From positions 105,387 through 169,386 of the forward strand of contig JAEUPJ010000058.1 of NCBI GenBank assembly GCA_016790285.1: a stretch of 64,000 nucleotides of DNA, read 5' to 3'. A program made the position numbers and the translations under genes. The stretch is from Roseateles sp. (lineage in GTDB: Bacteria; Pseudomonadota; Gammaproteobacteria; Burkholderiales; Burkholderiaceae_C). Positions within the stretch are counted from its first letter, which is position 1. The number at the start of each line of letters is the position of its first letter. Under the pieces are notes generated by a model. It was given only the letters and a program-made list of their open reading frames with translations. It was not told where the DNA came from and did no database searches. Positions 1 through 64,000 of the stretch are shown piece by piece.

Positions 1-1357
1 CCGCGCCCCCGGCGGGCAGGTTGAAGGTGCGAATCTCCAGGCGGCCCTGCGCGTTCATCGCGTCGCGGGCGTTGGACAGCAGGTTGGCCAGGGCGGTCTC
101 CAGCTCGGTGGGGTCCAGGCGCACCGGCCAGGTGTCGGGGGCGAGCGTCAACTCGACGCTCACCCCCGGGCCCAGCACCGAGCGGAAGAAGGCGATGAAC
201 TCGGGCACGTGCTCGCCGAGGGCCACCACCTGGGGCTGGAGCTGGCGGCGCCCCGCGAACGACAGCAGTTGGCGCGTCAGGTGCTCGGTCTTGCGGACGT
301 TGCGTTGCACGACTTCCACGTCGGCTTCGGCCGCTGCACCGAGCCGGCGCTTGATGATCTCGGCGCGCACGGCGATGACCTGCAGGAAGTTGTTGATGTC
401 GTGGGCGAGCCCGGCGGCGAGCTGGCCGACGGCCTCGAGCTTCTGCGACTGCGCCGCCATGCGCTCGGCGCGCTCGCGGTGCTGCATCTCGGCCTGCAGC
501 GCGTCGGTGCGCTGGCTGAGTTCCACGACGAGGCCGTTGAGCCGCGCCTGCACTTCCCGGTAGTGCGTGGCCAGCAGGGCCAGCATGATGGCACTGGCCA
601 GCAGCCCCTCGGCACGGGCGCCGTACCAGGCCACCGTGAAGCGGCCGCCGCTGCGCGTGCTGAGCCACACGCCGGCCGTCTCCGCCACCAGCACGAGGAC
701 GAGCCACAGGTACAGCGACCGGCTGGCGAGCCCGCGGTGCAGCACGAGCGCCAGCGCGACCCCGCACAGCATGGCAGCCACGTTGGCGCCCATGGTGCTG
801 ACCGAGCCGAACTGCAGGCCGGCCGGGCCGGGCACCAGCGCCTGCACATCGCCCGCGGCGAAGGCGACGGCCATGCCCAGCGCGGCGGCCAGCACGGCCA
901 CCATCGCCGGGCTGACGCGGCCCGTGGCGGGGGGCGGGAGGCCGTCGCGCGGTTCGTTGAGTGCCGCCCAGATGATGAAGGCCGGGAAGCCGGTGCGCCA
1001 GACGATGAACAGCCAGCTGACCGTGTTGCCATTGCCGATGACCGATTCGTCAGGCAGCAGGGCGCCGGGGAAGGTGAGCACATGCATGACCGCCATGAGC
1101 CCGGCAAACAGGTAGGCCGAGGCCACGATGCGCAGCGGGCGCGACGCGCGGGGCGCGGACATCAGCAGCCAGAAGGTCGCGAAATAGATCATCGCGGCGC
1201 TGGCGCCGTAGATGCCCGAGATGTGGGGCAGGGGCCTCAGCCGCAACGATGCCACCGGCAGGGCCAGCAGCACGGAGAGGCAGACCAGCACACATAACGC
1301 CGCGACAACGCGCCGTTGGCGCTGCGAGGCGGGGTGGTGAACGACATCGAAAGGCAC
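1..1357 (-). CDS. Membrane sensor histidine kinase (5' part, cut by window edge)
   Basis: The reading frame is open from a GTG at 1357 to the left edge, giving 452 residues with no stop. The first ~230 residues hold several hydrophobic segments with a FAGLMAVMHVLTFPG-type stretch that recalls MASE-type integral membrane sensors (possibly MASE4). A short coiled-coil region follows, then an H-box with GLAHDINNFLQ (phospho-acceptor His319) and an N-box NLLSNARDAM close to the edge. It should autophosphorylate in response to a membrane or periplasmic cue. The rest of the ATPase domain, any receiver domain and the cognate regulator lie outside the window. The start is uncertain: another GTG lies 18 nt upstream and no strong ribosome binding site is seen. 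Confidence 0.8.
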   Translation of the reverse strand, partial: MPFDVVHHPASQRQRRVVAALCVLVCLSVLLALPVASLRLRPLPHISGIYGASAAMIYFATFWLLMSAPRASRPLRIVASAYLFAGLMAVMHVLTFPGALLPDESVIGNGNTVSWLFIVWRTGFPAFIIWAALNEPRDGLPPPATGRVSPAMVAVLAAALGMAVAFAAGDVQALVPGPAGLQFGSVSTMGANVAAMLCGVALALVLHRGLASRSLYLWLVLVLVAETAGVWLSTRSGGRFTVAWYGARAEGLLASAIMLALLATHYREVQARLNGLVVELSQRTDALQAEMQHRERAERMAAQSQKLEAVGQLAAGLAHDINNFLQVIAVRAEIIKRRLGAAAEADVEVVQRNVRKTEHLTRQLLSFAGRRQLQPQVVALGEHVPEFIAFFRSVLGPGVSVELTLAPDTWPVRLDPTELETALANLLSNARDAMNAQGRLEIRTFNLPAGGA

Positions 1358-1610
1358 GACGGGGGTCGCTCCCACGGTTGATTTCTGCTGTGCGCATTGT
1401 GCCCATGGCCAGGCTGGCGCGTGCGACCTGCGGGCTTGTCCTGCAGGGTTCTCCGAGCGGCTGCGCGCGGGACGTTGTGGCAAGGCGTTGTCCGACACAG
1501 CACGTGCGGGGATTGCCGCAATCTGTGCGCGCCCAACGTTGACGCCTGATGTGCGGCATGGCGTTTGCCACGGCCAGCCAGACCCGCCGTTCACTGCAAG
1601 GAACCCAGCC
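1358..1610. other. Intergenic region, divergent promoters expected
   Basis: This stretch lies between the minus-strand kinase and the plus-strand end-joining block. I see no conserved gene and no RNA gene. The only clear element is an AAGGA ribosome binding site at about 1597-1602, serving the ORF that starts at 1611. Confidence 0.4.
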
Positions 1611-1814
1611 ATGACTCACCCTGTTTCGCCGAATCAGCCGCCGCGCCCTGACGAGCCCGCACCGGCCGGTGCGTGGGAGCCGGAGCCCACCCGGCTGCCC
1701 CAGCACCCGCGCCAGGACGATGCCGAGCCGGCTGACGAGGCGCCCCCGCCGCGTGAACCGGGCGAGTCGCACGCCGCCGACGCGACATTGCCGGCTCCCA
1801 CTGAAGCCGACTGA
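1611..1814 (+). CDS. Small proline- and acid-rich hypothetical protein (67 aa)
   Basis: The ATG at 1611 is preceded by AAGGA at good spacing. The product is rich in Pro, Glu, Asp and Ala, has no cysteine, hydrophobic segment or recognisable domain, and looks intrinsically disordered. It ends 20 nt before the DUF3606 gene, whose own AAGGAG lies in the gap, so it is probably the first gene of the end-joining operon. I do not recognise the family. The start codon, ribosome binding site and operon position support it as real; the low-complexity composition argues for caution. Confidence 0.5.
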   Translation: MTHPVSPNQPPRPDEPAPAGAWEPEPTRLPQHPRQDDAEPADEAPPPREPGESHAADATLPAPTEAD

Positions 1815-1834
1815 CCCCCGCAAGGAGCTTTCCC

Positions 1835-2020
1835 ATGGCAGACGACAAGTCCAAGACCGGCGGGCAGGACCGCCAGCGCATCAACGTGAACGAGCCCTAC
1901 GAGCTCCGCGACTGGGCCGCGAAGTTCGGCGTGACGACCGAGCAGCTCAGGCAGGCGGTAGCCCAGGTAGGCGACCGTGCGGCCGAAGTGGAGCACCACC
2001 TGAAGGCCCAGCGGGGCTGA
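1835..2020 (+). CDS. DUF3606 domain protein
   Basis: A 61-residue protein with the DUF3606 pattern: an N-terminal DRQRINVNEPYELRDWAAKFGVT stretch (only its start is needed for recognition) followed by a helix predicted to end in AEVEHHL. The family is small, of unknown function, and common in proteobacteria. An AAGGAG ribosome binding site lies just before the ATG. The stop codon is 3 nt from the LigD start, so the two are probably co-translated. The position suggests expression with the repair genes; any functional link is inference. Confidence 0.85.
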   Translation: MADDKSKTGGQDRQRINVNEPYELRDWAAKFGVTTEQLRQAVAQVGDRAAEVEHHLKAQRG

Positions 2021-2023
2021 CCC

Positions 2024-4681
2024 ATGGCCGCGTCGGTGCGAGGTTCCGCCCGCGCAGCGGCGAAGGCGGCCGTGAAGACCCCGGTGCCATCGCCGGTGAA
2101 GGCGGCGGCCAGGCCGCGCGCCAAGGCGACCCCGCCAGCGAGGGCGCAGGCGCCGCTGGCGCCCTACAACGCCAAGCGCGACTTCACCGGCACGGCCGAG
2201 CCGGCGGGCAGGCTCGCCCGGCGCAAGGCCAGGGACCTCGGCTTTGTCATCCAGAAGCACTGGGCGTCACGGCTGCACTACGACTTCCGGCTGGAGCTCG
2301 ACGGCGTGATGCTCAGCTGGGCCGTGCCCAAGGGCCCGAGCTTCGACCCGGCCAGCAAGCAGATGGCCATCCACGTGGAAGACCACCCGGTCAGCTACAA
2401 CACCTTCGAGGGAGACATTCCCAAGGGCCACTACGGCGCCGGCACCGTCATCGTCTGGGACCGCGGCACCTGGGAGCCGGTGGGGGACCCGCGTGACGGC
2501 ATGGCCAAGGGCAAGCTCATCTTCCAGCTCCATGGCCAGAAGCTGGCCGGGCTTTGGGAGCTGGTGCGCATCTCCAAGCCGGGGCAGAAGAAGCAGGACC
2601 AGTGGCTGTTGTTCAAGAAGCGGGGCGACGCATGGGCGCGGCCCATCGCGGAGTACGACGTCATCACCGCGTTGCCCGACAGCGTCGTCGCCAAGCCGCT
2701 GGGGCTTGTCGAGGAGCGGGAGCCGCGGGCCGCGGCGGCGCGCGCCTCGCCGACAGGGCCGGACCTTTCCAGGGCGGTCAAGGCGCGCCTGCCCGACTCG
2801 ATGAAGCCGCAGCTGGCGACGCTGGCCTCGGCGCCGCCGGTCGGCGGCCACTGGCTGATCGAACACAAGTGGGACGGCTACCGTGCCCTGGTCAGGCTCA
2901 AGGCGGGCAGGGCGCTGGTGCTGACGCGCAATGGCCTGGACTGGACGTCCAGGCTCGGCCCGCTCGTGCAGGAGCTCGAGGCCATCGGCGTCGAGCAGGC
3001 GTGGCTGGACGGCGAGATGGTCGTCATGAACGAGCAGGGCGTGCCCGACTTCAACCTGCTGCAGAACGCGTTCGACAGCGCGCGCACGAGCGACATCGTC
3101 CTGTTCCTGTTCGACCTGCCTTTCCTCGGGGACACCGACCTGCGTGCCGTGCCGCTGCAGGCCCGGCGCGCCGTGCTCGAGCAACTGCTCAAGGACCGTG
3201 CCTCGGACCGCATCCGTTTCAGCGCCGCGCTGCCCACGTCACCGGCGGCGGTGCTGAAGGCGGCCTGCCAGCTCGGGCTTGAGGGCGTCATGCTCAAGGA
3301 TGCGGACTCGCCGTATGTGTCGGCGCGCAGCGAAACGTGGCTGAAGCTCAAGTGCCAGCGACGCCAGGAGTTCGTGGTGGTGGGTTTCACGGACCGCACC
3401 CGTGCTTCGCGGGAGGTTGGCGCGCTGATCCTGGGCTACTACGACGATGGCGGCAGATTGCGGGCTGCCGGCTCGGTGGGGACGGGTTGGTCTGCGTCCA
3501 AGGCCGCGGAGTTGCACGCCCGGCTGGTGGCGCTGGAAGTGGCGCAACCTGCCGTGGATGCCGAGGAGACGCGACCAGGGCGGTGGTCCCGCCGGGCGCG
3601 AGGTGCCGAGCGCTGGGTGCGCCCCGAGATGGTCGTCGAAGTGGCCTTTGCCGAATGGACGCCGGACGGCAAGGTCCGGCATGCCACCTTCCGCGGCGTT
3701 CGCGTCGACAAGCCGCCCCAGTCGGTCCGCCGTGAGCAGGCCGGCCTACCTTCCGGAGATGCCGACGTGCCCGCGAAAAGCTCCACCCCGGCTGCGCGGC
3801 CGCGCGCAGCGATCAAGATCTCCCACCCGGACCGCGTGATCGACCCCTCGACGGGGCTGCGCAAGATCGACCTCGTGCACTACTACGAGAGCGTGGCCGA
3901 CAGGATCCTGCCGCACCTTCGCCACCGCCCCGTGTCGCTCGTGCGCGCGCCGCGGGGCATCACGGGGCAGCTGTTCTTCCAGAAGCACGCCGAGACCCCG
4001 ATCCCCGGCCTGACCGAACTCGACCCCGCGCTCTGGCCCGAACACGAGCCGCTCCTGGCGGTCGATTCCGTCAAGGGTCTCATCAGCGCGGCGCAGCTCA
4101 ACGTCGTGGAGTTCCACACCTGGAACTCGAAGGTCCAGCGCATCGACACGCCCGACCGGGTCGTCTTCGACCTGGATCCGGGCGAAGGCGTCACGTGGGC
4201 CCACGTCCAGGAGGCCGCGCAGCTGACGCGCGCGATGCTCGAGGAGCTGGGGCTGAAGAGCTGGGTCAAGACCAGCGGCGGCAAGGGGCTGCATGTCGTC
4301 GTGCCCGTGGCCGCGAGGCTGGACTACGACACCGTCAAGACCTTCTCGCAGGCGGTCGTCGCCCACATGGCCAAGACGCTGCCGGCGCGTTTCGTCGCCA
4401 AGAGTGGCGGCAGCAACCGCGTCGGCAAGATCTTCATCGACTACCTGCGCAACGGCCACGGCCAGACGACGGCGGCGGCTTTCTCGGCCCGGGCGCGCCC
4501 CGGCCTGGGCGTGTCGGTGCCCATCAGTTGGGATCAGCTGCCCGAGCTCAAGAGCGGCGCGCAGTGGACCATCGCCACCGCGCGCGAGTACCTGTCGTTC
4601 GAGAAGGCCGACCCCTGGGCCGATTACTGGAAGTCCAGGCAGACCCTGACCGCCGCCCGCAAGCGCCTGAAACTCACCTAG
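2024..4681 (+). CDS. ligD: Multifunctional ATP-dependent DNA ligase LigD
   Basis: 885 residues with all three LigD modules in the order phosphoesterase, ligase, polymerase. The 3'-phosphoesterase domain (about 50-190) carries the HWASRLHYDFRLELDG motif. The ATP-dependent ligase domain carries KWDGYR with the nucleotidyl-accepting Lys282. The archaeo-eukaryotic primase-type polymerase domain (about 600-880) has the metal-binding FDLDPG pair Asp716/Asp718. A basic Ala/Lys/Pro tail precedes the first domain. LigD trims, fills and seals double-strand breaks together with Ku, whose gene starts 7 nt downstream. Length and domain order match the full-length Pseudomonas-type enzyme. Confidence 0.97.
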   Translation: MAASVRGSARAAAKAAVKTPVPSPVKAAARPRAKATPPARAQAPLAPYNAKRDFTGTAEPAGRLARRKARDLGFVIQKHWASRLHYDFRLELDGVMLSWAVPKGPSFDPASKQMAIHVEDHPVSYNTFEGDIPKGHYGAGTVIVWDRGTWEPVGDPRDGMAKGKLIFQLHGQKLAGLWELVRISKPGQKKQDQWLLFKKRGDAWARPIAEYDVITALPDSVVAKPLGLVEEREPRAAAARASPTGPDLSRAVKARLPDSMKPQLATLASAPPVGGHWLIEHKWDGYRALVRLKAGRALVLTRNGLDWTSRLGPLVQELEAIGVEQAWLDGEMVVMNEQGVPDFNLLQNAFDSARTSDIVLFLFDLPFLGDTDLRAVPLQARRAVLEQLLKDRASDRIRFSAALPTSPAAVLKAACQLGLEGVMLKDADSPYVSARSETWLKLKCQRRQEFVVVGFTDRTRASREVGALILGYYDDGGRLRAAGSVGTGWSASKAAELHARLVALEVAQPAVDAEETRPGRWSRRARGAERWVRPEMVVEVAFAEWTPDGKVRHATFRGVRVDKPPQSVRREQAGLPSGDADVPAKSSTPAARPRAAIKISHPDRVIDPSTGLRKIDLVHYYESVADRILPHLRHRPVSLVRAPRGITGQLFFQKHAETPIPGLTELDPALWPEHEPLLAVDSVKGLISAAQLNVVEFHTWNSKVQRIDTPDRVVFDLDPGEGVTWAHVQEAAQLTRAMLEELGLKSWVKTSGGKGLHVVVPVAARLDYDTVKTFSQAVVAHMAKTLPARFVAKSGGSNRVGKIFIDYLRNGHGQTTAAAFSARARPGLGVSVPISWDQLPELKSGAQWTIATAREYLSFEKADPWADYWKSRQTLTAARKRLKLT

Positions 4682-4688
4682 GAACCCC

Positions 4689-5624
4689 ATGGCCACCCCG
4701 AAGACCTCCGCGCAGCCCAAGTCCAGCGCCCGCGCCATCTGGAAGGGCGCGATCTCTTTCGGCCTGGTCCACGTGCCGGTGTCGCTGCACTCGGCCACCG
4801 ACGAGCAGGAGATCGACTTCGACTGGCTGGACAAGCGCACCATGGACCCGGTGGGCTACAAGCGCGTCAACAAGCGCACGGGCAAGGAGATCGACAAGGA
4901 GAACATCGTCAAGGGCGTCAAGCTGGAGACGGACGAGTACGTCGTCCTCTCCGACGACGAGATCAAGGCGGCCTACCCCAAGCGCACGCAGACGATCGCC
5001 ATCGAGACCTTCGTCAAGGCGACCGACGTGTCCTTCGTCTACACCGAGCGGCCCTACTACCTGGCGCCCGACGGCAGGGCCGATCGCGTCTATGCGCTGC
5101 TGCGCGAGGCGCTGGCCAAGGCGGGCGTCATCGGCATCGCGCGCTTCGTGCTCCACAACAAGGAGCACCTGGCTGCGGTCATTCCGGCGGGGCCCGCGAT
5201 CATGCTCGGCACGCTGCGCTGGGCGCAGGAAATCCGCTCGCCGGATGCGCTGGATCTGCCCAAGCCTGGCGCCGCGGCGAACAGCCTGAAGCCGGCCGAA
5301 CTCAAGATGGCGCAGCAGCTGATCGACCAGATGACGTCCGCCTGGCAGCCCCAGGCGTACAAGGACGATTTCACCAATGCAGTCCGTGCGCTGGTGGCCA
5401 AGAAGGCCAAGGCCGGGGACAAGGCGACGGTGGAGCCCTTCGAGGAAGCGCCCGACCTCGGCAGCTCCAACGTGGTCGACCTCAGTGAGCTGCTGCGCCA
5501 GAGCCTGGGCGGCAAGGCCGCGCGGGCGGCGGCGCCGGCGCGCAAGGCGGCGGGGGCATCGGCAACGAAGAAGCCGGCTGCCAAGGGTGCCAAGTCCGTT
5601 GGCAGGGCCAGGAAGGCGGCGTAG
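4689..5624 (+). CDS. ku: Non-homologous end-joining protein Ku
   Basis: 311 residues. The Ku core begins with RAIWKGAISFGLVHVPV at about residue 14 and contains the family YYLAPD and EHLAAVIP stretches. A C-terminal tail from about 275 is rich in Lys, Arg and Ala, as in bacterial Ku proteins whose tails bind DNA and modulate end threading. The homodimer binds broken DNA ends and recruits LigD, encoded immediately upstream. The start ATG lies 7 nt after the ligD stop. The next gene begins about 10 nt after this stop, so the transcript probably continues into the UvrA-like gene. Confidence 0.97.
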   Translation: MATPKTSAQPKSSARAIWKGAISFGLVHVPVSLHSATDEQEIDFDWLDKRTMDPVGYKRVNKRTGKEIDKENIVKGVKLETDEYVVLSDDEIKAAYPKRTQTIAIETFVKATDVSFVYTERPYYLAPDGRADRVYALLREALAKAGVIGIARFVLHNKEHLAAVIPAGPAIMLGTLRWAQEIRSPDALDLPKPGAAANSLKPAELKMAQQLIDQMTSAWQPQAYKDDFTNAVRALVAKKAKAGDKATVEPFEEAPDLGSSNVVDLSELLRQSLGGKAARAAAPARKAAGASATKKPAAKGAKSVGRARKAA

Positions 5625-5634
5625 TCTGCGACCC

Positions 5635-8271
5635 TTGAATTCTCATCCTGCACCCCAACCGCTGCCGGGCTTCGTGCGTGTGCGCGGCGCACGCGAGCAC
5701 AACCTGAAAAACGTGAGCGTGGACATCCCGCGCGATGCGCTGGTGGTGTTCAGCGGCGTGTCGGGGTCCGGCAAGTCGTCGCTGGCGTTTGCGACCATCT
5801 ACGCGGAGGCGCAGCGGCGCTATTTCGAGTCGGTCGCGCCCTATGCGCGCCGGCTGATCGACCAGGTCGGCGTGCCGGCGGTGGACAGCATCGACGGGCT
5901 GCCACCCGCGGTGGCCCTGCAGCAGCAGCGCGGCACGCCGAGCGCGCGGTCGTCGGTGGGCAGCGCCACGTCGCTGTCCAGCCTGCTGCGCATGCTGTAC
6001 TCGCGCGCCGGGCATTACCCGGCCAGGCAGCCCATGCTGTACGCGGAGGACTTCTCGCCCAACACGCCGCAGGGCGCCTGCCCGACCTGCCACGGCCTGG
6101 GCCGCGTCCACGAGGTGACCGAGGCGTCGATGGTGCCCGACCCATCGCTGAGCATCCGTGAGCGCGCCGTGGCCGCCTGGCCGCCGGCCTGGCACGGGCA
6201 GAACCTGCGCGACATCCTCGTCACGCTGGGGCATGACGTCGACAAGCCCTGGCGCGACCTGCCCAGGAAGGTGCGCGACTGGATCCTCTTCACCGAGGAG
6301 CAACCCACCGTGCCCGTCTACGCCGGCTTCACGCCCGCCGAGACGCGTGCCGCCCTGCGCAGCCGCATGGAGCCGAGCTATCAGGGCACCTTCATGGGGG
6401 CGCGCAAGTACGTGCTGCACACGTACGCCACCACGCAGAGCGCGCTGATGAAGCGCCGCGTGGCCCGCTACATGATCGCCAGCGATTGCCCGACCTGCGA
6501 CGGCAAGCGGCTCAAGCGCGAGGCGCTGTCGGTGACGTTCGCGGGGCTGGACATCGGCGAGATGTCGCGCCTGCCGCTGCGAGAGCTGGCCGAGGTGCTC
6601 ACCCCAGCCGCGCAAGGCCTGGCCCCGTCGAGTGCAGGGAAGCACAAGGGCAAGGGCATCAGCCGCTCCGCGTCGCGCCTGCATGCTGACCAACGCGCGG
6701 CGGCCGGCGCCAAGGCCCACGCCGGCGCGCCGGACGTGCGGCGCACGCCAGAGCAATCGCCGGAGAAGCGCATGGCGGCGCAGCGCATCGCTGCCGACAT
6801 GCTCGAGCGCATCGGCACGCTCAACGAACTGGGCCTGGGCTACCTGTCGCTGGACCGCGGCACGCCCACGCTGTCGTCGGGCGAGTTGCAGCGGCTGCGG
6901 CTGGCCACCCAGATCCGCTCCAACCTCTTCGGCGTGATCTACGTGCTCGACGAGCCGTCGGCGGGCCTGCACCCCGCCGATGGGGAGGCGCTGCTGGGGG
7001 CGCTGCGGGCGCTGAAGAGCGCCGGCAACTCGCTCTTCGTCGTCGAACACGACGTCGAGCTGATGCGCGAGGCGGACTGGCTGGTCGACGTCGGCCCCGA
7101 GGCCGGCGAGCGCGGTGGCGAAGTGCTGTTCAGCGGGCCGCCCGGCGGCCTCGAAGCCGTGGCGGCCTCGCGCACCGCGCCCTACCTGTTCCCGAAGGCG
7201 GCGCCCGAGCGGCGGGCGCGGCGCGATGCGAAGGGCTGGCTGGCACTGGCCGGTGTGTCACGCAACAACCTGCGCGGGCTCGATGCGCGCTTTCCGCTGG
7301 GCTGCTTCGTGGCGGTGACCGGCATTTCAGGCTCGGGGAAGTCCAGCCTCGTGAGCCAGGCGCTGGTCGACCTGGTCGGGCAGGCACTGGGCCATGAAGC
7401 GGTCATGCCAGACGCGGAAGAGGGAGAGGACGGCGACGCGGCCGCCCGCGAGATCACGCGCGGCGAGATCGTCTCCGGGCTGGAGCACATCCGCCGCCTC
7501 GTGAAGGTCGACCAGAAGCCCATCGGCCGCACGCCGCGGTCCAACCTGGCGACGTACACAGGCCTGTTCGACCACGTGCGCAAGCTCTTCGCCGCCACGC
7601 CGGCGGCGCGGGCGCGGCGCTATGACGCGGGGCGCTTTTCCTTCAACGTTGCCAAGGGCCGGTGCGAGACCTGCGAGGGCGAGGGCTTCGTGCGCGTGGA
7701 ACTGCTCTTCATGCCCAGCGTCTATGCGCCTTGCCCCACCTGCCATGGCGCCCGCTACAACGAGGCGACGCTCAAGGTTCGGCTGCGCGATCGCAACATC
7801 GCCGAGGTGCTGCGCATGACGGTGGACGAGGCCGCGGCGTTCTTTGGCGAGGAGCCGCCCCTGGCCCGGCCGCTGACCCTGCTGCAGCAGATCGGGCTGG
7901 GCTACCTGCGCCTGGGCCAGCCGGCGACCGAGCTGTCCGGCGGCGAAGCCCAGCGCATCAAGCTGGCCACCGAATTGCAACGGGCGCAGCGCGGGCACAC
8001 CCTGTACGTGCTGGACGAGCCGACGACGGGCCTGCACCCCTGGGATGTCGACAAGCTGCTGGCCCAGCTCGACAGCCTCGTGGACGCGGGCAACACGGTC
8101 GTGGTGGTGGAGCACGAGATGCGCGTCGTGGCGGCAAGCGACTGGGTCATCGACGTCGGTCCGGGCGCCGGGGCCGAAGGCGGGCGCATCGTCTACGCAG
8201 GCACGCCCGAGCGCGTCGCCGCGGCGCCTGGCAGCCGTACCGCGCCCTACATTGCCCGGGCGCTGCGTTAG
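5635..8271 (+). CDS. UvrA2-type excinuclease ATPase without UvrB-binding domain
   Basis: About 878 residues from a TTG at 5635; no ATG precedes the conserved GFVRVRGAREHNLKNV start. It has two ABC ATPase halves: Walker A GVSGSGKSS (Lys47) with a variant signature LSSGE, and Walker A GISGSGKSS (Lys569) with LSGGE. Zinc-module CxxC pairs are present (CPTCHG, CPTCDG, CETCEG with CPTCHG). In canonical UvrA a UvrB-binding insertion of roughly 115 residues follows the LLRMLYSRAG stretch. Here that stretch passes directly to FSPNTPQGACPTCHG, so the insertion is missing, as in UvrA2. It may bind damaged DNA without loading UvrB. Adjacency to ku suggests a link with break repair, which is inference. 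Confidence 0.88.
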   Translation: MNSHPAPQPLPGFVRVRGAREHNLKNVSVDIPRDALVVFSGVSGSGKSSLAFATIYAEAQRRYFESVAPYARRLIDQVGVPAVDSIDGLPPAVALQQQRGTPSARSSVGSATSLSSLLRMLYSRAGHYPARQPMLYAEDFSPNTPQGACPTCHGLGRVHEVTEASMVPDPSLSIRERAVAAWPPAWHGQNLRDILVTLGHDVDKPWRDLPRKVRDWILFTEEQPTVPVYAGFTPAETRAALRSRMEPSYQGTFMGARKYVLHTYATTQSALMKRRVARYMIASDCPTCDGKRLKREALSVTFAGLDIGEMSRLPLRELAEVLTPAAQGLAPSSAGKHKGKGISRSASRLHADQRAAAGAKAHAGAPDVRRTPEQSPEKRMAAQRIAADMLERIGTLNELGLGYLSLDRGTPTLSSGELQRLRLATQIRSNLFGVIYVLDEPSAGLHPADGEALLGALRALKSAGNSLFVVEHDVELMREADWLVDVGPEAGERGGEVLFSGPPGGLEAVAASRTAPYLFPKAAPERRARRDAKGWLALAGVSRNNLRGLDARFPLGCFVAVTGISGSGKSSLVSQALVDLVGQALGHEAVMPDAEEGEDGDAAAREITRGEIVSGLEHIRRLVKVDQKPIGRTPRSNLATYTGLFDHVRKLFAATPAARARRYDAGRFSFNVAKGRCETCEGEGFVRVELLFMPSVYAPCPTCHGARYNEATLKVRLRDRNIAEVLRMTVDEAAAFFGEEPPLARPLTLLQQIGLGYLRLGQPATELSGGEAQRIKLATELQRAQRGHTLYVLDEPTTGLHPWDVDKLLAQLDSLVDAGNTVVVVEHEMRVVAASDWVIDVGPGAGAEGGRIVYAGTPERVAAAPGSRTAPYIARALR

Positions 8272-8372
8272 CGCGGTGCCCGTCAACGCGGCGGCACCGA
8301 CCAGGCGCGGCGAGCCGACTCTGGACGATGTCTGACAGACGCGCGCGGTGAAAGGTGCAAACCTTCGCCGCC

Positions 8373-9383
8373 ATGACGCCCACCCCGCCCGCCCGAGATG
8401 CTCCGATGTTCGTCGTGTTCAACCTCGCTTCGGGCCGGGGGGACCGCGATGAAGTCGGCCCCGCCGTTCAGGCCGCCTGCGAGGCGGCGCACCGGCGCTG
8501 CGAACTGCTGCCGGTGACGCAGCCCGGCACGCTCGCGCAGGTGGCGCGCGAAGCGGTGCGGCGCGCGCGGGAGGTCGACGGCATCGTCGTCGCCGCCGGT
8601 GGCGACGGCACGATCAATGGCGTGGCGCAGGCCGTGCTGGGCAGTGGCTGTCGCTTCGGCGTGCTGCCGCGGGGCACGTTCAACTACTTCGCGCGCACCC
8701 ACGGCATCCCGACGGAGCTGCCCGATGCGCTGCACGTGCTGCTGCATGAGAGCGCTGAGGCCGTGCAGGTGGGGCAGGTCAACGGCCGCGTGTTCCTCGT
8801 GAACGCCAGCCTGGGCCTGTATGCCAAGTCGCTGGAGGATCGCGAGGGCTGGAAGCAGCAGTTCGGCCGCAGCAGGCTGGTGGCCCTGGCCTCGGGGGTG
8901 TGGACCATCCTTCGCGGCCACCGCAGCCTGCGCCTCACGGCGGAACTGCCCGAGCGCAGCTGGACGGCGCGGACACCCACGCTGTTCGTCGGCAACAACG
9001 CGCTGCAGATGGAGCAGGTCGGCCTCCCCCAGGCGGGCGCCATCGACGGGGGCTGCCTGGCGGGCGTGATGCTCAAGCCGGTCGGCCGCTGGTCCCTGCT
9101 GGCCCTGCTGGCGCGCGGCGCCTTCGGCCGGCTCAACGAGGCCGACGAGGTGGTGCATTTCTCATTCCGCACCGTGACGGTGGACGTGCGGGCAGGCGGC
9201 ATACGGCGCATCAAGGTCGCGACCGACGGCGAGCTGGTCACCATGACGATGCCCTTGCGCTTCGAGGTGGCGCCGCACCCGCTGCTGCTGATCCGGCCGC
9301 CCGGCCTCTCGCCCGAGCGGCGCAATGCCCAGGCCGAACTGGCCGAGCATGCGGAGCAGGCCGAAGCGAAGGGCAGTGCATGA
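8373..9383 (+). CDS. Diacylglycerol/sphingosine kinase-family lipid kinase
   Basis: 336 residues from the ATG at 8373. Alternatives are a GTG at 8355 and an ATG at 8406; none has a strong ribosome binding site. The DAGK catalytic pattern VVAAGGDGTINGVAQ and the PRGTFNYFAR stretch are clear, followed by the C-terminal beta-sandwich region typical of YegS-like enzymes. The family phosphorylates lipids such as diacylglycerol with ATP; the substrate cannot be read from sequence. Its stop overlaps the start of the metallophosphoesterase (ATGA), so the two are translationally coupled. Confidence 0.88.
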   Translation: MTPTPPARDAPMFVVFNLASGRGDRDEVGPAVQAACEAAHRRCELLPVTQPGTLAQVAREAVRRAREVDGIVVAAGGDGTINGVAQAVLGSGCRFGVLPRGTFNYFARTHGIPTELPDALHVLLHESAEAVQVGQVNGRVFLVNASLGLYAKSLEDREGWKQQFGRSRLVALASGVWTILRGHRSLRLTAELPERSWTARTPTLFVGNNALQMEQVGLPQAGAIDGGCLAGVMLKPVGRWSLLALLARGAFGRLNEADEVVHFSFRTVTVDVRAGGIRRIKVATDGELVTMTMPLRFEVAPHPLLLIRPPGLSPERRNAQAELAEHAEQAEAKGSA

Positions 9384-10198
9384 CGGTGATGCTGCAGATC
9401 TCGGACACCCACTTCGGCACCGAGCGCCCGGTGGCGATGACGGCGCTGCGGGAGCTCTGCCTGGCGCAGCGGCCGGACCTGCTGCTCGTCACCGGCGACG
9501 TCACGCAGCGCGCCCGCGCGGCAGAGTTCGCCGCGGCCAAGGACTATTTCGACTCGCTGCCGGTGCCCAACCGCCTGGTGCTGCCTGGCAACCACGACAT
9601 CCCGCTGTTCGACGTCCTCACGCGCGTCTTCGCGCCTTACCGGCGCTATGCGCGCGCTTTCGGCCGGGCGCTGGAGGGCGAGTTCGTGCGCGAAGACGTG
9701 CTCCTGCTGAGCCTGAACACCACGCGGCGCTGGCGGCATGTCCATGGCGAACTGTCCGACGCGCAGATCCGGCGTGTCGCGTCCCGCATGGCCCAGGCGA
9801 CGCCGGGCCAGTTGCGCCTGGTGGCGGTGCACCAGCCGGTCGCGGCTGTCACGCCCGAGGACGTCGCCAACCTGCTGCGTGGCCACGAGCGTGCCATCCC
9901 CGTCTGGGCCGCAGCCGGCGTGGACGCCGTGCTGGGCGGGCACATCCACCTGCCATATGTGGTGCCGTTGCATGCAGCCTGGCCGCAACTGGCGCGCCCG
10001 GTCTGGGCCGTGCAGGCCGGCACGGCCCTCAGTCACCGCCTGCGCAACGGCATCGGCAACTCGGTGAACCTGATCTACGCCGGGCCAGCGCCCAGGGTCG
10101 AGCGCTGGGATCTCCATGAGGAGGTCGGGCGGTTCGTGCAGGTGGAGGTGACGGATCTGCACCCGCCCCGCGAGGCGGGCGCGGCGCCGGGGGCTTGA
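9380..10198 (+). CDS. Calcineurin-like metallophosphoesterase
   Basis: 272 residues beginning MTVMLQISDTHFG. The full metal-binding set is visible: D-x-H (Asp9, His11), GDVT, GNHD, a VHQP histidine and GGHIHLP. The enzyme should be a cytoplasmic di-metal phosphodiesterase or phosphatase of the CpdA-like type; the substrate is unknown. The start overlaps the preceding lipid kinase stop by ATGA, implying a shared function such as phospholipid or phosphodiester turnover. There is no signal peptide. Confidence 0.88.
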   Translation: MTVMLQISDTHFGTERPVAMTALRELCLAQRPDLLLVTGDVTQRARAAEFAAAKDYFDSLPVPNRLVLPGNHDIPLFDVLTRVFAPYRRYARAFGRALEGEFVREDVLLLSLNTTRRWRHVHGELSDAQIRRVASRMAQATPGQLRLVAVHQPVAAVTPEDVANLLRGHERAIPVWAAAGVDAVLGGHIHLPYVVPLHAAWPQLARPVWAVQAGTALSHRLRNGIGNSVNLIYAGPAPRVERWDLHEEVGRFVQVEVTDLHPPREAGAAPGA

Positions 10199-10274
10199 CG
10201 CGCCCGGCGCGCCCGGCGCGTGCGGGCGGCGGGACGCGCGCGAGCCGCGTGCCCCAAGGGCCCTTCGGCTGCGC

Positions 10275-10308
10275 CAAAAGAAAAGGGCCTGACCGAAGCC
10301 AAGCCCTT
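10275..10308 (-). terminator. Rho-independent terminator after tRNA-Thr, possibly bidirectional
   Basis: Read on the minus strand, AAGGGC pairs with GCCCTT and the stem continues through wobble pairs to a TTCG tetraloop, followed by TTTTCTTTT. On the plus strand the same hairpin is followed by GTCTTTTC, so it may also end the metallophosphoesterase transcript. Confidence 0.8.
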
Positions 10309-10323
10309 GTCTTTTCAAATTTC

Positions 10324-10399
10324 TGGTGCCGGCAAGAGGAGTCGAACCCCCGACCTTCGCATTACGAATGCGCTGCTCTACCAACTGAGCTATGCCGGC
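10324..10399 (-). tRNA. tRNA-Thr (anticodon CGT)
   Basis: A 76-nt cloverleaf including an encoded CCA. The acceptor arms GCCGGCA and TGCCGGC pair, the D-arm reads AGCTCAGTTGGTAGAGC, the anticodon loop is TTCGTAA, and the T-arm contains GGTTCGACTCC. Anticodon CGT reads ACG threonine codons. It has its own promoter upstream and a terminator downstream. Confidence 0.97.
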
Positions 10400-10450
10400 C
10401 TGCTGTTGCAGTGAACGTTGCAGTGTTCAGCGTTGCCGCCGAAGCCCGCC

Positions 10451-10480
10451 ATTATAGCCACTATTTTTCAGCGGCCTCAA
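10451..10480 (-). promoter_or_regulatory. Sigma-70 promoter of tRNA-Thr
   Basis: On the minus strand a perfect TATAAT (-10) at 10456-10451 lies 18 nt downstream of TTGAGG (-35) at 10480-10475. The -35 box is inside the last codons of fbp. Transcription would begin about 45 nt before the tRNA, leaving a short 5' leader. Confidence 0.7.
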
Positions 10481-11480
10481 GGTGGTAGGCCGTGAAGCGT
10501 TCCACCTCGTTTTTCGAGCCCAGCACGACGGCCACGCGCTCGTGGAGCTTGGTGGGGTGCAGGCTCATGATGCGCTCGGTGCCGTTGGTGGCCGCGCCGC
10601 CCGCCTGCTCGACGATGAAGGCCATCGGGTTGGCTTCGTACATCAGGCGCAGCTTGCCGGGCTTGTCGGGCTCGCGCTGGTCCCAGGGGTACATGAACAC
10701 GCCGCCGCGGGTGAGGATGCGGTGCACGTCGGCCACCATGCTGGCGACCCAGCGCATGTTGAAGTCCTTGGCCCGCGGGCCGGCGCTGCCCGCCAGGCAC
10801 TCGTCGATGTAGCGCTTCACCGGCGGCGCCCAGTGGCGCATGTTGGACATGTTGATCGCGAATTCCTTCGTGTCCTCGGGAATCTTGACCTGGTCCTGCG
10901 TCAGCACCCAGGAACCGGTCTCGCGGTCGAGCGTGAAGACGGCGACGCCGTCGCCCACGGTCAGCACCAGCATGCTCTGCGGGCCATAGACGCAGTAGCC
11001 CGCCGCGGCCTGCTGCTTGCCCGGCTGCAGGAAGTCGTCTTCGCTCACGCCGCGCGAATGGCCCACCTTGCGCAGCACGCTGAAGATGGTGCCGATGGAC
11101 ACGTTGACGTCGATGTTGGACGAGCCGTCCAGCGGGTCGAACAGCAGCAGGTACTCGCCCTGCGGGTAGCGGTTGGGCACCACGTAGATGCCGTCCATCT
11201 CCTCGCTGGCCATGGCGGCGAGGTGGCCACCCCATTCGTTGGCTTCGATCAGCACCTCGTTGGCGATGATGTCGAGCTTCTTCTGCACTTCGCCCTGCAC
11301 GTTCTCGCTGCCGGCGGTGCCGAGGACGTCGCCCAGGGCGCCCTTGTTGACGGCGATGGCGATGCGCTTGCAGGCGCGGGCGACCACCTCGATCAGCAGG
11401 CGCAGCTCCTGCGGGATATGGCCGTGCTCGCGCTGCTGCTCGACGAGGTATTGGGTCAGGCTGGTCTGGCGGGCCATCAT
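10461..11480 (-). CDS. fbp: Fructose-1,6-bisphosphatase class 1
   Basis: 339 residues. The FBPase signature region is intact: metal-binding SEEMDGI, and [20 protein letters not shown] (the DPLDGSS core), with sugar-phosphate binding further on. It hydrolyses fructose 1,6-bisphosphate to fructose 6-phosphate in gluconeogenesis or the Calvin cycle. I chose the first of two tandem ATGs (11480), preceded by GGGAG; a longer open frame upstream shows no homology. It shares its strand with pepN upstream, with a repeat-like spacer between them. Confidence 0.95.
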
Positions 11481-11499
11481 TTCGCTCCCGCCGGGACGC

Positions 11500-11553
11500 G
11501 CCAAGGGAGCGAAGCGCCCCCACGGGGGGCAGCGAACAAAGTGAGCGTGGGGG
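11500..11553. repeat. Burkholderiales-type intergenic repeat
   Basis: A G/C-rich block in the pepN-fbp gap, containing GGGAGCGAAGCG, then CCCCCACGGGGGG (a short hairpin), then GCAGCGAAC and GTGAGCGTGGGGG. From memory this closely resembles a motif scattered between genes in Comamonadaceae and relatives. Only one copy is seen here, so the repeat status rests on prior knowledge rather than on this window. Confidence 0.45.
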
Positions 11554-11562
11554 TCAACATGT

Positions 11563-14226
11563 TCAGGCTCCCGAGGCCAGAGCACGCTCGACGATCTCGC
11601 GCACATCGGGCGAGAGGTCGGGCTTGGCGGCGACGCGGGCCACGGCCTCGCGCGCGGCGCTGCGGTAGGGCTCGGCAAGCACCGCCCAGCGGTCCATCGC
11701 GCGGGCGATGCGGCTGGCCAGCTGCGGGTTGATGGCGTCAATGGCCAGCACCTGCTCGGCCCAGAACACATAACCTGCCGCATCAACGCGGTGGAAGGCG
11801 GCCGGGTTGAACATGCACAGCGACGCCAGCAGGCTGCGCGCGCGGTTGGGATTCTTGAGCGTGAAGTCGGCGTGCTTGATGAGCGCCTTCACGCGGTTGA
11901 AGACACGGCCGTCGGCTTCGGGTGCGCGGGCCTGCAGCGCAAACCACTTGTCCACCACCAGCGCGTCGTCCTTGAAGAGGGCGTGGAAGCGCTCCAGGGC
12001 GGGCGTGGCGAGCTCGGCGTGCGCATTGACCAGTGCGGCCAGTGCGCCCAGGCGCTCGGTCATGTTGGAGGCGTCCTTGAAGCGCTGGTAGGCCTTGCCC
12101 GGCCAGACGGTGTCGCCGGTGGACTGTGCGTCCAGCACCAGCATGGACAGCGCCAGGTTGGCCAGGGCACGCTTGCCGCTGGAGACGGGGTCCGGCGTGT
12201 AGCCGCCCTTGACCTGGTGCGCCTCGAAGGCCGCCGCCCAGTCGTCGCGCAGGGCGCTGGCGAGCTGGGTCTGCGCGGCCATGACGGCAGCGTGGATGGC
12301 CTGGGGGTCGACAACGTCGAGTTGCTCGGCGATGTAGCTCTCGCCGGGCAGGGTCAGTGCCAGTTCCTTGAAGGCCGGGTCCAGCTCGGGGTGGTTGAGC
12401 ACGCCGCGCATGGCCTCGATGAAGGCGTTGCTCAGCACCAGCGGCTGGCCGGCGCGCAGGGCCGCGAGGATGCGGTTGAGCGCCAGGCGCTGGCCGGCTT
12501 CCCAGCGGTTGAAGGGGTCGCTGTCGTGGCGCATCAGCACCAGCAGGGCGGCGTCGGACAGGCCGTCGTCCAGCACCACCGGCGCGGAGAAGCCGCGCAG
12601 CAGCGAGGGCACCGGCTCGTTGTCGATGTTCTCGAACGTGAAGGTCTGCTCGGCCTGGTCGATCACCAGGACGGTTTCGGTGTCGCCCGCCGCGTTGAGC
12701 TTGAGCGGCGCGCCGTGGCGGTCCAGCAGGCCCATGACGACCGGGATGACCTGCGGCTGCTTGTCCGTCTGGCCGGGGGTGGCGGGGGTGTGCTGGGTAA
12801 AGCGCAGCGTGAAGGTGCGGGCGGCGGCGTCGTGCTCGCCGTGGGCGCTCACGCGCGGGGTGCCGGCCTGTGCGTACCAGCGCTTGAAGGTGTCCAGCCG
12901 CGTGGCCAGCGCCGAGCCGGGGTTGGCGTCGGCGATGGCGGCCGCGAAGTCGTCGCAGGTCACGGCCTGGCCGTCGTGGCGCTCGAAGTAGAGCTTCATG
13001 CCCGCCTCGAAGCCCTTGCGACCGACCAGCGTCTGGTACATGCGCACCACCTCCGAGCCCTTCTCGTAGACGGTGGCGGTGTAGAAGTTGTTGATCTCGC
13101 TGTAGCTGTCCGGGCGCACCGGGTGGGCCATGGCGCCGCTGTCCTCGGGGAACTGCATGGCGCGCAGCTGGCGCACGTCCTGGATGCGGCACACGGCGCG
13201 GGCCGACGGGCTGCCGGCCATGTCCATGCTGAATTCCTGGTCGCGGAAGACGGTGAGGCCTTCCTTGAGCGACAGCTGGAACCAGTCGCGGCAGGTGACG
13301 CGGTTGCCCGTCCAGTTGTGGAAGTACTCGTGCGCGACGATGGACTCGATGCGGGCGAAGTCCACATCGGTCGCCGTGGCGGGCGAGGCGAGCAGGGCGC
13401 TGGTGTTGAAGATGTTCAGGCCCTTGTTCTCCATGGCGCCCATGTTGAAGTCGGCCACGCCGACCACCATGAAGCGCTCCAGGTCCAGCGGCAGGCCGAA
13501 GCGGGCCTCGTCCCAGACGATGGAGGCGATGAGGCTGTTCATCGCGTGCTCGGTCTTCTCCAGGTCGCCGCGGCGCACATAGACCTGCAGCAGGTGGTCC
13601 TTGCCCGCGCGGGTGCGGATGCGCTGCTCGCGCGCGACGAGGTCACCCGCGACGACGGCGAACAGGTAGCTGGGCTTGGGGAAGGGGTCGTGCCAGACCG
13701 CGAAATGGCGGCCGTTGTCCAGCTCGCCGCTGTCCACCAGGTTGCCGTTGGACAGCAGGATGGGGAACCTGGCCTTGTCGGCGCGCAGCGTCACCGTGTA
13801 GACGGCCATGACGTCCGGCCGGTCCAGGAAGTAGGTGATGCGGCGAAAGCCCTCGGCCTCGCACTGCGTGAAGAAGCTGCCGCCCGAGGTGTACAGGCCC
13901 GACAGGGCGGTGTTCTTCTCGGGGCAGCAGGTGTTGCGGATCTCCAGCGCGAAGTCGGCGTCCGGCGCGCCCTCGATGATCAGCTCGTGGCCTTCCTGGC
14001 GGAAAGACACGCTGCTGCCGTCCACCAGCACGCGCAGCACGTTGAGCTCTTCGCCGTGCAGGCGCAGCGGGCCGTGGGGCACGGCCGGGTTGCGCTCGAT
14101 CTGCATCTTGCTCGTGACCAGGGTCTTGGCCGGGTCGAGGTCGAAGGTCAGGTCGACCTTGCGGATCCAGTACGCCGGTTGCTGGTAGTCCTGGCGGTGG
14201 ATCAGGGGAGCGGTGCCTTCACGCAT
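11563..14226 (-). CDS. pepN: Aminopeptidase N (M1 family)
   Basis: 887 residues, the usual length for bacterial PepN. The exopeptidase motif GAMEN (NMGAMENKG), the zinc-binding HEYFH (HExxH) followed by [20 protein letters not shown] with the third zinc ligand Glu, and the long alpha-helical C-terminal region are all present. It is a cytoplasmic zinc enzyme removing N-terminal residues from peptides. The ATG at 14226 follows the prfB stop by 63 nt on the same strand. Confidence 0.96.
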
Positions 14227-14289
14227 GAGGGGCTTCCTAGAGGGGTTGGGGAGGGCAGGGCGCGAGGCCCTGCGCCGGGGTGCAGCGGG

Positions 14290-15394
14290 TCAGATGCCTT
14301 GCTTGAGGCTCTCGGTGATGAACGGGTCGAGGTCGCCGTCCAGCACCTTCTGCGTCGCGGAGGTCTCGTAGTTGGTGCGCAGGTCCTTGATGCGGCTCTG
14401 GTCCAGCACGTAGGAGCGGATCTGGTGGCCCCAGCCGACGTCGGTCTTGGTGTCCTCCAGCTTTTGCTGCTCTTCCATGCGCTTCTTCATCTCATGGTCG
14501 TACAGCCGCGAGCGCAGCCGGCGCCAGGCGACGTCGCGGTTGCTGTGCTGGCTGCGGCCGTCCTGGCACTGCACCACGATGCCGGTCGGGATGTGCGTGA
14601 GGCGCACCGCCGAGTCGGTCTTGTTGATGTGCTGGCCACCGGCGCCGCTGGCGCGGAAGGTGTCGGTGCGCACGTCGGCCGGGTTGATGTCGATCTCGAT
14701 GGAGTCGTCGACTTCCGGGTACACGAACAGGGACGCGAACGAGGTGTGGCGGCCGCCGCTGCTGTCGAACGGGCTCTTGCGCACCAGACGGTGCACGCCG
14801 GTCTCGGTGCGCAGCAGGCCGAAGGCGTACTCGCCTTCCACCTTGATGGTGGCGCTCTTGATGCCGGCGACGTCGCCCGGGGTTTCGTCTTCGAGCGTGG
14901 CCTTGAAGCCCTTGCGCTCGCAGTACTTCAGGTACTGGCGCAGCAGCATGCCGGCCCAGTCGCAGGCTTCGGTGCCGCCCGCGCCGGCCTGGATGTCGAT
15001 GAAGCAGTTGCTCGGGTCGGCCGGGTTGTTGAACATGCGGCGGAATTCGAGTTCCTCGACGGTCGCGCGGAGCTTGGCGACGTCTTCCTCGATGGCCAGC
15101 ATGCCGGCTTCATCGCCTTCCTCGCGGCTCATCTCGAAGAGCTCGGTGTTGTCCGACAGCGAGGAGGTCAGGTTCGTGATCGTCTCGACCACGGCTTCGA
15201 GCGAGCGCTTTTCCTTGCCCAGCTCCTGGGCGCGCTTGGGGTCGTTCCAGACGTTGGGGTTCTCGAGCGACGCGTTGACTTCGTTCAGGCGCAGGGCTTT
15301 GCGATCGAAGTCAAAGATACCCCCTTAGCGCGTCGGTACGCGCTGAGAGGTCGGCGATGCTGTTGCCGATTTGATTGATGTGTTCGGTGTCCAT
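14290..15394 (-). CDS. prfB: Peptide chain release factor 2, programmed +1 frameshift
   Basis: The 27-codon leader starts at ATG 15394 and ends in CTT TGA (TGA at 15313-15311). The downstream frame, entered by skipping the T at 15313, runs from GAC at 15312 to the stop at 14290, giving 367 residues in total. The shift site reads AGGGGGTATCTTTGAC, the classical RF2 autoregulatory site with a Shine-Dalgarno-like AGGGGG before CTT TGA. The protein has the GGQ catalytic motif ([11 protein letters not shown]) and an N-terminal domain typical of RF2, which reads UGA and UAA stops. Low RF2 raises frameshifting and so its own synthesis. Confidence 0.96.
15306..15325 (-). promoter_or_regulatory. RF2 programmed +1 frameshift site
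   Basis: AGGGGG, a 3-nt spacer, then CTT TGA C, matching the conserved prfB shift cassette. It couples RF2 synthesis to RF2 activity at the in-frame UGA. Confidence 0.95.
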
Positions 15395-15515
15395 GACGGG
15401 TTTCCGGCGGAACTTGCAAAGGGGCGGATTTTTGCATGCCCCTGCCGACTGCAGGCACACTCGGCCCCGCCGGAGTGCGGGCTGCCATGGGCGGCGTCCG
15501 GTGGGAGACGATTGC

Positions 15516-17690
15516 ATGCAACTGCTGTCCTGCTGGCGGGCCATGGCTCGCCTGGTCGTGTTGACGGCCCCGCTGGCCGCTGCCTGGCCCGCTCTGGCCG
15601 ACGCCCCCACGCCCCCGGTGGCGGCCAGGCAGCCCAAGGACGTCACCGTCCACGGCGACCGCCGCATCGACGACTATTTCTGGCTGCGCGAGAAGGACGA
15701 CCCGGCCGTGCAGGCCCACCTGAAGGCCGAGGCGGCCTATGCCGAAGCCTGGTATCAGCCCCATCAGGCGGCCGTCGAGCGGCTGTTCGAGGAGATGAAA
15801 GGCCGCGTGCAGCAGCGCGACAGTGCCGTGCCGCAGCGCCGTGGTGGCTTCTGGTACAGCTCGCGCATCGACGTCGGGCAGCAGTACCCGGTGTTCTTTC
15901 GCACCCAGGCGGCAGGCCCGCAGCGGCAGCTCGACGCCCAGGCGCCCGAGCAGGTCCTGGTGGACCTGAACGAGCTGGCGAAGACGCGCAAGTTCGTCAA
16001 CCTCAATGGCCTGGCCGTCAGCCCGGACGACCAGCGCGTGGCCTACGGCGTGGACGCCACCGGCGCGCGCGACTTCGAGCTGCACGTGCGCGACATCGCC
16101 AGCGGCGAGGACCGCGTGGTGGCCAGCACGCCGCACGCCGACGGCTTCGTCTGGGCGGCGGACAGCCGCACGCTCTTCTACATCCGCCACAACGAGGCGC
16201 GGCGCTCCCACCAGTTGTGGCGCCATCAGCTCGGCGCCGCGGGGCCCGACGTGCTCGTGCACGAGGAGCCGAACGAGCTGTTCAACCTGACGCTGGCCAA
16301 GTCGCTGGACGGCCGCACGCTGATGCTGGGCTCGATCGCCAAGGACACCCAGGACTGGCGCGTGCTGCCGGCCGACCAGCCCGAGGGCCGCTGGCGCGAG
16401 GTGCTGCCCCGCCGTGCTGGCCAGGAATACGCCGTGACGCCCTTCGGCAGTGAGATGCTGCTGCGCATCAACGATCGTGGCGTGAACTTCCGCCTGCTGC
16501 GCGTGCCGATGAAGCCTGGCGCCGGCCCGGTGCTGACGCCAGCGCTGCTCAAGGCTGGCCGGGAGCTGGTCCCGCACCGGGACAGCGCGATGGTCGAGCA
16601 GGTGGCTGCGTTCAGGACGCATGCCGCCGTGCAGGTGCGCGAGGGCGGCTCGGTCAAGCTGCGGCTTTTCCCGCTCAAGGCCGGCGCGCCGCGCGACATC
16701 GCCTTCCAGGAGCTGGCCTACAGCGCCGTGCTGGCCGAGCAGCGTGAGTTCGACGCGCCGCGCGTGCGCTTCGCCTACAACTCGCTCACCACGCCACCGA
16801 GCACCTACGAGGCCGATCTCGCCACCGGCAAGCTGGCGCTGCTGAAGGTGCAGCCCGTGCAGGGCGGCTACGACGCCAGCCTCTACGCCAGCGAGCGCCT
16901 GTGGGTGAGCGGCGCGGACGGCACGCGCGTGCCCATCAGCCTCGTCTACCGCAAGGACAAGCGCCGCGCCGGCCCGCAGCCCCTGCTGCTCTACGGCTAC
17001 GGCAGCTACGGCATCCCGACCGACCCGCGCTTTGCCAGCAGCCGGCTGTCGCTGCTGGACCGTGGCGTCATCTTCGCGATCGGCCACATCCGCGGCGGCG
17101 GCGACCTGGGCCGGCAGTGGTACCTGGACGGCAAGCTCGGCAAGAAGATGAACACCTTCACCGACTTCATCGCCTGCGCCCAGGGCCTGGTGGACCGCGG
17201 CTACACCCAGCCGGGCCAGCTCATCATCCACGGCGGCAGCGCCGGCGGCCTGCTCGTCGGTGCGGCCACCAACCTGCGGCCGGACCTCTTCAAGGCCGTC
17301 GTGGCCCAGGTGCCCTTCGTGGACGTCATCAACACCATGCTGGACGCGAGCCTGCCGCTCACCACCGAGGAATACATCGAGTGGGGCAATCCCAACAAGG
17401 CCGACGAGTACGCCTGGATGCGCGCCTACAGCCCGTACGACAACCTCAAGCCGGCCGCCTACCCGGCGGTGCTCGCCAAGACGGCCATCAACGACAGCCA
17501 GGTGCCCTACTGGGAGGCGGCCAAGTACGTCGCCCGTCTGCGCACCGTCAACACGGGCAGTCAGCCCGTGCTCTTCGACATCAACATGACGGCCGGCCAC
17601 GGCGGCGCGTCCGGCCGCTTCGACGCGTTGCGCGAGACGGCCCGCACCTACGCCTTCATGCTGCAGCAGTGGGGGCTGCTCCATGACTGA
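15516..17690 (+). CDS. Prolyl oligopeptidase-family serine peptidase (S9, oligopeptidase B-like)
   Basis: 724 residues. An N-terminal hydrophobic stretch ending in AWPALADA looks like a signal peptide, so it is probably periplasmic. A beta-propeller region (about 50-470) precedes an alpha/beta-hydrolase domain with the triad Ser575 (GGSAGG), Asp660 (INDSQVPYWE) and His695 (AGHGGASGR). The GHIRGGGDLG stretch is typical of the family. It should cleave short peptides, after basic residues if it is truly oligopeptidase B-like. GGGAG precedes the ATG at 15516; another ATG is at 15543. The 3' end overlaps the DUF4212 gene by 8 nt. Confidence 0.92.
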   Translation: MQLLSCWRAMARLVVLTAPLAAAWPALADAPTPPVAARQPKDVTVHGDRRIDDYFWLREKDDPAVQAHLKAEAAYAEAWYQPHQAAVERLFEEMKGRVQQRDSAVPQRRGGFWYSSRIDVGQQYPVFFRTQAAGPQRQLDAQAPEQVLVDLNELAKTRKFVNLNGLAVSPDDQRVAYGVDATGARDFELHVRDIASGEDRVVASTPHADGFVWAADSRTLFYIRHNEARRSHQLWRHQLGAAGPDVLVHEEPNELFNLTLAKSLDGRTLMLGSIAKDTQDWRVLPADQPEGRWREVLPRRAGQEYAVTPFGSEMLLRINDRGVNFRLLRVPMKPGAGPVLTPALLKAGRELVPHRDSAMVEQVAAFRTHAAVQVREGGSVKLRLFPLKAGAPRDIAFQELAYSAVLAEQREFDAPRVRFAYNSLTTPPSTYEADLATGKLALLKVQPVQGGYDASLYASERLWVSGADGTRVPISLVYRKDKRRAGPQPLLLYGYGSYGIPTDPRFASSRLSLLDRGVIFAIGHIRGGGDLGRQWYLDGKLGKKMNTFTDFIACAQGLVDRGYTQPGQLIIHGGSAGGLLVGAATNLRPDLFKAVVAQVPFVDVINTMLDASLPLTTEEYIEWGNPNKADEYAWMRAYSPYDNLKPAAYPAVLAKTAINDSQVPYWEAAKYVARLRTVNTGSQPVLFDINMTAGHGGASGRFDALRETARTYAFMLQQWGLLHD

Positions 17691-17925
17691 CGCGTACTGG
17701 CGCCGCACCCGCCGGCTCACGGTGTGGCTGCTGCTCGCCTGGGGCGTGGTGGCCTTCGTGCCGGTGTTCTTCGCCCGGGAACTGAGCGTGGAGGTGTTCG
17801 GCTGGCCTCTGGGCTTCTGGCTGGCGTCGCAGGGCGCGCTGCTGGGCTTTTGCGCCATCGTCATCATCTACGCGCGCTGCATGAACCGGCTGGAGGCCGA
17901 GCAGGCGCCCGACGAGCGGCGCTGA
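17683..17925 (+). CDS. DUF4212 small membrane protein (symporter small subunit type), orphan
   Basis: 80 residues with two hydrophobic segments and the DUF4212 pattern: W-R-x-T-R-x-L-T near the start, then FFARELS, then FGWPLGFWLASQG. The family normally sits directly upstream of a large sodium:solute symporter of the acetate permease type. Here the next gene is convergent and no large subunit is in the window. The start codon lies inside the end of the S9 peptidase gene (8-nt overlap), so it depends on that transcript. Either the partner is encoded elsewhere or the protein has another role. Confidence 0.85.
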   Translation: MTDAYWRRTRRLTVWLLLAWGVVAFVPVFFARELSVEVFGWPLGFWLASQGALLGFCAIVIIYARCMNRLEAEQAPDERR

Positions 17926-17944
17926 CCGCGCGCGGCATCAGCGC

Positions 17945-18796
17945 TCAGCGCGCTTCGGCGGCCTGGTACATGCGGCGCGTCTCGGCCTCGCCGAAGTGCT
18001 TCACGTAGGCCTGCCGCACCCAGCCGCTGTGGACCATGGCGGCCAGCCGCTCGCCCAGCCGGGCCGTCACCGCGGCGGGTACGCTGCGGCGGTTCACGTA
18101 GAGGCCCAGCTGCTGCGGCCGCGCCTCCGGCACATCCACGATGACCAGGTCAGCGGGCAGCTGCCCGTCGCGGCGCAGCTTCAGGTGCAGCGCGTTGGGC
18201 ATCATGGCGGCTTGCACGCGCCGTGCAGTCAGCTTGGCGCTCAGCCCGGCGAAGTCCGACGAGTACTCCGCCCGCCGGATCACGAGCAGCTGTTCCACCT
18301 GGCCGTCGATGCGGCTGTTGGTGCGGATGCCGCGCACGATGCCGAGCGTGAGTTCGGGCTGGCGGATGAAGTCCGACAGGCTGCTGATGCCCGTGGCGGC
18401 CTCGGGCACGACCAGCAGGTCGTGCTTGGTGTAGCCGTAGGGCAGGTAGACGCCGACCTGATCGCGCTCGGGTGTGCGCAGCATCGACGTGATGACGTCC
18501 ACCTCGCCGCGGTCGAAGGCCACCAGCGCCCGGGCCCGTGGCATGAACACCAGCCGCAGTGGGCAACCCGTGCGGGCCTCCAGCTCCTGCGTGATGGTCG
18601 GGATCAGGCCGCGGATCTGCCCCTGCTCCTGGTAGCTGCCCAACCCCAGGTCCGACACGGCCACCTGCAGGGGCCGCGCGCACTGCCCATTGTTGGCAAG
18701 GGCGGCGCCCGTCAAGAGTGCCAGCGCGGCGGCCAGCCACACGCGCCGCGAAGGGCGCTGTCGAGGGACGTCGGGGTGGCTGGGCATCGGGCGCAT
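17945..18796 (-). CDS. Family 3 periplasmic solute-binding protein
   Basis: 283 residues with a signal peptide (R-R-V-W-L-A-A-A-L-A-L-L-T-G-A-A, then LANNG). It has the SBP_bac_3 fold pattern: an early LQVAVSDLG strand, then PRARALVAFDRGEVDVITSM and a C-terminal WVRQAYVKHFG. Such proteins bind amino acids or similar small molecules. No permease or ATPase is adjacent, so it may be an orphan binding protein or a sensor component. It is convergent with DUF4212, with a 19-nt gap. Confidence 0.8.
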   Translation of the reverse strand: MRPMPSHPDVPRQRPSRRVWLAAALALLTGAALANNGQCARPLQVAVSDLGLGSYQEQGQIRGLIPTITQELEARTGCPLRLVFMPRARALVAFDRGEVDVITSMLRTPERDQVGVYLPYGYTKHDLLVVPEAATGISSLSDFIRQPELTLGIVRGIRTNSRIDGQVEQLLVIRRAEYSSDFAGLSAKLTARRVQAAMMPNALHLKLRRDGQLPADLVIVDVPEARPQQLGLYVNRRSVPAAVTARLGERLAAMVHSGWVRQAYVKHFGEAETRRMYQAAEAR

Positions 18797-18811
18797 TCTT
18801 GCCGATGACGC

Positions 18812-19708
18812 TCAGGCGAGAAATGCGTGCAGACGGGCGGCCAGGGCTTCGGGCTGGTCGTGGTGCAGCATGTGGCCGGCGTCCTGCAGCACGGTGCGCT
18901 CGAGGTGGGGGACCAGCGCCAGCCGCGCCTCGAAGTCCTCGCGCGGGTAGCGCGTGCCCCAGAAGCGGGTGAGCTGGTCGTCGCTGCCTTCCACCCACAG
19001 CGTCGGCGCGGTGATGCGCTGCCAGCAGGCCAGCACCTCGGCCTTGCGGTAGAGCACCGGGTTGGCCAGCTTGTGGGCGGGGTCGGCGTTCAGGCGAAAG
19101 CCTACCGGCGTCTCGCGCGCCCAGTGGCTGGCCAGCCAGGCGGCCTTGTCGGCGGGCAGCCGCGGGTTGGTCTTGCGCAGCCGCTCGGCCACGTCGGCGA
19201 GTGTTGCGTAGGGGCGCAGCGAGGGCGGCTCCTTGAGCTCGTCCAGCCACCGGGCCAGGCGCTCGGGCGCGGCGGCGGGCGCCACGTCGGGCATGCCGAA
19301 GCCTTCGAGGTTGACGAGGCGACGGATGCGCTGCGGGCGAACCCCTGCGTAGCTCATGGCCACGTTGCCGCCCATGCTGTGGCCCAGCAGGTCCACCGGC
19401 GCGTCGGGGCTGACGGCGTCCAGCAGCGCGTCCAGATCGCCCAGGTAGTCCGGGAACCAGTAGCAGTCGGCGCCGGTGGTCTCGCTCAGGCCGAAGCCAC
19501 GCCAGTCCAGCGCGATGACCTCGCGCGCCTGCGCGAGCGCGTCGACGACGAACTGGAAGGACGCGCCCACGTCCATCCAGCCATGCACCATGACCAGCGG
19601 CGGCTGGCCGAGCAAGGGTTGACCCCAGCGAAGCACATGGTGGCGCAGGCCGCGAAGGGTCAGGAATTCATCGCGATGGACGCGCCGGGGGGTGTAGACA
19701 TCGGGCAT
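18812..19708 (-). CDS. Alpha/beta-fold hydrolase
   Basis: 298 residues from the ATG at 19708; a TTG at 19726 is the only longer option. The oxyanion-region motif HGWMDVGASFQF, the nucleophile elbow GHSMGGN, an acid in EGSDDQL and a final His in DAGHMLHHDQPE make a complete catalytic set. Substrate unknown; an esterase or epoxide-hydrolase-like activity is possible. The gene is divergent from the GNAT gene with only ~40 nt between the start codons, so the promoters overlap. Confidence 0.88.
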   Translation of the reverse strand: MPDVYTPRRVHRDEFLTLRGLRHHVLRWGQPLLGQPPLVMVHGWMDVGASFQFVVDALAQAREVIALDWRGFGLSETTGADCYWFPDYLGDLDALLDAVSPDAPVDLLGHSMGGNVAMSYAGVRPQRIRRLVNLEGFGMPDVAPAAAPERLARWLDELKEPPSLRPYATLADVAERLRKTNPRLPADKAAWLASHWARETPVGFRLNADPAHKLANPVLYRKAEVLACWQRITAPTLWVEGSDDQLTRFWGTRYPREDFEARLALVPHLERTVLQDAGHMLHHDQPEALAARLHAFLA

Positions 19709-19749
19709 ATCCGCACTGTAGGACAACGCAGTCCGCGGACAATCGAGCC

Positions 19750-20277
19750 ATGCCTCCCCGTCATGACATCCGCCCCGCCGAACCGCGCGACCTGCCCGCC
19801 ATCGTCCAACTCATCAGCGAGCTCGCCGAGTTCGAGCAGCTGACCCACCTGCTGGAGGTCACGCCCGACAAGCTCGAGCCGCACCTCTTTGGTGACGACC
19901 CCGTCGCCGAGTGCCTGGTGGGCGAGGTGCACGGCGAGGTGGTCGCCTTCGCGCTGTACTACACCAACTTCTCCACCTTCCTGGCCAAGCCGGGCCTGTA
20001 CCTGGAAGACCTGTACGTGCGCCCCGCGCACCGCCGCAGCGGCCTGGGCAAGGCACTGCTCATCCAGCTGGCCCAGACGGCCTGCGAGCGCGGCTATGGC
20101 CGCTTCGACTGGACGGTGCTCGACTGGAACGAAGACGCCATCCGCTTCTACCAGAAGCTGGGCGCCGAGGTCATGCCCGACTGGCGCATCTGCCGCCTGA
20201 CCGGCGAGGCGCTGGAGCGTTATGCCGACGGCGACCGGCCGAGCATGTGGTCACCCTCGGCCTGGCTGGGGCTCTGA
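19750..20277 (+). CDS. GNAT-family N-acetyltransferase
   Basis: 175 residues covering one GNAT domain. The acetyl-CoA binding signature RSGLGKALL follows LYLEDLYVRPAHR, and the C-terminal half has WNEDAIRFYQKLGAEV. The YLEDLYV motif and the ELAEFE region resemble diamine (spermidine/spermine-type) acetyltransferases, so a polyamine or related amine is the likely acceptor; this is family-level inference. It is not coupled to the acyl-CoA synthetase gene 95 nt downstream. Confidence 0.88.
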   Translation: MPPRHDIRPAEPRDLPAIVQLISELAEFEQLTHLLEVTPDKLEPHLFGDDPVAECLVGEVHGEVVAFALYYTNFSTFLAKPGLYLEDLYVRPAHRRSGLGKALLIQLAQTACERGYGRFDWTVLDWNEDAIRFYQKLGAEVMPDWRICRLTGEALERYADGDRPSMWSPSAWLGL

Positions 20278-20372
20278 GCAAGAGGCTGGGCCGGCTTCGG
20301 GCAATCCATGAGCCCGGCCCCGGGTGGGGTGGCTAGCATTCGCCCCCTTGTCCCAACCCGGGGTGGCCCATC

Positions 20373-22073
20373 GTGGAAGACCGTTACGAGCAACTGCACG
20401 CCGCCTTCCGCTGGCAGGTGCCGCCGGACTTCAACATCGCCGAGGCCTGCTGCGGCCGCTGGGCACGCGACACCCCCAACGCCCCTGCGATCTACTTCGA
20501 CAGTGAAAGCGGCTGCCGCGCGCACTACAGCTACGGCCAGCTGCAGCGCGCGGCCAACCGGCTGTCCAACGCGCTGCTGAACCAGGGCGTGCGGCGGGGC
20601 CACCGGGTGGCCATCGTGCTGCCGCAGCGCTTTGAAACTGCCGTCGCCCACATCGCGCTGCAGCAGATCGGTGCGGTGGCCATGCCGCTGTCCATGCTCT
20701 TTGGCGCCGACGCACTGGCCTACCGGTTGCAGGACAGCGGGGCGGTGCTTGCCATCGCCGCCTGCGAGGTGCTGCCGGCGCTGCGGGAGGCCAAGCCCCA
20801 GTGCCCGGCGCTGCGGCGCATCCTGGTCGTGGGTGAGTGCCCGGTCGACTGCGACGAGCTGCCCTGGCTGGAAGCCCTGCAGGCCGAGGAGGCCCGCTTC
20901 AAGCCGGTGGCCACCCAGGCCGACGACCCCGCCATCCTCATCTACACCAGCGGCACCACCGGCAACCCCAAGGGCGCCCTCATCCCGCAGCGGGCCCTCA
21001 TCGGCAACCTGACCGGCTTCGTGGCCAGCCAGAACTGGTTCGGCTTCGACCCCTTCGACGCCGCCCAGCCCAGCGACGCCGTCTTCTGGAGCCCGGCCGA
21101 CTGGGCCTGGACCGGCGGCCTGATGGACGCGCTGCTGCCCACGCTCTACTTTGGCCGCCCCATCGTGGCCTACCAGGGCCGCTTCACGGCGGCCAAGGCC
21201 TTCGAGCTGATGGCGGCCTATGGCGTCACGCACAGCTTCCTGTTCCCGACCGCGCTCAAGGCCATGATGAAGGCCGAACCCCGCCCGCGGCGCCATGCGC
21301 TGAAGCTGCGCGCCCTGATGAGCGCGGGTGAGGCGGTGGGGGACGCCGTCTTCACCTGGTGCCGCGACGCGCTGGGCGTGCCCGTGAACGAGATGTTCGG
21401 GCAGACCGAGATGAACTACGTGGTGGGCAACTGCCAGGCCCTGTGGCCCGCCAGGCCGGGGAGCATGGGCCGCGCCTACCCGGGCCACCGCGTGGCCGTC
21501 ATTGACGACGAGGGCCGTGAATGCGCGCCCGGCGCGGTGGGCGAGGTGGCCGTGCATGCGCGAGACCGCCACGGCGCGCCCGACCCCGTCTTCTTCCTCG
21601 GTTACTGGAACAACGACGCCGCCACGCGCGCCAAGTTCACGGGCGACCCGGCGGACAGCTGGTGCCGCACGGGCGATCTCGCCCGCATGGACGCCGATGG
21701 CACGCTTTGGTACGAGGGCCGCGCGGACGACGTCTTCAAGGCCGCCGGCTACCGCATCGGCCCCGGCGAGATCGAGAACTGCCTGCTCAAGCACCCCGCC
21801 GTGGCCAACGCCGCCGTGGTGCCCAAGCCCGACGCCGAACGCGGCGCGGTGGTCAAGGCCTATGTCGTGCTTGCCGACGGCCACGCGGGCGACGCGGCCC
21901 TGGTGGACGCGCTGCAGGCCCACGTCAAGGCGCGCCTCGCGCCCTACGAGTACCCGAAGGAGGTCGAGTTCATCGACGCGCTGCCGATGACGACCACGGG
22001 CAAGGTGCAGCGGCGCGTGCTGCGGCTGCGCGAGCAGGAGCGGGCGGCAGGGGCCTCATCGCCCGTGCGGTGA
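20373..22073 (+). CDS. Acyl-CoA synthetase (AMP-forming, acetyl/medium-chain type)
   Basis: 566 residues from a GTG at 20373. It has the AMP-binding P-loop YTSGTTGNPKG (about residue 190), the FGQTEMNY motif, the YWNND and WCRTGDLARMD hinge region, and the C-terminal TTTGKVQRRVLR with the conserved adenylation lysine. It activates a carboxylic acid to acyl-CoA via acyl-AMP. Overall pattern and length match acetyl-CoA synthetase/ACSM-like enzymes rather than long-chain FadD. It stands alone between a GNAT gene and a convergent cytochrome gene. Confidence 0.9.
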   Translation: MEDRYEQLHAAFRWQVPPDFNIAEACCGRWARDTPNAPAIYFDSESGCRAHYSYGQLQRAANRLSNALLNQGVRRGHRVAIVLPQRFETAVAHIALQQIGAVAMPLSMLFGADALAYRLQDSGAVLAIAACEVLPALREAKPQCPALRRILVVGECPVDCDELPWLEALQAEEARFKPVATQADDPAILIYTSGTTGNPKGALIPQRALIGNLTGFVASQNWFGFDPFDAAQPSDAVFWSPADWAWTGGLMDALLPTLYFGRPIVAYQGRFTAAKAFELMAAYGVTHSFLFPTALKAMMKAEPRPRRHALKLRALMSAGEAVGDAVFTWCRDALGVPVNEMFGQTEMNYVVGNCQALWPARPGSMGRAYPGHRVAVIDDEGRECAPGAVGEVAVHARDRHGAPDPVFFLGYWNNDAATRAKFTGDPADSWCRTGDLARMDADGTLWYEGRADDVFKAAGYRIGPGEIENCLLKHPAVANAAVVPKPDAERGAVVKAYVVLADGHAGDAALVDALQAHVKARLAPYEYPKEVEFIDALPMTTTGKVQRRVLRLREQERAAGASSPVR

Positions 22074-22076
22074 CGT

Positions 22077-23360
22077 TCAGCAGGGCCGCCCATCGCGGGA
22101 CTCGCAGACCGGGCCGCTCAGGCTCTTGAGCAGCGCGACGAGATCAGCCGCTTCGGCCGCCGTCAGCGCGATGGGCACGCGTTCGCCGCGGCGCTGCCCC
22201 GGGCGGCCGAGCTCGCTGTGCCCCACGGCCGCGGCGGGTGCCGAGACGTAGTGCGCGACAGCCGCCTCCAGCGTTGCCACCTGCCCGGCATGCATGTAGG
22301 GCGCGCGCGTGGCCACGTTGCGAAGGCTGGGGGTCTTGAAGGCGCCCATCATGTGCGGGTCGTCGTCGGCGATGAAGCGCAGCTCGCTGCAGCTCTCGGC
22401 CGGTGCGTCGCTGTAGCGACCCAGGCAGTTGAACGGGTCGGCGGCCACACGTCCGATGGCCGCGGCCCGACCCCTGTCGGGGCTGGCCGGCAGCCTGGGC
22501 GCCAGGCCGGTGTTGTGGAAGTGCTGGTCGGTCAGCAGCGGGCCGGCGTGGCAGCTCACGCATTGGCCCTTGCCGATGAACAGGCGCAGCCCGCGCACTT
22601 CGGCCTCGGTGAGCGCCTGGGCGTCCGCGTCCGGGGCGCCTGTCACGGCAGCCACGTACCGGTCGAAGCGGCTCGCGCCTGGCATGAGCGTGCGCTCGTA
22701 CGCTGCGATGGCCTTGCCCAGGTTGGCAAAGGCCCGGTCGACGGCCTGTTGCTGCGCCGGGCTCAGCTGAGCCCATGCGGCCCGCTCGGCGGGTGCACCC
22801 AGGGGGCTGGCTGCCACCGGCAGGCCCGCCAACGGGGGCAGGGGGCCGAACAGCGCTTCGTAGTCCGGGCGGTAGGCCTGCGCCAGCAGCCTGACGAGCT
22901 GCACGCGGTTGGCGCCATGCTCGGCCGCATCTTCCAGCGGGCCCAGGGCCTGCGACCACAGGCTGTCCTTGCGCCCGTCCCAGAAGAACCAGCGAGCGTG
23001 TGCCACCCCGGGAACGGGCATCGTGCGTCGGCTGCCCGTGGCCAGGCCTTCGCCCACCGGGCGCCCGTCCTGGAAGCCGCGCTCCGGCGCGTGGCAACTG
23101 GCGCAGGCGACGCGGCCGTTGGCTGACAGCCGGGTGTCGAGGAACAGGCGCTTGCCCAGCGCCGCCGCGGCGGGATCGGTGGCGACGGCGTTGGACGGGT
23201 CGGCGGGCGCGGCGCCCAGCCGGCTGATGTGGAGGCTGGCCAGGGTGGTGCGTTCGGCTTCGGTCCAGTGCCCGACGCCAGTGCTGGCGCGCCACGCCGC
23301 GAGGGCCAGCGGCAGCGTCAGGCACAGGGCAGCCGCGGCGAGCCAGGGCTTGGCGTTCAT
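22077..23360 (-). CDS. Di-haem cytochrome c peroxidase family protein (MauG-like)
   Basis: 427 residues with a signal peptide (first ~22 residues), so periplasmic. Two haem-c motifs, CASCH and CVSCH, have the spacing of bacterial di-haem peroxidases, with a TPSLRNVATRAPYMHAG stretch near the second haem region. The family reduces hydrogen peroxide or oxidises proteins. AGGAGG lies just upstream of the ATG. The stop is 4 nt from the convergent acyl-CoA synthetase stop. It follows the YtkA-like lipoprotein gene by 9 nt, so the two form an operon. Confidence 0.9.
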   Translation of the reverse strand: MNAKPWLAAAALCLTLPLALAAWRASTGVGHWTEAERTTLASLHISRLGAAPADPSNAVATDPAAAALGKRLFLDTRLSANGRVACASCHAPERGFQDGRPVGEGLATGSRRTMPVPGVAHARWFFWDGRKDSLWSQALGPLEDAAEHGANRVQLVRLLAQAYRPDYEALFGPLPPLAGLPVAASPLGAPAERAAWAQLSPAQQQAVDRAFANLGKAIAAYERTLMPGASRFDRYVAAVTGAPDADAQALTEAEVRGLRLFIGKGQCVSCHAGPLLTDQHFHNTGLAPRLPASPDRGRAAAIGRVAADPFNCLGRYSDAPAESCSELRFIADDDPHMMGAFKTPSLRNVATRAPYMHAGQVATLEAAVAHYVSAPAAAVGHSELGRPGQRRGERVPIALTAAEAADLVALLKSLSGPVCESRDGRPC

Positions 23361-23369
23361 GCGGCCTCC

Positions 23370-23813
23370 TCAGCGGCGGTGGCGGCTGTCGTCCAGCACC
23401 ACGTTGAAGACCGCGGTGTCGGTGCGCTCGCCGGCGGCAATGCCCAGGCGCATGTCCCACCAACCGGACATGCTGAACTTCACACCCTCGAGCGCGTACA
23501 CGCCCGGGCTCAGCTCCCGCGTCACGCGGGGGCGGGTCGGGAAGCCATGGCCGTGCTGCGGCATGCCGCCGTTGAAGAGGATGCGGGCGTCGGACACGGG
23601 GCGGCCATCGCGGCTGTGCAGGCGCAGCTGCCAGGTCTGGATCTGGTCCAGCACGGGGCCGGCAGGTGGGGGCACCAGGGCCACGACAAAATGGCCCTGG
23701 GTGCTCGCGTGTTCCAGGGTGAGGTCGAGGTCCCGTGGCGGGCTGCCGCAGGCGGTGAGGTAGGCCGCGCTCACGAGGGCCGCGGCGGTGGCGAGGAAGG
23801 TGGATCGGCGCAT
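23370..23813 (-). CDS. YtkA/FixH-like exported lipoprotein
   Basis: 147 residues. A signal sequence ends in a lipobox LTAC-G at Cys22, indicating a lipid-anchored protein. The body has the YtkA-like beta-sandwich pattern (LRLHSRDGRPVSDARI, then MPQHGHGF and ALEGVKFSMSGWWDMRL). The MPQHGHG segment carries His and Met residues that could bind copper, as seen in related periplasmic domains. GGAG precedes the ATG. It is immediately upstream of the di-haem peroxidase, suggesting a shared redox or metal function. Confidence 0.8.
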   Translation of the reverse strand: MRRSTFLATAAALVSAAYLTACGSPPRDLDLTLEHASTQGHFVVALVPPPAGPVLDQIQTWQLRLHSRDGRPVSDARILFNGGMPQHGHGFPTRPRVTRELSPGVYALEGVKFSMSGWWDMRLGIAAGERTDTAVFNVVLDDSRHRR

Positions 23814-23895
23814 GGTGGCTACTCCGGTGGGTTGAGGTGGCAGGCGCTAGGGCGCCCCTGGGGCCGGCGGCCCCATGACTGGGTGGCCGTGGTGT

Positions 23896-24270
23896 TCAGC
23901 CGCGGGTGCGGCGCGCGGTGTCGATGCAGCGCTTGAGGTCCGGCGCAATGGGCATGGGCCTGAAACCGCTGACGTCGGACAGGCCTGTGTTGCCCGCGGG
24001 CACCCACAGCCAGGTCTTGAGGGCCGCACCTGCCAGGCGCCAGGCCTGGCCGAGCGCTTCTCGCACGGCCCGTTGGCGCAGCGCCCACGCCAGCATGGCG
24101 GCATGCACGCGCGCGTGCTGTGCGGTCGACGCCTGGCCTAGGATGTGCGCCCGTGCGAGGTGATGGGCCGTCAGGTCGGCATCGCCGCGCTGTTCATGCC
24201 AGGCGGCTTCGGCGAGTTCCGCGCTGACGTTCGGGCGGATGCGTTGGGCGAAGGTGCGGGAGAGGTTCAT
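23896..24270 (-). CDS. DUF3703 family protein
   Basis: 124 residues from the ATG at 24270. The C-terminal SGFRPMPIAPDLKRCID matches the DUF3703 signature, preceded by a helical region with W-H-E-Q-R-G-D and H-H-L-A-R-A-H-I-L-G-Q. The family is uncharacterised and often sits near cytochrome or metal-stress genes. It is divergent from the AraC regulator (54-nt gap) and heads the run of YtkA and di-haem peroxidase genes, though 82 nt separate it from the first of these. Confidence 0.75.
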   Translation of the reverse strand: MNLSRTFAQRIRPNVSAELAEAAWHEQRGDADLTAHHLARAHILGQASTAQHARVHAAMLAWALRQRAVREALGQAWRLAGAALKTWLWVPAGNTGLSDVSGFRPMPIAPDLKRCIDTARRTRG

Positions 24271-24323
24271 CGTGGTGTCGGGATGCGTCTGGCTTGAAGT
24301 GGATTCTTCGCAAGGAGGACGCC

Positions 24324-25142
24324 ATGCGCTTGAACGAAACGGCTGACTTGTCGCCCCGCCGCGCCGCGCGGGGCAGCGACAGCAGCGGCCGCATCTACAC
24401 CTGGCCGGCGCTGAGCCTGTGGATCGGCCGCAGCGAAGGCCGCACGCAGTGGCATGAGCACCATGCGCATCAACTGGCCCTGTCGCCGCGGGGCGAGATG
24501 CGGTTTCGCACCGACCCGGACGGGGCCTGGACGGCCTTTGCCGGCGCCCTTGTGCCAAGCCACGCCAAGCACCAGTTCGAAGTCGACGGGCTGCGGGTCG
24601 CGCACCTTTTCGTGGAGCCGGAGAGCCGCGCGGGCCGCGCCCTGGCGCAACGTTTCGGCGGCACCGAGGTGGCCGCGCTGCCGGCCGCCGATGTGCGCCG
24701 CGCAGCAGCCGAACTGTTCGCGGCCTATGACCGCGAGGCCGACAGCGCGACCTTGCATGCTGCCGCGGCCGCGGTGGTGCGGGGCCTGTGCGGAGCGGGC
24801 ATGGAATCCGACGAGGCGCTGGACCCGCGGCTCACGCGGGCCCTGGCATTCATCCGCACGCACATCCGTCGCCCGGTGTCGCTGGCGGATGTGGCCGCTT
24901 CCGTGGCGTTGTCGGAAAGCCGCTTCCGTCACCTCTTCGTGAGCGGCACGGGCTGTTCGTTTCGGGCCTACCTGCTGTGGCTGCGCATCAACGAGGCGAT
25001 CGAGGCCGTCCAGGCCGGGGCCTCATGGACCGAGGCGGCCCACCAGGCCGGGTTCGCGGATTCGGCCCACCTCAGCCGCACGCACAAGCGCATGTTCGGC
25101 ATCGAGCCGAGCTCGGTGCGCCCGGTGCCCCGCGGCGGATGA
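24324..25142 (+). CDS. AraC-family transcriptional regulator
   Basis: 272 residues. An AGGAGG ribosome binding site 5 nt before the ATG at 24324 favours this start over a longer frame from 24294. The N-terminal half is a cupin-like sensor with WHEHHAHQLALSPRGEM. The C-terminal ~100 residues carry two helix-turn-helix units: VSLADVAASVALSESRFRHLF and SWTEAAHQAGFADSAHLSR (each only partly needed for recognition). It is divergent from DUF3703, so it probably controls that gene and perhaps the cytochrome genes beyond. Confidence 0.9.
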   Translation: MRLNETADLSPRRAARGSDSSGRIYTWPALSLWIGRSEGRTQWHEHHAHQLALSPRGEMRFRTDPDGAWTAFAGALVPSHAKHQFEVDGLRVAHLFVEPESRAGRALAQRFGGTEVAALPAADVRRAAAELFAAYDREADSATLHAAAAAVVRGLCGAGMESDEALDPRLTRALAFIRTHIRRPVSLADVAASVALSESRFRHLFVSGTGCSFRAYLLWLRINEAIEAVQAGASWTEAAHQAGFADSAHLSRTHKRMFGIEPSSVRPVPRGG

Positions 25143-25170
25143 GCGGCGGCCGGGGCGCCGCCCACTTCGC

Positions 25171-25833
25171 TCACTTGCACTTGTAGGGCTTGCCCACCAT
25201 ATTGATGGCGCGTGGCGCCACGTTGCCATTGAACTGGTCCATGTCGGCGATGCGCGAACGGTGCACTTCCACGCAGGTGTCGCCTCGCCGCAGCACGGTG
25301 CGGCGGTCGCCGAGGGCGCCGACGGACTGGGCGCGGTTCTCGCTGGTCTGCTCCTCCACCCAGGCGCCGGCCCCGCCGGTGGCGTCGGCGATGCGGTCTT
25401 CGAAGGTGGGGCGCGGCGTGTTGCTGCGCGGGTCACTGAGAGCCGGGTTGCGGGCCTGCGCCGACGAGGCCGCGTAGCCCGGCGGGAGGGTCAGGCGCAG
25501 CGTGGTGCGTGGCGGCTCGGCAGGCGTGGGCGTGACGACCGTGGCTGGTGGCGGTGGCGCCGCCTCGGTGGCGGGCGTGTCGGGCAGGTCGCGCAGGGTC
25601 GGCGGGGCCGTGAGCGGCAGCGGCGCGCGCAACACCGGCTTCGCGGGCTCGCGCGCGGCGTCGGGAGGGGGGCGGCGATCGGGCAGCGGCAGCAGGCGCA
25701 GGGTCACGATGCGCCGCTCGCCGTCGCCGCGCAGTGCCGGCGGGCGGTGTTGCCAGAGCAGGGCGAACACGGCCACGTGCAGGCCCACGACGGCGACGCG
25801 GGCCGGCCAGTGGTTGCCTGCGCCGAGCTTCAT
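25171..25833 (-). CDS. Hypothetical single-pass membrane protein, proline-rich
   Basis: 220 residues. One hydrophobic segment near the N-terminus (VAVVGLHVAVFALLW) is followed by a long Pro/Ala-rich stretch. This layout is like TonB, but there is no TonB C-terminal domain. The C-terminal part (about 150-220) is compact and polar, with Cys residues in DTCVEVH and at YKCK that could form a periplasmic disulfide. The start overlaps the upstream gene stop (ATGA), so the two are coupled. I do not recognise a family. Confidence 0.65.
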   Translation of the reverse strand: MKLGAGNHWPARVAVVGLHVAVFALLWQHRPPALRGDGERRIVTLRLLPLPDRRPPPDAAREPAKPVLRAPLPLTAPPTLRDLPDTPATEAAPPPPATVVTPTPAEPPRTTLRLTLPPGYAASSAQARNPALSDPRSNTPRPTFEDRIADATGGAGAWVEEQTSENRAQSVGALGDRRTVLRRGDTCVEVHRSRIADMDQFNGNVAPRAINMVGKPYKCK

Positions 25834-26597
25834 TGTCCCTGCAGCTTGACGCTCAGCTCGGCGTCAGCGGGCGCGATCAGCCGCGCGGCATCCGGCCAGC
25901 GCTCCTGGCCGGTGATCAGCGCGCAGGCGCGGCCGGGCGTGCCCTTGCGGGCCTTGGGGTCGCGCTCGCCCACGGGCAGAGGCAGGCCCAGCAGCTGGCC
26001 GTCCTCGCGCCACTCCAGCTCCATGGCGGGCGTGGCGGCGCACACGCGCACGCCTTCCAGGCGCGGGAAGAGCCAGCGCAGGTACCAGGGCAGCAGCTCG
26101 TCGCGCAGCTTGAAGCCCACCCGCACGATCTGGCGCACCTGCGCCATGGTGAGCGTGTCGGCCCGCGGGTTGAGCTCCAGGCTGCCGGCGATCGCCACCT
26201 TCTGCTCGGGCCGTGCGTTGGTGGCGAGGTCGGCCGTCTTGCCCTCCGCGGCGGGCAGCAGCGGCAGCTTGAAGCCCCCTTTGGCGTCGAGCTGGATGGG
26301 GTGGTCGGCCTCGTCGCTGCGCACCACCATGCGCAACTGCTCCAGCGGCAGCGTGGTGCGCGCGGTGTCGACCTTGAAGTCCATGCGGAACAGCCCTTCG
26401 CCGTAGCGGTCGAGCTTGGTCAGGAATTCGTTGATCTGCTGGTAGGGCAGGGCGTCCTTGTTGCGCTTGAGTTCGGTGCTGACGGGCGGGAGCCGGGTCG
26501 TCTCCACCGCCTGGGCCAGGGCGGGCAGGGGTGAGAGCAGGCCGGCCAGCAGGAGGGCGAGCGAGGGCAGCGCGAGGGGGAGCAGGCGAGGGGTCAT
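25830..26597 (-). CDS. Hypothetical exported protein
   Basis: 255 residues from the ATG at 26597. A signal peptide (LPLALPSLALLLAGLL) ends near PALAQA. The mature part is mixed alpha/beta with no motif I recognise; two Cys residues (VRVCAATP and RACALITG) could pair in the periplasm. It is coupled by ATGA to the TonB-like membrane protein downstream, so the two probably act together in the envelope. Function unknown. Confidence 0.65.
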   Translation of the reverse strand: MTPRLLPLALPSLALLLAGLLSPLPALAQAVETTRLPPVSTELKRNKDALPYQQINEFLTKLDRYGEGLFRMDFKVDTARTTLPLEQLRMVVRSDEADHPIQLDAKGGFKLPLLPAAEGKTADLATNARPEQKVAIAGSLELNPRADTLTMAQVRQIVRVGFKLRDELLPWYLRWLFPRLEGVRVCAATPAMELEWREDGQLLGLPLPVGERDPKARKGTPGRACALITGQERWPDAARLIAPADAELSVKLQGQ

Positions 26598-26637
26598 GCG
26601 GGAGGTCGAGGGCAGAGGGCGGGAGATCACGGCGCGT

Positions 26638-26874
26638 TCAAGGGGCATCGGGGTCGTCGGCGGGCTCGGGCCCGGGCTCCCAGCTGAGCAGGTCGCCGGG
26701 CTGGCATTGCAGGGCCTCGCAGATGCGGGCCAGGGTGTCGAAGCGCACGCCGCGCACCTTGCCGCTCTTGAGCAGCGACAGGTTGGCCTCGGTGATGCCC
26801 ACGCGCTCGGCGAGCTCGCGCGAGCGCATCTTGCGGCGCGCGAGCATGACGTCGAGGGTCACGATGATGGGCAT
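26638..26874 (-). CDS. XRE-family helix-turn-helix regulator
   Basis: 78 residues, nearly all one HTH_3 domain: RELAERVGITEANLSLLKSG then RGVRFDTLARICEALQCQPGDLL. This is the Cro/C1-like regulator type that commonly accompanies DUF2975 membrane proteins. Its start lies 3 nt after the DUF2975 stop. It probably autoregulates the pair through the AT-rich promoter upstream of DUF2975. Confidence 0.9.
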   Translation of the reverse strand: MPIIVTLDVMLARRKMRSRELAERVGITEANLSLLKSGKVRGVRFDTLARICEALQCQPGDLLSWEPGPEPADDPDAP

Positions 26875-26877
26875 GGC

Positions 26878-27426
26878 TCAGATGAACTCGGCGTTCTCGT
26901 CCGCGACGCGGGCGGCCTCGGTCAGCACCTGCGACAGCGCCAGCAGCAGCAGGCCGAAGAGCAGCGCGAGGTAGTGGTCCGACGACAGGCCGAGCCACAG
27001 CTGGCGCTCGCCCTTGGGGTTGCCCCAGGTCAGCGCCAGGATGGCCAGCGTGTGGCCCAGCGGCTGCGCGGCCGCCAGCGTGCACAGGCCCAGGCCCAGG
27101 CGGCGCAGGTGCTGGGCCGGGCGCTGCGCGAGCAGCTCGCCCTCGGCAAAGCAGCCGAACAGCGCCCACATCTGCCACAGCGCGAACAGGCTCACCGACG
27201 TGGGCAGCATGGAGGCGCCCAGGCCCCACAGTCGCGAGCCCAGGTCCAGTTGGAGCTTGCTGAGTTTCCAGGTGCTGGCCGCCACCTCGGCGACCCAGTC
27301 CGGCTGCGCCCAGAAGATGAAGGGCAGGGTGCCGATGACGACGAGGCCCACCAGGCACAGCAGCCGCACGATCCACGCCAGGCGGCGGATGCGGCGCAGG
27401 CCGTCGGCGGAAAAGGAGTCGGGCAT
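26878..27426 (-). CDS. DUF2975 membrane protein
   Basis: 182 residues from the ATG at 27426 (a TTG at 27465 is less likely). Four hydrophobic segments are visible, with the DUF2975 features W-x-M-W-A-L-F-G-C-F-A-E-G-E-L-L and RPAQHLRRLGLGL. The family is of unknown function and is nearly always paired with a small XRE regulator, as here. The upstream sequence is unusually AT-rich for this genome. Confidence 0.85.
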   Translation of the reverse strand: MPDSFSADGLRRIRRLAWIVRLLCLVGLVVIGTLPFIFWAQPDWVAEVAASTWKLSKLQLDLGSRLWGLGASMLPTSVSLFALWQMWALFGCFAEGELLAQRPAQHLRRLGLGLCTLAAAQPLGHTLAILALTWGNPKGERQLWLGLSSDHYLALLFGLLLLALSQVLTEAARVADENAEFI

Positions 27427-27439
27427 GGAGGCTTCGCGA

Positions 27440-27500
27440 AACAAGAAAAACTTACTGTAAAACAATAATTCGTTGTTGCGTCACGGAAGTTTTCACTTCC
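27440..27500. promoter_or_regulatory. AT-rich divergent promoter/operator region
   Basis: This short segment between DUF2975 and ybaK is the most AT-rich patch in the window. It holds AACAACGAATTATTGTT (AACAA paired with TTGTT) and a perfect hairpin GGAAGT-TTTC-ACTTCC at 27485-27500. The first is a plausible operator for the XRE regulator. No -35/-10 pair is clear enough to assign. Confidence 0.4.
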
Positions 27501-27515
27501 CCGAGAATGAGGGGC

Positions 27516-28004
27516 ATGAGCAAGAAGAGCAGCCATGTCAGCGAAACCCCGGCCACGCAGATGCTCAAGCGGGCCGGCGTGACCTTCACCGAGCACATCT
27601 ACGACTACGTCGAGCACGGCGGCACTGCCGAGTCGTCCAAGCAGCTGGGCGTGGACGAGCACGCGGTGGTCAAGACGCTGGTGATGCAGGACGAGAAGGC
27701 CGAGCCGCTGATCGTGCTGATGCACGGCGACCGCACGGTCAGCCTGAAGGAGCTGGCGCGGCAGATCCCGTGCAAGAAGGTGGAGCCTTGCAAGCCCGAA
27801 GTCGCGCAGCGCCACAGCGGCTACCAGGTGGGCGGCACCTCGCCCTTCGGCGTGCGCAAGGCGATGCCGGTGTTCGTGGAGGCCAGCATCCTGGCGCTGC
27901 CGCGCATCTGCATCAACGGCGGGCGGCGCGGCTACCTGGTGGGTATCGAGCCGCAGGTACTCACCGGGCTGCTCGGCGCCCGGCCGGTGACCTGCGCCAA
28001 CTGA
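27516..28004 (+). CDS. ybaK: Cys-tRNA(Pro) deacylase YbaK
   Basis: 162 residues from the ATG at 27516, matching the MSKK-HVSETPATQ start of homologues; an ATG at 27507 adds three residues. It has the YbaK/EbsC editing fold, with the conserved VKTLVM strand and lysine, and QVGGTSPFGVRKAMPVF followed by NGGRRGYLVGI. It hydrolyses mischarged Cys-tRNA(Pro) in trans. It is monocistronic in appearance and divergent from the XRE/DUF2975 operon. Confidence 0.92.
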   Translation: MSKKSSHVSETPATQMLKRAGVTFTEHIYDYVEHGGTAESSKQLGVDEHAVVKTLVMQDEKAEPLIVLMHGDRTVSLKELARQIPCKKVEPCKPEVAQRHSGYQVGGTSPFGVRKAMPVFVEASILALPRICINGGRRGYLVGIEPQVLTGLLGARPVTCAN

Positions 28005-28052
28005 ATTCGGCCCCGCCGCGCCGGGCAGGCACGCCGGTTGCCGCGCGCAGGG

Positions 28053-28538
28053 ATGGCAACCAACCTCTGGCAGACCATCCTGCAGACCCTGCAGTCCGAG
28101 TTCTCGGACGCCCCCGACGCCGAACAGGTGACGCGCATCATGACGCGGCTGCTGCTTGCGGGCGTGCTGGGCGGCGTGCTGGGCTACGAGCGCGAGAGCC
28201 GCGGCAAGGCGGCCGGCGTTCGTACGCACATGCTGGTGGCCATGGGCGGCGCGCTCTTCGTGCTGGTGCCGGCCCTCGGGGGCATGCCAGTGGCCGACAT
28301 GAGCCGCGTGATCCAGGGCGTGGTGACCGGCGTGGGCTTTCTCGGCGCGGGTGCCATCATCAAGCACCGCGACGAGGAGGACGTGCAGGGCCTGACCACG
28401 GCGGCCGGCATCTGGATGACGGCCGCCATCGGCGTGGCCTGCGGCCTGGGGCGCGAGTCGACGGCCCTGCTGAGCACGCTGCTGGCCCTGGCGGTGCTCG
28501 TGCTGCTGCCGCGCCTGGTGGGGCGCGACCGGCCCTGA
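28053..28538 (+). CDS. MgtC/SapB family membrane protein
   Basis: 161 residues with about four to five hydrophobic segments. The MgtC signature GVLGYERESRGKAAGVRTHMLV (core YERE and AGVRTH), VTGVGFLGAGAI and GLTTAAGIWMTAAIGVACGLG are all present. The protein lacks the C-terminal ACT-like domain of MgtC proper, so it belongs to the short SapB-type group. MgtC members modulate ATP synthase and magnesium homeostasis; this cannot be assumed for the short form. Confidence 0.88.
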   Translation: MATNLWQTILQTLQSEFSDAPDAEQVTRIMTRLLLAGVLGGVLGYERESRGKAAGVRTHMLVAMGGALFVLVPALGGMPVADMSRVIQGVVTGVGFLGAGAIIKHRDEEDVQGLTTAAGIWMTAAIGVACGLGRESTALLSTLLALAVLVLLPRLVGRDRP

Positions 28539-28625
28539 TCGGCGCTGACCGGCACTGACGGGCATTGGGGCCTCCGCGATTGCCCCTCTGCGAACCGGGG
28601 TTGGGCTGCATGACAATGCCGCCCC

Positions 28626-29285
28626 ATGCAAACCGTCCTCCCTCTGCTTGCCGCCCTCGCCGGCTACCTGATCGGCTCGCTGTCGTTTGCCGTCATCGTC
28701 AGCCGCGTGATGGGCCTGTCCGACCCGCGCTCCTATGGCTCGGGCAACCCCGGTGCCACCAACGTGCTGCGTTCGGGCAACAAGGCCGCGGCCATCCTGA
28801 CCCTCGTCTTCGACGCGCTCAAGGGCTATCTGCCCGTGCTGGCCGTGGCCATCTGGGGGCCGCGCCTGGGCCTTGGCGAAGGCACCGCCGCGCTGGTGGG
28901 CCTTGGCGCCTTCCTGGGCCACCTCTGGCCAGTGTTCTTCCGCTTCCAGGGCGGCAAGGGCGTGGCCACCGCGGCCGGCGTGATCTTCGCGCTCAACCCG
29001 ATGCTGGGCGTGGCCACGCTCGCCACCTGGGCCATCATTGCCTGGTTCAGCCGCTACTCGTCGCTGGCGGCCATCGTCTCGGCTGCGTTTGCGCCGATCT
29101 ATCAGTTGCTGATCTGGGAAGCCGGCCCCACGGCGTTGGCCCTCATCATCATGGGCCTGCTGCTGGTGTGGCGCCACCAGGCCAACATCAAGAAGCTCAT
29201 GGCCGGCACCGAGAGCAAGCTCGGCCAGAAGGCCGCGCCGGCCGCTGCCCCGTCCAAGTCCCTCAAGAACCGGAAGAAATCATGA
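28626..29285 (+). CDS. plsY: Glycerol-3-phosphate acyltransferase PlsY
   Basis: 219 residues, an integral membrane protein. The three PlsY motifs are clear: [35 protein letters not shown] and the [15 protein letters not shown] region near the end. It transfers acyl from acyl-phosphate to glycerol 3-phosphate, the first step of phospholipid synthesis. A basic C-terminal tail (KSLKNRKKS) is added. The stop overlaps the RidA start by ATGA. Confidence 0.95.
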
Positions 29286-29641
29286 CCGCCTCCTCCCCTG
29301 TTGAACGCTTCGACGTCGGCCCCCGCATGTCCGAGATGGCCGTGCACAACGGCGTCGCCTACCTGGCCGGCCAGGTGCCCGAAGACACCACCGCCGACAT
29401 CGTCGGCCAGACGGCCCAGGTGCTGGCCGCCATCGACAAGCTGCTGGAGCGCGCCGGCACCGACAAGACCCGCATCCTGCGTGCCGAGATCTTCCTGGCC
29501 GACCGCGCCGACTTCGCCGGCATGAACACCGCCTGGGAAGCCTGGGTCGCCGCCGGCCACACGCCGCCGCGCGCCACCGTCATCGCCGGCCTCGCGCGCC
29601 CGGAGTGGAAGGTCGAGATCCTCATCACCGCCGCGGTGTGA
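29282..29641 (+). CDS. RidA-family protein
   Basis: 119 residues, one YjgF/RidA domain: [20 protein letters not shown] at the start, then [12 protein letters not shown] and [19 protein letters not shown]. The arginine in PPRATV matches the RidA carboxylate-binding residue. Canonical RidA deaminates reactive enamine/imine intermediates; this protein is a divergent subgroup member, so activity is uncertain. It is translationally coupled to plsY by ATGA. Confidence 0.88.
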
Positions 29642-29658
29642 CCGCCCTCTGAGGGCGC

Positions 29659-31686
29659 TTAAAGCGCGCGTGCTGCTTCAGCGGCCGCCCGCTCGCGCCA
29701 GAACGCCACGTCGATGAGCTGCTCCGCGCCTGTGCGCGCATTGAGCAGCCAGAACTGCCGCCCGTCCGCGCTCACGCGCACCACCTCGCCCTCGTGCCGC
29801 CCGGCGCTCACCCGCCGGCCCAGGGCATTGGCCGGGAAGCCCGGGTCGCGGGCGAGCTGCAGCAGTGGCGTGGCGGCGCGGGTGTCGCCCGCCAGCCGCA
29901 GCCGCTGCACCAGCGGCGCGAGCAGCGGGCTGGCGGCATCGGCCGCCGACACGAACAGCACCAGCTTGGCCTGCGCCCGGCTCAAGGCCACGTTGAGCAG
30001 GCGCTGCGCCGCCTCGCCGTGCAGGAAGGGCTGCGCGCCGTCGGCCGGGTCGAACACCACCACCGGGGCCTCGCTGCCCTGTGCGCGGTGCACCGTGCTC
30101 ACCCGCAGCGACTCCGGCAGCCCGCGCGCGCGCAGCCGCTGGCGGATCAGCGCGCGCTGGGCGCGAAACGGCGTCAGCACGATCAGCTCGTCAGGCTGCC
30201 ACTCGCCGCTGGCCAGCGCCTCATCCAGCAGCTCCGCGATGGCCTCGGCCGACTCCCGCCGCACCGGCCCGCGCTCCGCGGCCACCCAGCCGCCATCGGT
30301 CTTCATGCGCTGCAGGTGCACATGCGTGCCCGCGTCGATGCTGCCGAGCGCCCGGGCGCGCGCCGCCTGCCAGCCGGGCGCGGCCAGCGCGTCGGCGGCC
30401 ACGCGCAGGGCGCCGTCGTAGAAGAGTTCGCTCACCAGCTCGCCGATGGGTGGCGCCATGCGCGACTGCTCGTCCAGCAGCGCGACCGCAGGCCCGGCCT
30501 TGGGCATCTCGGCAAACGGCGAGCGGCCGAGCCAGCGGCGCGCGAGGCGGTCGTCGCTGCGCTGCACGGGCGATAGCTGCTGCGGGTCGCCCGCGAAGAG
30601 CCGCGCGCGACCCAGCGGCATCAGCACCAGCGCGTGGGCCAGGCTCACCTGGCTGGCTTCGTCGAACACGACGAGATCGAAGGGCGGTGCGCCGTCGTCC
30701 GCCAGCGCGCGCAGCGTCTTGAGCGTGAAGGCGGCGCGTGTGGTCGTCATGCTCGCCAGGCGGCAGCGTTGCAGCACCTGCAGCGAGGCGCTGCGCAACT
30801 CGTCGCGCAGGCTGGCGACGCGGTCGGCCCAGGCCTTGAGCGCCTGCGCGTCTCGCCCATGCGGGCGCGCCGCCTCGGTGCGCGCCAGCCGGGCGATGAG
30901 GTCGCGGTCCTGCGTGGGAATGAGGTGTTCGCGCCCCTCGTAGGCTGCGGCATCGAAGCGCGTGCCCAGTCGCTGTACCGCGCCGCGCAGCGCCTCGCGC
31001 CGGCCCTTGTGCAGGGCCTTGTCCACGGCGAGCGTGGCCTGGTCCACCGCCTGGTTGGTGGTGGACAGCAGCAGCACGCGGGCGCCGGGGTGGCGGTCCA
31101 GGTACTCGGCGAGCAGCACGCCGAGCGTCGTCGTCTTGCCGGTGCCTGGCGGGCCCCACAGGAAGCCGCTGCTGTGCCCGGCCAGCGCCAGCGCCGCCCG
31201 CTGCGCCGGCCGCAGCCAGCGAAAGGGCTCGCCCGTGAGCGGCGTGCCGCCCCGCAGTGGCGTGGGCGAGGAGAGGTCGGGCAAAGCCGCCATGGCCTGC
31301 TCGGCCCAGGGCGTGTCCCACCAGGCATCGGCCACCGCGTTCAGGAAGCGTGTGGGGTACAGGCGGATGAGGTGGCCCGCGGGCGGCGGCGGGCTGCTCG
31401 CGTTCTGCAGCACGAGCTGGTCGTCCTCGGCCAGCACCGCCAGCACGCTCGCCCCGCCCTTGGCCGGCGCGCCCCACCAGGCCGAGGCGCCGTCCAGGCT
31501 GTCGTCCAGCAGCGCCTGCGCCGACGCCGCACCGGGCCGCTGGCCCTCCGCGAACACATAGCCCGGCTCCAGCGTCACGCGCCAGAGCGCGCCATCACGC
31601 TCGGCATGCAACACCTTGAAGTCGTAGTACTCGGGCGTCGCCGTCAGCTCGGCGTTCACTGCCGCGCGGAGGTCGGCCAGGCTCAT
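29659..31686 (-). CDS. UPF1-like superfamily 1 helicase
   Basis: 675 residues from the ATG at 31686. Helicase motifs in order: Walker A GPPGTGKTTT (Lys184), Walker B VVFDEASQ, motif III DPQQLSPVQRS, motif IV-like EQSRM, motif V VHRAQGSEAPVV and motif VI LLNVALSRAQ. A ~160-residue N-terminal region precedes the ATPase and a ~60-residue C-terminal module follows. This is the AAA_11/AAA_12 (UPF1/Dna2-type) group, not UvrD. It stands alone, convergent with ridA. Confidence 0.88.
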   Translation of the reverse strand: MSLADLRAAVNAELTATPEYYDFKVLHAERDGALWRVTLEPGYVFAEGQRPGAASAQALLDDSLDGASAWWGAPAKGGASVLAVLAEDDQLVLQNASSPPPPAGHLIRLYPTRFLNAVADAWWDTPWAEQAMAALPDLSSPTPLRGGTPLTGEPFRWLRPAQRAALALAGHSSGFLWGPPGTGKTTTLGVLLAEYLDRHPGARVLLLSTTNQAVDQATLAVDKALHKGRREALRGAVQRLGTRFDAAAYEGREHLIPTQDRDLIARLARTEAARPHGRDAQALKAWADRVASLRDELRSASLQVLQRCRLASMTTTRAAFTLKTLRALADDGAPPFDLVVFDEASQVSLAHALVLMPLGRARLFAGDPQQLSPVQRSDDRLARRWLGRSPFAEMPKAGPAVALLDEQSRMAPPIGELVSELFYDGALRVAADALAAPGWQAARARALGSIDAGTHVHLQRMKTDGGWVAAERGPVRRESAEAIAELLDEALASGEWQPDELIVLTPFRAQRALIRQRLRARGLPESLRVSTVHRAQGSEAPVVVFDPADGAQPFLHGEAAQRLLNVALSRAQAKLVLFVSAADAASPLLAPLVQRLRLAGDTRAATPLLQLARDPGFPANALGRRVSAGRHEGEVVRVSADGRQFWLLNARTGAEQLIDVAFWRERAAAEAARAL

Positions 31687-31924
31687 GGGCGGGGAAGGTT
31701 CGGGAAAAGGGCGCGACTGTAAGGGCTGTCCACACGCGGGCCGTGGCCGACTGCCTCGGGCCGGCGCGTTCACTCGGTCAGGTGAGCGTGCCGCGGGTCA
31801 TGCGCGGGCATGGACGGCGGTTGTTGAATGTAGCGAATGGTGCATTTCGACCCTGTGCGGTCCTCCAAACCATCGAGTTCGCAGCCTGAAAGCAGTCGCT
31901 CCACGGCTCGATGCAGAGGTATCT
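31687..31924. other. Intergenic, no gene seen
   Basis: I find no conserved coding frame, RNA or clear signal in this gap. It leads from the helicase start into the decayed mobile patch, and GC content begins to fall within it. Confidence 0.4.
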
Positions 31925-32015
31925 GTAGGGCGGGTCACGACCCGCCATCCACCGCTGCTTGGGCTGCGCCAAAGGTTGTGCGACCGGTTCGGCGGCGGGT
32001 CGCGACCCGCCCTAC
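31925..32015. repeat. REPIN-like element: two REP palindromes in inverted orientation
   Basis: A 91-bp element. The right arm contains the perfect palindrome GGCGGGTCGCGACCCGCC. The left arm is its inverse partner with one change (TCACGA for TCGCGA). The ends read GTAGGGC and GCCCTAC. About 47 bp of unrelated sequence lie between the arms. The right end abuts the IS3 remnant. No second copy is present in the window. Confidence 0.75.
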
Positions 32016-32352
32016 CTGACTGAAGCCCACGGGGCGCTTGCGCACCTGCCAGCCCTTGAGCTGGAAGACGCGCTGCACCGTGTGCGACGCAACAAGACCG
32101 ATGCCGCAGTGACGCCCTCGCGCACGCCGGCATCGACCTCCGCGCGCTTGACCCATTCGTTCAGCATCTGCGGCACGCAGCCAACCTTGGGCGCGATGGA
32201 CTCAATGGCCGCCCACAGCGACGGGTACTCCCCTCGGTGCTCCTGCACCATCCTCACCGAGCGCTCACGCACCTCGGGTGAGAACTTGTTCGACTTGCTC
32301 ATGGCTCAATCCTCTCAGGGTGTTGAGCCTCCTCGAAACCCGGGGCGCCTCA
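32016..32352 (-). mobile_element. IS3-family insertion sequence remnant
   Basis: One IS end is visible on the minus strand at 32352, starting TGAGGCGCCCCGGG. OrfA begins at ATG 32302 ([20 protein letters not shown], then [13 protein letters not shown]) and breaks off after about 65 residues at GVREGVT. It is joined within ~15 nt to an OrfB fragment (32093-32016, [20 protein letters not shown]). The end of OrfA, most of OrfB and the other IS end are missing, so the element is inactive. The REP pair starts exactly at the truncation. Confidence 0.85.
32108..32302 (-). pseudogene. IS3 transposase OrfA, N-terminal fragment
   Basis: The N-terminal helix-turn-helix part of an IS3-type OrfA, with intact start and upstream GAGGATT. 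The frame stays open into unrelated sequence but family similarity stops at about residue 65. It lacks the leucine-zipper region and the frameshift window, so no transposase can be made. Confidence 0.85.
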
Positions 32353-32619
32353 TCCTTCGTCGATCGCCTCTGACCAGCTGACAAAGCCATCGACCCATGC
32401 GTCACGACCGAGCACCATTTCGGAGATGTGGAAGCCCTCATCGCTCGCGCCCACATCTGGATCGACGAGGTTCGGGTGATTCCTGAAGCCTGGCTTCCCT
32501 TTGAGTCTTGCCACAGCCTCGACGGCCTCTTCTCTTGTGCGGTACGCACCGATGACCTTCACGACCTCACAGTCGGTTCTAGGTTCATACGAATGCTGCA
32601 AGAGGTACACGCGATCCAT
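32350..32619 (-). CDS. DUF7336-like small protein
   Basis: 89 residues from the ATG at 32619: MDRVYLLQHSYEPRTDCEVV, then an AYRTREEAVEAVARLKGKPGF helix and a C-terminal WVDGFVSW. The pattern (a short beta strand, VKVIG, AVARLKGQPGF-like, then F-H-I) fits DUF7336, a family of unknown function seen on accessory DNA. The stop codon TGA is the first three bases of the IS3 end, so the last residues may differ from the original protein. GC is lower than in neighbours. An attC-like hairpin precedes the start. Confidence 0.7.
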   Translation of the reverse strand: MDRVYLLQHSYEPRTDCEVVKVIGAYRTREEAVEAVARLKGKPGFRNHPNLVDPDVGASDEGFHISEMVLGRDAWVDGFVSWSEAIDEG

Positions 32620-32622
32620 GGG

Positions 32623-32670
32623 GCCTAACTTGTTATATGCCAACGCCAACTGTCGGATAACACCGGAGGC
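32623..32670 (-). other. Possible decayed integron attC-like hairpin
   Basis: On the minus strand the sequence ends in ATAACAAGTTAGGC directly before the DUF7336 gene (GTTAGGC-CCC-ATG). GTTAGGC fits the R' consensus GTTRRRY, and TGTTAT upstream pairs with ATAACA, with outer GCCT pairing AGGC. The left outer arm (GCCTCCGG) does not match the R'' consensus, and at ~48 bp the element is short. A cassette origin is therefore only suggested. Confidence 0.3.
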
Positions 32671-33252
32671 GTCGCGCTAACGGCGGCCGCGGTACCCGTG
32701 CAAGTGCTTCGCACATCAATTTCCTCCGCGCTTCCGCGCTTATGCGCGGTGCAATTTTTCAGGGCAAATGCCGGGCCAGTGACAAACGTGTTGGCAACTC
32801 TGAGCGCCGTGGGATGAGACATGCGCTCATTGATGTTGCCATCGCTCCAGGCGCATACCCATGCGGAGATCCCTGAGCCGCCCGCTTATCCCACAGCCTC
32901 CGCCTCGGTGGCCCAGCGGTCGCGACAGGTGCACGACAACTCGAGTGCTGCCCGCTAGACTGGCGCGCCTTGAAGCTGCCTGTCGTCAACGACGGCTCCT
33001 GGCCGGGAATACCCCGGCACCCCCAATGCTGACGGCGGCAGCACGGTTTGACCAGACGTGGTCAGCGTTCCTCCGCTCGTGCGAAAACCTTTGGTCGCGT
33101 TCTTGACGATGGTGACGGTGCGCGAACTCTCTTTCCCACCTGATCGGCTGCCTGGCGGCAAGGCACGCCGGCAGGGCGAGAATGGCTGTTTTGATTGCCC
33201 CGGCCGGCCAGATTGCCTCTCCCAAGCTACCGCCGGTGCTGTCAGCCCGCTC
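32671..33252. other. Intergenic, no recognisable gene
   Basis: About 580 bp between the small DUF7336-like gene and truD, with lower GC and many stops in all frames. Short frames are present but none has a family signature or a ribosome binding site. It may be decayed accessory DNA. Confidence 0.4.
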
Positions 33253-34266
33253 ATGACCCACCCTCCCTACACGACCCTGCCGCAGTGGCCCAATGCCTAT
33301 CCGGCCAGCGGCGCCAGCGCCACGCTGAAACACCTCAACGAGGACTTCATCGTGACCGAGTTGCCGCTGCAGTTGCCCTCCGGCGAGGGCGAGCACATCT
33401 GGCTGGACATCGAGAAGAACGGCGCCAACACCGCGTTCGTGGCCCAGCAGCTGGCCGAGGCGGCCGGCGTGGAGGAGCGGGACGTGGGCTATGCCGGCCT
33501 GAAGGACCGTTACGCCGTCACGCGGCAGTGGTTCAGCATCTATCGGCCCAAGGGCGAGACGCCCGACCTGACGCTGCTACAGCACCCGGAGTTCAAGGTG
33601 CTGAGCCAGAGCCGCCACGTGAAGAAGCTGCGGCCCGGCGACCTGCTAGGCAACCGGTTTCGCATCGTGCTGCGAGACGTGACGGGCGACCGGGGCGCCA
33701 TCGAGGCCAACCTCAAGGCGGTGGCTTCGCATGGCGTGCCCAACTATTTCGGCGCCCAGCGCTTCGGCTTTGACGGCGGCAACGTCGAGCAGGGGCGGGC
33801 GATGCTGGCGCGCGAGATCCGGGTGCGCAACCCGAAGAAGAAGGGCATCTATCTGTCGGCGGTGCGCTCCTTCGTCTTCAATGAAGTGCTGGGGCTGCGC
33901 ATCCACCAGGGGCTCTGGGGCCAGACCCTGCCCGGCGACGTGATGGACGAAGCGGGCCGCCCCACCGGGCCGCTTTGGGGGCGCGGCCGCGTGAGCACCA
34001 CCGAGCAGGCGCAGGCCCTGGAGAACGGCGTGGCCGAACGACACGCCACCCTGTGCGACGGCATGGAGCATGCCGGGCTGGACCAGGAGCGCCGCGCTCT
34101 GGTGGCGAGCCCGTTGGACATGGCGTGGGAATGGCCGCAGGCCGATCAGCTCGTGCTCACGTTCTCCTTGCCCGCCGGCAATTACGCCACGTCCGTGTTG
34201 AACGAGATCCTGCGCACGACGGAGCCTGAGCGGCACGTGGAAGGCGAGACCGCGGCGCCCGAGTGA
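33253..34266 (+). CDS. truD: tRNA pseudouridine(13) synthase TruD
   Basis: 337 residues from the ATG at 33253. The TruD signature is complete: the catalytic aspartate in GYAGLKDRYAVT (Asp85), LKHLNEDFIVTELP at the start, GVPNYFGAQRFG, and a final PAGNYATSVLNEILR. It converts U13 of tRNA-Glu to pseudouridine. In many proteobacteria truD sits next to ispF; here both neighbours differ, with decayed DNA upstream and an MBL-fold gene downstream. A GC-rich 9-bp hairpin (GCCTGGGGC/GCCCCAGGC) follows the stop without a T-run. Confidence 0.95.
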   Translation: MTHPPYTTLPQWPNAYPASGASATLKHLNEDFIVTELPLQLPSGEGEHIWLDIEKNGANTAFVAQQLAEAAGVEERDVGYAGLKDRYAVTRQWFSIYRPKGETPDLTLLQHPEFKVLSQSRHVKKLRPGDLLGNRFRIVLRDVTGDRGAIEANLKAVASHGVPNYFGAQRFGFDGGNVEQGRAMLAREIRVRNPKKKGIYLSAVRSFVFNEVLGLRIHQGLWGQTLPGDVMDEAGRPTGPLWGRGRVSTTEQAQALENGVAERHATLCDGMEHAGLDQERRALVASPLDMAWEWPQADQLVLTFSLPAGNYATSVLNEILRTTEPERHVEGETAAPE

Positions 34267-34428
34267 CGGTGCCGGCCGCCTGGGGCTGTGCCTAGCGCCC
34301 CAGGCGCCGACGTGTGGCACCGGCTCGCGTCGCCAGCGCGCGCAATCTGCGCCCGGCTTGACCTCGGACAAGACCTCCGCCGGTTTGGCGGCTTAGCCTG
34401 TGGCCCAACGCCACTGCCTGAGTCTGTC

Positions 34429-35208
34429 ATGTCCATCGAGTTGTTCCGTCAGGGCCGCCACGTGTGCGCCATGTTCGCGCGCCTGGGCGACGAGGGCGGT
34501 GACGCCGTGCAGTCCAACCAGTTCCTGCTGGTCAATGGCGACACGGGAGCCATCCTCGACCCGGGTGGCAACATCGCCTACAACGAGCTCTACCTCGGCA
34601 TGTCGGCGTTCTTCCCGCCGCACAAGCTCGCAGCCATCCTGGCCTCGCATGCCGACCCCGACATCATCGCGTCGCTGGACCGCTGGATGACGGCCACCGA
34701 AGCGCCCGTCTACATCTCGCGGCTGTGGGAGCGCTTCGCGCCGCATTTCTGCAAGCCGGGCAAGACGCTGGGGCGCGTGGTGGGCCTGCCGGATGCCGGC
34801 GAGCGGCTGCACCTGGGCACGGGGGACGACCGCTTCGAGCTGTGGGCGCTGCCGGCGCACTTCCTGCATGCCGAGGGCAACTTCCAGTTCTATGACCCGG
34901 TGAGCCGCATCCTGTTCTCGGGCGACCTGGGCGCGTCGCTCGGCACCAGCCTCAACCCCGAAAAGCCCGTGACCTCGCTCGCCAACCACATCCCGCGCAT
35001 GGAAGGCTTCCACCGCCGCTACATGGTCAGCAACAAGATCCTGCGCCTGTGGGCAGCGATGGTGCGCCAGCTGGACATCCAGATGATCGCGCCCCAGCAC
35101 GGCGCCCCGATGGTGGGGCCGGCGGTGCGCGAGTTCATCGACTGGGTGGAGCAGCTGGAGTGCGGCATCGACCTGTTCGGGTCGGCGAACTACCGTGTGC
35201 CGGGCTGA
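34429..35208 (+). CDS. MBL-fold oxygen-binding diiron-type protein
   Basis: 259 residues from the ATG at 34429. The fold resembles the N-terminal diiron domain of flavodiiron proteins (ODP family): VQSNQFLLVNGDTGAILDPG, SHADPDIIASLD in place of the classical HxHxDH, ALPAHFLHAEGNFQFYDP, LFSGDLGAS and APQHGAPM. The His/Asp set for a binuclear iron site is therefore present in altered form. No flavodoxin domain follows. It may sense or reduce O2 or NO; this is inference from the family. Confidence 0.85.
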   Translation: MSIELFRQGRHVCAMFARLGDEGGDAVQSNQFLLVNGDTGAILDPGGNIAYNELYLGMSAFFPPHKLAAILASHADPDIIASLDRWMTATEAPVYISRLWERFAPHFCKPGKTLGRVVGLPDAGERLHLGTGDDRFELWALPAHFLHAEGNFQFYDPVSRILFSGDLGASLGTSLNPEKPVTSLANHIPRMEGFHRRYMVSNKILRLWAAMVRQLDIQMIAPQHGAPMVGPAVREFIDWVEQLECGIDLFGSANYRVPG

Positions 35209-35218
35209 GCCGGCCTGT

Positions 35219-36451
35219 TCAGGGGCTGGTTGCTGCCAGTAGCGTGGGGGTGATGGCCAGCGACAGGTGCTCGCTGGCGACGGGGTCGTCCCGGCCCTGT
35301 TCGATCAGGGCCTTCACGCCGTTGCGGGTGATGAGCCGTGGCCGTGAGACGACCGTGAGCGGGTCGCCCTTGCTGACCTCGGTCCGAAGTTCGATCCGGT
35401 CGTCGCCAAGGTCCTGAGCCGAGATCGTGATGGCCAGTTGCTCCGGTGACGGCTTGTCGGGGGCGCCGCTGAGCATGACTGTCGCTCGCCCGCCCAGCGG
35501 GATGCGCACGGTGGGTTTGCTCGTCAGGGTCTGTGACGCGCCGCTGTGACCGCTTCGGTAGCTGATGTCCATCTTCAACTCCACTTTGCGGGCCTCGGTC
35601 GCAGGCGCCTCGGCCTGCGTCGCATAGGCGAGGCCCGCTGCGGCGAGCAAGACGGCGCCCAGGGCTGACGTGCCCGTGCGGGACATCGGGCGAGCGGCTT
35701 TCAACATGGCAATCCTTTCAACAAGCGGATGGGAGGTGCCCCAGCGGCTGGCCAGCGGCGCGCCGAGGTGGTGAAGGTCGTGGGCAGCCAGCAGGGCCTG
35801 GGCGTAGTCCGTGCGTGACGACGGGTGGGCGGCCAGCACGGCGGCGTCGCAGGCGAGTTCCTGGTCGGCCCGAAAGCGTTGCGCGGCCCACCATGCCAGC
35901 GGGTTCCACCAGTGCAGGGCCGTGAGCCCGCAGGCCAGCAGGTTCCAGAGGTTGTCCAGCCGCTCGCGATGCACGTTCTCGTGGGCCAGGATGAGGGCGC
36001 GCTGCGGCGGTGTGAACCGCTGCTCGAAGTCGCTCGGCAGCGCCACGCGCGGGCGCAGCAAGCCCACGAGCGCGGGGCTGCTGCCGGCCGGCAGGCGCGT
36101 GCCAAGGCGGCTCAGCCGCCGTTGCCGGCGCGCCTGCACGAGCAGCACGGCGGCTGCACCGACCAGCCACAGGGCAAGCCAGAGCGCCGCCTTGCTGGCG
36201 GTCGGCATCGGCAGCACTGGGGCCGCCGTTTGCACGGTGGTGCCAGCCGCGGCCAGCACCACACGCAGTGGTTCGGTGGCCGGGCGAGGCAGGGCGGGCG
36301 TTAGCAGCACGGCCGGCAGCAGCAGCCAGCCGGCGTAGAGCGCGCCCGCGCCCAGGCGGCGCAGCAGCGGGCGCAGCGCGGCCAGCAGCAGCACCGCCAG
36401 GCTGAAGAGCGCGGCTTGCCGCCACAGCGCAGTCAGCAGCAGCTCAGTCAT
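35219..36451 (-). CDS. BlaR1-like M56 membrane metallopeptidase/sensor
   Basis: 410 residues. N-terminal transmembrane segments are followed by a cytoplasmic M56 peptidase with HENVH (His157-His161) and the downstream QELACD glutamate, then another membrane segment (~270). The C-terminal ~130 residues are not a penicillin-binding domain. They form a beta-rich periplasmic module with VSRPRLITRNGVKALIEQG, recalling strands in secretin-like domains. The protease would cleave the adjacent BlaI-type repressor on signal; the ligand is unknown. The start overlaps the repressor stop by 8 nt. Confidence 0.88.
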   Translation of the reverse strand: MTELLLTALWRQAALFSLAVLLLAALRPLLRRLGAGALYAGWLLLPAVLLTPALPRPATEPLRVVLAAAGTTVQTAAPVLPMPTASKAALWLALWLVGAAAVLLVQARRQRRLSRLGTRLPAGSSPALVGLLRPRVALPSDFEQRFTPPQRALILAHENVHRERLDNLWNLLACGLTALHWWNPLAWWAAQRFRADQELACDAAVLAAHPSSRTDYAQALLAAHDLHHLGAPLASRWGTSHPLVERIAMLKAARPMSRTGTSALGAVLLAAAGLAYATQAEAPATEARKVELKMDISYRSGHSGASQTLTSKPTVRIPLGGRATVMLSGAPDKPSPEQLAITISAQDLGDDRIELRTEVSKGDPLTVVSRPRLITRNGVKALIEQGRDDPVASEHLSLAITPTLLAATSP

Positions 36452-36839
36452 GGCCCTGCTCCTTGAGCAACGCCTTCAGCGCAGCGACATCGTCGTCATT
36501 GAGCTTGCGCTCCGACGCGAACTGCGCCACCAGCGGCGCCAGGCGCCCGCCGAAGAGTCGGTCGATGAGGGACAGCCCCGTGTCGGCCACCCAGGCGTCT
36601 TCAGGGACGGCCGGTGCGTAGAGGAAGCGCCGGCCGTCGCGCTCGGCCGTCACGGCGCCCTTCTTGAGCAGCCGGTTGAGCAGCGTCTTGACGGTGGCCA
36701 GCGCCCAGCCGTGCTGGGGCGACAGCGCCGCGGCGATCTCGTCGGCGGCCTGGGGTGCGCGTTGCCAGAGCTGGCGCATGACCTGGGCTTCGGCGTCGCT
36801 GATGGGCGGGGAGGGGATCGGGGGCGGGCTCGTGTTCAT
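36444..36839 (-). CDS. BlaI/MecI/CopY-family transcriptional repressor
   Basis: 131 residues. The winged-helix domain occupies the first ~80 residues (SDAEAQVMRQLWQRAPQAAD, then WALATVKTLLNRLLKKGAV and a GRRFLYAP wing), followed by a dimerisation helix region. The family represses its own operon until cleaved by the partner M56 protease, encoded downstream with an 8-nt overlap. Two matching operators lie right before the start codon. No beta-lactamase gene is adjacent. Confidence 0.92.
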   Translation of the reverse strand: MNTSPPPIPSPPISDAEAQVMRQLWQRAPQAADEIAAALSPQHGWALATVKTLLNRLLKKGAVTAERDGRRFLYAPAVPEDAWVADTGLSLIDRLFGGRLAPLVAQFASERKLNDDDVAALKALLKEQGHD

Positions 36840-36840
36840 T

Positions 36841-36882
36841 GATTACGCCTGTAAACGATGGCGAATGATTACGCGTGTAATC
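36841..36882 (-). promoter_or_regulatory. Twin BlaI-type operators upstream of the repressor
   Basis: A dyad GATTAC-GCGT-GTAATC at 36867-36882 is perfect in its 6-bp arms. A second, imperfect copy GATTAC-GCCT-GTAAAC lies at 36841-36856, 26 bp away and touching the start codon. Both are centred in the promoter region and resemble the TTACA/TGTAA-type sites of BlaI and MecI. They should mediate autorepression and could also affect the divergent ppk2 gene. Confidence 0.75.
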
Positions 36883-36969
36883 GATGCCGTCAAGTGCCTT
36901 GTCACGCGCAGGACTTGTGAGGGCCCTACGCTGGCGGCACAGCCGCTGTTGCGGCGCGGAGATTGCTGC

Positions 36970-37875
36970 GTGAGCCCCATCGATGACGAACTGGTGAAGC
37001 GCATTCACCGTGACCTGCAGGACGACTTCGACGAGGAGCTGGAGCTCGAACTCGAAGACCGCCACTACGGCGACCTGCCGTCTGACGCGCCGGCCGAGGC
37101 CCGCAGCGAGCGACAGCGCTATTTCCGCGAACTCATCCGGCTGCAGAGCGAGCTCGTCAAGCTGCAGGACTGGGTCGTGCACACGGGCCACAAGGTCGTC
37201 ATCCTGTTCGAGGGGCGGGACGCGGCCGGCAAGGGCGGGGTCATCAAGCGCATCACGCAGCGGCTGAACCCGCGCGTGTGCCGCGTGGCGGCGCTGCCGG
37301 CGCCCAACGACCGCGAGCGCACGCAGTGGTACTTCCAGCGCTATGCGTCACACCTGCCGGCGGCCGGCGAGATCGTGTTGTTCGACCGCAGTTGGTACAA
37401 CCGCGCGGGCGTCGAGCGCGTGATGGGCTTTTGCACCGACGAGCAGTACGAGGAGTTCTTCCGCTCTGCACCCGAGTTCGAGCGCATGCTGGTGCGCTCG
37501 GGCATCCAGCTCATCAAGTACTGGTTTTCGATCAGCGACGACGAGCAGCGCGTGCGCTTCCTGGGCCGCATCCACGACCCGCTCAAGCAGTGGAAGTTGA
37601 GCCCCATGGACCTGGAGTCGCGCCGCCGCTGGGAGGCCTACACCTCGGCCAAGGAGGTGATGCTGGAGCGCACCCACATCCCCGAGTCGCCGTGGTGGGT
37701 GGTGCCGGCCGACGACAAGAAGCGCGCACGGCTGAACTGCATCCACCACCTGCTGTCGCTCATGCCGTATGCCGAAGTGCCGCATGCCGACATCGAACTG
37801 CCGCCGCGCGAGCGCCGCGAGGACTACATCCGCCACCCGGTGCCCGAGGAACTCATCGTACCGACGGTGTACTGA
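36970..37875 (+). CDS. ppk2: Polyphosphate kinase 2 (PPK2)
   Basis: 301 residues from a GTG at 36970, with GGAG 9 nt upstream. It has the PPK2 core: Walker A FEGRDAAGKGG (Lys88), the LPAPNDRERTQWYFQRY lid region, Walker B FDRSWYNRAGVERVMGF and the QLIKYWFSIS strand. It transfers phosphate between polyphosphate and nucleotides (class I type by length and motifs, NDP/NTP preference). It is divergent from the BlaI gene, whose operators lie ~90 nt away. PPK1 is also encoded in this window, 21 kb downstream. Confidence 0.94.
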   Translation: MSPIDDELVKRIHRDLQDDFDEELELELEDRHYGDLPSDAPAEARSERQRYFRELIRLQSELVKLQDWVVHTGHKVVILFEGRDAAGKGGVIKRITQRLNPRVCRVAALPAPNDRERTQWYFQRYASHLPAAGEIVLFDRSWYNRAGVERVMGFCTDEQYEEFFRSAPEFERMLVRSGIQLIKYWFSISDDEQRVRFLGRIHDPLKQWKLSPMDLESRRRWEAYTSAKEVMLERTHIPESPWWVVPADDKKRARLNCIHHLLSLMPYAEVPHADIELPPRERREDYIRHPVPEELIVPTVY

Positions 37876-37977
37876 CGCTGCCGTTCGCTGGCGTGTTCAT
37901 GCGCTCCTTGAGCGCACCTGCGCGAGCCGACCGGGCCTACCGGAAGGGCTGGCCGGGAAAGCCCTAGCATCGGGGCC

Positions 37978-38334
37978 ATGCCGCGTTCCCTCCTCGTCGT
38001 GATCATCCTGGCCGCCCTGGGTTCCTGGGCCTGGCGCTCGCATGTCGAGCAGGCCGACGGCGAGCGGCTGGCCTCGCTGGCCCGGCCGGGCGACATCCGC
38101 ATGATCTCGTCCGAGACCTGCGGCTGGTGCCTGGCCGCGCGGCGCTGGATGACGCAGGAAGGCATTCCCTTCGAGGAGTGCTTCATCGAGCGCGAGGCCC
38201 GCTGCATGGCCGACTACGAAGCCCTGGGCGCCCACGGCACGCCCACGCTCGTCGTGCGTGGTCAGCGCATCCTGGGGTTCGACCGCGCCGGCATCGCCCA
38301 GGCGTTGTCGGTCAGCCGGCCGGCCGGTCGTTGA
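37978..38334 (+). CDS. Membrane-anchored glutaredoxin-like protein
   Basis: 118 residues. An uncleaved hydrophobic N-terminus (LLVVIILAALGSWAW) is followed by a thioredoxin-fold domain with the redox motif CGWC (SSETCGWCLAARRW) and the cis-proline HGTPTLVV. It is a probable envelope disulfide oxidoreductase of the glutaredoxin type. Two further Cys residues (EECFIE, ARCMAD) may add a second redox pair. Its 3' end overlaps the convergent GSCFA gene by 23 nt. Confidence 0.82.
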   Translation: MPRSLLVVIILAALGSWAWRSHVEQADGERLASLARPGDIRMISSETCGWCLAARRWMTQEGIPFEECFIEREARCMADYEALGAHGTPTLVVRGQRILGFDRAGIAQALSVSRPAGR

Positions 38335-39382
38335 AGAGTTCTTCGCACTCGGTCTGAAGGATCTTGGCCAAGTCCGGCGCGGCCGGTGCTGACACGGGTG
38401 CCGGTGCCGGTGCGGCCACGGCCCCGTTGCCCAGCCCGGGGTACAGCGCCGTGAAGAAGCAGTCCATCACATGCCCGACGCCCCGCTCCGTCACCTCGCG
38501 CAGGTCGCCCTGCAGGTACTGGCCGAACGACGCCACGTGGCTGACGATCTCGAAGGACGGGAAATACAGCACGCCGTCGTCCGCCGCGGCCAGCTCCCCG
38601 CAGGCCGAGCGCAGCGTGCACTTGGAGTAGCTCGACGCCAGCAGCACATGCTCGCCCGAGTAAGTCGCCACCAGCGGCACGGGCGACACCGTGAAGATGA
38701 AGCGCACGCGCGGGTTGACCTCGCGCACCAGCGCGACAAGCCGCTGCAGGTCCAGCAGCACCTCGGCCTGCGTGAGGTTGCGAAAGCGGTGCAGCGCGGC
38801 GTCGTAGGTGCCTTTGGCCGTGCCGGGGCAGACCGGGTAGGTGTGGCCGCGTTCGGCGTGGTACCAGGTCTCGGTCAGGCCGAGGGTGAACACGAACACG
38901 TCGCAGGTCTCGAACATGTGCCGCACGCGGCCGAGGTGGAACCGCCGGTCGGCACGGGCGTGGGCGAGGTTGTCGAAGCCGCCCTTGACCGCGTTGGGCC
39001 GCAGCAGGTCGTAGATGCGGCCCTCGTCCTCGGCGTAGTCGTCGATGGGCTCGCGCACGCCCAGCGCCTGCTCGGCCAGCTCCAGCGCCTGGCGCGAGCT
39101 GTAGAGGTTGCCGAAGCGGGCGGAGAAGGTCTGGTAGTCGCTGCCGTCGCGGCCGGCGGCCTGCTCCAGCGGGTGCGGCTGCTCCACCAGCATCGGTTGC
39201 ATGCCGCGCTGGCGCATGTGCCGGGCGATGTGCTGCGCGAAGCAGCTGCCCGCCGTGGCCACACGGGCGTCGGGCGTGAGGTGGAACTTCGGCGTGCCGA
39301 CGAGGTCGAGGTCGCGCCAGCCGATGTCGCTGACGGCGCGGCGCCAGAAGGCACGGTCAGGCTGCTGCTGGTAGGGGTGCAT
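38312..39382 (-). CDS. GSCFA-domain protein
   Basis: 356 residues. The family name motif GSCFA is at residues 45-49 (VATAGSCFAQHIARHM), followed by the domain features LGLTETWYH and SPVPLVATYSGEHV. GSCFA proteins are SGNH-like and are thought to be esterases or sugar-modifying enzymes. A Pro/Ala-rich linker and a short acidic tail end the protein. It follows the SGNH-like gene by 5 nt on the same strand, suggesting a two-gene operon. Confidence 0.85.
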   Translation of the reverse strand: MHPYQQQPDRAFWRRAVSDIGWRDLDLVGTPKFHLTPDARVATAGSCFAQHIARHMRQRGMQPMLVEQPHPLEQAAGRDGSDYQTFSARFGNLYSSRQALELAEQALGVREPIDDYAEDEGRIYDLLRPNAVKGGFDNLAHARADRRFHLGRVRHMFETCDVFVFTLGLTETWYHAERGHTYPVCPGTAKGTYDAALHRFRNLTQAEVLLDLQRLVALVREVNPRVRFIFTVSPVPLVATYSGEHVLLASSYSKCTLRSACGELAAADDGVLYFPSFEIVSHVASFGQYLQGDLREVTERGVGHVMDCFFTALYPGLGNGAVAAPAPAPVSAPAAPDLAKILQTECEELFNDRPAG

Positions 39383-39387
39383 GGCGG

Positions 39388-40212
39388 TCAGGCGAGTTGG
39401 CGCAGTTGCTGGAGCACGAGGGCGCCGTAGGCCTCGTTGCCGTGGGTGCAGCCCAGCGTGAGCGGGTCGCGCAGGGCACCGTGCTCGTCCAGGCTCTCGG
39501 GCGGCGGGCCCAGGCAGTCGATGCCCAGCGGCGCGAGATGGCGGCGGAGCAGGTCGACGTAGAGGCCGTAGTACTTGAGCCGGATGCTCAGCGGCATGAG
39601 GCCGTGGCGGGCGATGAGGTCGCCGAAGACCTCGGGCGTGTCGCGCATGCGGGCCTCGTTGCCCTGCGGCGGCGGCGGCGCGACGTGCACGATGCGCAGC
39701 CCCGGGTGGCGGGCGCGGATCATCGTCAGCTGCGCCAGCGTCTGCTGGATGGCGCCGAGCAGCTGCGCCTCGACGGTGGCCAGCGACACCGGCTGGTGCC
39801 CGGGCCGCAGCGGCGCGTTGCTGTCGGCCGGCCAGACGAAGTCGAAAGGCTGCGCCGGGTTCAGCAGCGACAGCACCGAATGTTCGTTGCCCCCGAGGAA
39901 GGACACGAGCAGGCCCTGCGGGTCCAGGCTCGTCACGATCTCGATGAAGGCCGGCGCCGCGGCCACGGTCGGGCGGCCATCGACGGTCTGCACGACCGCG
40001 CGGCAGTCGACGCCGGGAATGATGAGATGGGCGCGCAGCGTGACGTCCCGGCCCTGGCCCGGCAATGGCCCGATGGGTTGGAAGCCGGGCTGCTGGGCCC
40101 AGGTCGTCCAGCTCGAGTGGGACACGCCCACGTCGGGCGCGACGGCACGCAGCACGCTGATCGCGTGGCTCATGCCCAGGAGGTCCATGTTCATTGCCGG
40201 TGCTTGCGCCAT
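39388..40212 (-). CDS. SGNH/GDSL-like hypothetical protein
   Basis: 274 residues from the ATG at 40212 (an upstream in-frame start gives 304). The N-terminal DLLGMSHAISVLRA, a central FLGGNEHSVL (GGNE in place of the SGNH block-III Asn region) and a C-terminal GCTHGNEAYG with a conserved His suggest an SGNH-type hydrolase. It precedes the GSCFA gene by 5 nt, so the two probably act on the same glycan or ester substrate. Family assignment is tentative. Confidence 0.6.
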   Translation of the reverse strand: MAQAPAMNMDLLGMSHAISVLRAVAPDVGVSHSSWTTWAQQPGFQPIGPLPGQGRDVTLRAHLIIPGVDCRAVVQTVDGRPTVAAAPAFIEIVTSLDPQGLLVSFLGGNEHSVLSLLNPAQPFDFVWPADSNAPLRPGHQPVSLATVEAQLLGAIQQTLAQLTMIRARHPGLRIVHVAPPPPQGNEARMRDTPEVFGDLIARHGLMPLSIRLKYYGLYVDLLRRHLAPLGIDCLGPPPESLDEHGALRDPLTLGCTHGNEAYGALVLQQLRQLA

Positions 40213-40303
40213 GCGCCCGATTCTCGGCGGCAGGCGGGGCCCAGGCCCGCAGAACTGCAAGGCTGCGGCGGGGCAATTCAGCGCTTGGGGCGCGCGGGAC
40301 AAA

Positions 40304-40354
40304 GGCCGAGCCGAGTCGGCAACGCTGCTCAGCAGCGCTGGCGACTCGGCTCGG
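40304..40354 (-). terminator. Long-stem hairpin 3' of repeat protein, copy A
   Basis: A 14-bp perfect stem (GCCGAGCCGAGTCG with CGACTCGGCTCGGC) encloses a second stem around CGCTGCT-CAGCAGCG. It lies ~50 nt past the stop of the small gene. The T-run after it is weak (CCTTTG), so it could act as a terminator or an mRNA-stabilising structure. Confidence 0.55.
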
Positions 40355-40400
40355 CGGCGGTGGAAAAAGGCGTCATTCGCATAGGGACTCGACGCCGGGA

Positions 40401-40670
40401 TCAGGCACGCTTGGCGGTGGACTTGGCGGCGGCCAGCGTCTGGCGGGCCAGGGTGGCTTCGCTGTAGCCGACGACGACGACGCGGGGCAGTTGGGCGACT
40501 TCGCGCTGGGCATAGCCGGTGACGACGACGCGCGGCAGCTGGGCGACTTCGCGGGTGGCCTTGCCCGTGACGACGACGCGTTCGAGCTTGACGGTGGGCT
40601 GCGGGGCGGCCTGGGCAGCCACGGCGGCAGCGGTCAGGACGACGGCGGTGAAGACAGTGTTGAGGCTCAT
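40401..40670 (-). CDS. Exported 16-residue-repeat protein, copy A
   Basis: 89 residues: a signal peptide (MSLNTVFTAVVLTAAAVAAQA) of about 21 residues, then three tandem 16-residue units at 31-46, 47-62 and 63-78 of the form RVVVTGxxxREVAQLP, and a short basic Lys/Ala tail. The DNA repeats as 48-bp units. The VVVTG strands recall the TonB-box region of receptors, but no barrel or plug follows. No known family or function is recognised. Its near-identical twin lies at 48301-48570, differing in the mature part by one conservative change (Glu to Asp). Confidence 0.8.
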   Translation of the reverse strand: MSLNTVFTAVVLTAAAVAAQAAPQPTVKLERVVVTGKATREVAQLPRVVVTGYAQREVAQLPRVVVVGYSEATLARQTLAAAKSTAKRA

Positions 40671-40869
40671 GATGGACTCCGTTTCGGTGGGTTGCGAACT
40701 GCGTGATTGCTTGTTCGATGAGGTCAGTTTCGGCAATGACCCGGGGCGCTTCCAGGGGCCTGCGATCAATCGCCAGCCGCGCTGGATGAACTGCAGGTGC
40801 GCTGGATGACCTGCGGGCAGCTCACACCCGCGCAGCCATGCTGCACGGCGCTATCCTGGGGTGGTCCGC

Positions 40870-41886
40870 ATGCCCCGCTCACCCATGACCCTCGCTCGCC
40901 CCGGCGCCCTGAACCTCATCACCGACGTCCCCGGCCTCACGGTCGGCCATGTCACGGACGACACCGTGCGCTCCGGCGCCACAGTGGTGCTGGTGGACGG
41001 CTTCTGGGCTGCGGGGGTGGACGTGCGCGGCGGCGGCCCCAGCACGCGCGAGACCGAGGCACTGGCGCCCGAGAACCTGGTCGGTCGCGTGCACGCCATT
41101 GCGCTGGCCGGCGGCTCGGTCTTTGGCCTGGGCGTGGCGGATGGCGTCGTGGCGGCACTGTCGGCCCAGGGGCGCGGGCTGCAGCTCAGGCCCGGTTCAC
41201 CTGCCATTCCTGTCGTGCCGGCCGCCGTGCTGCACGACCTGTCCAACGGGGGAGACAAGGCCTGGGGCCTGGACCCACCCTACCGCCGCTGGGGCCTGGA
41301 GGCGGTAGAGGCTGCGACTCGCGCGTTCGCCCTGGGCGCCGTGGGCGCCGGGCGCGGTGCGATGGCGGGGCTCAGGCCCGGCGGCATCGGTTCGGCGTCG
41401 CTGGACCTGGGCGATGGCCTGGTGGTGGGCGCGCTGGTGGCGGCCAACCCGATCGGCTCGGCCCACATGCCCGACGGCGAGACGTTTTGGGCCTGGCCGT
41501 TCGAGATCGACGGCGAGTTCGGCGGCCACCGCCCGCAGGGCCATGCGCCGGTCGTCGACCCGATGCCCGCGCTGTCGCGCCTGGCGGCGCTCGGCCGGGC
41601 GCAGGCTGGCGCCAACACCACGCTGGCCGTGGTGGCCTGCAATGCCGACCTGACCACGGCGGAATGCAAGCGCCTGGCCATGATGGCGCAGGACGGCATC
41701 GCCCGGGCCGTGCGGCCGGCGCACACGCCGTTCGATGGCGACACGGTGTTCGCGCTGGCCTGCGGCGCGCAGGCGCTGCCGCAGGGGCCGGACCGCGCCG
41801 TGCAGCTCGGGCGCCTGGGCTCGGCCGCGGCAGACTGCCTGGCCCGGGCCATCGCCCGCGCCGTCTACGAGGCCGGCCGGGCCTGA
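40870..41886 (+). CDS. P1 (DmpA/S58) family peptidase
   Basis: 338 residues from the ATG at 40870; a GTG at 40861 and an ATG at 40885 are alternatives. Family features are LITDVPGLTVGHVTDD, GGGPSTRET, ALAGGSVFGLGVADGV and NTTLAVVACNADLT. In this family the precursor self-cleaves before the nucleophile, here probably in the GANTTLAVV stretch, forming two chains. It should act as an aminopeptidase or amidase. No signal peptide. It overlaps the convergent ABC ATPase gene by 22 nt. Confidence 0.9.
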   Translation: MPRSPMTLARPGALNLITDVPGLTVGHVTDDTVRSGATVVLVDGFWAAGVDVRGGGPSTRETEALAPENLVGRVHAIALAGGSVFGLGVADGVVAALSAQGRGLQLRPGSPAIPVVPAAVLHDLSNGGDKAWGLDPPYRRWGLEAVEAATRAFALGAVGAGRGAMAGLRPGGIGSASLDLGDGLVVGALVAANPIGSAHMPDGETFWAWPFEIDGEFGGHRPQGHAPVVDPMPALSRLAALGRAQAGANTTLAVVACNADLTTAECKRLAMMAQDGIARAVRPAHTPFDGDTVFALACGAQALPQGPDRAVQLGRLGSAAADCLARAIARAVYEAGRA

Positions 41887-43484
41887 GCCCGCTCGGCCAG
41901 CACGCGGGCGAGGTCCGGCGTGGCGGCGAGCAGCGCGGCCGTGACGGCCTCGCGCGGCGCGCGGAAGACCGCATCGGTCGGGCCGCTCTCGATCAGCCGG
42001 CCGGCGTCCATCACGTAGAGGCGGTCGGTGGCCGCGCGCACCACGCCCAGGTCGTGCGTGACGAAGAGCAAGGCGGTGCCTTGCGCGCTGCAGAGGTCGT
42101 CCAGCAGGGTCAGGATCTGCCCGCGCACGCTCACGTCCAGCGCCGACACGGCCTCGTCCAGCACCAGCAGGGCGGGCTCGACGATGAGGGCCCGCGCGAT
42201 GGCCAGCCGCTGGCGCTGGCCGCCGGAGAACTGGTGCGGGAAGCGCTCGGCCATGCCCGCGTCCAGCCCCACGCGCGCGAGCCAGGCCTCGGCGCGGCGG
42301 CGCTGCTCGGCGCGCTCGGGCACCGGGTCGAGCAGGGCCAGCGGCTCGGCCACCAGCTCCCAGGCGCGCCAGCGCGGGTCCAGGCTGCCGGCGGGGTCCT
42401 GGAAGACGATCTGCACCTGCCGCCGCAGCGCCCGCTCCCGCCCGGTGAAGGCCTGGCCCGCCAGCCGCACCTCGCCACCCTGCAGCGGCTCCAGGCCGAG
42501 CAGGGCGCGCAGCAGCGTGGACTTGCCGCTGCCCGAGGCCCCCACCAGGCCGACGCGCTCGCCCGGCTGCACGGTGAGCGACACGCCGTCCAGCGCGCGC
42601 TGCACGGTGGCCCGCCTCAGCAGGCCGCCACCGCGCCGGTATTCGCGCACCAGGGCGCGGGCGTCCAGCAGCGGCGGCCCGGGCGGCAGCGCGGGTGCCG
42701 GGCCGCGCGCGGCGAGCGTGCTGGCCGCCACCAGCGCCGCCGTGGCCGGGGCCTGGGGCGACTGCAGCAGCGCCAGCGCGGGGCCCTGCTCCACGAGGCT
42801 GCCACCCTGCAGCACGGCGATGCGGTCGGCCACGCCCGCCACCAGCGGCAGGTCGTGGCTGATCAGCAGCAGGCTGGTGCCCTGTTCCCGCACCAGCTCG
42901 CGCAGCAGCGCCAGGATCTGGGCCTGGGTGCGCACATCCAGCGCCGTGGTGGGCTCGTCGGCGATCAGCAGGCGCGGGCGCAGGGCCATCGCGATGGCGA
43001 TGACGACGCGCTGGCGCTGGCCGCCGGAGAGTTCGTGCGGGTAGCGCCCCGCCATGCCGGGCAGGCCCACGCGGGCGAGGGCGGCTTCGGCGGCCTGCGC
43101 GGCCTCGGCCCGCGCGGCCGGTCGGTGCGGGCCGTCGTGCAGGCGCAGGGCCTCGGCCACCTGCTGGCCCAGGGTCATGAGCGGGTTCAGCGCGTTCATG
43201 GGCTCCTGGAACACGAGGCCGAGTGCCGCGCCGCGCCGGGCGTCCATCTCGCGCTCGGGCAGCGCCAGCAGCGCCTCGCCCGCGAGCCGCACCTGCCCGC
43301 TCACCTCGGCGCCCGCGGGCAGCAGCCCGGCAATGGCCAGCCCCGTGAGCGACTTGCCCGAGCCCGACTCGCCCACCAGCCCCAGCACCTCGCCGGGCGC
43401 CAGCGTCAGGTCCAGGCCGTGCAGCAGCGTGCGGCCGTGCAGCCGCACGGTCAGGTCCTGCAGTTGCAGCAGCCGCATGCTCAT
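41865..43484 (-). CDS. Peptide ABC transporter, fused tandem ATPase (DppD-DppF type)
   Basis: 539 residues with two complete ABC domains in one chain. Domain 1 has Walker A GESGSGKS, signature LSGGQRQR and Walker [13 protein letters not shown]. Domain 2 has [17 protein letters not shown] and [13 protein letters not shown] ~35-residue Pro/Ala linker joins them. The pattern [16 protein letters not shown] marks the oligopeptide/dipeptide (OppDF/DppDF) group. It energises the adjacent permeases. The start overlaps the second permease stop by ATGA. Confidence 0.93.
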
Positions 43485-44287
43485 CGCGGGCTCCGGTGCG
43501 GGTCGAGCCGCTCGCGCAGGCCGTCGGCCAGCAGGTGGAAGGCCAGCACGGCCAGCGCCACGGCCAGGCCCGGGAACAGGGCCAGCGTGGGGGAGAGGGC
43601 GGTCAGCGTCTGCGCGTCGGCCAGCATGCGGCCCCAGCTCGGCTGCGGCGGCTGCGTGCCCAGGCCGATGTAGGACAGCCCCGTCTCGGCCAGCAGCGCG
43701 AGCGACAGCTGCAGGCTGCCCTGCACGATGAGGCCGCCGGCCACGTTGGGCAGCACATGCTCGCGCGAGATGCGCCGCGGCCCCTTGCCCGCGGTGCGCG
43801 CGGCCAGCACGAACTCGCGCTGCCACAGCGGCAGGGCCAGGCCCCGTGCCGTGCGGGCGAACACGGGGATGTTGAACACGCCCACCGCCAGGATGGCGCT
43901 CACGGCCCCGGGCCCGAGCGCCGTGGTGAGCAGCACCGCCAGCAGCAGCGGCGGGAAGGCGAAGACGATGTCGTTGCCGCGCATGAGCAACTCGTCCAGC
44001 CAGCCCGCGCGCGCCGCCGCCCACAGGCCCAGCGGCACGCCGACGAGGGCGCCCAGCGACACCGCCAGCGCGGCCACGCCCAGCGACGTGGCTGCGCCGC
44101 GCATCAGCAGCGAGAGCACATCGCGCCCGAGGTGGTCGGTGCCCAGCCAGTGGCCGGTGCCGGGCGGCAGCAGCCGCTGGGCGATGGCCAGTTGATCCAG
44201 CGGGGCGGGTGTCCAGACGAGGGAGAGCAGTGCCGTCACCAGGAGGGCGGCTGCGATCAGGCCGCCGGCGAGCAGGCGGCGGTTCAT
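43481..44287 (-). CDS. Peptide ABC transporter permease (DppC type)
   Basis: 268 residues, about six membrane segments. LLPPGTGHWLGTDHLGRDVLS near the start (core GTDHLGRDV) is characteristic of OppC/DppC. The ATPase-contact EAA loop reads EFVLAARTAGKGPRRISREH. It begins by ATGA overlap with the binding-protein/permease fusion and ends by ATGA overlap with the ATPase gene, so stoichiometry is probably set by translational coupling. Confidence 0.93.
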   Translation of the reverse strand: MNRRLLAGGLIAAALLVTALLSLVWTPAPLDQLAIAQRLLPPGTGHWLGTDHLGRDVLSLLMRGAATSLGVAALAVSLGALVGVPLGLWAAARAGWLDELLMRGNDIVFAFPPLLLAVLLTTALGPGAVSAILAVGVFNIPVFARTARGLALPLWQREFVLAARTAGKGPRRISREHVLPNVAGGLIVQGSLQLSLALLAETGLSYIGLGTQPPQPSWGRMLADAQTLTALSPTLALFPGLAVALAVLAFHLLADGLRERLDPHRSPR

Positions 44288-46812
44288 GGCGCGCCTCCGC
44301 GCCGGGCCAGCCGCGGGTCGGCCGCCCGCCCGGCCAGCTCCACCAGCAGCGACACCGTCACGCCCAGGGCCACCAGCACCAGCACCAGGCTTTGCACCAG
44401 TACCAGGTCGTGGGCCGTCACGGCCTGGAACAGCAGCCGGCCCACGCCCGGCAGGAAGAACACGTTCTCCACGATGACCGAGCCGGCCAGCAGATACGCC
44501 GTTTGCAGCCCCAGCAGCGTCAGCACCGGCCCGGCGGCGTTGGGCAGGGCATGGCGCCACAGCACCCGCCAGCGGCTGGCGCCCTTGGCCCGCGCGGTGC
44601 GCAGGAATTCGGCATGCGCCAGCTCGGCCAGCGCCCCGCGCAGCACGCGGGTCAGGATGGCCGCCTGCGGCAGCGCCAGCGCCAGGGCCGGCAGTGCCAG
44701 CGAGCGCAGGCCTTCGGCCAGCCCGGCGTCCCAGCCCGGGAAGCCCCCGGCCGGCACCCAGCGCAAGGTCACGGCGAAGAGCCAGGCGCCCATCACGCCG
44801 AGCCAGAAGTCCAGCACCGACACGCCGAGCTGGCTGAACGTGCCCACCGCACGGTCGGCCACGCTACCCGGGCGGCGCGCCGCCAGCAGCGCGGCCGGCA
44901 GCGCCAGCGCCACGGCGCCCAGCAGCGCCAGCGCGGCCAGGGGCAGGGTCAGCGGCAGCCGCTCGGCCAGCAGTTGCGTGACGGGGACCTGGTAGGTGAG
45001 GCTGCGGCCCAGGTCGCCCTGCAGCAGGTCGCCCACCCAGCGAGCGTAGCGCGTGGGCGCCGGGGCGTTCAGGCCGAGCTGCTCGCGCAGCTGCGCCACG
45101 GCCTGCTCGTCGGCCTGGATGCCCAGCACGTAGCGCGCCGGGTCGCCCGGGGCCACCTGCACGAGGGCGAAGATGATGACGCTGGCCGCCCCGAGCGTGA
45201 GCCCCAGCGACGCCAGCCGCGCGAGCAGCCAGCGCGGCTCGGCGCGGCGAAGCAGCAAGACGAGACCCGCCGCGAGCGCCAGCCCCGCGCCCACGGCGAG
45301 CGCCCGCGGCAGCGCGCCGCGGCCCTGCTGGCGGCCCGCGTCGGCATCGGCCAGGGTGGCCCCGGCCAGTTCCAGGCTGCCCACGGCGTTGGCCTGCACG
45401 CCGGCCAGGCCCGCACGCCGCACGACCAGGCGCGGGTACTGGAACAGGAAGCCGTTGACGGCGTCGTCGCTGAGCTGGCGCTGCAGGGCCTGCAGCGTCT
45501 GGCGGCGCTCGGCCGCGTCGGTCTGCTCGCCCAGCGTGCGCAGCAGGGCCTGCACGCGGTCGCTGTGGTAGCCGAAGTAGTAGTCGTCGCGGCCGTAGAT
45601 GCCGTAGTCCAGCGGCTCGCTGTGTGCGATGACGGTGAGGTCGAAATCGTGGCGCACGAAGACCTGGTCCAGCCACTGCGCCCACTCCAGGTTCTCCACC
45701 CGCGTGCGGATGCCCACCGCCGCGAGCTGCGCCGCCAGGATCTCGCCACCCCGGCGCGCGTAGGCCGTGGGCGGCAGTTTCAGGCTCAGCGTCAGGCCCT
45801 CGCCGAGGCCGGCCTCGGCCAGCAGGCGGCGGGCCTGGGCCGGGTCGTGCGGGCTGCGGCCTGTGAGGTCGACGTAGGCGGCGTGCTTCGGCGAGAAGTG
45901 GCTGCCGATGGGCGTGCCGTAGCCGAACATGGCGCCCTCGATCAGCGCGCTGCGGTCGATGGCCAGCGCGATGGCGCGGCGCACCGCGAGCACGCCCAGC
46001 GGCGCGCGGCGGTGGTTGATGGACAGCAGCGTCTCGCCCTCGCTGATGCCCGCGTCCACGGCGAAGCGCCGGTCCGCGCGGATCTGCGCCAGGTGCTCCG
46101 GCGCGGGGAAGTTGGCGAAGAGGTCGATGTCGCCGGCCATCACCGCGGCGTAGGCGGCGGACGGGTCGGCGATGAAGCGGTAGGTGAGGCCCTCGAGCCG
46201 GGCCTTGCCACCCCAGTAGCCGTCAAAGCGCGTGAGCTCCAGCGCATGGCCGCGCTGCCAGCGCACGAAACGCCAGGGGCCGGTGCCGTTGGGCCGGGTC
46301 GGGTTGGTGGCCACGCTGCCCGGCGCCACCATGACAAAGGCGGCGCTGCCCAGGCTGTGCAGCAGGCTGCCGTCACGCCGGTGCAGGTGGAGGTCCAGCG
46401 TCAGCGGGTCGGGCGCGTCGATGCGCTCGATGGCGGCGAGCAGGCTGCGCTGCGGGTTGCCGGAGCCGCTGGCGCGCGCCCGCTCCAGCGCGAAGCGCGC
46501 GACGCTGGCGTCGAAGGGCGTGCCGTCATGGAAGGCCACGCCGCGGCGCAGGTGAAGCCGCACGCGCAGGCCGTCAGGCGCGATCTCCCAGCGCTCGGCC
46601 AGGCGCGGGCGGGGTTCCCCGTCCTCGGCCAGGGTGACGAGGCCTTCGAACAGGTTGCCGTAGACCACCTCGCTGATGGGCGCGGCGGCGCCCACGGTCG
46701 GGTCCAGCAGCGGCGGCTCCAGCTGCAGCGCCACGCGCAGCGTGCCCGCCAGCGCCGGCCCGCACAGCGCGAGCAGCCAGGCCAGTGCCCAGGCTTGGAA
46801 CAGCCGCCTCAT
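44284..46812 (-). CDS. Fused peptide-binding protein and DppB-type permease
   Basis: 842 residues in one uninterrupted frame from the ATG at 46812. Residues 1-22 form a signal sequence or anchor (LFQAWALAWLLALCGPALAG). About 25-485 is a complete family-5 binding domain (PPLLDPTVGAAAPISEVVYG, NPTRPNGTGPWRF, YGRDDYYFGYHS). An extra hydrophobic segment (~503-520, ALAVGAGLALAAGLVLLL) and an RR-rich turn follow. About 525-842 is a full DppB permease with APGDPA and the EAA loop EFLRTARAKGASRWRVLWRH. The extra segment would return the chain to the cytoplasm, so the topology works. Start and stop both overlap neighbours by ATGA. Confidence 0.9.
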   Translation of the reverse strand: MRRLFQAWALAWLLALCGPALAGTLRVALQLEPPLLDPTVGAAAPISEVVYGNLFEGLVTLAEDGEPRPRLAERWEIAPDGLRVRLHLRRGVAFHDGTPFDASVARFALERARASGSGNPQRSLLAAIERIDAPDPLTLDLHLHRRDGSLLHSLGSAAFVMVAPGSVATNPTRPNGTGPWRFVRWQRGHALELTRFDGYWGGKARLEGLTYRFIADPSAAYAAVMAGDIDLFANFPAPEHLAQIRADRRFAVDAGISEGETLLSINHRRAPLGVLAVRRAIALAIDRSALIEGAMFGYGTPIGSHFSPKHAAYVDLTGRSPHDPAQARRLLAEAGLGEGLTLSLKLPPTAYARRGGEILAAQLAAVGIRTRVENLEWAQWLDQVFVRHDFDLTVIAHSEPLDYGIYGRDDYYFGYHSDRVQALLRTLGEQTDAAERRQTLQALQRQLSDDAVNGFLFQYPRLVVRRAGLAGVQANAVGSLELAGATLADADAGRQQGRGALPRALAVGAGLALAAGLVLLLRRAEPRWLLARLASLGLTLGAASVIIFALVQVAPGDPARYVLGIQADEQAVAQLREQLGLNAPAPTRYARWVGDLLQGDLGRSLTYQVPVTQLLAERLPLTLPLAALALLGAVALALPAALLAARRPGSVADRAVGTFSQLGVSVLDFWLGVMGAWLFAVTLRWVPAGGFPGWDAGLAEGLRSLALPALALALPQAAILTRVLRGALAELAHAEFLRTARAKGASRWRVLWRHALPNAAGPVLTLLGLQTAYLLAGSVIVENVFFLPGVGRLLFQAVTAHDLVLVQSLVLVLVALGVTVSLLVELAGRAADPRLARRGGAP

Positions 46813-48167
46813 GCGGCGCGGCAGGCGGCTGCCAGGCCCGGCAGGCCGAGCGCGTCGTACAGCGTAGCCAGGCGCCGGTTGACGGGCACGTCGTGCGGGT
46901 CGGCCAGGCGGCGCAGCTCCAGCGCCTGCTGGGCGTCGCGGTGCTTGCCGGCGCGGGTGGCGGCGTCGATGTGCAGTTGCGCGAACAGGTCGCGCTGCGC
47001 GTGGCTGCCGCCGATGCGCACGAGGCGCGGCAGGCCCTGGGACAAGGCGGCGTCGGCGGCTGCCGCGTCTCCGCGGGCCAGCGCGAGCAGGCCGCGCGCG
47101 GTGGGCAGGGCGGCGTCGTGCCAGGCGACGCGCGCCTCGCCCTGGCTGGCCTCGGCCCGGGTGGTGATGGCGGCCAGCAGGGTGTCGGCTTCGGGCCGGC
47201 CGGCGCGGGCCAGGCCGTACAGGTAGAGCAGGCTCAGGAAGGGCTCGGTCGTGTCGGTGGCGCGCGCCTGCAGGTGCTCGGCCAGGGCCTGCCAGCGCGG
47301 GCCGACGTCCACGCCCACCCACTCCAGCCGCGCGAGCAGCTGCACGGCGCCGATCTGGTCCTGCGAGTAGCCGGGCGACACGCCCCAGACCTGGCGGTCG
47401 TACAGGGCCAGGGCCTCGTCGCCCCGCCCGCGGGCCAGGTAGAACACCGCGAGGTGCCACCACAGGTGGGTGAGCATGAAGGAGTTGAGATCCGTCCAGG
47501 TGGGCTGCACGCCCTCCAGGAAGCGCGTGCCTTCGTCCACCCGGCCGCGCGTGAGCAGCACATGGGCCAGCGCATGCTGGGCCCAGGGCTCGCGGCGCTG
47601 CAGCGTGAGGGCCAGGCGGGCGGCGGCTTCGGCTTCGTCCAGGCGGTGGGCCTGCTCGTAGGCGAACGCGGCCATGCCGTGGGCGTGGGCGTTGTGGGCA
47701 TTGGCCGGCAGCACGGCCAGGATGGCGCGCAGCATGGCCGGGGCGTCGCCCCGGTTGAAGGCCAGGTACTGGGCCAGCTTGACGACGGCCAGGTCGTGGG
47801 GGAACTCGCCCGCCAGTGCTGCGGCGCGGGATTCTGTGGCCGCGGTGTCGCCCGCGACCCAGGCAGCGAGCAGCTCGACGTGCGCCTGCTCGCGCCGATG
47901 CGCGGGCGAGGTGCCGGGCCGGCGGGCCTGCCGGGCGGCGTCCAGGAAGGGTCGGGCACGCGCAGGCGCCTCGGGGGCCTCCAGGAACATCCACAGCCAG
48001 CCCGCGAACACCTGCGCCAGCACGGCGCCGGGGAAGGCCTGGGCGGTGGGCAGGATGCGCTCGGCGCGCGTTTCGTAGGCGAGCAGGCCGCCGGTGAAGT
48101 CGTTCAGCCCCGCGAGCAGCGCGGGGTCATCGGCCAGGACGGGGTTGCCGAGTTCGTCGTGTGACAT
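46809..48167 (-). CDS. TTC38-like tetratricopeptide protein
   Basis: 452 residues, almost entirely helical repeats, without signal peptide. The pattern AHGMAAFAYEQAHRLDEAEA, then HALAHVLLTRGRVDEGTRFLEG, and a conserved TDLNSFMLTHLWWHLAVFYL stretch, resembles the TTC38 family found in bacteria and animals. Function in bacteria is not established. Its stop overlaps the fusion-permease start by ATGA, making it the first gene of the peptide-importer operon. A role in handling the imported substrate is inference. Confidence 0.82.
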   Translation of the reverse strand: MSHDELGNPVLADDPALLAGLNDFTGGLLAYETRAERILPTAQAFPGAVLAQVFAGWLWMFLEAPEAPARARPFLDAARQARRPGTSPAHRREQAHVELLAAWVAGDTAATESRAAALAGEFPHDLAVVKLAQYLAFNRGDAPAMLRAILAVLPANAHNAHAHGMAAFAYEQAHRLDEAEAAARLALTLQRREPWAQHALAHVLLTRGRVDEGTRFLEGVQPTWTDLNSFMLTHLWWHLAVFYLARGRGDEALALYDRQVWGVSPGYSQDQIGAVQLLARLEWVGVDVGPRWQALAEHLQARATDTTEPFLSLLYLYGLARAGRPEADTLLAAITTRAEASQGEARVAWHDAALPTARGLLALARGDAAAADAALSQGLPRLVRIGGSHAQRDLFAQLHIDAATRAGKHRDAQQALELRRLADPHDVPVNRRLATLYDALGLPGLAAACRAA

Positions 48168-48203
48168 GACGCGAGCATAGTCACTCGCGGCAGGGGCGGC
48201 ATG

Positions 48204-48254
48204 GGCCGAGCCGAGTCGTCAACGCTGCTCAGCAGCGCTGGCGACTCGGCTCGG
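48204..48254 (-). terminator. Long-stem hairpin 3' of repeat protein, copy B
   Basis: The same nested hairpin as in copy A with one base change outside the main stem. It lies between the start of the TPR gene and the stop of the repeat-protein gene, and so may insulate the importer operon from read-through. Confidence 0.55.
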
Positions 48255-48300
48255 CGGCGGTGGAAAAAGGCGTCATTCGCATAGGGACTCGACGCCGGGA

Positions 48301-48570
48301 TCAGGCACGCTTGGCGGTGGACTTGGCAGCAGCCAGCGTCTGGCGAGCCAGGGTGGCTTCGCTGTAGCCGACGACGACGACGCGGGGCAGTTGGGCGACG
48401 TCGCGCTGGGCATAGCCGGTGACGACGACGCGCGGCAGCTGGGCGACTTCGCGGGTGGCCTTGCCCGTGACGACGACGCGTTCGAGCTTGACGGTGGGCT
48501 GCGGGGCGGCCTGGGCGGCAACGGCGGCAGCGGTCAGGACGACGGCGGTGAAGACAGTGTTGAGGCTCAT
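48301..48570 (-). CDS. Exported 16-residue-repeat protein, copy B
   Basis: 89 residues, identical to copy A except for one residue (QRD in place of QRE in the second repeat). Signal peptide, three 16-residue units and basic tail are conserved, and most DNA differences are silent, which suggests selection on the protein. It lies directly upstream of the TTC38-like gene on the same strand, separated by the long hairpin. Confidence 0.8.
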   Translation of the reverse strand: MSLNTVFTAVVLTAAAVAAQAAPQPTVKLERVVVTGKATREVAQLPRVVVTGYAQRDVAQLPRVVVVGYSEATLARQTLAAAKSTAKRA

Positions 48571-48790
48571 GATGGGCTCCGTTTCGGTGGGTTGCGAACT
48601 GCGTGATTGCTGGTTCGATGAAGTCAGTTTCGGCAATGGACGCGGGCCCTTCCAGGCGGCTGCGATGAATTGCAGGAAGGGCGCGACGAGCCGCAGATTC
48701 AGAGGACAGCCGACGTGCAAATGACCGCGGCCCGCGCCGCCGCGCTGCCTACACTGGCCCGCACCACCACAGCCTGAGAGGCACGACACC
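48571..48790. other. Intergenic, divergent starts
   Basis: It contains the upstream part of duplicated unit B (to 48670) and ~120 bp of unique sequence before the DUF4259/DUF4253 gene. No further gene or RNA is seen. A GAGAGGC stretch at about 48776-48782 serves as the likely ribosome binding site for 48791. Confidence 0.4.
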
Positions 48791-50770
48791 ATGGGAGCCT
48801 GGAGCCACGACGCCTTTGGCAACGACACGGCCTGCGACTGGGCCCAGGGCCTGGCCGAGTCGGACGACCTCTCCCCGGTGGAGGAGGCTCTCGCGGCCGC
48901 CCTGGCGGCGGCGCCCGACGGCCTGGACGCCGACACGGCCTGTGAAGCGCTGGTCGCCATCGAGGCGGTGGCGCGGCTGCGCGGGCATGCCGGCTACAGC
49001 AATGCCTACACCGAGGCCCTGGACGACTGGGCGGCGCGCACCCGCCTGGTGCCGCCTGACCGCCTCGTGCAGCAGGCGCTGGCGGTGCTGGATGCCATCG
49101 GCGCGCCCGCATCCGAGCTGCGCGAGCTGTGGGAGGAGAGCGACGACGCCGAACCCTGGCGGGCCTCGCTGGACGAACTGCGCGCACGCCTTCTGGCCGC
49201 TCCGCAACCGCTGCCGGCGCCGCTGGACGACATCGGTCGTGCGGTGCGCGAGGTGACGGGCCTGTCCTTCGCCGTGCCGGACTGGCCGGCGCCCGAGCTG
49301 GCCCGCGGGCCGCTGGCCGGTGTGGCGCGCCAGCGGCTGTACTTCATCATCCTCGCGGCCGAGGCCGTGGGCGACTGGCCGCGTGTGCGCGAGGGCGTGT
49401 GCCGCATGTGGCCGCTGCTGGACCCCGCCACCGAGGCCAAGGTGCAATGGGACCTGGCCGTTCGGGAGGCCAAGTCCTGGGCGGCCGAGGGTCATCTCGA
49501 CGCCGCGCTGGCCGGCCTGGCACCGTGGCGCGACGCCGCCGAAGCCTTGGGTGCCGGCACCTTCGACATGCGCTGCATGGCCGTGGTGCAGGAGGCGGGC
49601 GCCGTGGCCGAGGCCGAGCGGCTGCGCGACGGGCTCATCGCCGCCGGCCAGGGCGCCGCGCTGCAGCGCCTGGACCGCGCCCTGCGCGAGGCGCGGGCGG
49701 GCGACGCCGCGGTGGCGACCGAGCTGCTGGACCGGCACCAGTCCGAGTTCAGCAGCCCGGGCCTGCAACCCTGGGTGGCATTCGCGCGCGGCATCCTGGC
49801 CGTGCGGGCGGGTGACGCGGCGGGCCTGGCCGCGCTGACGGCCTGGGCGGTCGCACAGGCGCCGTCCTGCCGCGAGGGCGCGGCGGCCTGGGGTTTCTTC
49901 GGCCTGGGTGCCGGCTGGTGGGCGCTGGCCCTGGCGCAGGCGGGCCGGGGGGACGAAGCCCATCGTGTGCTGGCGACGGTGCGACCCCTGCTGCGCGGGG
50001 ATGAGAACACGCTGTTGCGCGCCTGCCTGCGCGCGGCCGGGCTGCTCGACGACGCGCCGCTGGCGCCCCCGCTCGCCACTGCTTCACCCGAAGAACAGCC
50101 CGGCCTGGAGGCCCGCCACGGCGCCTTCCGGACGGTCACCGTGCGCGGTGTCAACGCGCTGCAGCAGCTGCAGGCCTTGCGCGCCGCCTTTGCCCACGGC
50201 AGCGGCGCCTACCCCTTCCTCGTGGGCGACGCCGAGGACCTGGAGCTCCTCTTGGAAGCCGTGGAGCCGCCTGCCGACGGTGGCGTGGCCCTGGCCGCCG
50301 AGGCGCGTGCGCTCGACCCGGCGGCCTGGCTGAAGGCCCGCAACGGCGCGAAGCGCCTGCGCTGGCCCGGCGGTGACGCGTCGCCCACGCGCAGCCTGCA
50401 GGCACTGCTGGACCTGCGCAGCGGCCACCTCAAGCCCTGCGTGCACCTGGCCCTCATCGAGCTGCAGGAGCCGTGGACGCTGTTCACGCGGCTGGGCTTC
50501 GGGGGCTGGAACGCCTGCCCGTCGCCGGCCGTGCACGCCGCGCTGCACCGCCGCTGGGCGGAGCAGTTCGGCGCCGAGCCGGCCGCCTTGAGCGCCGGCA
50601 CCGTGGAGTGCCTCGTGGCGCGCCCACCGCTGGAGAAACCGGCGGCGCTGGCGCTGGCGGCCGAACAGCAGGCCTACTGCCCCGACATCGTCGAGCAGGG
50701 CGTGGGCAGTGGCGGTGCCCTGGCGGCGACGCTGCTGTCGGCGCCGGTCTGGTATTTTTGGTGGGACTGA
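48791..50770 (+). CDS. DUF4259-repeat-DUF4253 fusion protein
   Basis: 659 residues. The first ~110 match the DUF4259 pattern (MGAWSHDAFGNDTACDWAQ, then CEALVAIEAVARL). A helical, TPR-like middle of ~330 residues follows. The C-terminal ~200 are DUF4253, ending in AYCPDIVEQGVGSGGALAAT and a terminal APVWYFWWD. Both domains are of unknown function and occur in small proteins near toxin/immunity loci. No signal peptide. The gene is monocistronic, convergent with the YciO-type gene (12-nt gap). A cytoplasmic sensor or immunity-like role is speculative. Confidence 0.8.
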   Translation: MGAWSHDAFGNDTACDWAQGLAESDDLSPVEEALAAALAAAPDGLDADTACEALVAIEAVARLRGHAGYSNAYTEALDDWAARTRLVPPDRLVQQALAVLDAIGAPASELRELWEESDDAEPWRASLDELRARLLAAPQPLPAPLDDIGRAVREVTGLSFAVPDWPAPELARGPLAGVARQRLYFIILAAEAVGDWPRVREGVCRMWPLLDPATEAKVQWDLAVREAKSWAAEGHLDAALAGLAPWRDAAEALGAGTFDMRCMAVVQEAGAVAEAERLRDGLIAAGQGAALQRLDRALREARAGDAAVATELLDRHQSEFSSPGLQPWVAFARGILAVRAGDAAGLAALTAWAVAQAPSCREGAAAWGFFGLGAGWWALALAQAGRGDEAHRVLATVRPLLRGDENTLLRACLRAAGLLDDAPLAPPLATASPEEQPGLEARHGAFRTVTVRGVNALQQLQALRAAFAHGSGAYPFLVGDAEDLELLLEAVEPPADGGVALAAEARALDPAAWLKARNGAKRLRWPGGDASPTRSLQALLDLRSGHLKPCVHLALIELQEPWTLFTRLGFGGWNACPSPAVHAALHRRWAEQFGAEPAALSAGTVECLVARPPLEKPAALALAAEQQAYCPDIVEQGVGSGGALAATLLSAPVWYFWWD

Positions 50771-50782
50771 ACCCGGCGGCCT

Positions 50783-51418
50783 TCAGTCGACCTGCAGGCC
50801 CAGGCGCGCCACGTCGCCGCGGCCCTGGCGCACCAGCACGGGCTCGTAGCCCTGGCTCAGGTCAAGCACCGTGGTGGGTTGCGCCGGGCAGGCGCCGGCG
50901 TCCAGCACGAACTGCAGCTGACGGTCCAGCCGCGCGCACACGTCGGCGGCATCGTTCATGGGCTCGGTCTCGCCGGGCGGGATCAGCGTGGTGGACAGCA
51001 GCGGCTCGCCGAAGAGGGCCAGCAGCTCCTGGATGACCTTGTGCTCGGGCACGCGCAGCCCGATCGTGCGCCGGCTCGGGTGCGACAGGCGGCGCGGCAC
51101 TTCCTTGGTGGCCGGCAGGATGAAGGTGTAGGGCCCGGGCGTGGCCAGCTTGAGCAGGCGGTACTGGCGGTTGTCGACCATCGCGTAGGTGGCGAGCTCC
51201 GAGAGGTCGCGGCACAGCAGCGTCAGGTGGTGCTTGTCGTCCACGCCCCGCACGCGGCGCAGCGCCTCGGCGGCGGCCTTGTCGTTGAGGTGGCAGACGA
51301 AGGCGTAGCTGGAGTCGGTGGGCACCGCGCCGATGCCGCCGGCCTGGAGCATCTGGGCGCACTGGCGCAGGAAGCGCGGCTGCGGGTTCTCGGGGTGGAC
51401 TTCAAAGAGCTGGGCCAT
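50783..51418 (-). CDS. YciO/YrdC-family L-threonylcarbamoyladenylate synthase-like protein
   Basis: 211 residues, one YrdC domain: GGIGAVPTDSSYAFVCHLND with the PTDS motif, the KHHLTLLCRDLSELATYA block, TPGPYTFILPATKEVPRR and RTIGLRVPEH. Length and the KHH sequence place it with YciO rather than TsaC. TsaC makes threonylcarbamoyl-AMP for tRNA t6A; YciO has weaker activity. It is followed upstream by the PHP phosphatase gene, the usual yciO-yciV pairing. Confidence 0.9.
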   Translation of the reverse strand: MAQLFEVHPENPQPRFLRQCAQMLQAGGIGAVPTDSSYAFVCHLNDKAAAEALRRVRGVDDKHHLTLLCRDLSELATYAMVDNRQYRLLKLATPGPYTFILPATKEVPRRLSHPSRRTIGLRVPEHKVIQELLALFGEPLLSTTLIPPGETEPMNDAADVCARLDRQLQFVLDAGACPAQPTTVLDLSQGYEPVLVRQGRGDVARLGLQVD

Positions 51419-51458
51419 GGCGCAAGGTTAAACCCGCCAGCCCGGCGCGCCACGGGTT

Positions 51459-52319
51459 TCAGTGGATGCGGTCGGCGAGTTCCGCCCAGACGGGCTTGAG
51501 GCTGGCGGCCAGCGGCGGCAGCGAGCCCAGGTCGACACGACTTTCCTGCGGGCAGTGGAAGTCCGACCCGCGCGAGGCCAGCAGGCCGAACTCGGCCGCC
51601 GTGTTGGCGTACTCCTGGAACTCGGCCACGGTGTGGCTGCCGGTCACGACCTCGATGCCGCGGCCGCCGTGGGCCATGAACTCGGTGATGAGGGCGTATT
51701 CCTCGGTGGGTGTGAAGTCGTAGCGGCCGGGGTGGGCGATGACGGCGATGCCACCCGCGCGCGTGATCCAGCCGACGGCGTCCTTCAGCGTGGCCCAGCG
51801 GTGCGGCACGAAGCCCGGCTTGCCCTCGGTCAGGAAGCGGCGGAACACCTCCGGCACGTCACTGCAGTGGCCGCCGTCGACCAGAAATCGGGCGAAGTGG
51901 GTGCGTGAGATCAACTCGGGGTTGCCGACGTACTTCAGCGCGCCCTCGAAGGCGCCGTGGATGCCGGCCTCCGCCAGGCTGGCCGCCATCTCGCGGGCGC
52001 GGGCCTCGCGGCCGCCACGCGTGGCGCGCAGGCCCTCGCGGAGCTCGGTGCTGGTGTGGTCGAAGCCCAGGCCGACGATGTGCACCACGCGCCCGGCGAA
52101 GGTGACCGAGATCTCCGTGCCCGTCAGGTAGGGCAGGCCCAGGGCGCGCGCGGCGTCGATGGCGCGCTGCTGGCCGCCGATCTCGTCGTGGTCGGTGAGC
52201 GACCACAGCTGCACGCCCGCTGCCTTGGCCCGCTCGGCCAGGGCCTCGGGGGTCAGGGTGCCGTCGGAGACGACGGAATGGCAGTGCAGGTCGGCGTTCA
52301 GGGTGGGTTCGAGCTTCAC
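51459..52319 (-). CDS. PHP-domain 3',5'-nucleoside bisphosphate phosphatase (RNase AM type)
   Basis: 286 residues from a GTG at 52319. The PHP metal ligands are visible: DLHCHSVVSDG (HxH), LTDHDE, the GTEIS glutamate, AHPGRYDF and SDFHCP near the end. The E. coli counterpart (YciV/Rnm) removes 5' nucleotides from short RNAs and hydrolyses pAp. It is paired with the yciO-type gene, 40 nt downstream, as in many proteobacteria. Confidence 0.88.
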   Translation of the reverse strand: MKLEPTLNADLHCHSVVSDGTLTPEALAERAKAAGVQLWSLTDHDEIGGQQRAIDAARALGLPYLTGTEISVTFAGRVVHIVGLGFDHTSTELREGLRATRGGREARAREMAASLAEAGIHGAFEGALKYVGNPELISRTHFARFLVDGGHCSDVPEVFRRFLTEGKPGFVPHRWATLKDAVGWITRAGGIAVIAHPGRYDFTPTEEYALITEFMAHGGRGIEVVTGSHTVAEFQEYANTAAEFGLLASRGSDFHCPQESRVDLGSLPPLAASLKPVWAELADRIH

Positions 52320-52341
52320 CCCCCGATTGTGTCAGCGGTGC

Positions 52342-54261
52342 CTACAACCGGAAGGCGTTGACGGTTTCATCCATGCCCTGGGCCTGGGTACGCAGGCTGT
52401 CGGCGGCGGCCGCGGCTTCTTCCACCAGGGCGGCGTTCTGCTGCGTCATGGCGTCGATGGCCCGCACGGCCTCGCCCACGTCGGCCGTCTGCCGGGCCTC
52501 GGCCTGGGTCTGCTCGGCCATGGCATGGATGAGCGCCGTCATGTCCTGCACCTTGCCGAGGATGGCCTGGACCGCCTGGCCGGCCGCCGCGGCCTGGGCG
52601 GTGCCCACCTCGACGCGGTCCACGGACTGGGCGATCAGCGACTTGATCTCCCGCGCGGCCGTGGCGCTGCGCTGGGCCAGGGCGCGCACTTCGGCCGCCA
52701 CCACGGCGAAGCCCCGGCCGGCCTCGCCCGCACGGGCGGCTTCGACGGCCGCATTCAGCGCCAGGATGTTGGTCTGGAAGGCGATGCCGTCGATGAGGCC
52801 GGTGATGTCGGCGATGTGGCGGCTGGCGTCGTCAATGCCGCGCATGGTGCCCACCACCTCATGGACGACGCGCCCGCCGTCGGCCGCGACCTCCGCGGCC
52901 GACTGGGCCAGGGTCTGCGCGCTGCGCGCCGAGTCGCGGCTGTGCTGCACGGCGGCGGTCAGGGACTCGACGTTGGAAGCCGTCTGCTGCAGGCGGGCGG
53001 CGGCTTGTTCGGTGCGGTCGGCCAGGTCCTGGTTGCCGGTGGCGATCTCCTGGACGGCCTGCCGGATGCTGCCGGCGTCCGCATGGATGCGCTGCACCAG
53101 GTCCCGCAGGCGCTGCTGCATGTGCGCGAGCGCCACGAGCACGCGGCCGAGCTCGTCACGGCGACCGGCCGGCACGGCCGCGCTCAGGTCGCCGGCCGCG
53201 ATGCGCTCCGTCACCTCGACCATCTGCCGCACGGGGATCAACAACTGGCGGATCGAGCGGACCATGACGAAGATCATCAGCGCCAGGGCGGTGGGCATCA
53301 CCACGATGAGCAGGTTGCGGCGGGCCTGCGCCGTCCGGGCGCGCTCCTGGAGCACGGTGTCCAGCACCTGCATGACCTGGTCGCTGAGGCGGGTCTGCAC
53401 GGCGCCCGCGTCGCCCAGGCGCGCGGCGAGCTGGTCCAGCGGGAAATTGACGTCCTTGGCCGCGGCAGCCAGGGTCTCGTCCACCTGCTGGCGCTGCGTG
53501 CGGGCCAGTTCAGCCAGGGGCTGCAGCTTGGCCTTGAGCGCGTCGTCGCCCGCCTGCAGGGCCAACTCGAGGTGCGAGAGCATCTGCCCGGCATGCTCGC
53601 GGTAGCGGGTCTGGGCGGCGGCGATGCTGGCCACGTCGTCCACCGCCGCGGCGCGGGCGAGTGCGGCCAGCTCCGACAGCGCGTCCTGCACGCGCGGCGC
53701 GGCCTGAAGGCCGGCAACGATGGCGAAGTAGGACGCGGCTTGCGGGTCCAGCAGCAGGCCGGTGGCGGCGTTCAGCTCGGTGATGCCCTGGAAGGCGGCG
53801 TCGGCCATGCGCACCTGGGCCGCCATCAGCCGAGTGGCGTCCAGCGGGCCGTCGGTCATCGCCTTGGTGAGCGCCGCCTGCTGCGCTCGCAGCGGCTCGA
53901 TCAGGCTGCGCTGGCGGGCAGCGAGCTCCACGGGCAGCTGGCCACTGGCGAGCGCAGCCTCCAGCGCGTCGAAGGCCTGGCGCGTCCTGGCCATGGCCTG
54001 CAGTGCCTGCAGCTTGGCGTCGGGCTTGGTGCTCAGTGCCTCGGCGCCCAGCACGCGCTGCTGCTGAAGGGCCGACAGCACGCCCTGCCAGGCCTGGTTG
54101 GCGGGCAGCCCGCCTTGCTCGCCGGCCACGACGCCCAGCTGCTCGGCGTACTGCTTGAGCAGCAGGCCGCTGGGCAGCAGGCCCATCAGCAGGGACAGCA
54201 CGGCCACCAGCGCCAGGCGGGTGCGCAGGCTCCAGTGCTCAGAGAACTTCAGCAGGGTCAT
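52342..54261 (-). CDS. Methyl-accepting chemotaxis protein
   Basis: 639 residues. Membrane segments at ~16-36 and ~320-340 ([19 protein letters not shown]) enclose a ~280-residue helical periplasmic domain. A HAMP domain and a long coiled-coil signalling domain follow, with the hairpin tip [20 protein letters not shown] (core EAARAGE). No CheR-tethering pentapeptide is at the C-terminus. It should relay a periplasmic cue to CheA. Its start lies 23 nt inside the end of the EAL-CBS-GGDEF gene, so the two are co-expressed. Confidence 0.93.
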
Positions 54262-56083
54262 GGCTCTGGGGTGTGGTGATGCGATGCAGGGGCCGCTGGC
54301 GGCGGTCGATGAAGAAGCGGCTGCCGCCGGCGCGGCCCTTGGCCACGCGCTTGGGCTCGGCCAGCGCCGCGGCCAGGGCGCGCGCGCTCTCGAAGCTGCC
54401 GCGCTGGTGCAGCAGCGCGCCGCAGGAGATGGTGGGCAGCGGGTGGAAGGTGGGCTGGTTCTGGCGGTTGAGCGTCACGTAGCCGCCCGCGGCCAGGTGG
54501 TCGGCCGAGAAGAAGCTGCGCACGCCGGCGTCGAAGCTGGCGCACACGCGGTCCAGCCGTTCCTCCCAGTCGGCGCTGCGCAGCACCATGACGAAGTCGT
54601 CGCCCCCGATGTGCCCGACGAAGTCGCTCTGCGGGTGGGCCGCGCGCGTCAGCACCCGGGCGGCCAGGCGGATGATGTCGTCGCCCACGCGGTAGCCGTA
54701 GACGTCGTTGAAGGGCTTGAAGTGGTCGATGTCCCACACCGCGGCCAGGAAGGTCTCGCCGCCCTCGATGAGCCGGTCCAGGTGGTTGTCGATGGGCACG
54801 TTGCCCGGCAGCAGCGTGAGCGGGTTCGCGTAGCGGGCCGCGTGCACCTGCAGGTCGGACACGGCCTTGAGCAGGTCCGAGCAGCGGCCCGAGCCGTGGT
54901 AGATGCCGTCACGCGTGACGATGAAGCCGTCGGTCAGCAGCCGCTCGTCCAGGCTCGCCACCGCGTCGCTCATGGCGCGCAGCGGCGTGGAGACGTCGAA
55001 CACCAGCGGGTGGGCGTCCATGACCTCCATGCAGCTGCGCTTGGCGAAGATGTCCATGAAGTAGCGCTCGGTGCTGCGCTTGAGCACCTGCAGCGAGCGC
55101 AACAGGCCGATGGGGCGCTGGTCCTTGTCGAGCACCGGGATGGCCAGCAGGTGCTCGTCGCGCTGGAACAGCTCGACGATCTCGCGGCAAGTGGCCGCCG
55201 GTGTGGTCGTCTGCATGCGCCGGGCGAGCTGCGCGGCGGTCGTGATGGCGCCGGCTTCCAGCGGCAGCGCCAGGTCGTTCTGCAGCAGGCGCGGCTGCGC
55301 GGCGGTGGCGAGCCGGCCACTCCACTGGGCACCGAGCTGCGCGCGCGGCGTGGCGCTGGGGCGTGCGAACAGATAACCCTGGCACAGCGTGATGCCCAGG
55401 CGCCGCAGGACCTCCAGGTCGGGCTCCTGCTCCAGGCCTTCGGCCACCACCTCGCCGCCGGTGGTGGCGGCCATCTCCACGATGGAGCGCACGAACTGCT
55501 GCTTGAGGGGCTCCTGCGCGATGCCGTCGATGAAGTGGCGGTCGATCTTGACGAAGTCGGGCCGCATTTCCATCCAGCGGCGCAGCGAGGCGAAGCCTTC
55601 GCCGAGGTCGTCCAGCGCGATGCGAAAGCCGTTGGCGCGCAGCGCCTGCAGCGAGTCGCCCAGCTGAGCGAGGTCGTCGATCGGGCGGGTCTCCGTCAGC
55701 TCCACGACGACGCGCGACGTGGGCAGCCCCAGCTCGCGCAGTTCCTGCGCGAGGGCGCCCACACGGTCACGCGCCGCCAGCAGCGTGTCGGCCGTGACGT
55801 TCAGGAAGAGCTGCCCCGGCAGGCCCAGGGCCTTGAACCGCTCGGCGGCGCGGCGCACGATGAGCTTCTCCAGCTCGACGAGCCGCCCGCAGCGCGCGGC
55901 CGTCTCGAACAGCACCAGCGGGGAATGCAGCGGACCGTCGGCCGGGCCGCGGGTGAGGGCCTCGAACGCGAAGATCTCGGCGCGGTCGATGGCGACCAGG
56001 GGCTGGAAGTGGATGTCGAACTGGCGTTGGTCGATGAGTCGATCCAAGGCCGCGGCAAGCGGGTCGGGCGCGGGGGCGCGCAT
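54239..56083 (-). CDS. EAL-CBS-GGDEF signalling protein
   Basis: 614 residues from the ATG at 56083, which has GGAG 8 nt upstream; an ATG at 56119 is possible. The order is EAL ([49 protein letters not shown]), tandem CBS domains (~270-400), and GGDEF at the C-terminus with the variant site GGDDF. EAL residues look catalytic. The GGDDF site may be active or degenerate. It should hydrolyse and/or make cyclic di-GMP under control of a CBS ligand (adenosyl nucleotide). No membrane segment is present. It overlaps the chemoreceptor gene by 23 nt. Confidence 0.9.
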
Positions 56084-56220
56084 GGGCAGGGCTCCAGGCG
56101 GCGAGCGCGGCCGAGACATCCGGCCGCGCTGCCGAGGGCCATTCTTGAAACAGGATGTGACAGTCCGGTGTCGGCCGCGCCGCTCACGGCTGGACCGAGA
56201 AAACCTTCACACCTTGGGCG

Positions 56221-57954
56221 TTAGGCCTGCACCGCCTCGATGACGTACTGCACCCGCTGCTGGCCCTGCCATTCGTCCAGGCTGAGCCGGTAGGCGAGCG
56301 TCGCGCGCTCGGGGAGCATGTCGACGTGGTTGAACCAGATGGCGTCGATGAGCCGGCCGGCCTGGCGCAGGCGCAGCTTGAGGTGCTTCTCGCCCACCAG
56401 CCGCTGCGAGATGAGCTCGAAGCGGTCGCAGAACACCGGGGGCTCGAAGCCTTGGCCCCAGACCTGTGCGTCCAGCAGCCGCGCCGTCTCCGCGGTGGCG
56501 GCCTCGGCCGGCAGGGCGCCGTCGTGGCGCAGCGTGCGGGTGAGGTCCTGCTCGCTCAGCCACTCCTCGGCCACGCGCGCCAGTGCCAGGGCGAAGCGGT
56601 TCACGTCGTCCACCGCGAGCGTGGCGCCCGCGGCCATGGCGTGGCCGCCGAACTTGGCGAGCAGCTCGGGCTCGCGCTTGCTGACGAGGTCCAGCGCGTC
56701 GCGCAGGTGAAAGCCCGGGATGGAGCGACCCGATCCCTTGAGCTGGCCGTCGGCACCCCGGGCGAAGACGAACGTGGGGCGGTGCACGCGGTCCTTGATG
56801 CGCGAGGCGACGATGCCCACGACGCCTTCGTGGAAGTCGGCGTCGAAAAGCGCCACGGCCGGTGGCAGGGCGCCCGACAGCGCCTCGACCAGGGCATCCA
56901 GCCGCGCCTCGGCCATCTCGCGCATGCCGCTCTCGATCTCGCGGCGCTCGCGGTTGATGGCGTCCAGCTGCGTGGCCAGGGTCAGGGCGCGCTCGGGGTC
57001 GTCGGTGGTGAGGGTCTCGATGCCCAGCGTCATGTCGGCCAGGCGGCCGGCCGCGTTGATGCGCGGGCCCAGCGCAAAGCCGAGGTCGAAGCCCTGGGCC
57101 TTGCTCGCGTCGCGCTTGGCGGCCGAGAAGAGGGCCATCACGCCCGGCTGGGCGCGGCCCGCGCGCATGCGTCGCAGGCCCTGCGCGACGAGGCGGCGGT
57201 TGTTGGCGTCGAGCTTGACGACGTCGGCCACGGTGCCCAGGGCCACGAGGTCGAGCAGGCCGTCCAGGCGCGGCACCTCGGAGAAGGCGCCGCGCGCGCG
57301 CAGCTCGGCGCGCAGGCCCATCAGTACGTAGAAGGCCACGCCCACGCCGGCGAGCGACTTGCTGGCGAAGCTGCAGCCCGGCTGGTTGGGGTTGACGATG
57401 GCGTCTGCCTCGGGCACCACGACCGCACCGTCCACGACGGCGGGCAGGTGGTGGTCGGTCACGAGCACCTTCAGGCCGTGGGCACGCGCATGGGCCACGC
57501 CGCTCAGGCTGGCGATGCCGTTGTCCACCGTCACGAGCAGCTTGGGCTGCTGCTCCAGCGCCAGGTCGACGATGGTCGGCGTGAGGCCGTAGCCGTGCAC
57601 GGCGCGGTCGGGCACCACGTAGCCGAGCTGCTCGGGCCGGGCGCCCAGCAGGCGCAAGCCCCGCAGCATCACGGCGCAGGCGGTGGCGCCGTCGCAGTCG
57701 TAGTCGGCCACGATGACCAGTCGCTCGCCGCGCTGGAGGGTGTCGGCCAGCAGGACGGCCGCTTCCGTGAGGCCCTTCAGGCCGTTCGGGCCGGTGGGCG
57801 GCAGGAGCTGCGCGAGGCTGTCGTCCAGCTCCGTGGCCTCGCGCACGCCACGCGCGGCGAGCAACCGGGCCAGCAGCGGCGCGACGCCGGCCTGCTCCAG
57901 CGCCCAGGCGGTGCGCGGGGGCACTTCGCGCTCGATCAGGCGGGGCGCGTTCAC
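56221..57954 (-). CDS. recJ: Single-stranded-DNA-specific exonuclease RecJ
   Basis: 577 residues from a GTG at 57954. DHH-family motifs are present: VADYDCDGATACAV, VTVDNGIAS, VTDHHLPA (DHH) and, in the DHHA1 region, GFHLRDALD with GGHAMAAGATL. RecJ degrades 5'-ended single strands in recombination and mismatch repair. The start overlaps the RpfE-like gene stop (GTGA). recJ-rpfE linkage is known in Xanthomonas and in Burkholderiales. Confidence 0.95.
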   Translation of the reverse strand: MNAPRLIEREVPPRTAWALEQAGVAPLLARLLAARGVREATELDDSLAQLLPPTGPNGLKGLTEAAVLLADTLQRGERLVIVADYDCDGATACAVMLRGLRLLGARPEQLGYVVPDRAVHGYGLTPTIVDLALEQQPKLLVTVDNGIASLSGVAHARAHGLKVLVTDHHLPAVVDGAVVVPEADAIVNPNQPGCSFASKSLAGVGVAFYVLMGLRAELRARGAFSEVPRLDGLLDLVALGTVADVVKLDANNRRLVAQGLRRMRAGRAQPGVMALFSAAKRDASKAQGFDLGFALGPRINAAGRLADMTLGIETLTTDDPERALTLATQLDAINRERREIESGMREMAEARLDALVEALSGALPPAVALFDADFHEGVVGIVASRIKDRVHRPTFVFARGADGQLKGSGRSIPGFHLRDALDLVSKREPELLAKFGGHAMAAGATLAVDDVNRFALALARVAEEWLSEQDLTRTLRHDGALPAEAATAETARLLDAQVWGQGFEPPVFCDRFELISQRLVGEKHLKLRLRQAGRLIDAIWFNHVDMLPERATLAYRLSLDEWQGQQRVQYVIEAVQA

Positions 57955-58826
57955 AGCGCCTCCACCACGGCCGCCGCGTCAGTCGCCTGCAGGCGCCGAC
58001 GCAGCTTCTCGAAGAGGGACAGGGGCTGCGCCGTGAAGCGCCTTGCGTAGCGCTCGCCGCACAGGGTGAGGCTGGTGAGGGGCTGGGCCAGCGGGCCGGC
58101 ATCCAGGCGCTGCCAGGCCTCGGCCCAGGCGGCGAGGTCGCCGGCCAGCAGAGGTTCGGTCAGGCGGGCGTCGACCGTGACGTCCATGGCCGGCGCCGCG
58201 GCGCGGCCGATGTCGCCGATCCAGACCGAGTTGATGGCGTGCTCCCCGCGCGCCTCGCGTTCGGCATTGAGCGCGTGGCCGTGCAGCAGCATCTGCGCCT
58301 CGTTCTGCCAGCGCCGCAGCACGCGGCTGTCGGGCAGCCAGGGCTCGATGGGGCGGCCAGCCGCGCGTTCGATGCTGGCGGCCTGCAAACCGTCCAGCGC
58401 GCTGGCATGGCCGATGGCCCAGTGCGTGGCGTCCAGCAGCCGCCACTGCCAACCCTCGGCCTCAGCCCACAGTTCCTTGAGCAGCGCAGCAAACCGCGCG
58501 GCATCGGACTCCGACAGCCGCAGCGCGGCCGGCGGCAGCACGTCCACGCCGTCCGTGCCCACGGCCAGGTGCACCGGCGTCATCAGCGCCCAGGCAAGGG
58601 TCGGGTCCGCGCCCACCGCCCACGCGGCTGCGCTGGGCTCGGCCTGGCCGCGCAGCGCGGCCAGCGCGACGTGGTGCGGCGGCTGGGGCGAGTACTCGTC
58701 CGTGCCCCAGGTCTCGGCAGCGGTCAGCCGGGCCAGCTGGGCGGCCAGGTGGGGCAGGGCAAGGCCGGCGAAGGCATGCCGTGCGGCATCGTCCAGCGCG
58801 CCGGCATGGGGAATCAAAAGGTGCAT
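57951..58826 (-). CDS. RpfE-like protein
   Basis: 291 residues, no signal peptide. MHLLIPHAGALDDAAR begins the protein. Central conserved-looking stretches are GADPTLAWALMTPVHLAVGTDGV (core TPVHL) and a WLPDSRVLRRWQNEAQMLLH stretch followed by NSVWIGDIG. These fit the RpfE family, annotated in places as a phosphoglycerate-mutase-like regulator but of unproven function. Translational coupling to recJ by GTGA overlap supports the assignment. It is divergent from ppk1, with 64 nt between starts. Confidence 0.72.
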   Translation of the reverse strand: MHLLIPHAGALDDAARHAFAGLALPHLAAQLARLTAAETWGTDEYSPQPPHHVALAALRGQAEPSAAAWAVGADPTLAWALMTPVHLAVGTDGVDVLPPAALRLSESDAARFAALLKELWAEAEGWQWRLLDATHWAIGHASALDGLQAASIERAAGRPIEPWLPDSRVLRRWQNEAQMLLHGHALNAEREARGEHAINSVWIGDIGRAAAPAMDVTVDARLTEPLLAGDLAAWAEAWQRLDAGPLAQPLTSLTLCGERYARRFTAQPLSLFEKLRRRLQATDAAAVVEAL

Positions 58827-58860
58827 GGGGGCGGATTATCCCGGGGGGTGTTTCAAGCGT

Positions 58861-58878
58861 TTGTCACACAAGCTTCAT
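58861..58878 (+). promoter_or_regulatory. Possible Pho box upstream of ppk1
   Basis: TTGTCAC-ACAA-GCTTCAT has the 7-4-7 spacing of a PhoB site (consensus CTGTCAT repeats) and matches 5/7 and 4/7 positions. It ends 12 nt before the ppk start codon, which is close for activation, so the assignment is tentative. Confidence 0.35.
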
Positions 58879-58890
58879 ACACTTTTCTTC

Positions 58891-60939
58891 ATGACCGACC
58901 CGACTCCGCTGAAGCTGCTCAACCGCGAACAGGCCATCCTCGAATTCAATCGTCGCGTGTTGGCCCAGGCCCAGCGGGAGGACGTGCCGCTGTTGGAGCG
59001 GCTGCGCTACGTGTGCATCGTGTCCAGCAACCTCGACGAGTTCTTCGAGGTGCGCTTTGCCGACATGCTGGACGCCGCGCGCGACCCTCTGAGCCCGGTC
59101 AGCGGCGGCGACGTGGAGCGCGTCGGTCGCGCGGCGCACACGCTGATCGACGAGCAATACCTGATCTTCAACGAGCAGCTGATGCCGCTGCTGCAGCAGC
59201 AACGCATCGTCATCCTCAACCACGCCGACCGCGACGAGCCACAGCGGCGCTGGGTGCAGAAGTTTTTCGAGCGCGAGGTGCGCCCGCTGCTCGTGCCCGT
59301 GGGCCTGGACCCGGCGCACCCCTTCCCGCAGGTGGCCAACAAGTCGCTGCACTTCATCGCGCGCCTGTCGGGCAAGGACGCCTTCGGCCGCGACACGCGC
59401 ATCGCCATCGTCAAGGTGCCGCGCGTGCTGCCGCGCGTGATCAAGTTGCCGGCCAACCTCAGTGATGGCCGCCAGGCCTTCGTGCTGCTGACCAGTGTCA
59501 TCCGCGCCCACCTGGAGGAGCTGTTCCCGGGGCGCAAGGTCGAGGCCTTCTCGCAGTTCCGTGTCACGCGCGATTCCGACCTCGAGGTGGACGAGGAGGA
59601 GATCGCCAACCTGCGCCATGCCTTGCGCTCAGGCCTCACCACGCGTCATTTCGGCCGCGCGGTGCGGCTGGAAGTGGTCAACAGCTGCCCGGCGGAGCTG
59701 TCGGAGTTCCTGCTGGAGCAGTTCGTGCTGCCGGCGGCGGCGCTCTACCGCGTGAACGGCCCGGTCAACCTCGTGCGGCTGAACGAACTCATCGACCAGA
59801 CCGACGCGCCGCACTTGCGCTTCCAGCCCTTCGAACCCGCCTGGCCGACGCGCCGGCTGCCGCGCCACAAGTCGATCTTCGAGCGGCTGCGCAAGGGCGA
59901 CGTGCTGCTGCACCACCCCTTCGAGAGCTTCGACCCCGTGGTGCAGATGCTGCGCGAGGCCGTGGCCGACCCTGACGTGCTGGCCATCAAGCAGACCATC
60001 TACCGCACCGGCGCCAAGAGCGAGCTGATGGACCTGCTCATCGAGGCGGCTCGGCGCGGCAAGGAGGTCATGGCGGTCGTCGAGCTGAAGGCGCGCTTCG
60101 ACGAAGAGGCCAACATCAACTGGGCTGAGCGCCTGGAGGCGGTGGGTGCGCAGGTGGTGTACGGCATCGTGGGCTACAAGACCCACGCCAAGCTGCTGAT
60201 GATCACGCGGCGGGAGAGCGGCAAGTTGCGCCGTTATGCCCACATCTCCACCGGCAACTACAACCCCAAGACGGCGCGGCTGTACACCGACCTGGGCCTG
60301 CTCACGGCGGATGCCGACCTGACGGCCGACGCCGACTCGGTCTTCCGCCAGCTCGCCTCGCTGGGCAAGTTCAAGGCGCCGCGGCGCATGCTGCTGGCAC
60401 CGTTCAACATGCATGGCCGCATGCTGGAGCTGCTGGGCCAGGTGGAGAAGGCGGCGCTCAATGGCTACAAGGCTGCGCGCGTCGTCGTCAAGATCAACGC
60501 GCTGACCGACGCCGAACTCATCCACGCGCTGCTGCGTGCCGCACAGGCGGGCGCCAAGATCGACCTCATCGTGCGCGGGGCCTGCATGCTGCCCCCGGGC
60601 CTGCCGGGCGTCAGCGACAACATCGTCGTGCGCTCGGTCGTGGGGCGCTTCCTGGAGCACACGCGGGTGCTGTACTTCCGCTGGGGTGAGGGCGAGGAGG
60701 ACACGGCGCTGTACCTGTCCAGCGCCGACTGGATGAGCCGCAACATGTTCCGCCGCATCGAGGTGGCCTGGCCGGTGCTGGACGCACGCCTGCGCCAGCG
60801 GGTCATCGACGAAGCCCTGCAGCCCTACCTGCACGACACCATGGACGCCTGGCAGCTCGGCCCCGACGGGCGTTCGGCGCGCATCAGCGCCAGCGGCGTC
60901 AGCGCCCAGCAGGCCCTGATGCGGCGCTACTCGGAATGA
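58891..60939 (+). CDS. ppk: Polyphosphate kinase 1
   Basis: 682 residues from the ATG at 58891. PPK1 domains N, H, C1 and C2 can be followed: NREQAILEFNRRVLAQA at the start, SIFERLRKGDVLLHHPFESF, the active-site histidine of GYKTHAKLLM (His432), HISTGNYNPKTARLYTDLG, a second conserved His590 in LEHTRVLYF and a final SSADWMSRNMFRRIE. It polymerises phosphate from ATP into polyphosphate, reversibly. A short gap (34 nt) separates it from sixA. Confidence 0.96.
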   Translation: MTDPTPLKLLNREQAILEFNRRVLAQAQREDVPLLERLRYVCIVSSNLDEFFEVRFADMLDAARDPLSPVSGGDVERVGRAAHTLIDEQYLIFNEQLMPLLQQQRIVILNHADRDEPQRRWVQKFFEREVRPLLVPVGLDPAHPFPQVANKSLHFIARLSGKDAFGRDTRIAIVKVPRVLPRVIKLPANLSDGRQAFVLLTSVIRAHLEELFPGRKVEAFSQFRVTRDSDLEVDEEEIANLRHALRSGLTTRHFGRAVRLEVVNSCPAELSEFLLEQFVLPAAALYRVNGPVNLVRLNELIDQTDAPHLRFQPFEPAWPTRRLPRHKSIFERLRKGDVLLHHPFESFDPVVQMLREAVADPDVLAIKQTIYRTGAKSELMDLLIEAARRGKEVMAVVELKARFDEEANINWAERLEAVGAQVVYGIVGYKTHAKLLMITRRESGKLRRYAHISTGNYNPKTARLYTDLGLLTADADLTADADSVFRQLASLGKFKAPRRMLLAPFNMHGRMLELLGQVEKAALNGYKAARVVVKINALTDAELIHALLRAAQAGAKIDLIVRGACMLPPGLPGVSDNIVVRSVVGRFLEHTRVLYFRWGEGEEDTALYLSSADWMSRNMFRRIEVAWPVLDARLRQRVIDEALQPYLHDTMDAWQLGPDGRSARISASGVSAQQALMRRYSE

Positions 60940-60973
60940 TCATCGGCCTGCCCATTGCCGCGCAGAATCACGC

Positions 60974-61435
60974 ATGGACCTGATCCTCTGGCGTCACGCC
61001 GAAGCCGAAGTGGCCGCTCCCGGCCAGGATGACCTCCAGCGCGCCCTCACGCACAAGGGCGAGCGCCAGGCGCGCCGCATGGCGGCCTGGCTGAACCAGC
61101 GCCTGCCGGCGACCACGCGCATCCTCGTGAGCCCGGCCCTGCGTTGCCGCCAGACGGCCGAGGCGCTGGGCCGCGAGTCGCGCATCGTCCCCGCCATCGC
61201 CCCGGATGCACCCATCGAGGCGCTCATCGAGGCGTCGCGCTGGCCCAGGTCCAGCGAGCCGGTGCTGCTGTGCGGCCACCAGCCGACCCTGGGCCAACTC
61301 GCAGCGCACCTGCTTGCTGGCGTCGAACAGGATTGGGCGGTGAAAAAGGGCGCGGCTTGGTGGTTGCGTTGGCGCCTGCGCGATGGCGAGCCGGAAGTGA
61401 CCTTGCACGCGGTGCAGGGGCCGGACGCCCTCTGA
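60974..61435 (+). CDS. sixA: Phosphohistidine phosphatase SixA
   Basis: 153 residues, histidine-phosphatase fold. The RHG-type motif is WRHAEAE with catalytic His8; a second conserved His is in LLCGHQPTLGQLA. SixA dephosphorylates phosphohistidine on phosphotransferase or phosphorelay proteins. The gene follows ppk by 34 nt on the same strand. This ppk-sixA order is frequent in betaproteobacteria and suggests co-transcription. Confidence 0.92.
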   Translation: MDLILWRHAEAEVAAPGQDDLQRALTHKGERQARRMAAWLNQRLPATTRILVSPALRCRQTAEALGRESRIVPAIAPDAPIEALIEASRWPRSSEPVLLCGHQPTLGQLAAHLLAGVEQDWAVKKGAAWWLRWRLRDGEPEVTLHAVQGPDAL

Positions 61436-61453
61436 CCCGCAGGGCGCAACCCG

Positions 61454-63055
61454 CTAGGCGTGGATGAAGAAGCCTCGGTCGATGAAGTCGCTGCTCATCC
61501 ACCACGAGGGCCCGGCGCTGCCGTAGCGGAAGTTGCGCGCGCCAGCCTGGCTTTGCAGCGGTTGCACGACGTGGCCGTCCGCGTCCCGCACGGCGCGCTG
61601 GCCGTCCACTTCGGGCACCACGACGCTGATGTGGCCCGCGCGGCCTTCGGCCTTGCGGTCCGCGCAGATCAGGCCGATGCCGCCGGCGTTCGCGGCGTTC
61701 TGCAGCGCGGTCGCGTCGAACACCCGCGTCCAGCCAAAGCGCGGGCCCATGTCGCACAACCACGCGAACAGATCGTCAGCACGCATCTCCCGCACGGTGT
61801 CTGCGTAGCGCACCGGCACGGAGGTGCCCTGCGCGATCTGGATCAAGGCGGAGTTCGTCCACCAGACGCGGGGCAGGTAGGCGGCGGCGAGGTAGCAGAA
61901 GTCGGCGGCGTACACGTTGCAGTAGGTCGCGCCCAGGGCGGGTTGGTAGCGCTGGCTGTTCGGGGAATCCAGCCACGCGACGATGTCGGTGAGCTGGCTG
62001 ACGCGGTCGGCTGCTGGCGCCGACGGGTTGCGGGTCTTGCGCGGCATTTCGCCGAGAGGGTAGGCACGCCCGTCCGTCGATTGCCGCTGCGAGCTGGCCT
62101 TGTTCTCCGCCAGGCTTGCTGGGGGGATGGACGGCCCTGACGGCGGCGCTGCCACGGGCGGTGGCGGAGCCGCGGGCGTGGCAGCAGGTGCTGGCGCGGC
62201 GGCGGGCGCGAGTCGTGAATTGGCGAGGTGCCCGATGACGTCGCTGCCGCCGAGGCTCGTGCGCACACGCGTCCACCCTGGTGCGGACGTGCCCAGCACG
62301 CGGACCGGGTGGCCGCCCGGCAGCAGGGTGATCGGCGTGTTGAACTTCGTCGTGGGGCAGTGCCGCAGGTTGCCGCCATCGGCCACCACCTGGCGCAACT
62401 CGCCCTGGCCCGCCTGGATGGCGAACCCGACGGGCTGGAACTGGCCGAAGTCATCCTTGGCCTCGCACGGCTCGAAGTCCGAGCCGAGGTCGCAGAGCTG
62501 CTGGCCGGTGTTGACCCGTTGCTTGACCGTCCAGTCCTGGTAAGCCGCCGACTCGCGCCAGCCCGTGGCTTCGGCCAGCCACCGGTAGGCGACGAATCCC
62601 AGCTCGCCCACCAGTCGGCAGGTGAGGCCGGAGCCGTAGACGCCGATCTTGAGCTGCGCGGTGCCGCCCCCCGCTTCGCGGAAGACGCGGTCGACCGCGC
62701 GGAAGTAGGGAATCACGACCTGCTTGATCTCCGCGGCGCTGAAGTCCACATCGACGGCAAAGTAGATGGCGCTGCCGGCCGGCTGACCCACCTGTCCGGC
62801 GAACACGAGCGCCGACATGGCATCCTGCTGCCCCCGAGCGTCGCCGAAATCGTCGAGCTGGCGGGCGCGGTCCTGGTAGACGGTGGCGATCGACAGGCCC
62901 GCGCGTGCGAGCGCTGCTGCCTCGGCGGGGTGCAGGCGCTTTTGCGGCAGGGCCGTCGTGCGGGAGTGATAGCGGAACACGAACTGCTGTCCGCTCGCGG
63001 CCAGGCACGTTGCCGAGCCCTCGCAGCGACGGCTGGTGGAGATTCCGATGGGCAT
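61454..63055 (-). CDS. DUF1906-SH3-cysteine hydrolase-like multidomain protein
   Basis: 533 residues. About 1-200 is a DUF1906 glycoside-hydrolase-like TIM barrel (GISTSRRCEGS start, FAVDVDFSAAEIKQVV, YGSGLTCRLV). About 225-285 looks like a bacterial SH3 module (VRVLGTSAPGWTRVRTS). A Pro/Ala linker (~290-330) leads to a C-terminal domain with a candidate Cys-His pair: YCNVYAADFC and GHISVVVPE, as in CHAP/NlpC-like amidases. No signal peptide. It resembles a cell-wall hydrolase delivered by another route (type VI effector or lysin), but no immunity or holin gene is adjacent. Confidence 0.68.
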   Translation of the reverse strand: MPIGISTSRRCEGSATCLAASGQQFVFRYHSRTTALPQKRLHPAEAAALARAGLSIATVYQDRARQLDDFGDARGQQDAMSALVFAGQVGQPAGSAIYFAVDVDFSAAEIKQVVIPYFRAVDRVFREAGGGTAQLKIGVYGSGLTCRLVGELGFVAYRWLAEATGWRESAAYQDWTVKQRVNTGQQLCDLGSDFEPCEAKDDFGQFQPVGFAIQAGQGELRQVVADGGNLRHCPTTKFNTPITLLPGGHPVRVLGTSAPGWTRVRTSLGGSDVIGHLANSRLAPAAAPAPAATPAAPPPPVAAPPSGPSIPPASLAENKASSQRQSTDGRAYPLGEMPRKTRNPSAPAADRVSQLTDIVAWLDSPNSQRYQPALGATYCNVYAADFCYLAAAYLPRVWWTNSALIQIAQGTSVPVRYADTVREMRADDLFAWLCDMGPRFGWTRVFDATALQNAANAGGIGLICADRKAEGRAGHISVVVPEVDGQRAVRDADGHVVQPLQSQAGARNFRYGSAGPSWWMSSDFIDRGFFIHA

Positions 63056-63255
63056 GGGGCCTCCGTGGGCTAATCCGGTTCGGCGGATTCTCAGCGGCCC
63101 TGCCGGTCAAGCCACGAGCGCGTGTCCCTACCTCTGTGGATGTACCGAAGGCGCGAGCAGGGCGGGCTGATCGCATCGGCGTCGGTCCTCGCCGGCGCTG
63201 GCACTGGCACTGCCGTTGCGATGAACGGTATGCGGCGCGTGAAATGCCTCGCCAA
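63056..63255. other. Intergenic, no gene seen
   Basis: About 200 bp upstream of the DUF1906 protein. It should hold that gene's promoter; no small reading frame with a ribosome binding site (for example a cognate immunity gene) is found here. Confidence 0.4.
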
Positions 63256-63292
63256 CGAAAAACGGGTTAGCGGCCTGAGCTGCTAACCCGTT
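63256..63292 (-). terminator. Rho-independent terminator after tRNA-Pro
   Basis: On the minus strand AACGGGTTAGC pairs perfectly with GCTAACCCGTT (11 bp) around a 10-nt loop, followed by a run of T. It lies 19 nt past the tRNA 3' end. Confidence 0.88.
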
Positions 63293-63310
63293 GATCTACT
63301 TCAATAAAAA

Positions 63311-63388
<78 letters not shown>

Positions 63389-63399
63389 CTGAGCCAAGC

Positions 63400-63405
63400 A
63401 GTATA
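63400..63405 (-). promoter_or_regulatory. -10 box of tRNA-Pro promoter
   Basis: TATACT on the minus strand, 12 nt before the mature tRNA 5' end. No good -35 box is seen at 16-18 nt spacing (best is CCGAAA at 16), so strength is unclear. Confidence 0.5.
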
Positions 63406-63453
63406 ACCGAGGAATTGAGGCTTTCGGCGAAGTCGCGGCTTTTCTTGCCGGAA

Positions 63454-63984
63454 TCAGTTGAGCAGGCTGGCGCGGATGGCGAGCAGTTCGGCGCGGACTT
63501 GCTCCAGCGACGTGACCGGGTCGAGAGCGATGACGGGTAGCGTGAGCGTCGCCTCGGCGGCCTTCAGCGGCTGCGCATGCGAAACCGCGACGCGGGCCGC
63601 GTGGGGCGGTGCCACCTTGACCGGCAGGGCGATGCCGTCGTCTTCGTCGTCATCGAGCTCGTCTGCCGCAGCGGCGAAGGCTTGCGCGGCCTCGGCCTCG
63701 TCCCGGAAGTTCTGCGCCGCGGCGGGCGGCAGGCCCTCGCTGAGCTGGTTGCGCGCGCCGCTGATCGTGAAGCCCTGGTCGTAGAGCAGGTCGCGGATAC
63801 GGCGGATGAGCAGCACCTCGTGGTGCTGGTAATAGCGCCGGTTGCCGCGCCGCTTCATGGGCTTGAGCTGGGTGAACTCCTGCTCCCAGTAGCGCAGCAC
63901 ATAGGGCTTCACGCCGCAAAGGTCGCTGACCTCACCGATGGTGAAGTAGCGTTTGGCGGGGATGGCGGGAAGCGCCTTTTCCAT
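63454..63984 (-). CDS. MerR-family transcriptional regulator
   Basis: 176 residues. The MerR helix-turn-helix is at ~12-80: YFTIGEVSDLCGVKPYVLRYWE then RRYYQHHEVLLIRRIRDLLY (cores YVLRYWE and RRYY). The C-terminal half is acidic and lacks metal-binding cysteines, so it is not a metal sensor. In Burkholderiales this regulator lies directly downstream of ihfA and upstream of tRNA-Pro, as the right edge suggests; ihfA itself would be outside the window. Its target is unknown. Confidence 0.9.
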   Translation of the reverse strand: MEKALPAIPAKRYFTIGEVSDLCGVKPYVLRYWEQEFTQLKPMKRRGNRRYYQHHEVLLIRRIRDLLYDQGFTISGARNQLSEGLPPAAAQNFRDEAEAAQAFAAAADELDDDEDDGIALPVKVAPPHAARVAVSHAQPLKAAEATLTLPVIALDPVTSLEQVRAELLAIRASLLN

Positions 63985-64000
63985 TGCAAATCAACAGGTT

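Follow-up and report, generated by a model that had tools for sequence, protein, structure and literature searches.

Within the peptide/nickel class of ABC importers (Dpp/Opp/Nik/Gsi), E. coli DppABCDF has been solved (8z1v-8z1z); it comprises a family-5 binding protein, DppA, which is separate, together with two different permeases and two ATPases. Activation of its translocator needs both the binding protein and ATP, according to PMC12136057. Importers of amino acids, betaine and thiols in which the binding domain is fused to the transporter are known from PMC8025302, PMC11065425 and PMC9732360. GlnPQ of Lactococcus is a homodimer with two binding domains of an amino-acid family covalently attached to each permease chain, and a short linker of 19 aa is given in PMC8025302. 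OpuA of Lactococcus, a glycine-betaine importer with two domains per transporter, carries its binding domain on an 11-residue linker and a hydrophobic anchoring sequence (PMC11065425). EgtUBC of Streptococcus pneumoniae, a Gram-positive importer of ergothioneine, likewise combines its permease with its binding domain in a single chain, and is classed as a type II transporter in PMC9732360. Among the top-ranked matches of our literature search, which covered few subscription papers, no fused binding domain was found in the peptide/nickel class.

The fused frame and its operon

The window, i.e. the whole stretch of 64,000 nucleotides from Roseateles sp. analysed here, very probably encodes a functional peptide/nickel-class importer, one of whose permease subunits includes a binding protein in the same covalent chain. 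This reading rests on the observed frame, its conservation, a helix confined to fused proteins, a charge bias, the gene order and gene overlaps; from these, we infer export, orientation, complex and transport. The features are:

40304..40773, minus strand: direct repeat 1, which codes for a small protein of 89 aa that looks secreted
40861..41886, plus strand: peptidase of family S58 (DmpA/BapA type; Pfam), convergent, a frequent neighbour in relatives
41865..43484, minus strand: tandem ATPase of DppD+DppF type, two ABC_tran in one chain; its start overlaps the stop of the C permease
43481..44287, minus strand: second permease, DppC/NikC type (Pfam, NCBIfam); its start overlaps the stop of the fusion
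44284..46812, minus strand: fusion of SBP_bac_5 with a DppB-NikB-type permease, 842 aa (frame, Pfam, NCBIfam, relatives, AlphaFold2)
44287..45237, minus strand: permease part of the fusion, residues 526-842 (Pfam, NCBIfam, AlphaFold2)
45244..45306, minus strand: extra membrane helix, residues 503-523, in fused proteins only (alignment, AlphaFold2, hydrophobicity, charge)
45307..45354, minus strand: flexible linker, residues about 487-502 (pLDDT under 50 at 491-502)
45355..46743, minus strand: family-5 substrate-binding domain, residues 24-486 (Pfam, AlphaFold2, fold search)
46744..46812, minus strand: probable signal peptide, residues 1-23, ending GPALA|G (cleavage site assigned by visual inspection)
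46809..48167, minus strand: TPR-like ORF, 452 aa (weak TPR matches, below cut-off); its stop overlaps the start of the fusion
48204..48673, minus strand: direct repeat 2, 96% identical to the first, bracketing the module

The interval that the first-pass annotation had assigned to the fusion is correct, the gene running from 46812 down to 44284 on the minus strand; a plus-strand reading of 44284..46812 was considered and is meaningless. Its translation is free of internal stops, as expected from the single unbroken frame of 842 residues proposed earlier. Three Pfam matches, all exceeding their gathering scores, occupy this frame: SBP_bac_5 (PF00496) at residues 66-397 (E 5.9e-75; 253.1 bits versus a cut-off of 32.4), BPD_transp_1_N (PF19300) at residues 527-626 (E 4.4e-10) and BPD_transp_1 at residues 638-836 (E 2e-28). 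SBP_bac_5 is the sole binding-protein family matched by Pfam in the fusion, the amino-acid and glycine-betaine families being without a match. Pfam thus bears out a complete family-5 binding domain followed by a full-length permease, but the names DppA and DppB given to them need correcting, since other NCBIfam models score higher. Indeed, the permease part scores 253.8 with Opp2B (cut-off 350), 216.4 with NikB (447), 187.4 with GsiC (463) and 154.9 with DppB (590), and the binding part scores best with GsiB (139.7; cut-off 594) and 110.1 with DppA; the fusion reaches the NCBIfam cut-off of none of these models. A fold search with the binding part matched solved YliB- and DppA-type proteins (best, YliB 1uqw; also 1dpe), and all 50 matched chains listed are binding proteins.

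The transporter would consist of three chains whose genes overlap, namely the fusion, the C permease and the tandem ATPase, and it would have a single binding domain, which is tethered. The start codon of the fusion shares ATGA (46812-46809) with the stop of the upstream ORF, and its stop shares ATGA (44287-44284) with the start of the next permease. Scanning for promoters and terminators returned nothing. A TPR-like ORF precedes the fusion in 16 of 40 loci. Upstream of the importer, 29 of 40 fused loci and 0 of 25 split loci have a TonB-dependent receptor; this window has none there.

Fused and split relatives

From 180 relatives (genome contigs), 80 loci were kept for the count of fused and split forms. 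The architecture, which the first-pass annotation had proposed to seek across Burkholderiales, was found in one frame in 45 of these loci, the other 35 being not fused, and it extends outside that order to Caulobacter, Brevundimonas, Phenylobacterium, Rhodocyclus and gammaproteobacterial MAGs. Homologues are thus not always split at the joint, a pattern that the annotation had itself named as contrary to its reading.

These counts bear on a trivial origin of the frame, namely a sequencing or assembly error in which a lost stop codon or base joined two genes: split orthologues do exist, and a single genome could not decide. However, the in-frame joint recurs in alpha-, beta- and gammaproteobacterial lineages, among named isolates as well as MAGs, and the linker holds a hydrophobic segment that is missing from the split genes. 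As the joint is conserved in relatives, we reject such an error as extremely improbable, and both observations uphold the earlier claim of a working fusion rather than a lost stop codon.

The split orthologues (e.g. in Rhodobacteraceae, Granulosicoccus and SAR116 genomes) mostly have the same operon order as the window, with binding parts 47-56% and permeases 42-54% identical to it, and often share the S58 neighbour. Eleven apparent extra fusions were rejected after inspection of their DNA, as in each of them a stop closes the binding-protein frame and leaves the genes split; these were long open frames (G612, G442, G590, G394, G374, G489, G582), full-span matches with stops (G341, G564, G477) and G044. 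Three others (G688, G811, G908) are genuinely fused, and in G756 the permease was not found within the stretch inspected. The remaining matches from the phylum sample that cover both parts, at about 29-34% identity, each contain at least one stop. Among plasmid records, 3824 match, and the 30 matches listed are all in two pieces (17 annotate a separate binding protein and permease; 13 are without annotation at the match). The fusion was retrieved in one of 274 genomes sampled from the class and in two of 398 from the phylum, the window's own genome counted in. Owing to this rarity, it does not appear to be a generally favoured solution.

The added helix and the proposed working

The hydrophobic segment reported between the two parts is real. 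The best 18-residue Kyte-Doolittle value in the 49-aa linker stretch of the window is 2.48, a value reached in 0.14% of 5000 same-letter shuffles, and AlphaFold2 places there a helix (503-523) distinct from permease helix 1 (526-553). This model, built with 40 sequences, has a mean pLDDT of 84 and a pTM of 0.80; its confidence is moderate at the extra helix (block means of 60, 76 and 78 across 501-530) and in one permease region (63-66 across 661-690), and the helix at residues 2-14, in the signal peptide region, is of low confidence. A hydrophobic linker segment occurs in all 47 distinct fused proteins, window included (18-residue values of 1.58-2.96); in 37 of them, and not in the other 10, it is stronger than same-letter shuffles at p<0.05. 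Lysines and arginines average 2.85 after the segment versus 1.19 before it; the count after exceeds that before in 42 proteins, equals it in five and is lower in none. The window shows a small difference, three before versus four after.

Split orthologues act as a natural control. In their alignment, the separate binding proteins stop where the linker starts and, unlike the fused proteins, end without a hydrophobic tail, whereas the permeases begin at the usual helix 1 without the added helix. The comparison supports the topology-correcting role once ascribed to this helix: a working fusion whose orientation the helix would correct is the reading favoured by these sequences.

According to this scheme, the N-terminal signal would export the binding domain, and a linker of about 16 residues would lead into the added helix, which would cross from periplasm to cytoplasm. 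This would leave the permease N-terminus on the cytoplasmic side, where it is also expected in the split relatives. Assembled from three polypeptides (the fused B chain, the C permease, made separately, and the tandem ATPase), the importer would hold a single binding domain captive in place of a free pool; the tether would substitute high local concentration for diffusion and fix the ratio at 1:1.

Alternatively, the one translated chain might work as two, linker cleavage or an internal permease start releasing a usual free binding protein. Residues 491-502 have the very low confidence typical of disordered stretches, the window has in-frame GTG at 507 and TTG at 519, and an in-frame ATG falls within the columns of residues 485-540 in 18 of 47 fused rows. 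However, such a start is not conserved: 10 of the 47 rows have no ATG, GTG or TTG there, and a Shine-Dalgarno-like word precedes any such codon in two rows only. Moreover, the helix and its inside-positive charge would be needless were the chain meant to separate. We consider a two-part product improbable and retain the intact, tethered importer.

Substrate, origin and comparison with known importers

The genomic context suggests, with slightly better than even confidence, that the substrate is a peptide, small or modified, on which the S58 peptidase encoded next door acts. Since nickel-type models (Opp2B/NikB and Opp2C/NikC, all below cut-off) score best with the permeases, the tethered importer may instead serve a metal chelate or another non-peptide solute; the tandem ATPase also exceeds the NikD and NikE cut-offs, as it does that of dipeptide PRK11308, its two domains summing into one score. 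Against this, the binding part scores best with GsiB (glutathione) and its top fold match is YliB, 1uqw, and peptidases adjoin the importer, namely one of family S58 (in the vicinity in 25 of 35 fused loci and 11 of 21 split ones) and, at numerous loci, one of family M20. A non-peptide substrate seems rather unlikely.

From the sequences, the fusion looks derived, perhaps having arisen once, and its distribution is patchy. In a first tree, Woeseiaceae L044 falls among split rows, implying two changes, yet an AU test does not reject a single fused clade (p 0.39). A second tree (site-mixture model, more taxa) recovers one fused clade, with a support of 63.7 and long-branch warnings. A single origin is favoured. 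The module is bracketed by the 470-bp direct repeats, and one relative has the corresponding site without the module.

It is possible, though doubtful, that these loci represent a distinct, horizontally moving peptide-class import module with one tethered domain per translocator and usually its own TonB-dependent receptor, having evolved once by a single added helix between two genes; the receptor bound to the inner membrane, instead of a free pool, would catch substrate pumped across the outer membrane. If so, tethering at the inner membrane would be the counterpart of active uptake through the outer one. The association of the fused form with a TonB-dependent receptor is a testable hint. One added helix would have rescued a fusion that would otherwise have inverted the permease. 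Orthologues of the two forms, fused and split, are about 50% identical and lie in nearly the same operon, which makes them a natural experiment on the effect of tethering. An importer this asymmetric, having a single tethered domain for two distinct permeases, lets the required number of binding domains per translocator be tested directly.

The system shares with the peptide/nickel class a family-5 binding protein (PF00496, fold matches), two distinct BPD_transp_1 permeases, of which the B type includes PF19300, and two ATPase domains. Unlike E. coli DppABCDF, it has its D and F ATPases in one chain, as two ABC_tran stretches, and its binding protein, separate in solved members, lies in one open frame with the B permease, via the added helix. 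It is thus a homologous variant of this class, not a standard member; as the free form of such an importer is a textbook case, the comparison asks what the tether changes. With GlnPQ and OpuA it shares a binding domain covalently joined to the permease, whereas that domain is SBP_bac_5 and not of an amino-acid or glycine-betaine family, and the operon's two different permeases, only one of them fused, would argue against a homodimer with two or four binding domains. EgtUBC is alike in having a single chain for permease and binding domain, and differs in transporter type, substrate and Gram-positive host. A parallel to the extra helix is the anchoring sequence of OpuA, which represents a similar topology solution.

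The fusion gene and its operon

The frame described in the first-pass annotation comprises 842 codons plus a stop and runs from 46812 to 44284 on the minus strand; its product carries three Pfam domains above gathering score: SBP_bac_5 (residues 66-397), BPD_transp_1_N (527-626) and BPD_transp_1 (638-836). The genes concerned, and the repeats that flank them, are:

46809-48167, minus: TPR-like ORF, first in the operon
46812 to 44284, minus: fusion gene, between the TPR-like ORF and the second permease
43481-44287, minus: second permease
41865-43484, minus: tandem ATPase, last in operon order
40861-41886, plus: peptidase family S58, convergent to the operon
40304-40773 and 48204-48673: direct repeat copies, either side of the transporter module

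Every junction of the operon is an ATGA overlap and, as the transporter comprises the fusion, the second permease and the tandem ATPase, the importer would need three polypeptides. The two ATPases form one tandem chain, seemingly also in split loci (single long matches), and this arrangement looks independent of the binding-protein fusion. The names DppA and DppB given earlier to the two halves hold as class names; as assignments they do not, the best NCBIfam matches being Opp2B and NikB for the permease part and GsiB for the binding part, all below cut-off.

An AlphaFold2 model for which 40 fused sequences were aligned (mean pLDDT 84, pTM 0.80) predicts a two-lobed binding domain up to about residue 486. 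Residues 491-502 are of low confidence, and a helix is placed at 503-523 (block means 60, 76 and 78 over 501-530); after a break, the first permease helix occupies 526-553. Foldseek matched the binding part to DppA, AgaA and E. coli YliB (1uqw, TM 0.89 by target length), the last also named GsiB. Among the 60 of 85 PDB matches listed by phmmer, the halves correspond to separate chains, e.g. DppB 8z1v and AgaA 6hlx.

Conservation of the joint and its linker

Relatives of the fusion, which itself served as query, were sought in genome_contigs (one genome per species, 84,980 species by the database description). Within the best 80 of 180 relatives, a ranking in which this query favours fused proteins, 45 displayed the same joint in frame and 35 did not. 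In the latter, the permease followed at most 360 nt downstream (28 loci) or 1.8-3.0 kb downstream (L089, L091 and L099), or was absent from the analysed stretch (L087, L103, L107 and L108). When 30 loci of a same-genus search were added, 50 of 110 were fused, 53 had an unfused binding-protein match and seven had none. Conservation of the fusion among relatives rules out a false joint, and the earlier interpretation as a working fusion is supported, its function and substrate being what we infer.

Three fused loci of the same-genus search (L002, L003 and L004) apparently come from the genomes already represented by L069, L031 and L032; without them, 47 distinct fused proteins remain, window included, of which three end at a contig edge (L038, L080 and L081). 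According to the records, fused genera include Caulobacter, Brevundimonas, Phenylobacterium, Paucibacter, Roseateles and Rhodocyclus, along with gammaproteobacterial MAGs; split forms include Rhodobacteraceae, Granulosicoccus and SAR116. The L032 MAG, titled Methylotenera, is seemingly identical to G013, a genome of the window's genus, so that its title or binning looks doubtful.

From the column of residue 477 to that of residue 526, fused proteins hold 49 to 73 residues, and the 18-residue hydropathy window there reaches 1.58-2.96, a value attained by fewer than 5% of letter-shuffled draws for 37 of the 47 rows, but not for the other 10. In 42 of 47 rows, lysine plus arginine count higher behind the segment than ahead of it; five rows show no difference and none the reverse (in the window's own protein, four versus three). 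Split orthologues of the binding protein end at the domain-closing motif (e.g. ANDLTGVSW), and no hydrophobic tail was found on this protein in the 53 unfused loci (top 19-residue hydropathy over the last 60 residues, 0.01 to 1.31). Where a split permease follows, its start codon mostly lies a few residues before position 527-532, at its own first helix. The segment was seen in fused proteins alone, and its hydropathy and charge bias fit the helix running out-to-in that had been proposed at the joint.

Distribution, descent and genomic setting

Full-length one-frame matches, each count including the window's genome, were obtained in five of 20 genomes of the genus; in the drawn genomes of the family (3/299, E limit 1e-130), class (1/274, 1e-100) and phylum (2/398, 1e-75), only two or three candidates were scored per genome at those limits. 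The trait, though kept at about 50% identity, is of rare and patchy occurrence. In a quick 75-row tree two changes were required, Woeseiaceae L044 being placed among split rows; an AU test did not reject one fused clade (p 0.39). A 74-row tree (38 fused; site-mixture model, more taxa, thinned near copies) gathered all fused rows behind a single branch lying within the split rows (outgroup L013), with an SH-aLRT of 63.7 and long-branch warnings. Loci L006-L012 and L014-L030, which are distant, as well as truncated rows and rows missing either part, were kept out of these trees. The simplest reading, with weak support, is that a split ancestor gave rise to the fusion once.

Of 40 fused loci with 4.5 kb or more upstream, 29 have a TonB-dependent receptor on that side, against none of 25 split ones, although the probes came from fused loci, which favours finding receptors in these. 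Since the fused loci are related by descent, and lineages rich in receptors might carry them on other grounds, the association of receptor and fusion is only a hint, rather than a correlation test. At the window's locus the receptor was probably lost; for that of L069, no close copy was found in the window's genome (best match, 33% identity). The TPR-like ORF is upstream in 16/40 fused and 0/25 split loci (elsewhere in 2/21 split), and an M20-type peptidase in 16/40 and 21/25; an S58 peptidase occurs anywhere in 25/35 and 11/21 loci with both flanks. Among 81 clustered loci, an alpha/beta hydrolase gene was seen in 17 fused and no split ones (e.g. L058:2534-3511, L077:2402-3535). The S58 and M20 neighbours point to peptides or related amides as substrate, whereas the permeases and ATPases, with their nickel-type scores, point elsewhere; a peptide-like substrate is, by a little, the likelier.

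The block from S58 to TPR is bracketed by the two direct 470 bp copies (96% identical), each encoding an 89-aa secreted-looking protein whose repeated VVVTG/VVVVG motifs may resemble TonB-box-like stretches. Pfam gave no match for the longer 219-aa frame containing it. An imperfect palindrome stands behind each 89-aa gene, and of the 20 genomes examined in the genus, 19 contain the family, with at least two matches each, many weak. In the relative G019, the two flanking genes enclose a single repeat copy, one on each side, with no transporter between, its own transporter cluster being on another contig; this genome alone provides the empty site, and the database lists 6% contamination for it. 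In G017, the cluster plus TonB receptor adjoins the small repeat-borne gene and a gene homologous to that at 50783-51418. From these two arrangements, the block was either gained at the window's site or lost from it in G019.

Comparison with known fused importers

A 2002 review of fused importers reportedly dealt with amino-acid and betaine families. For the peptide/nickel class, no described fusion was found in the literature searched, which was mostly outside subscription journals and available in part. Fusions of binding domain and permease are established for GlnPQ, OpuA and EgtUBC, and are stated in general to occur, 'sometimes' in Gram-negatives too (PMC3295651; general statements also in PMC9045158 and PMC7731109). 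Activity of the E. coli Dpp translocator requires DppA and ATP together (PMC12136057), and a tether fixed at 1:1 makes mechanistic sense in that light. OpuA possesses its own 11-residue linker and hydrophobic anchoring sequence; the extra-helix solution therefore has a precedent.
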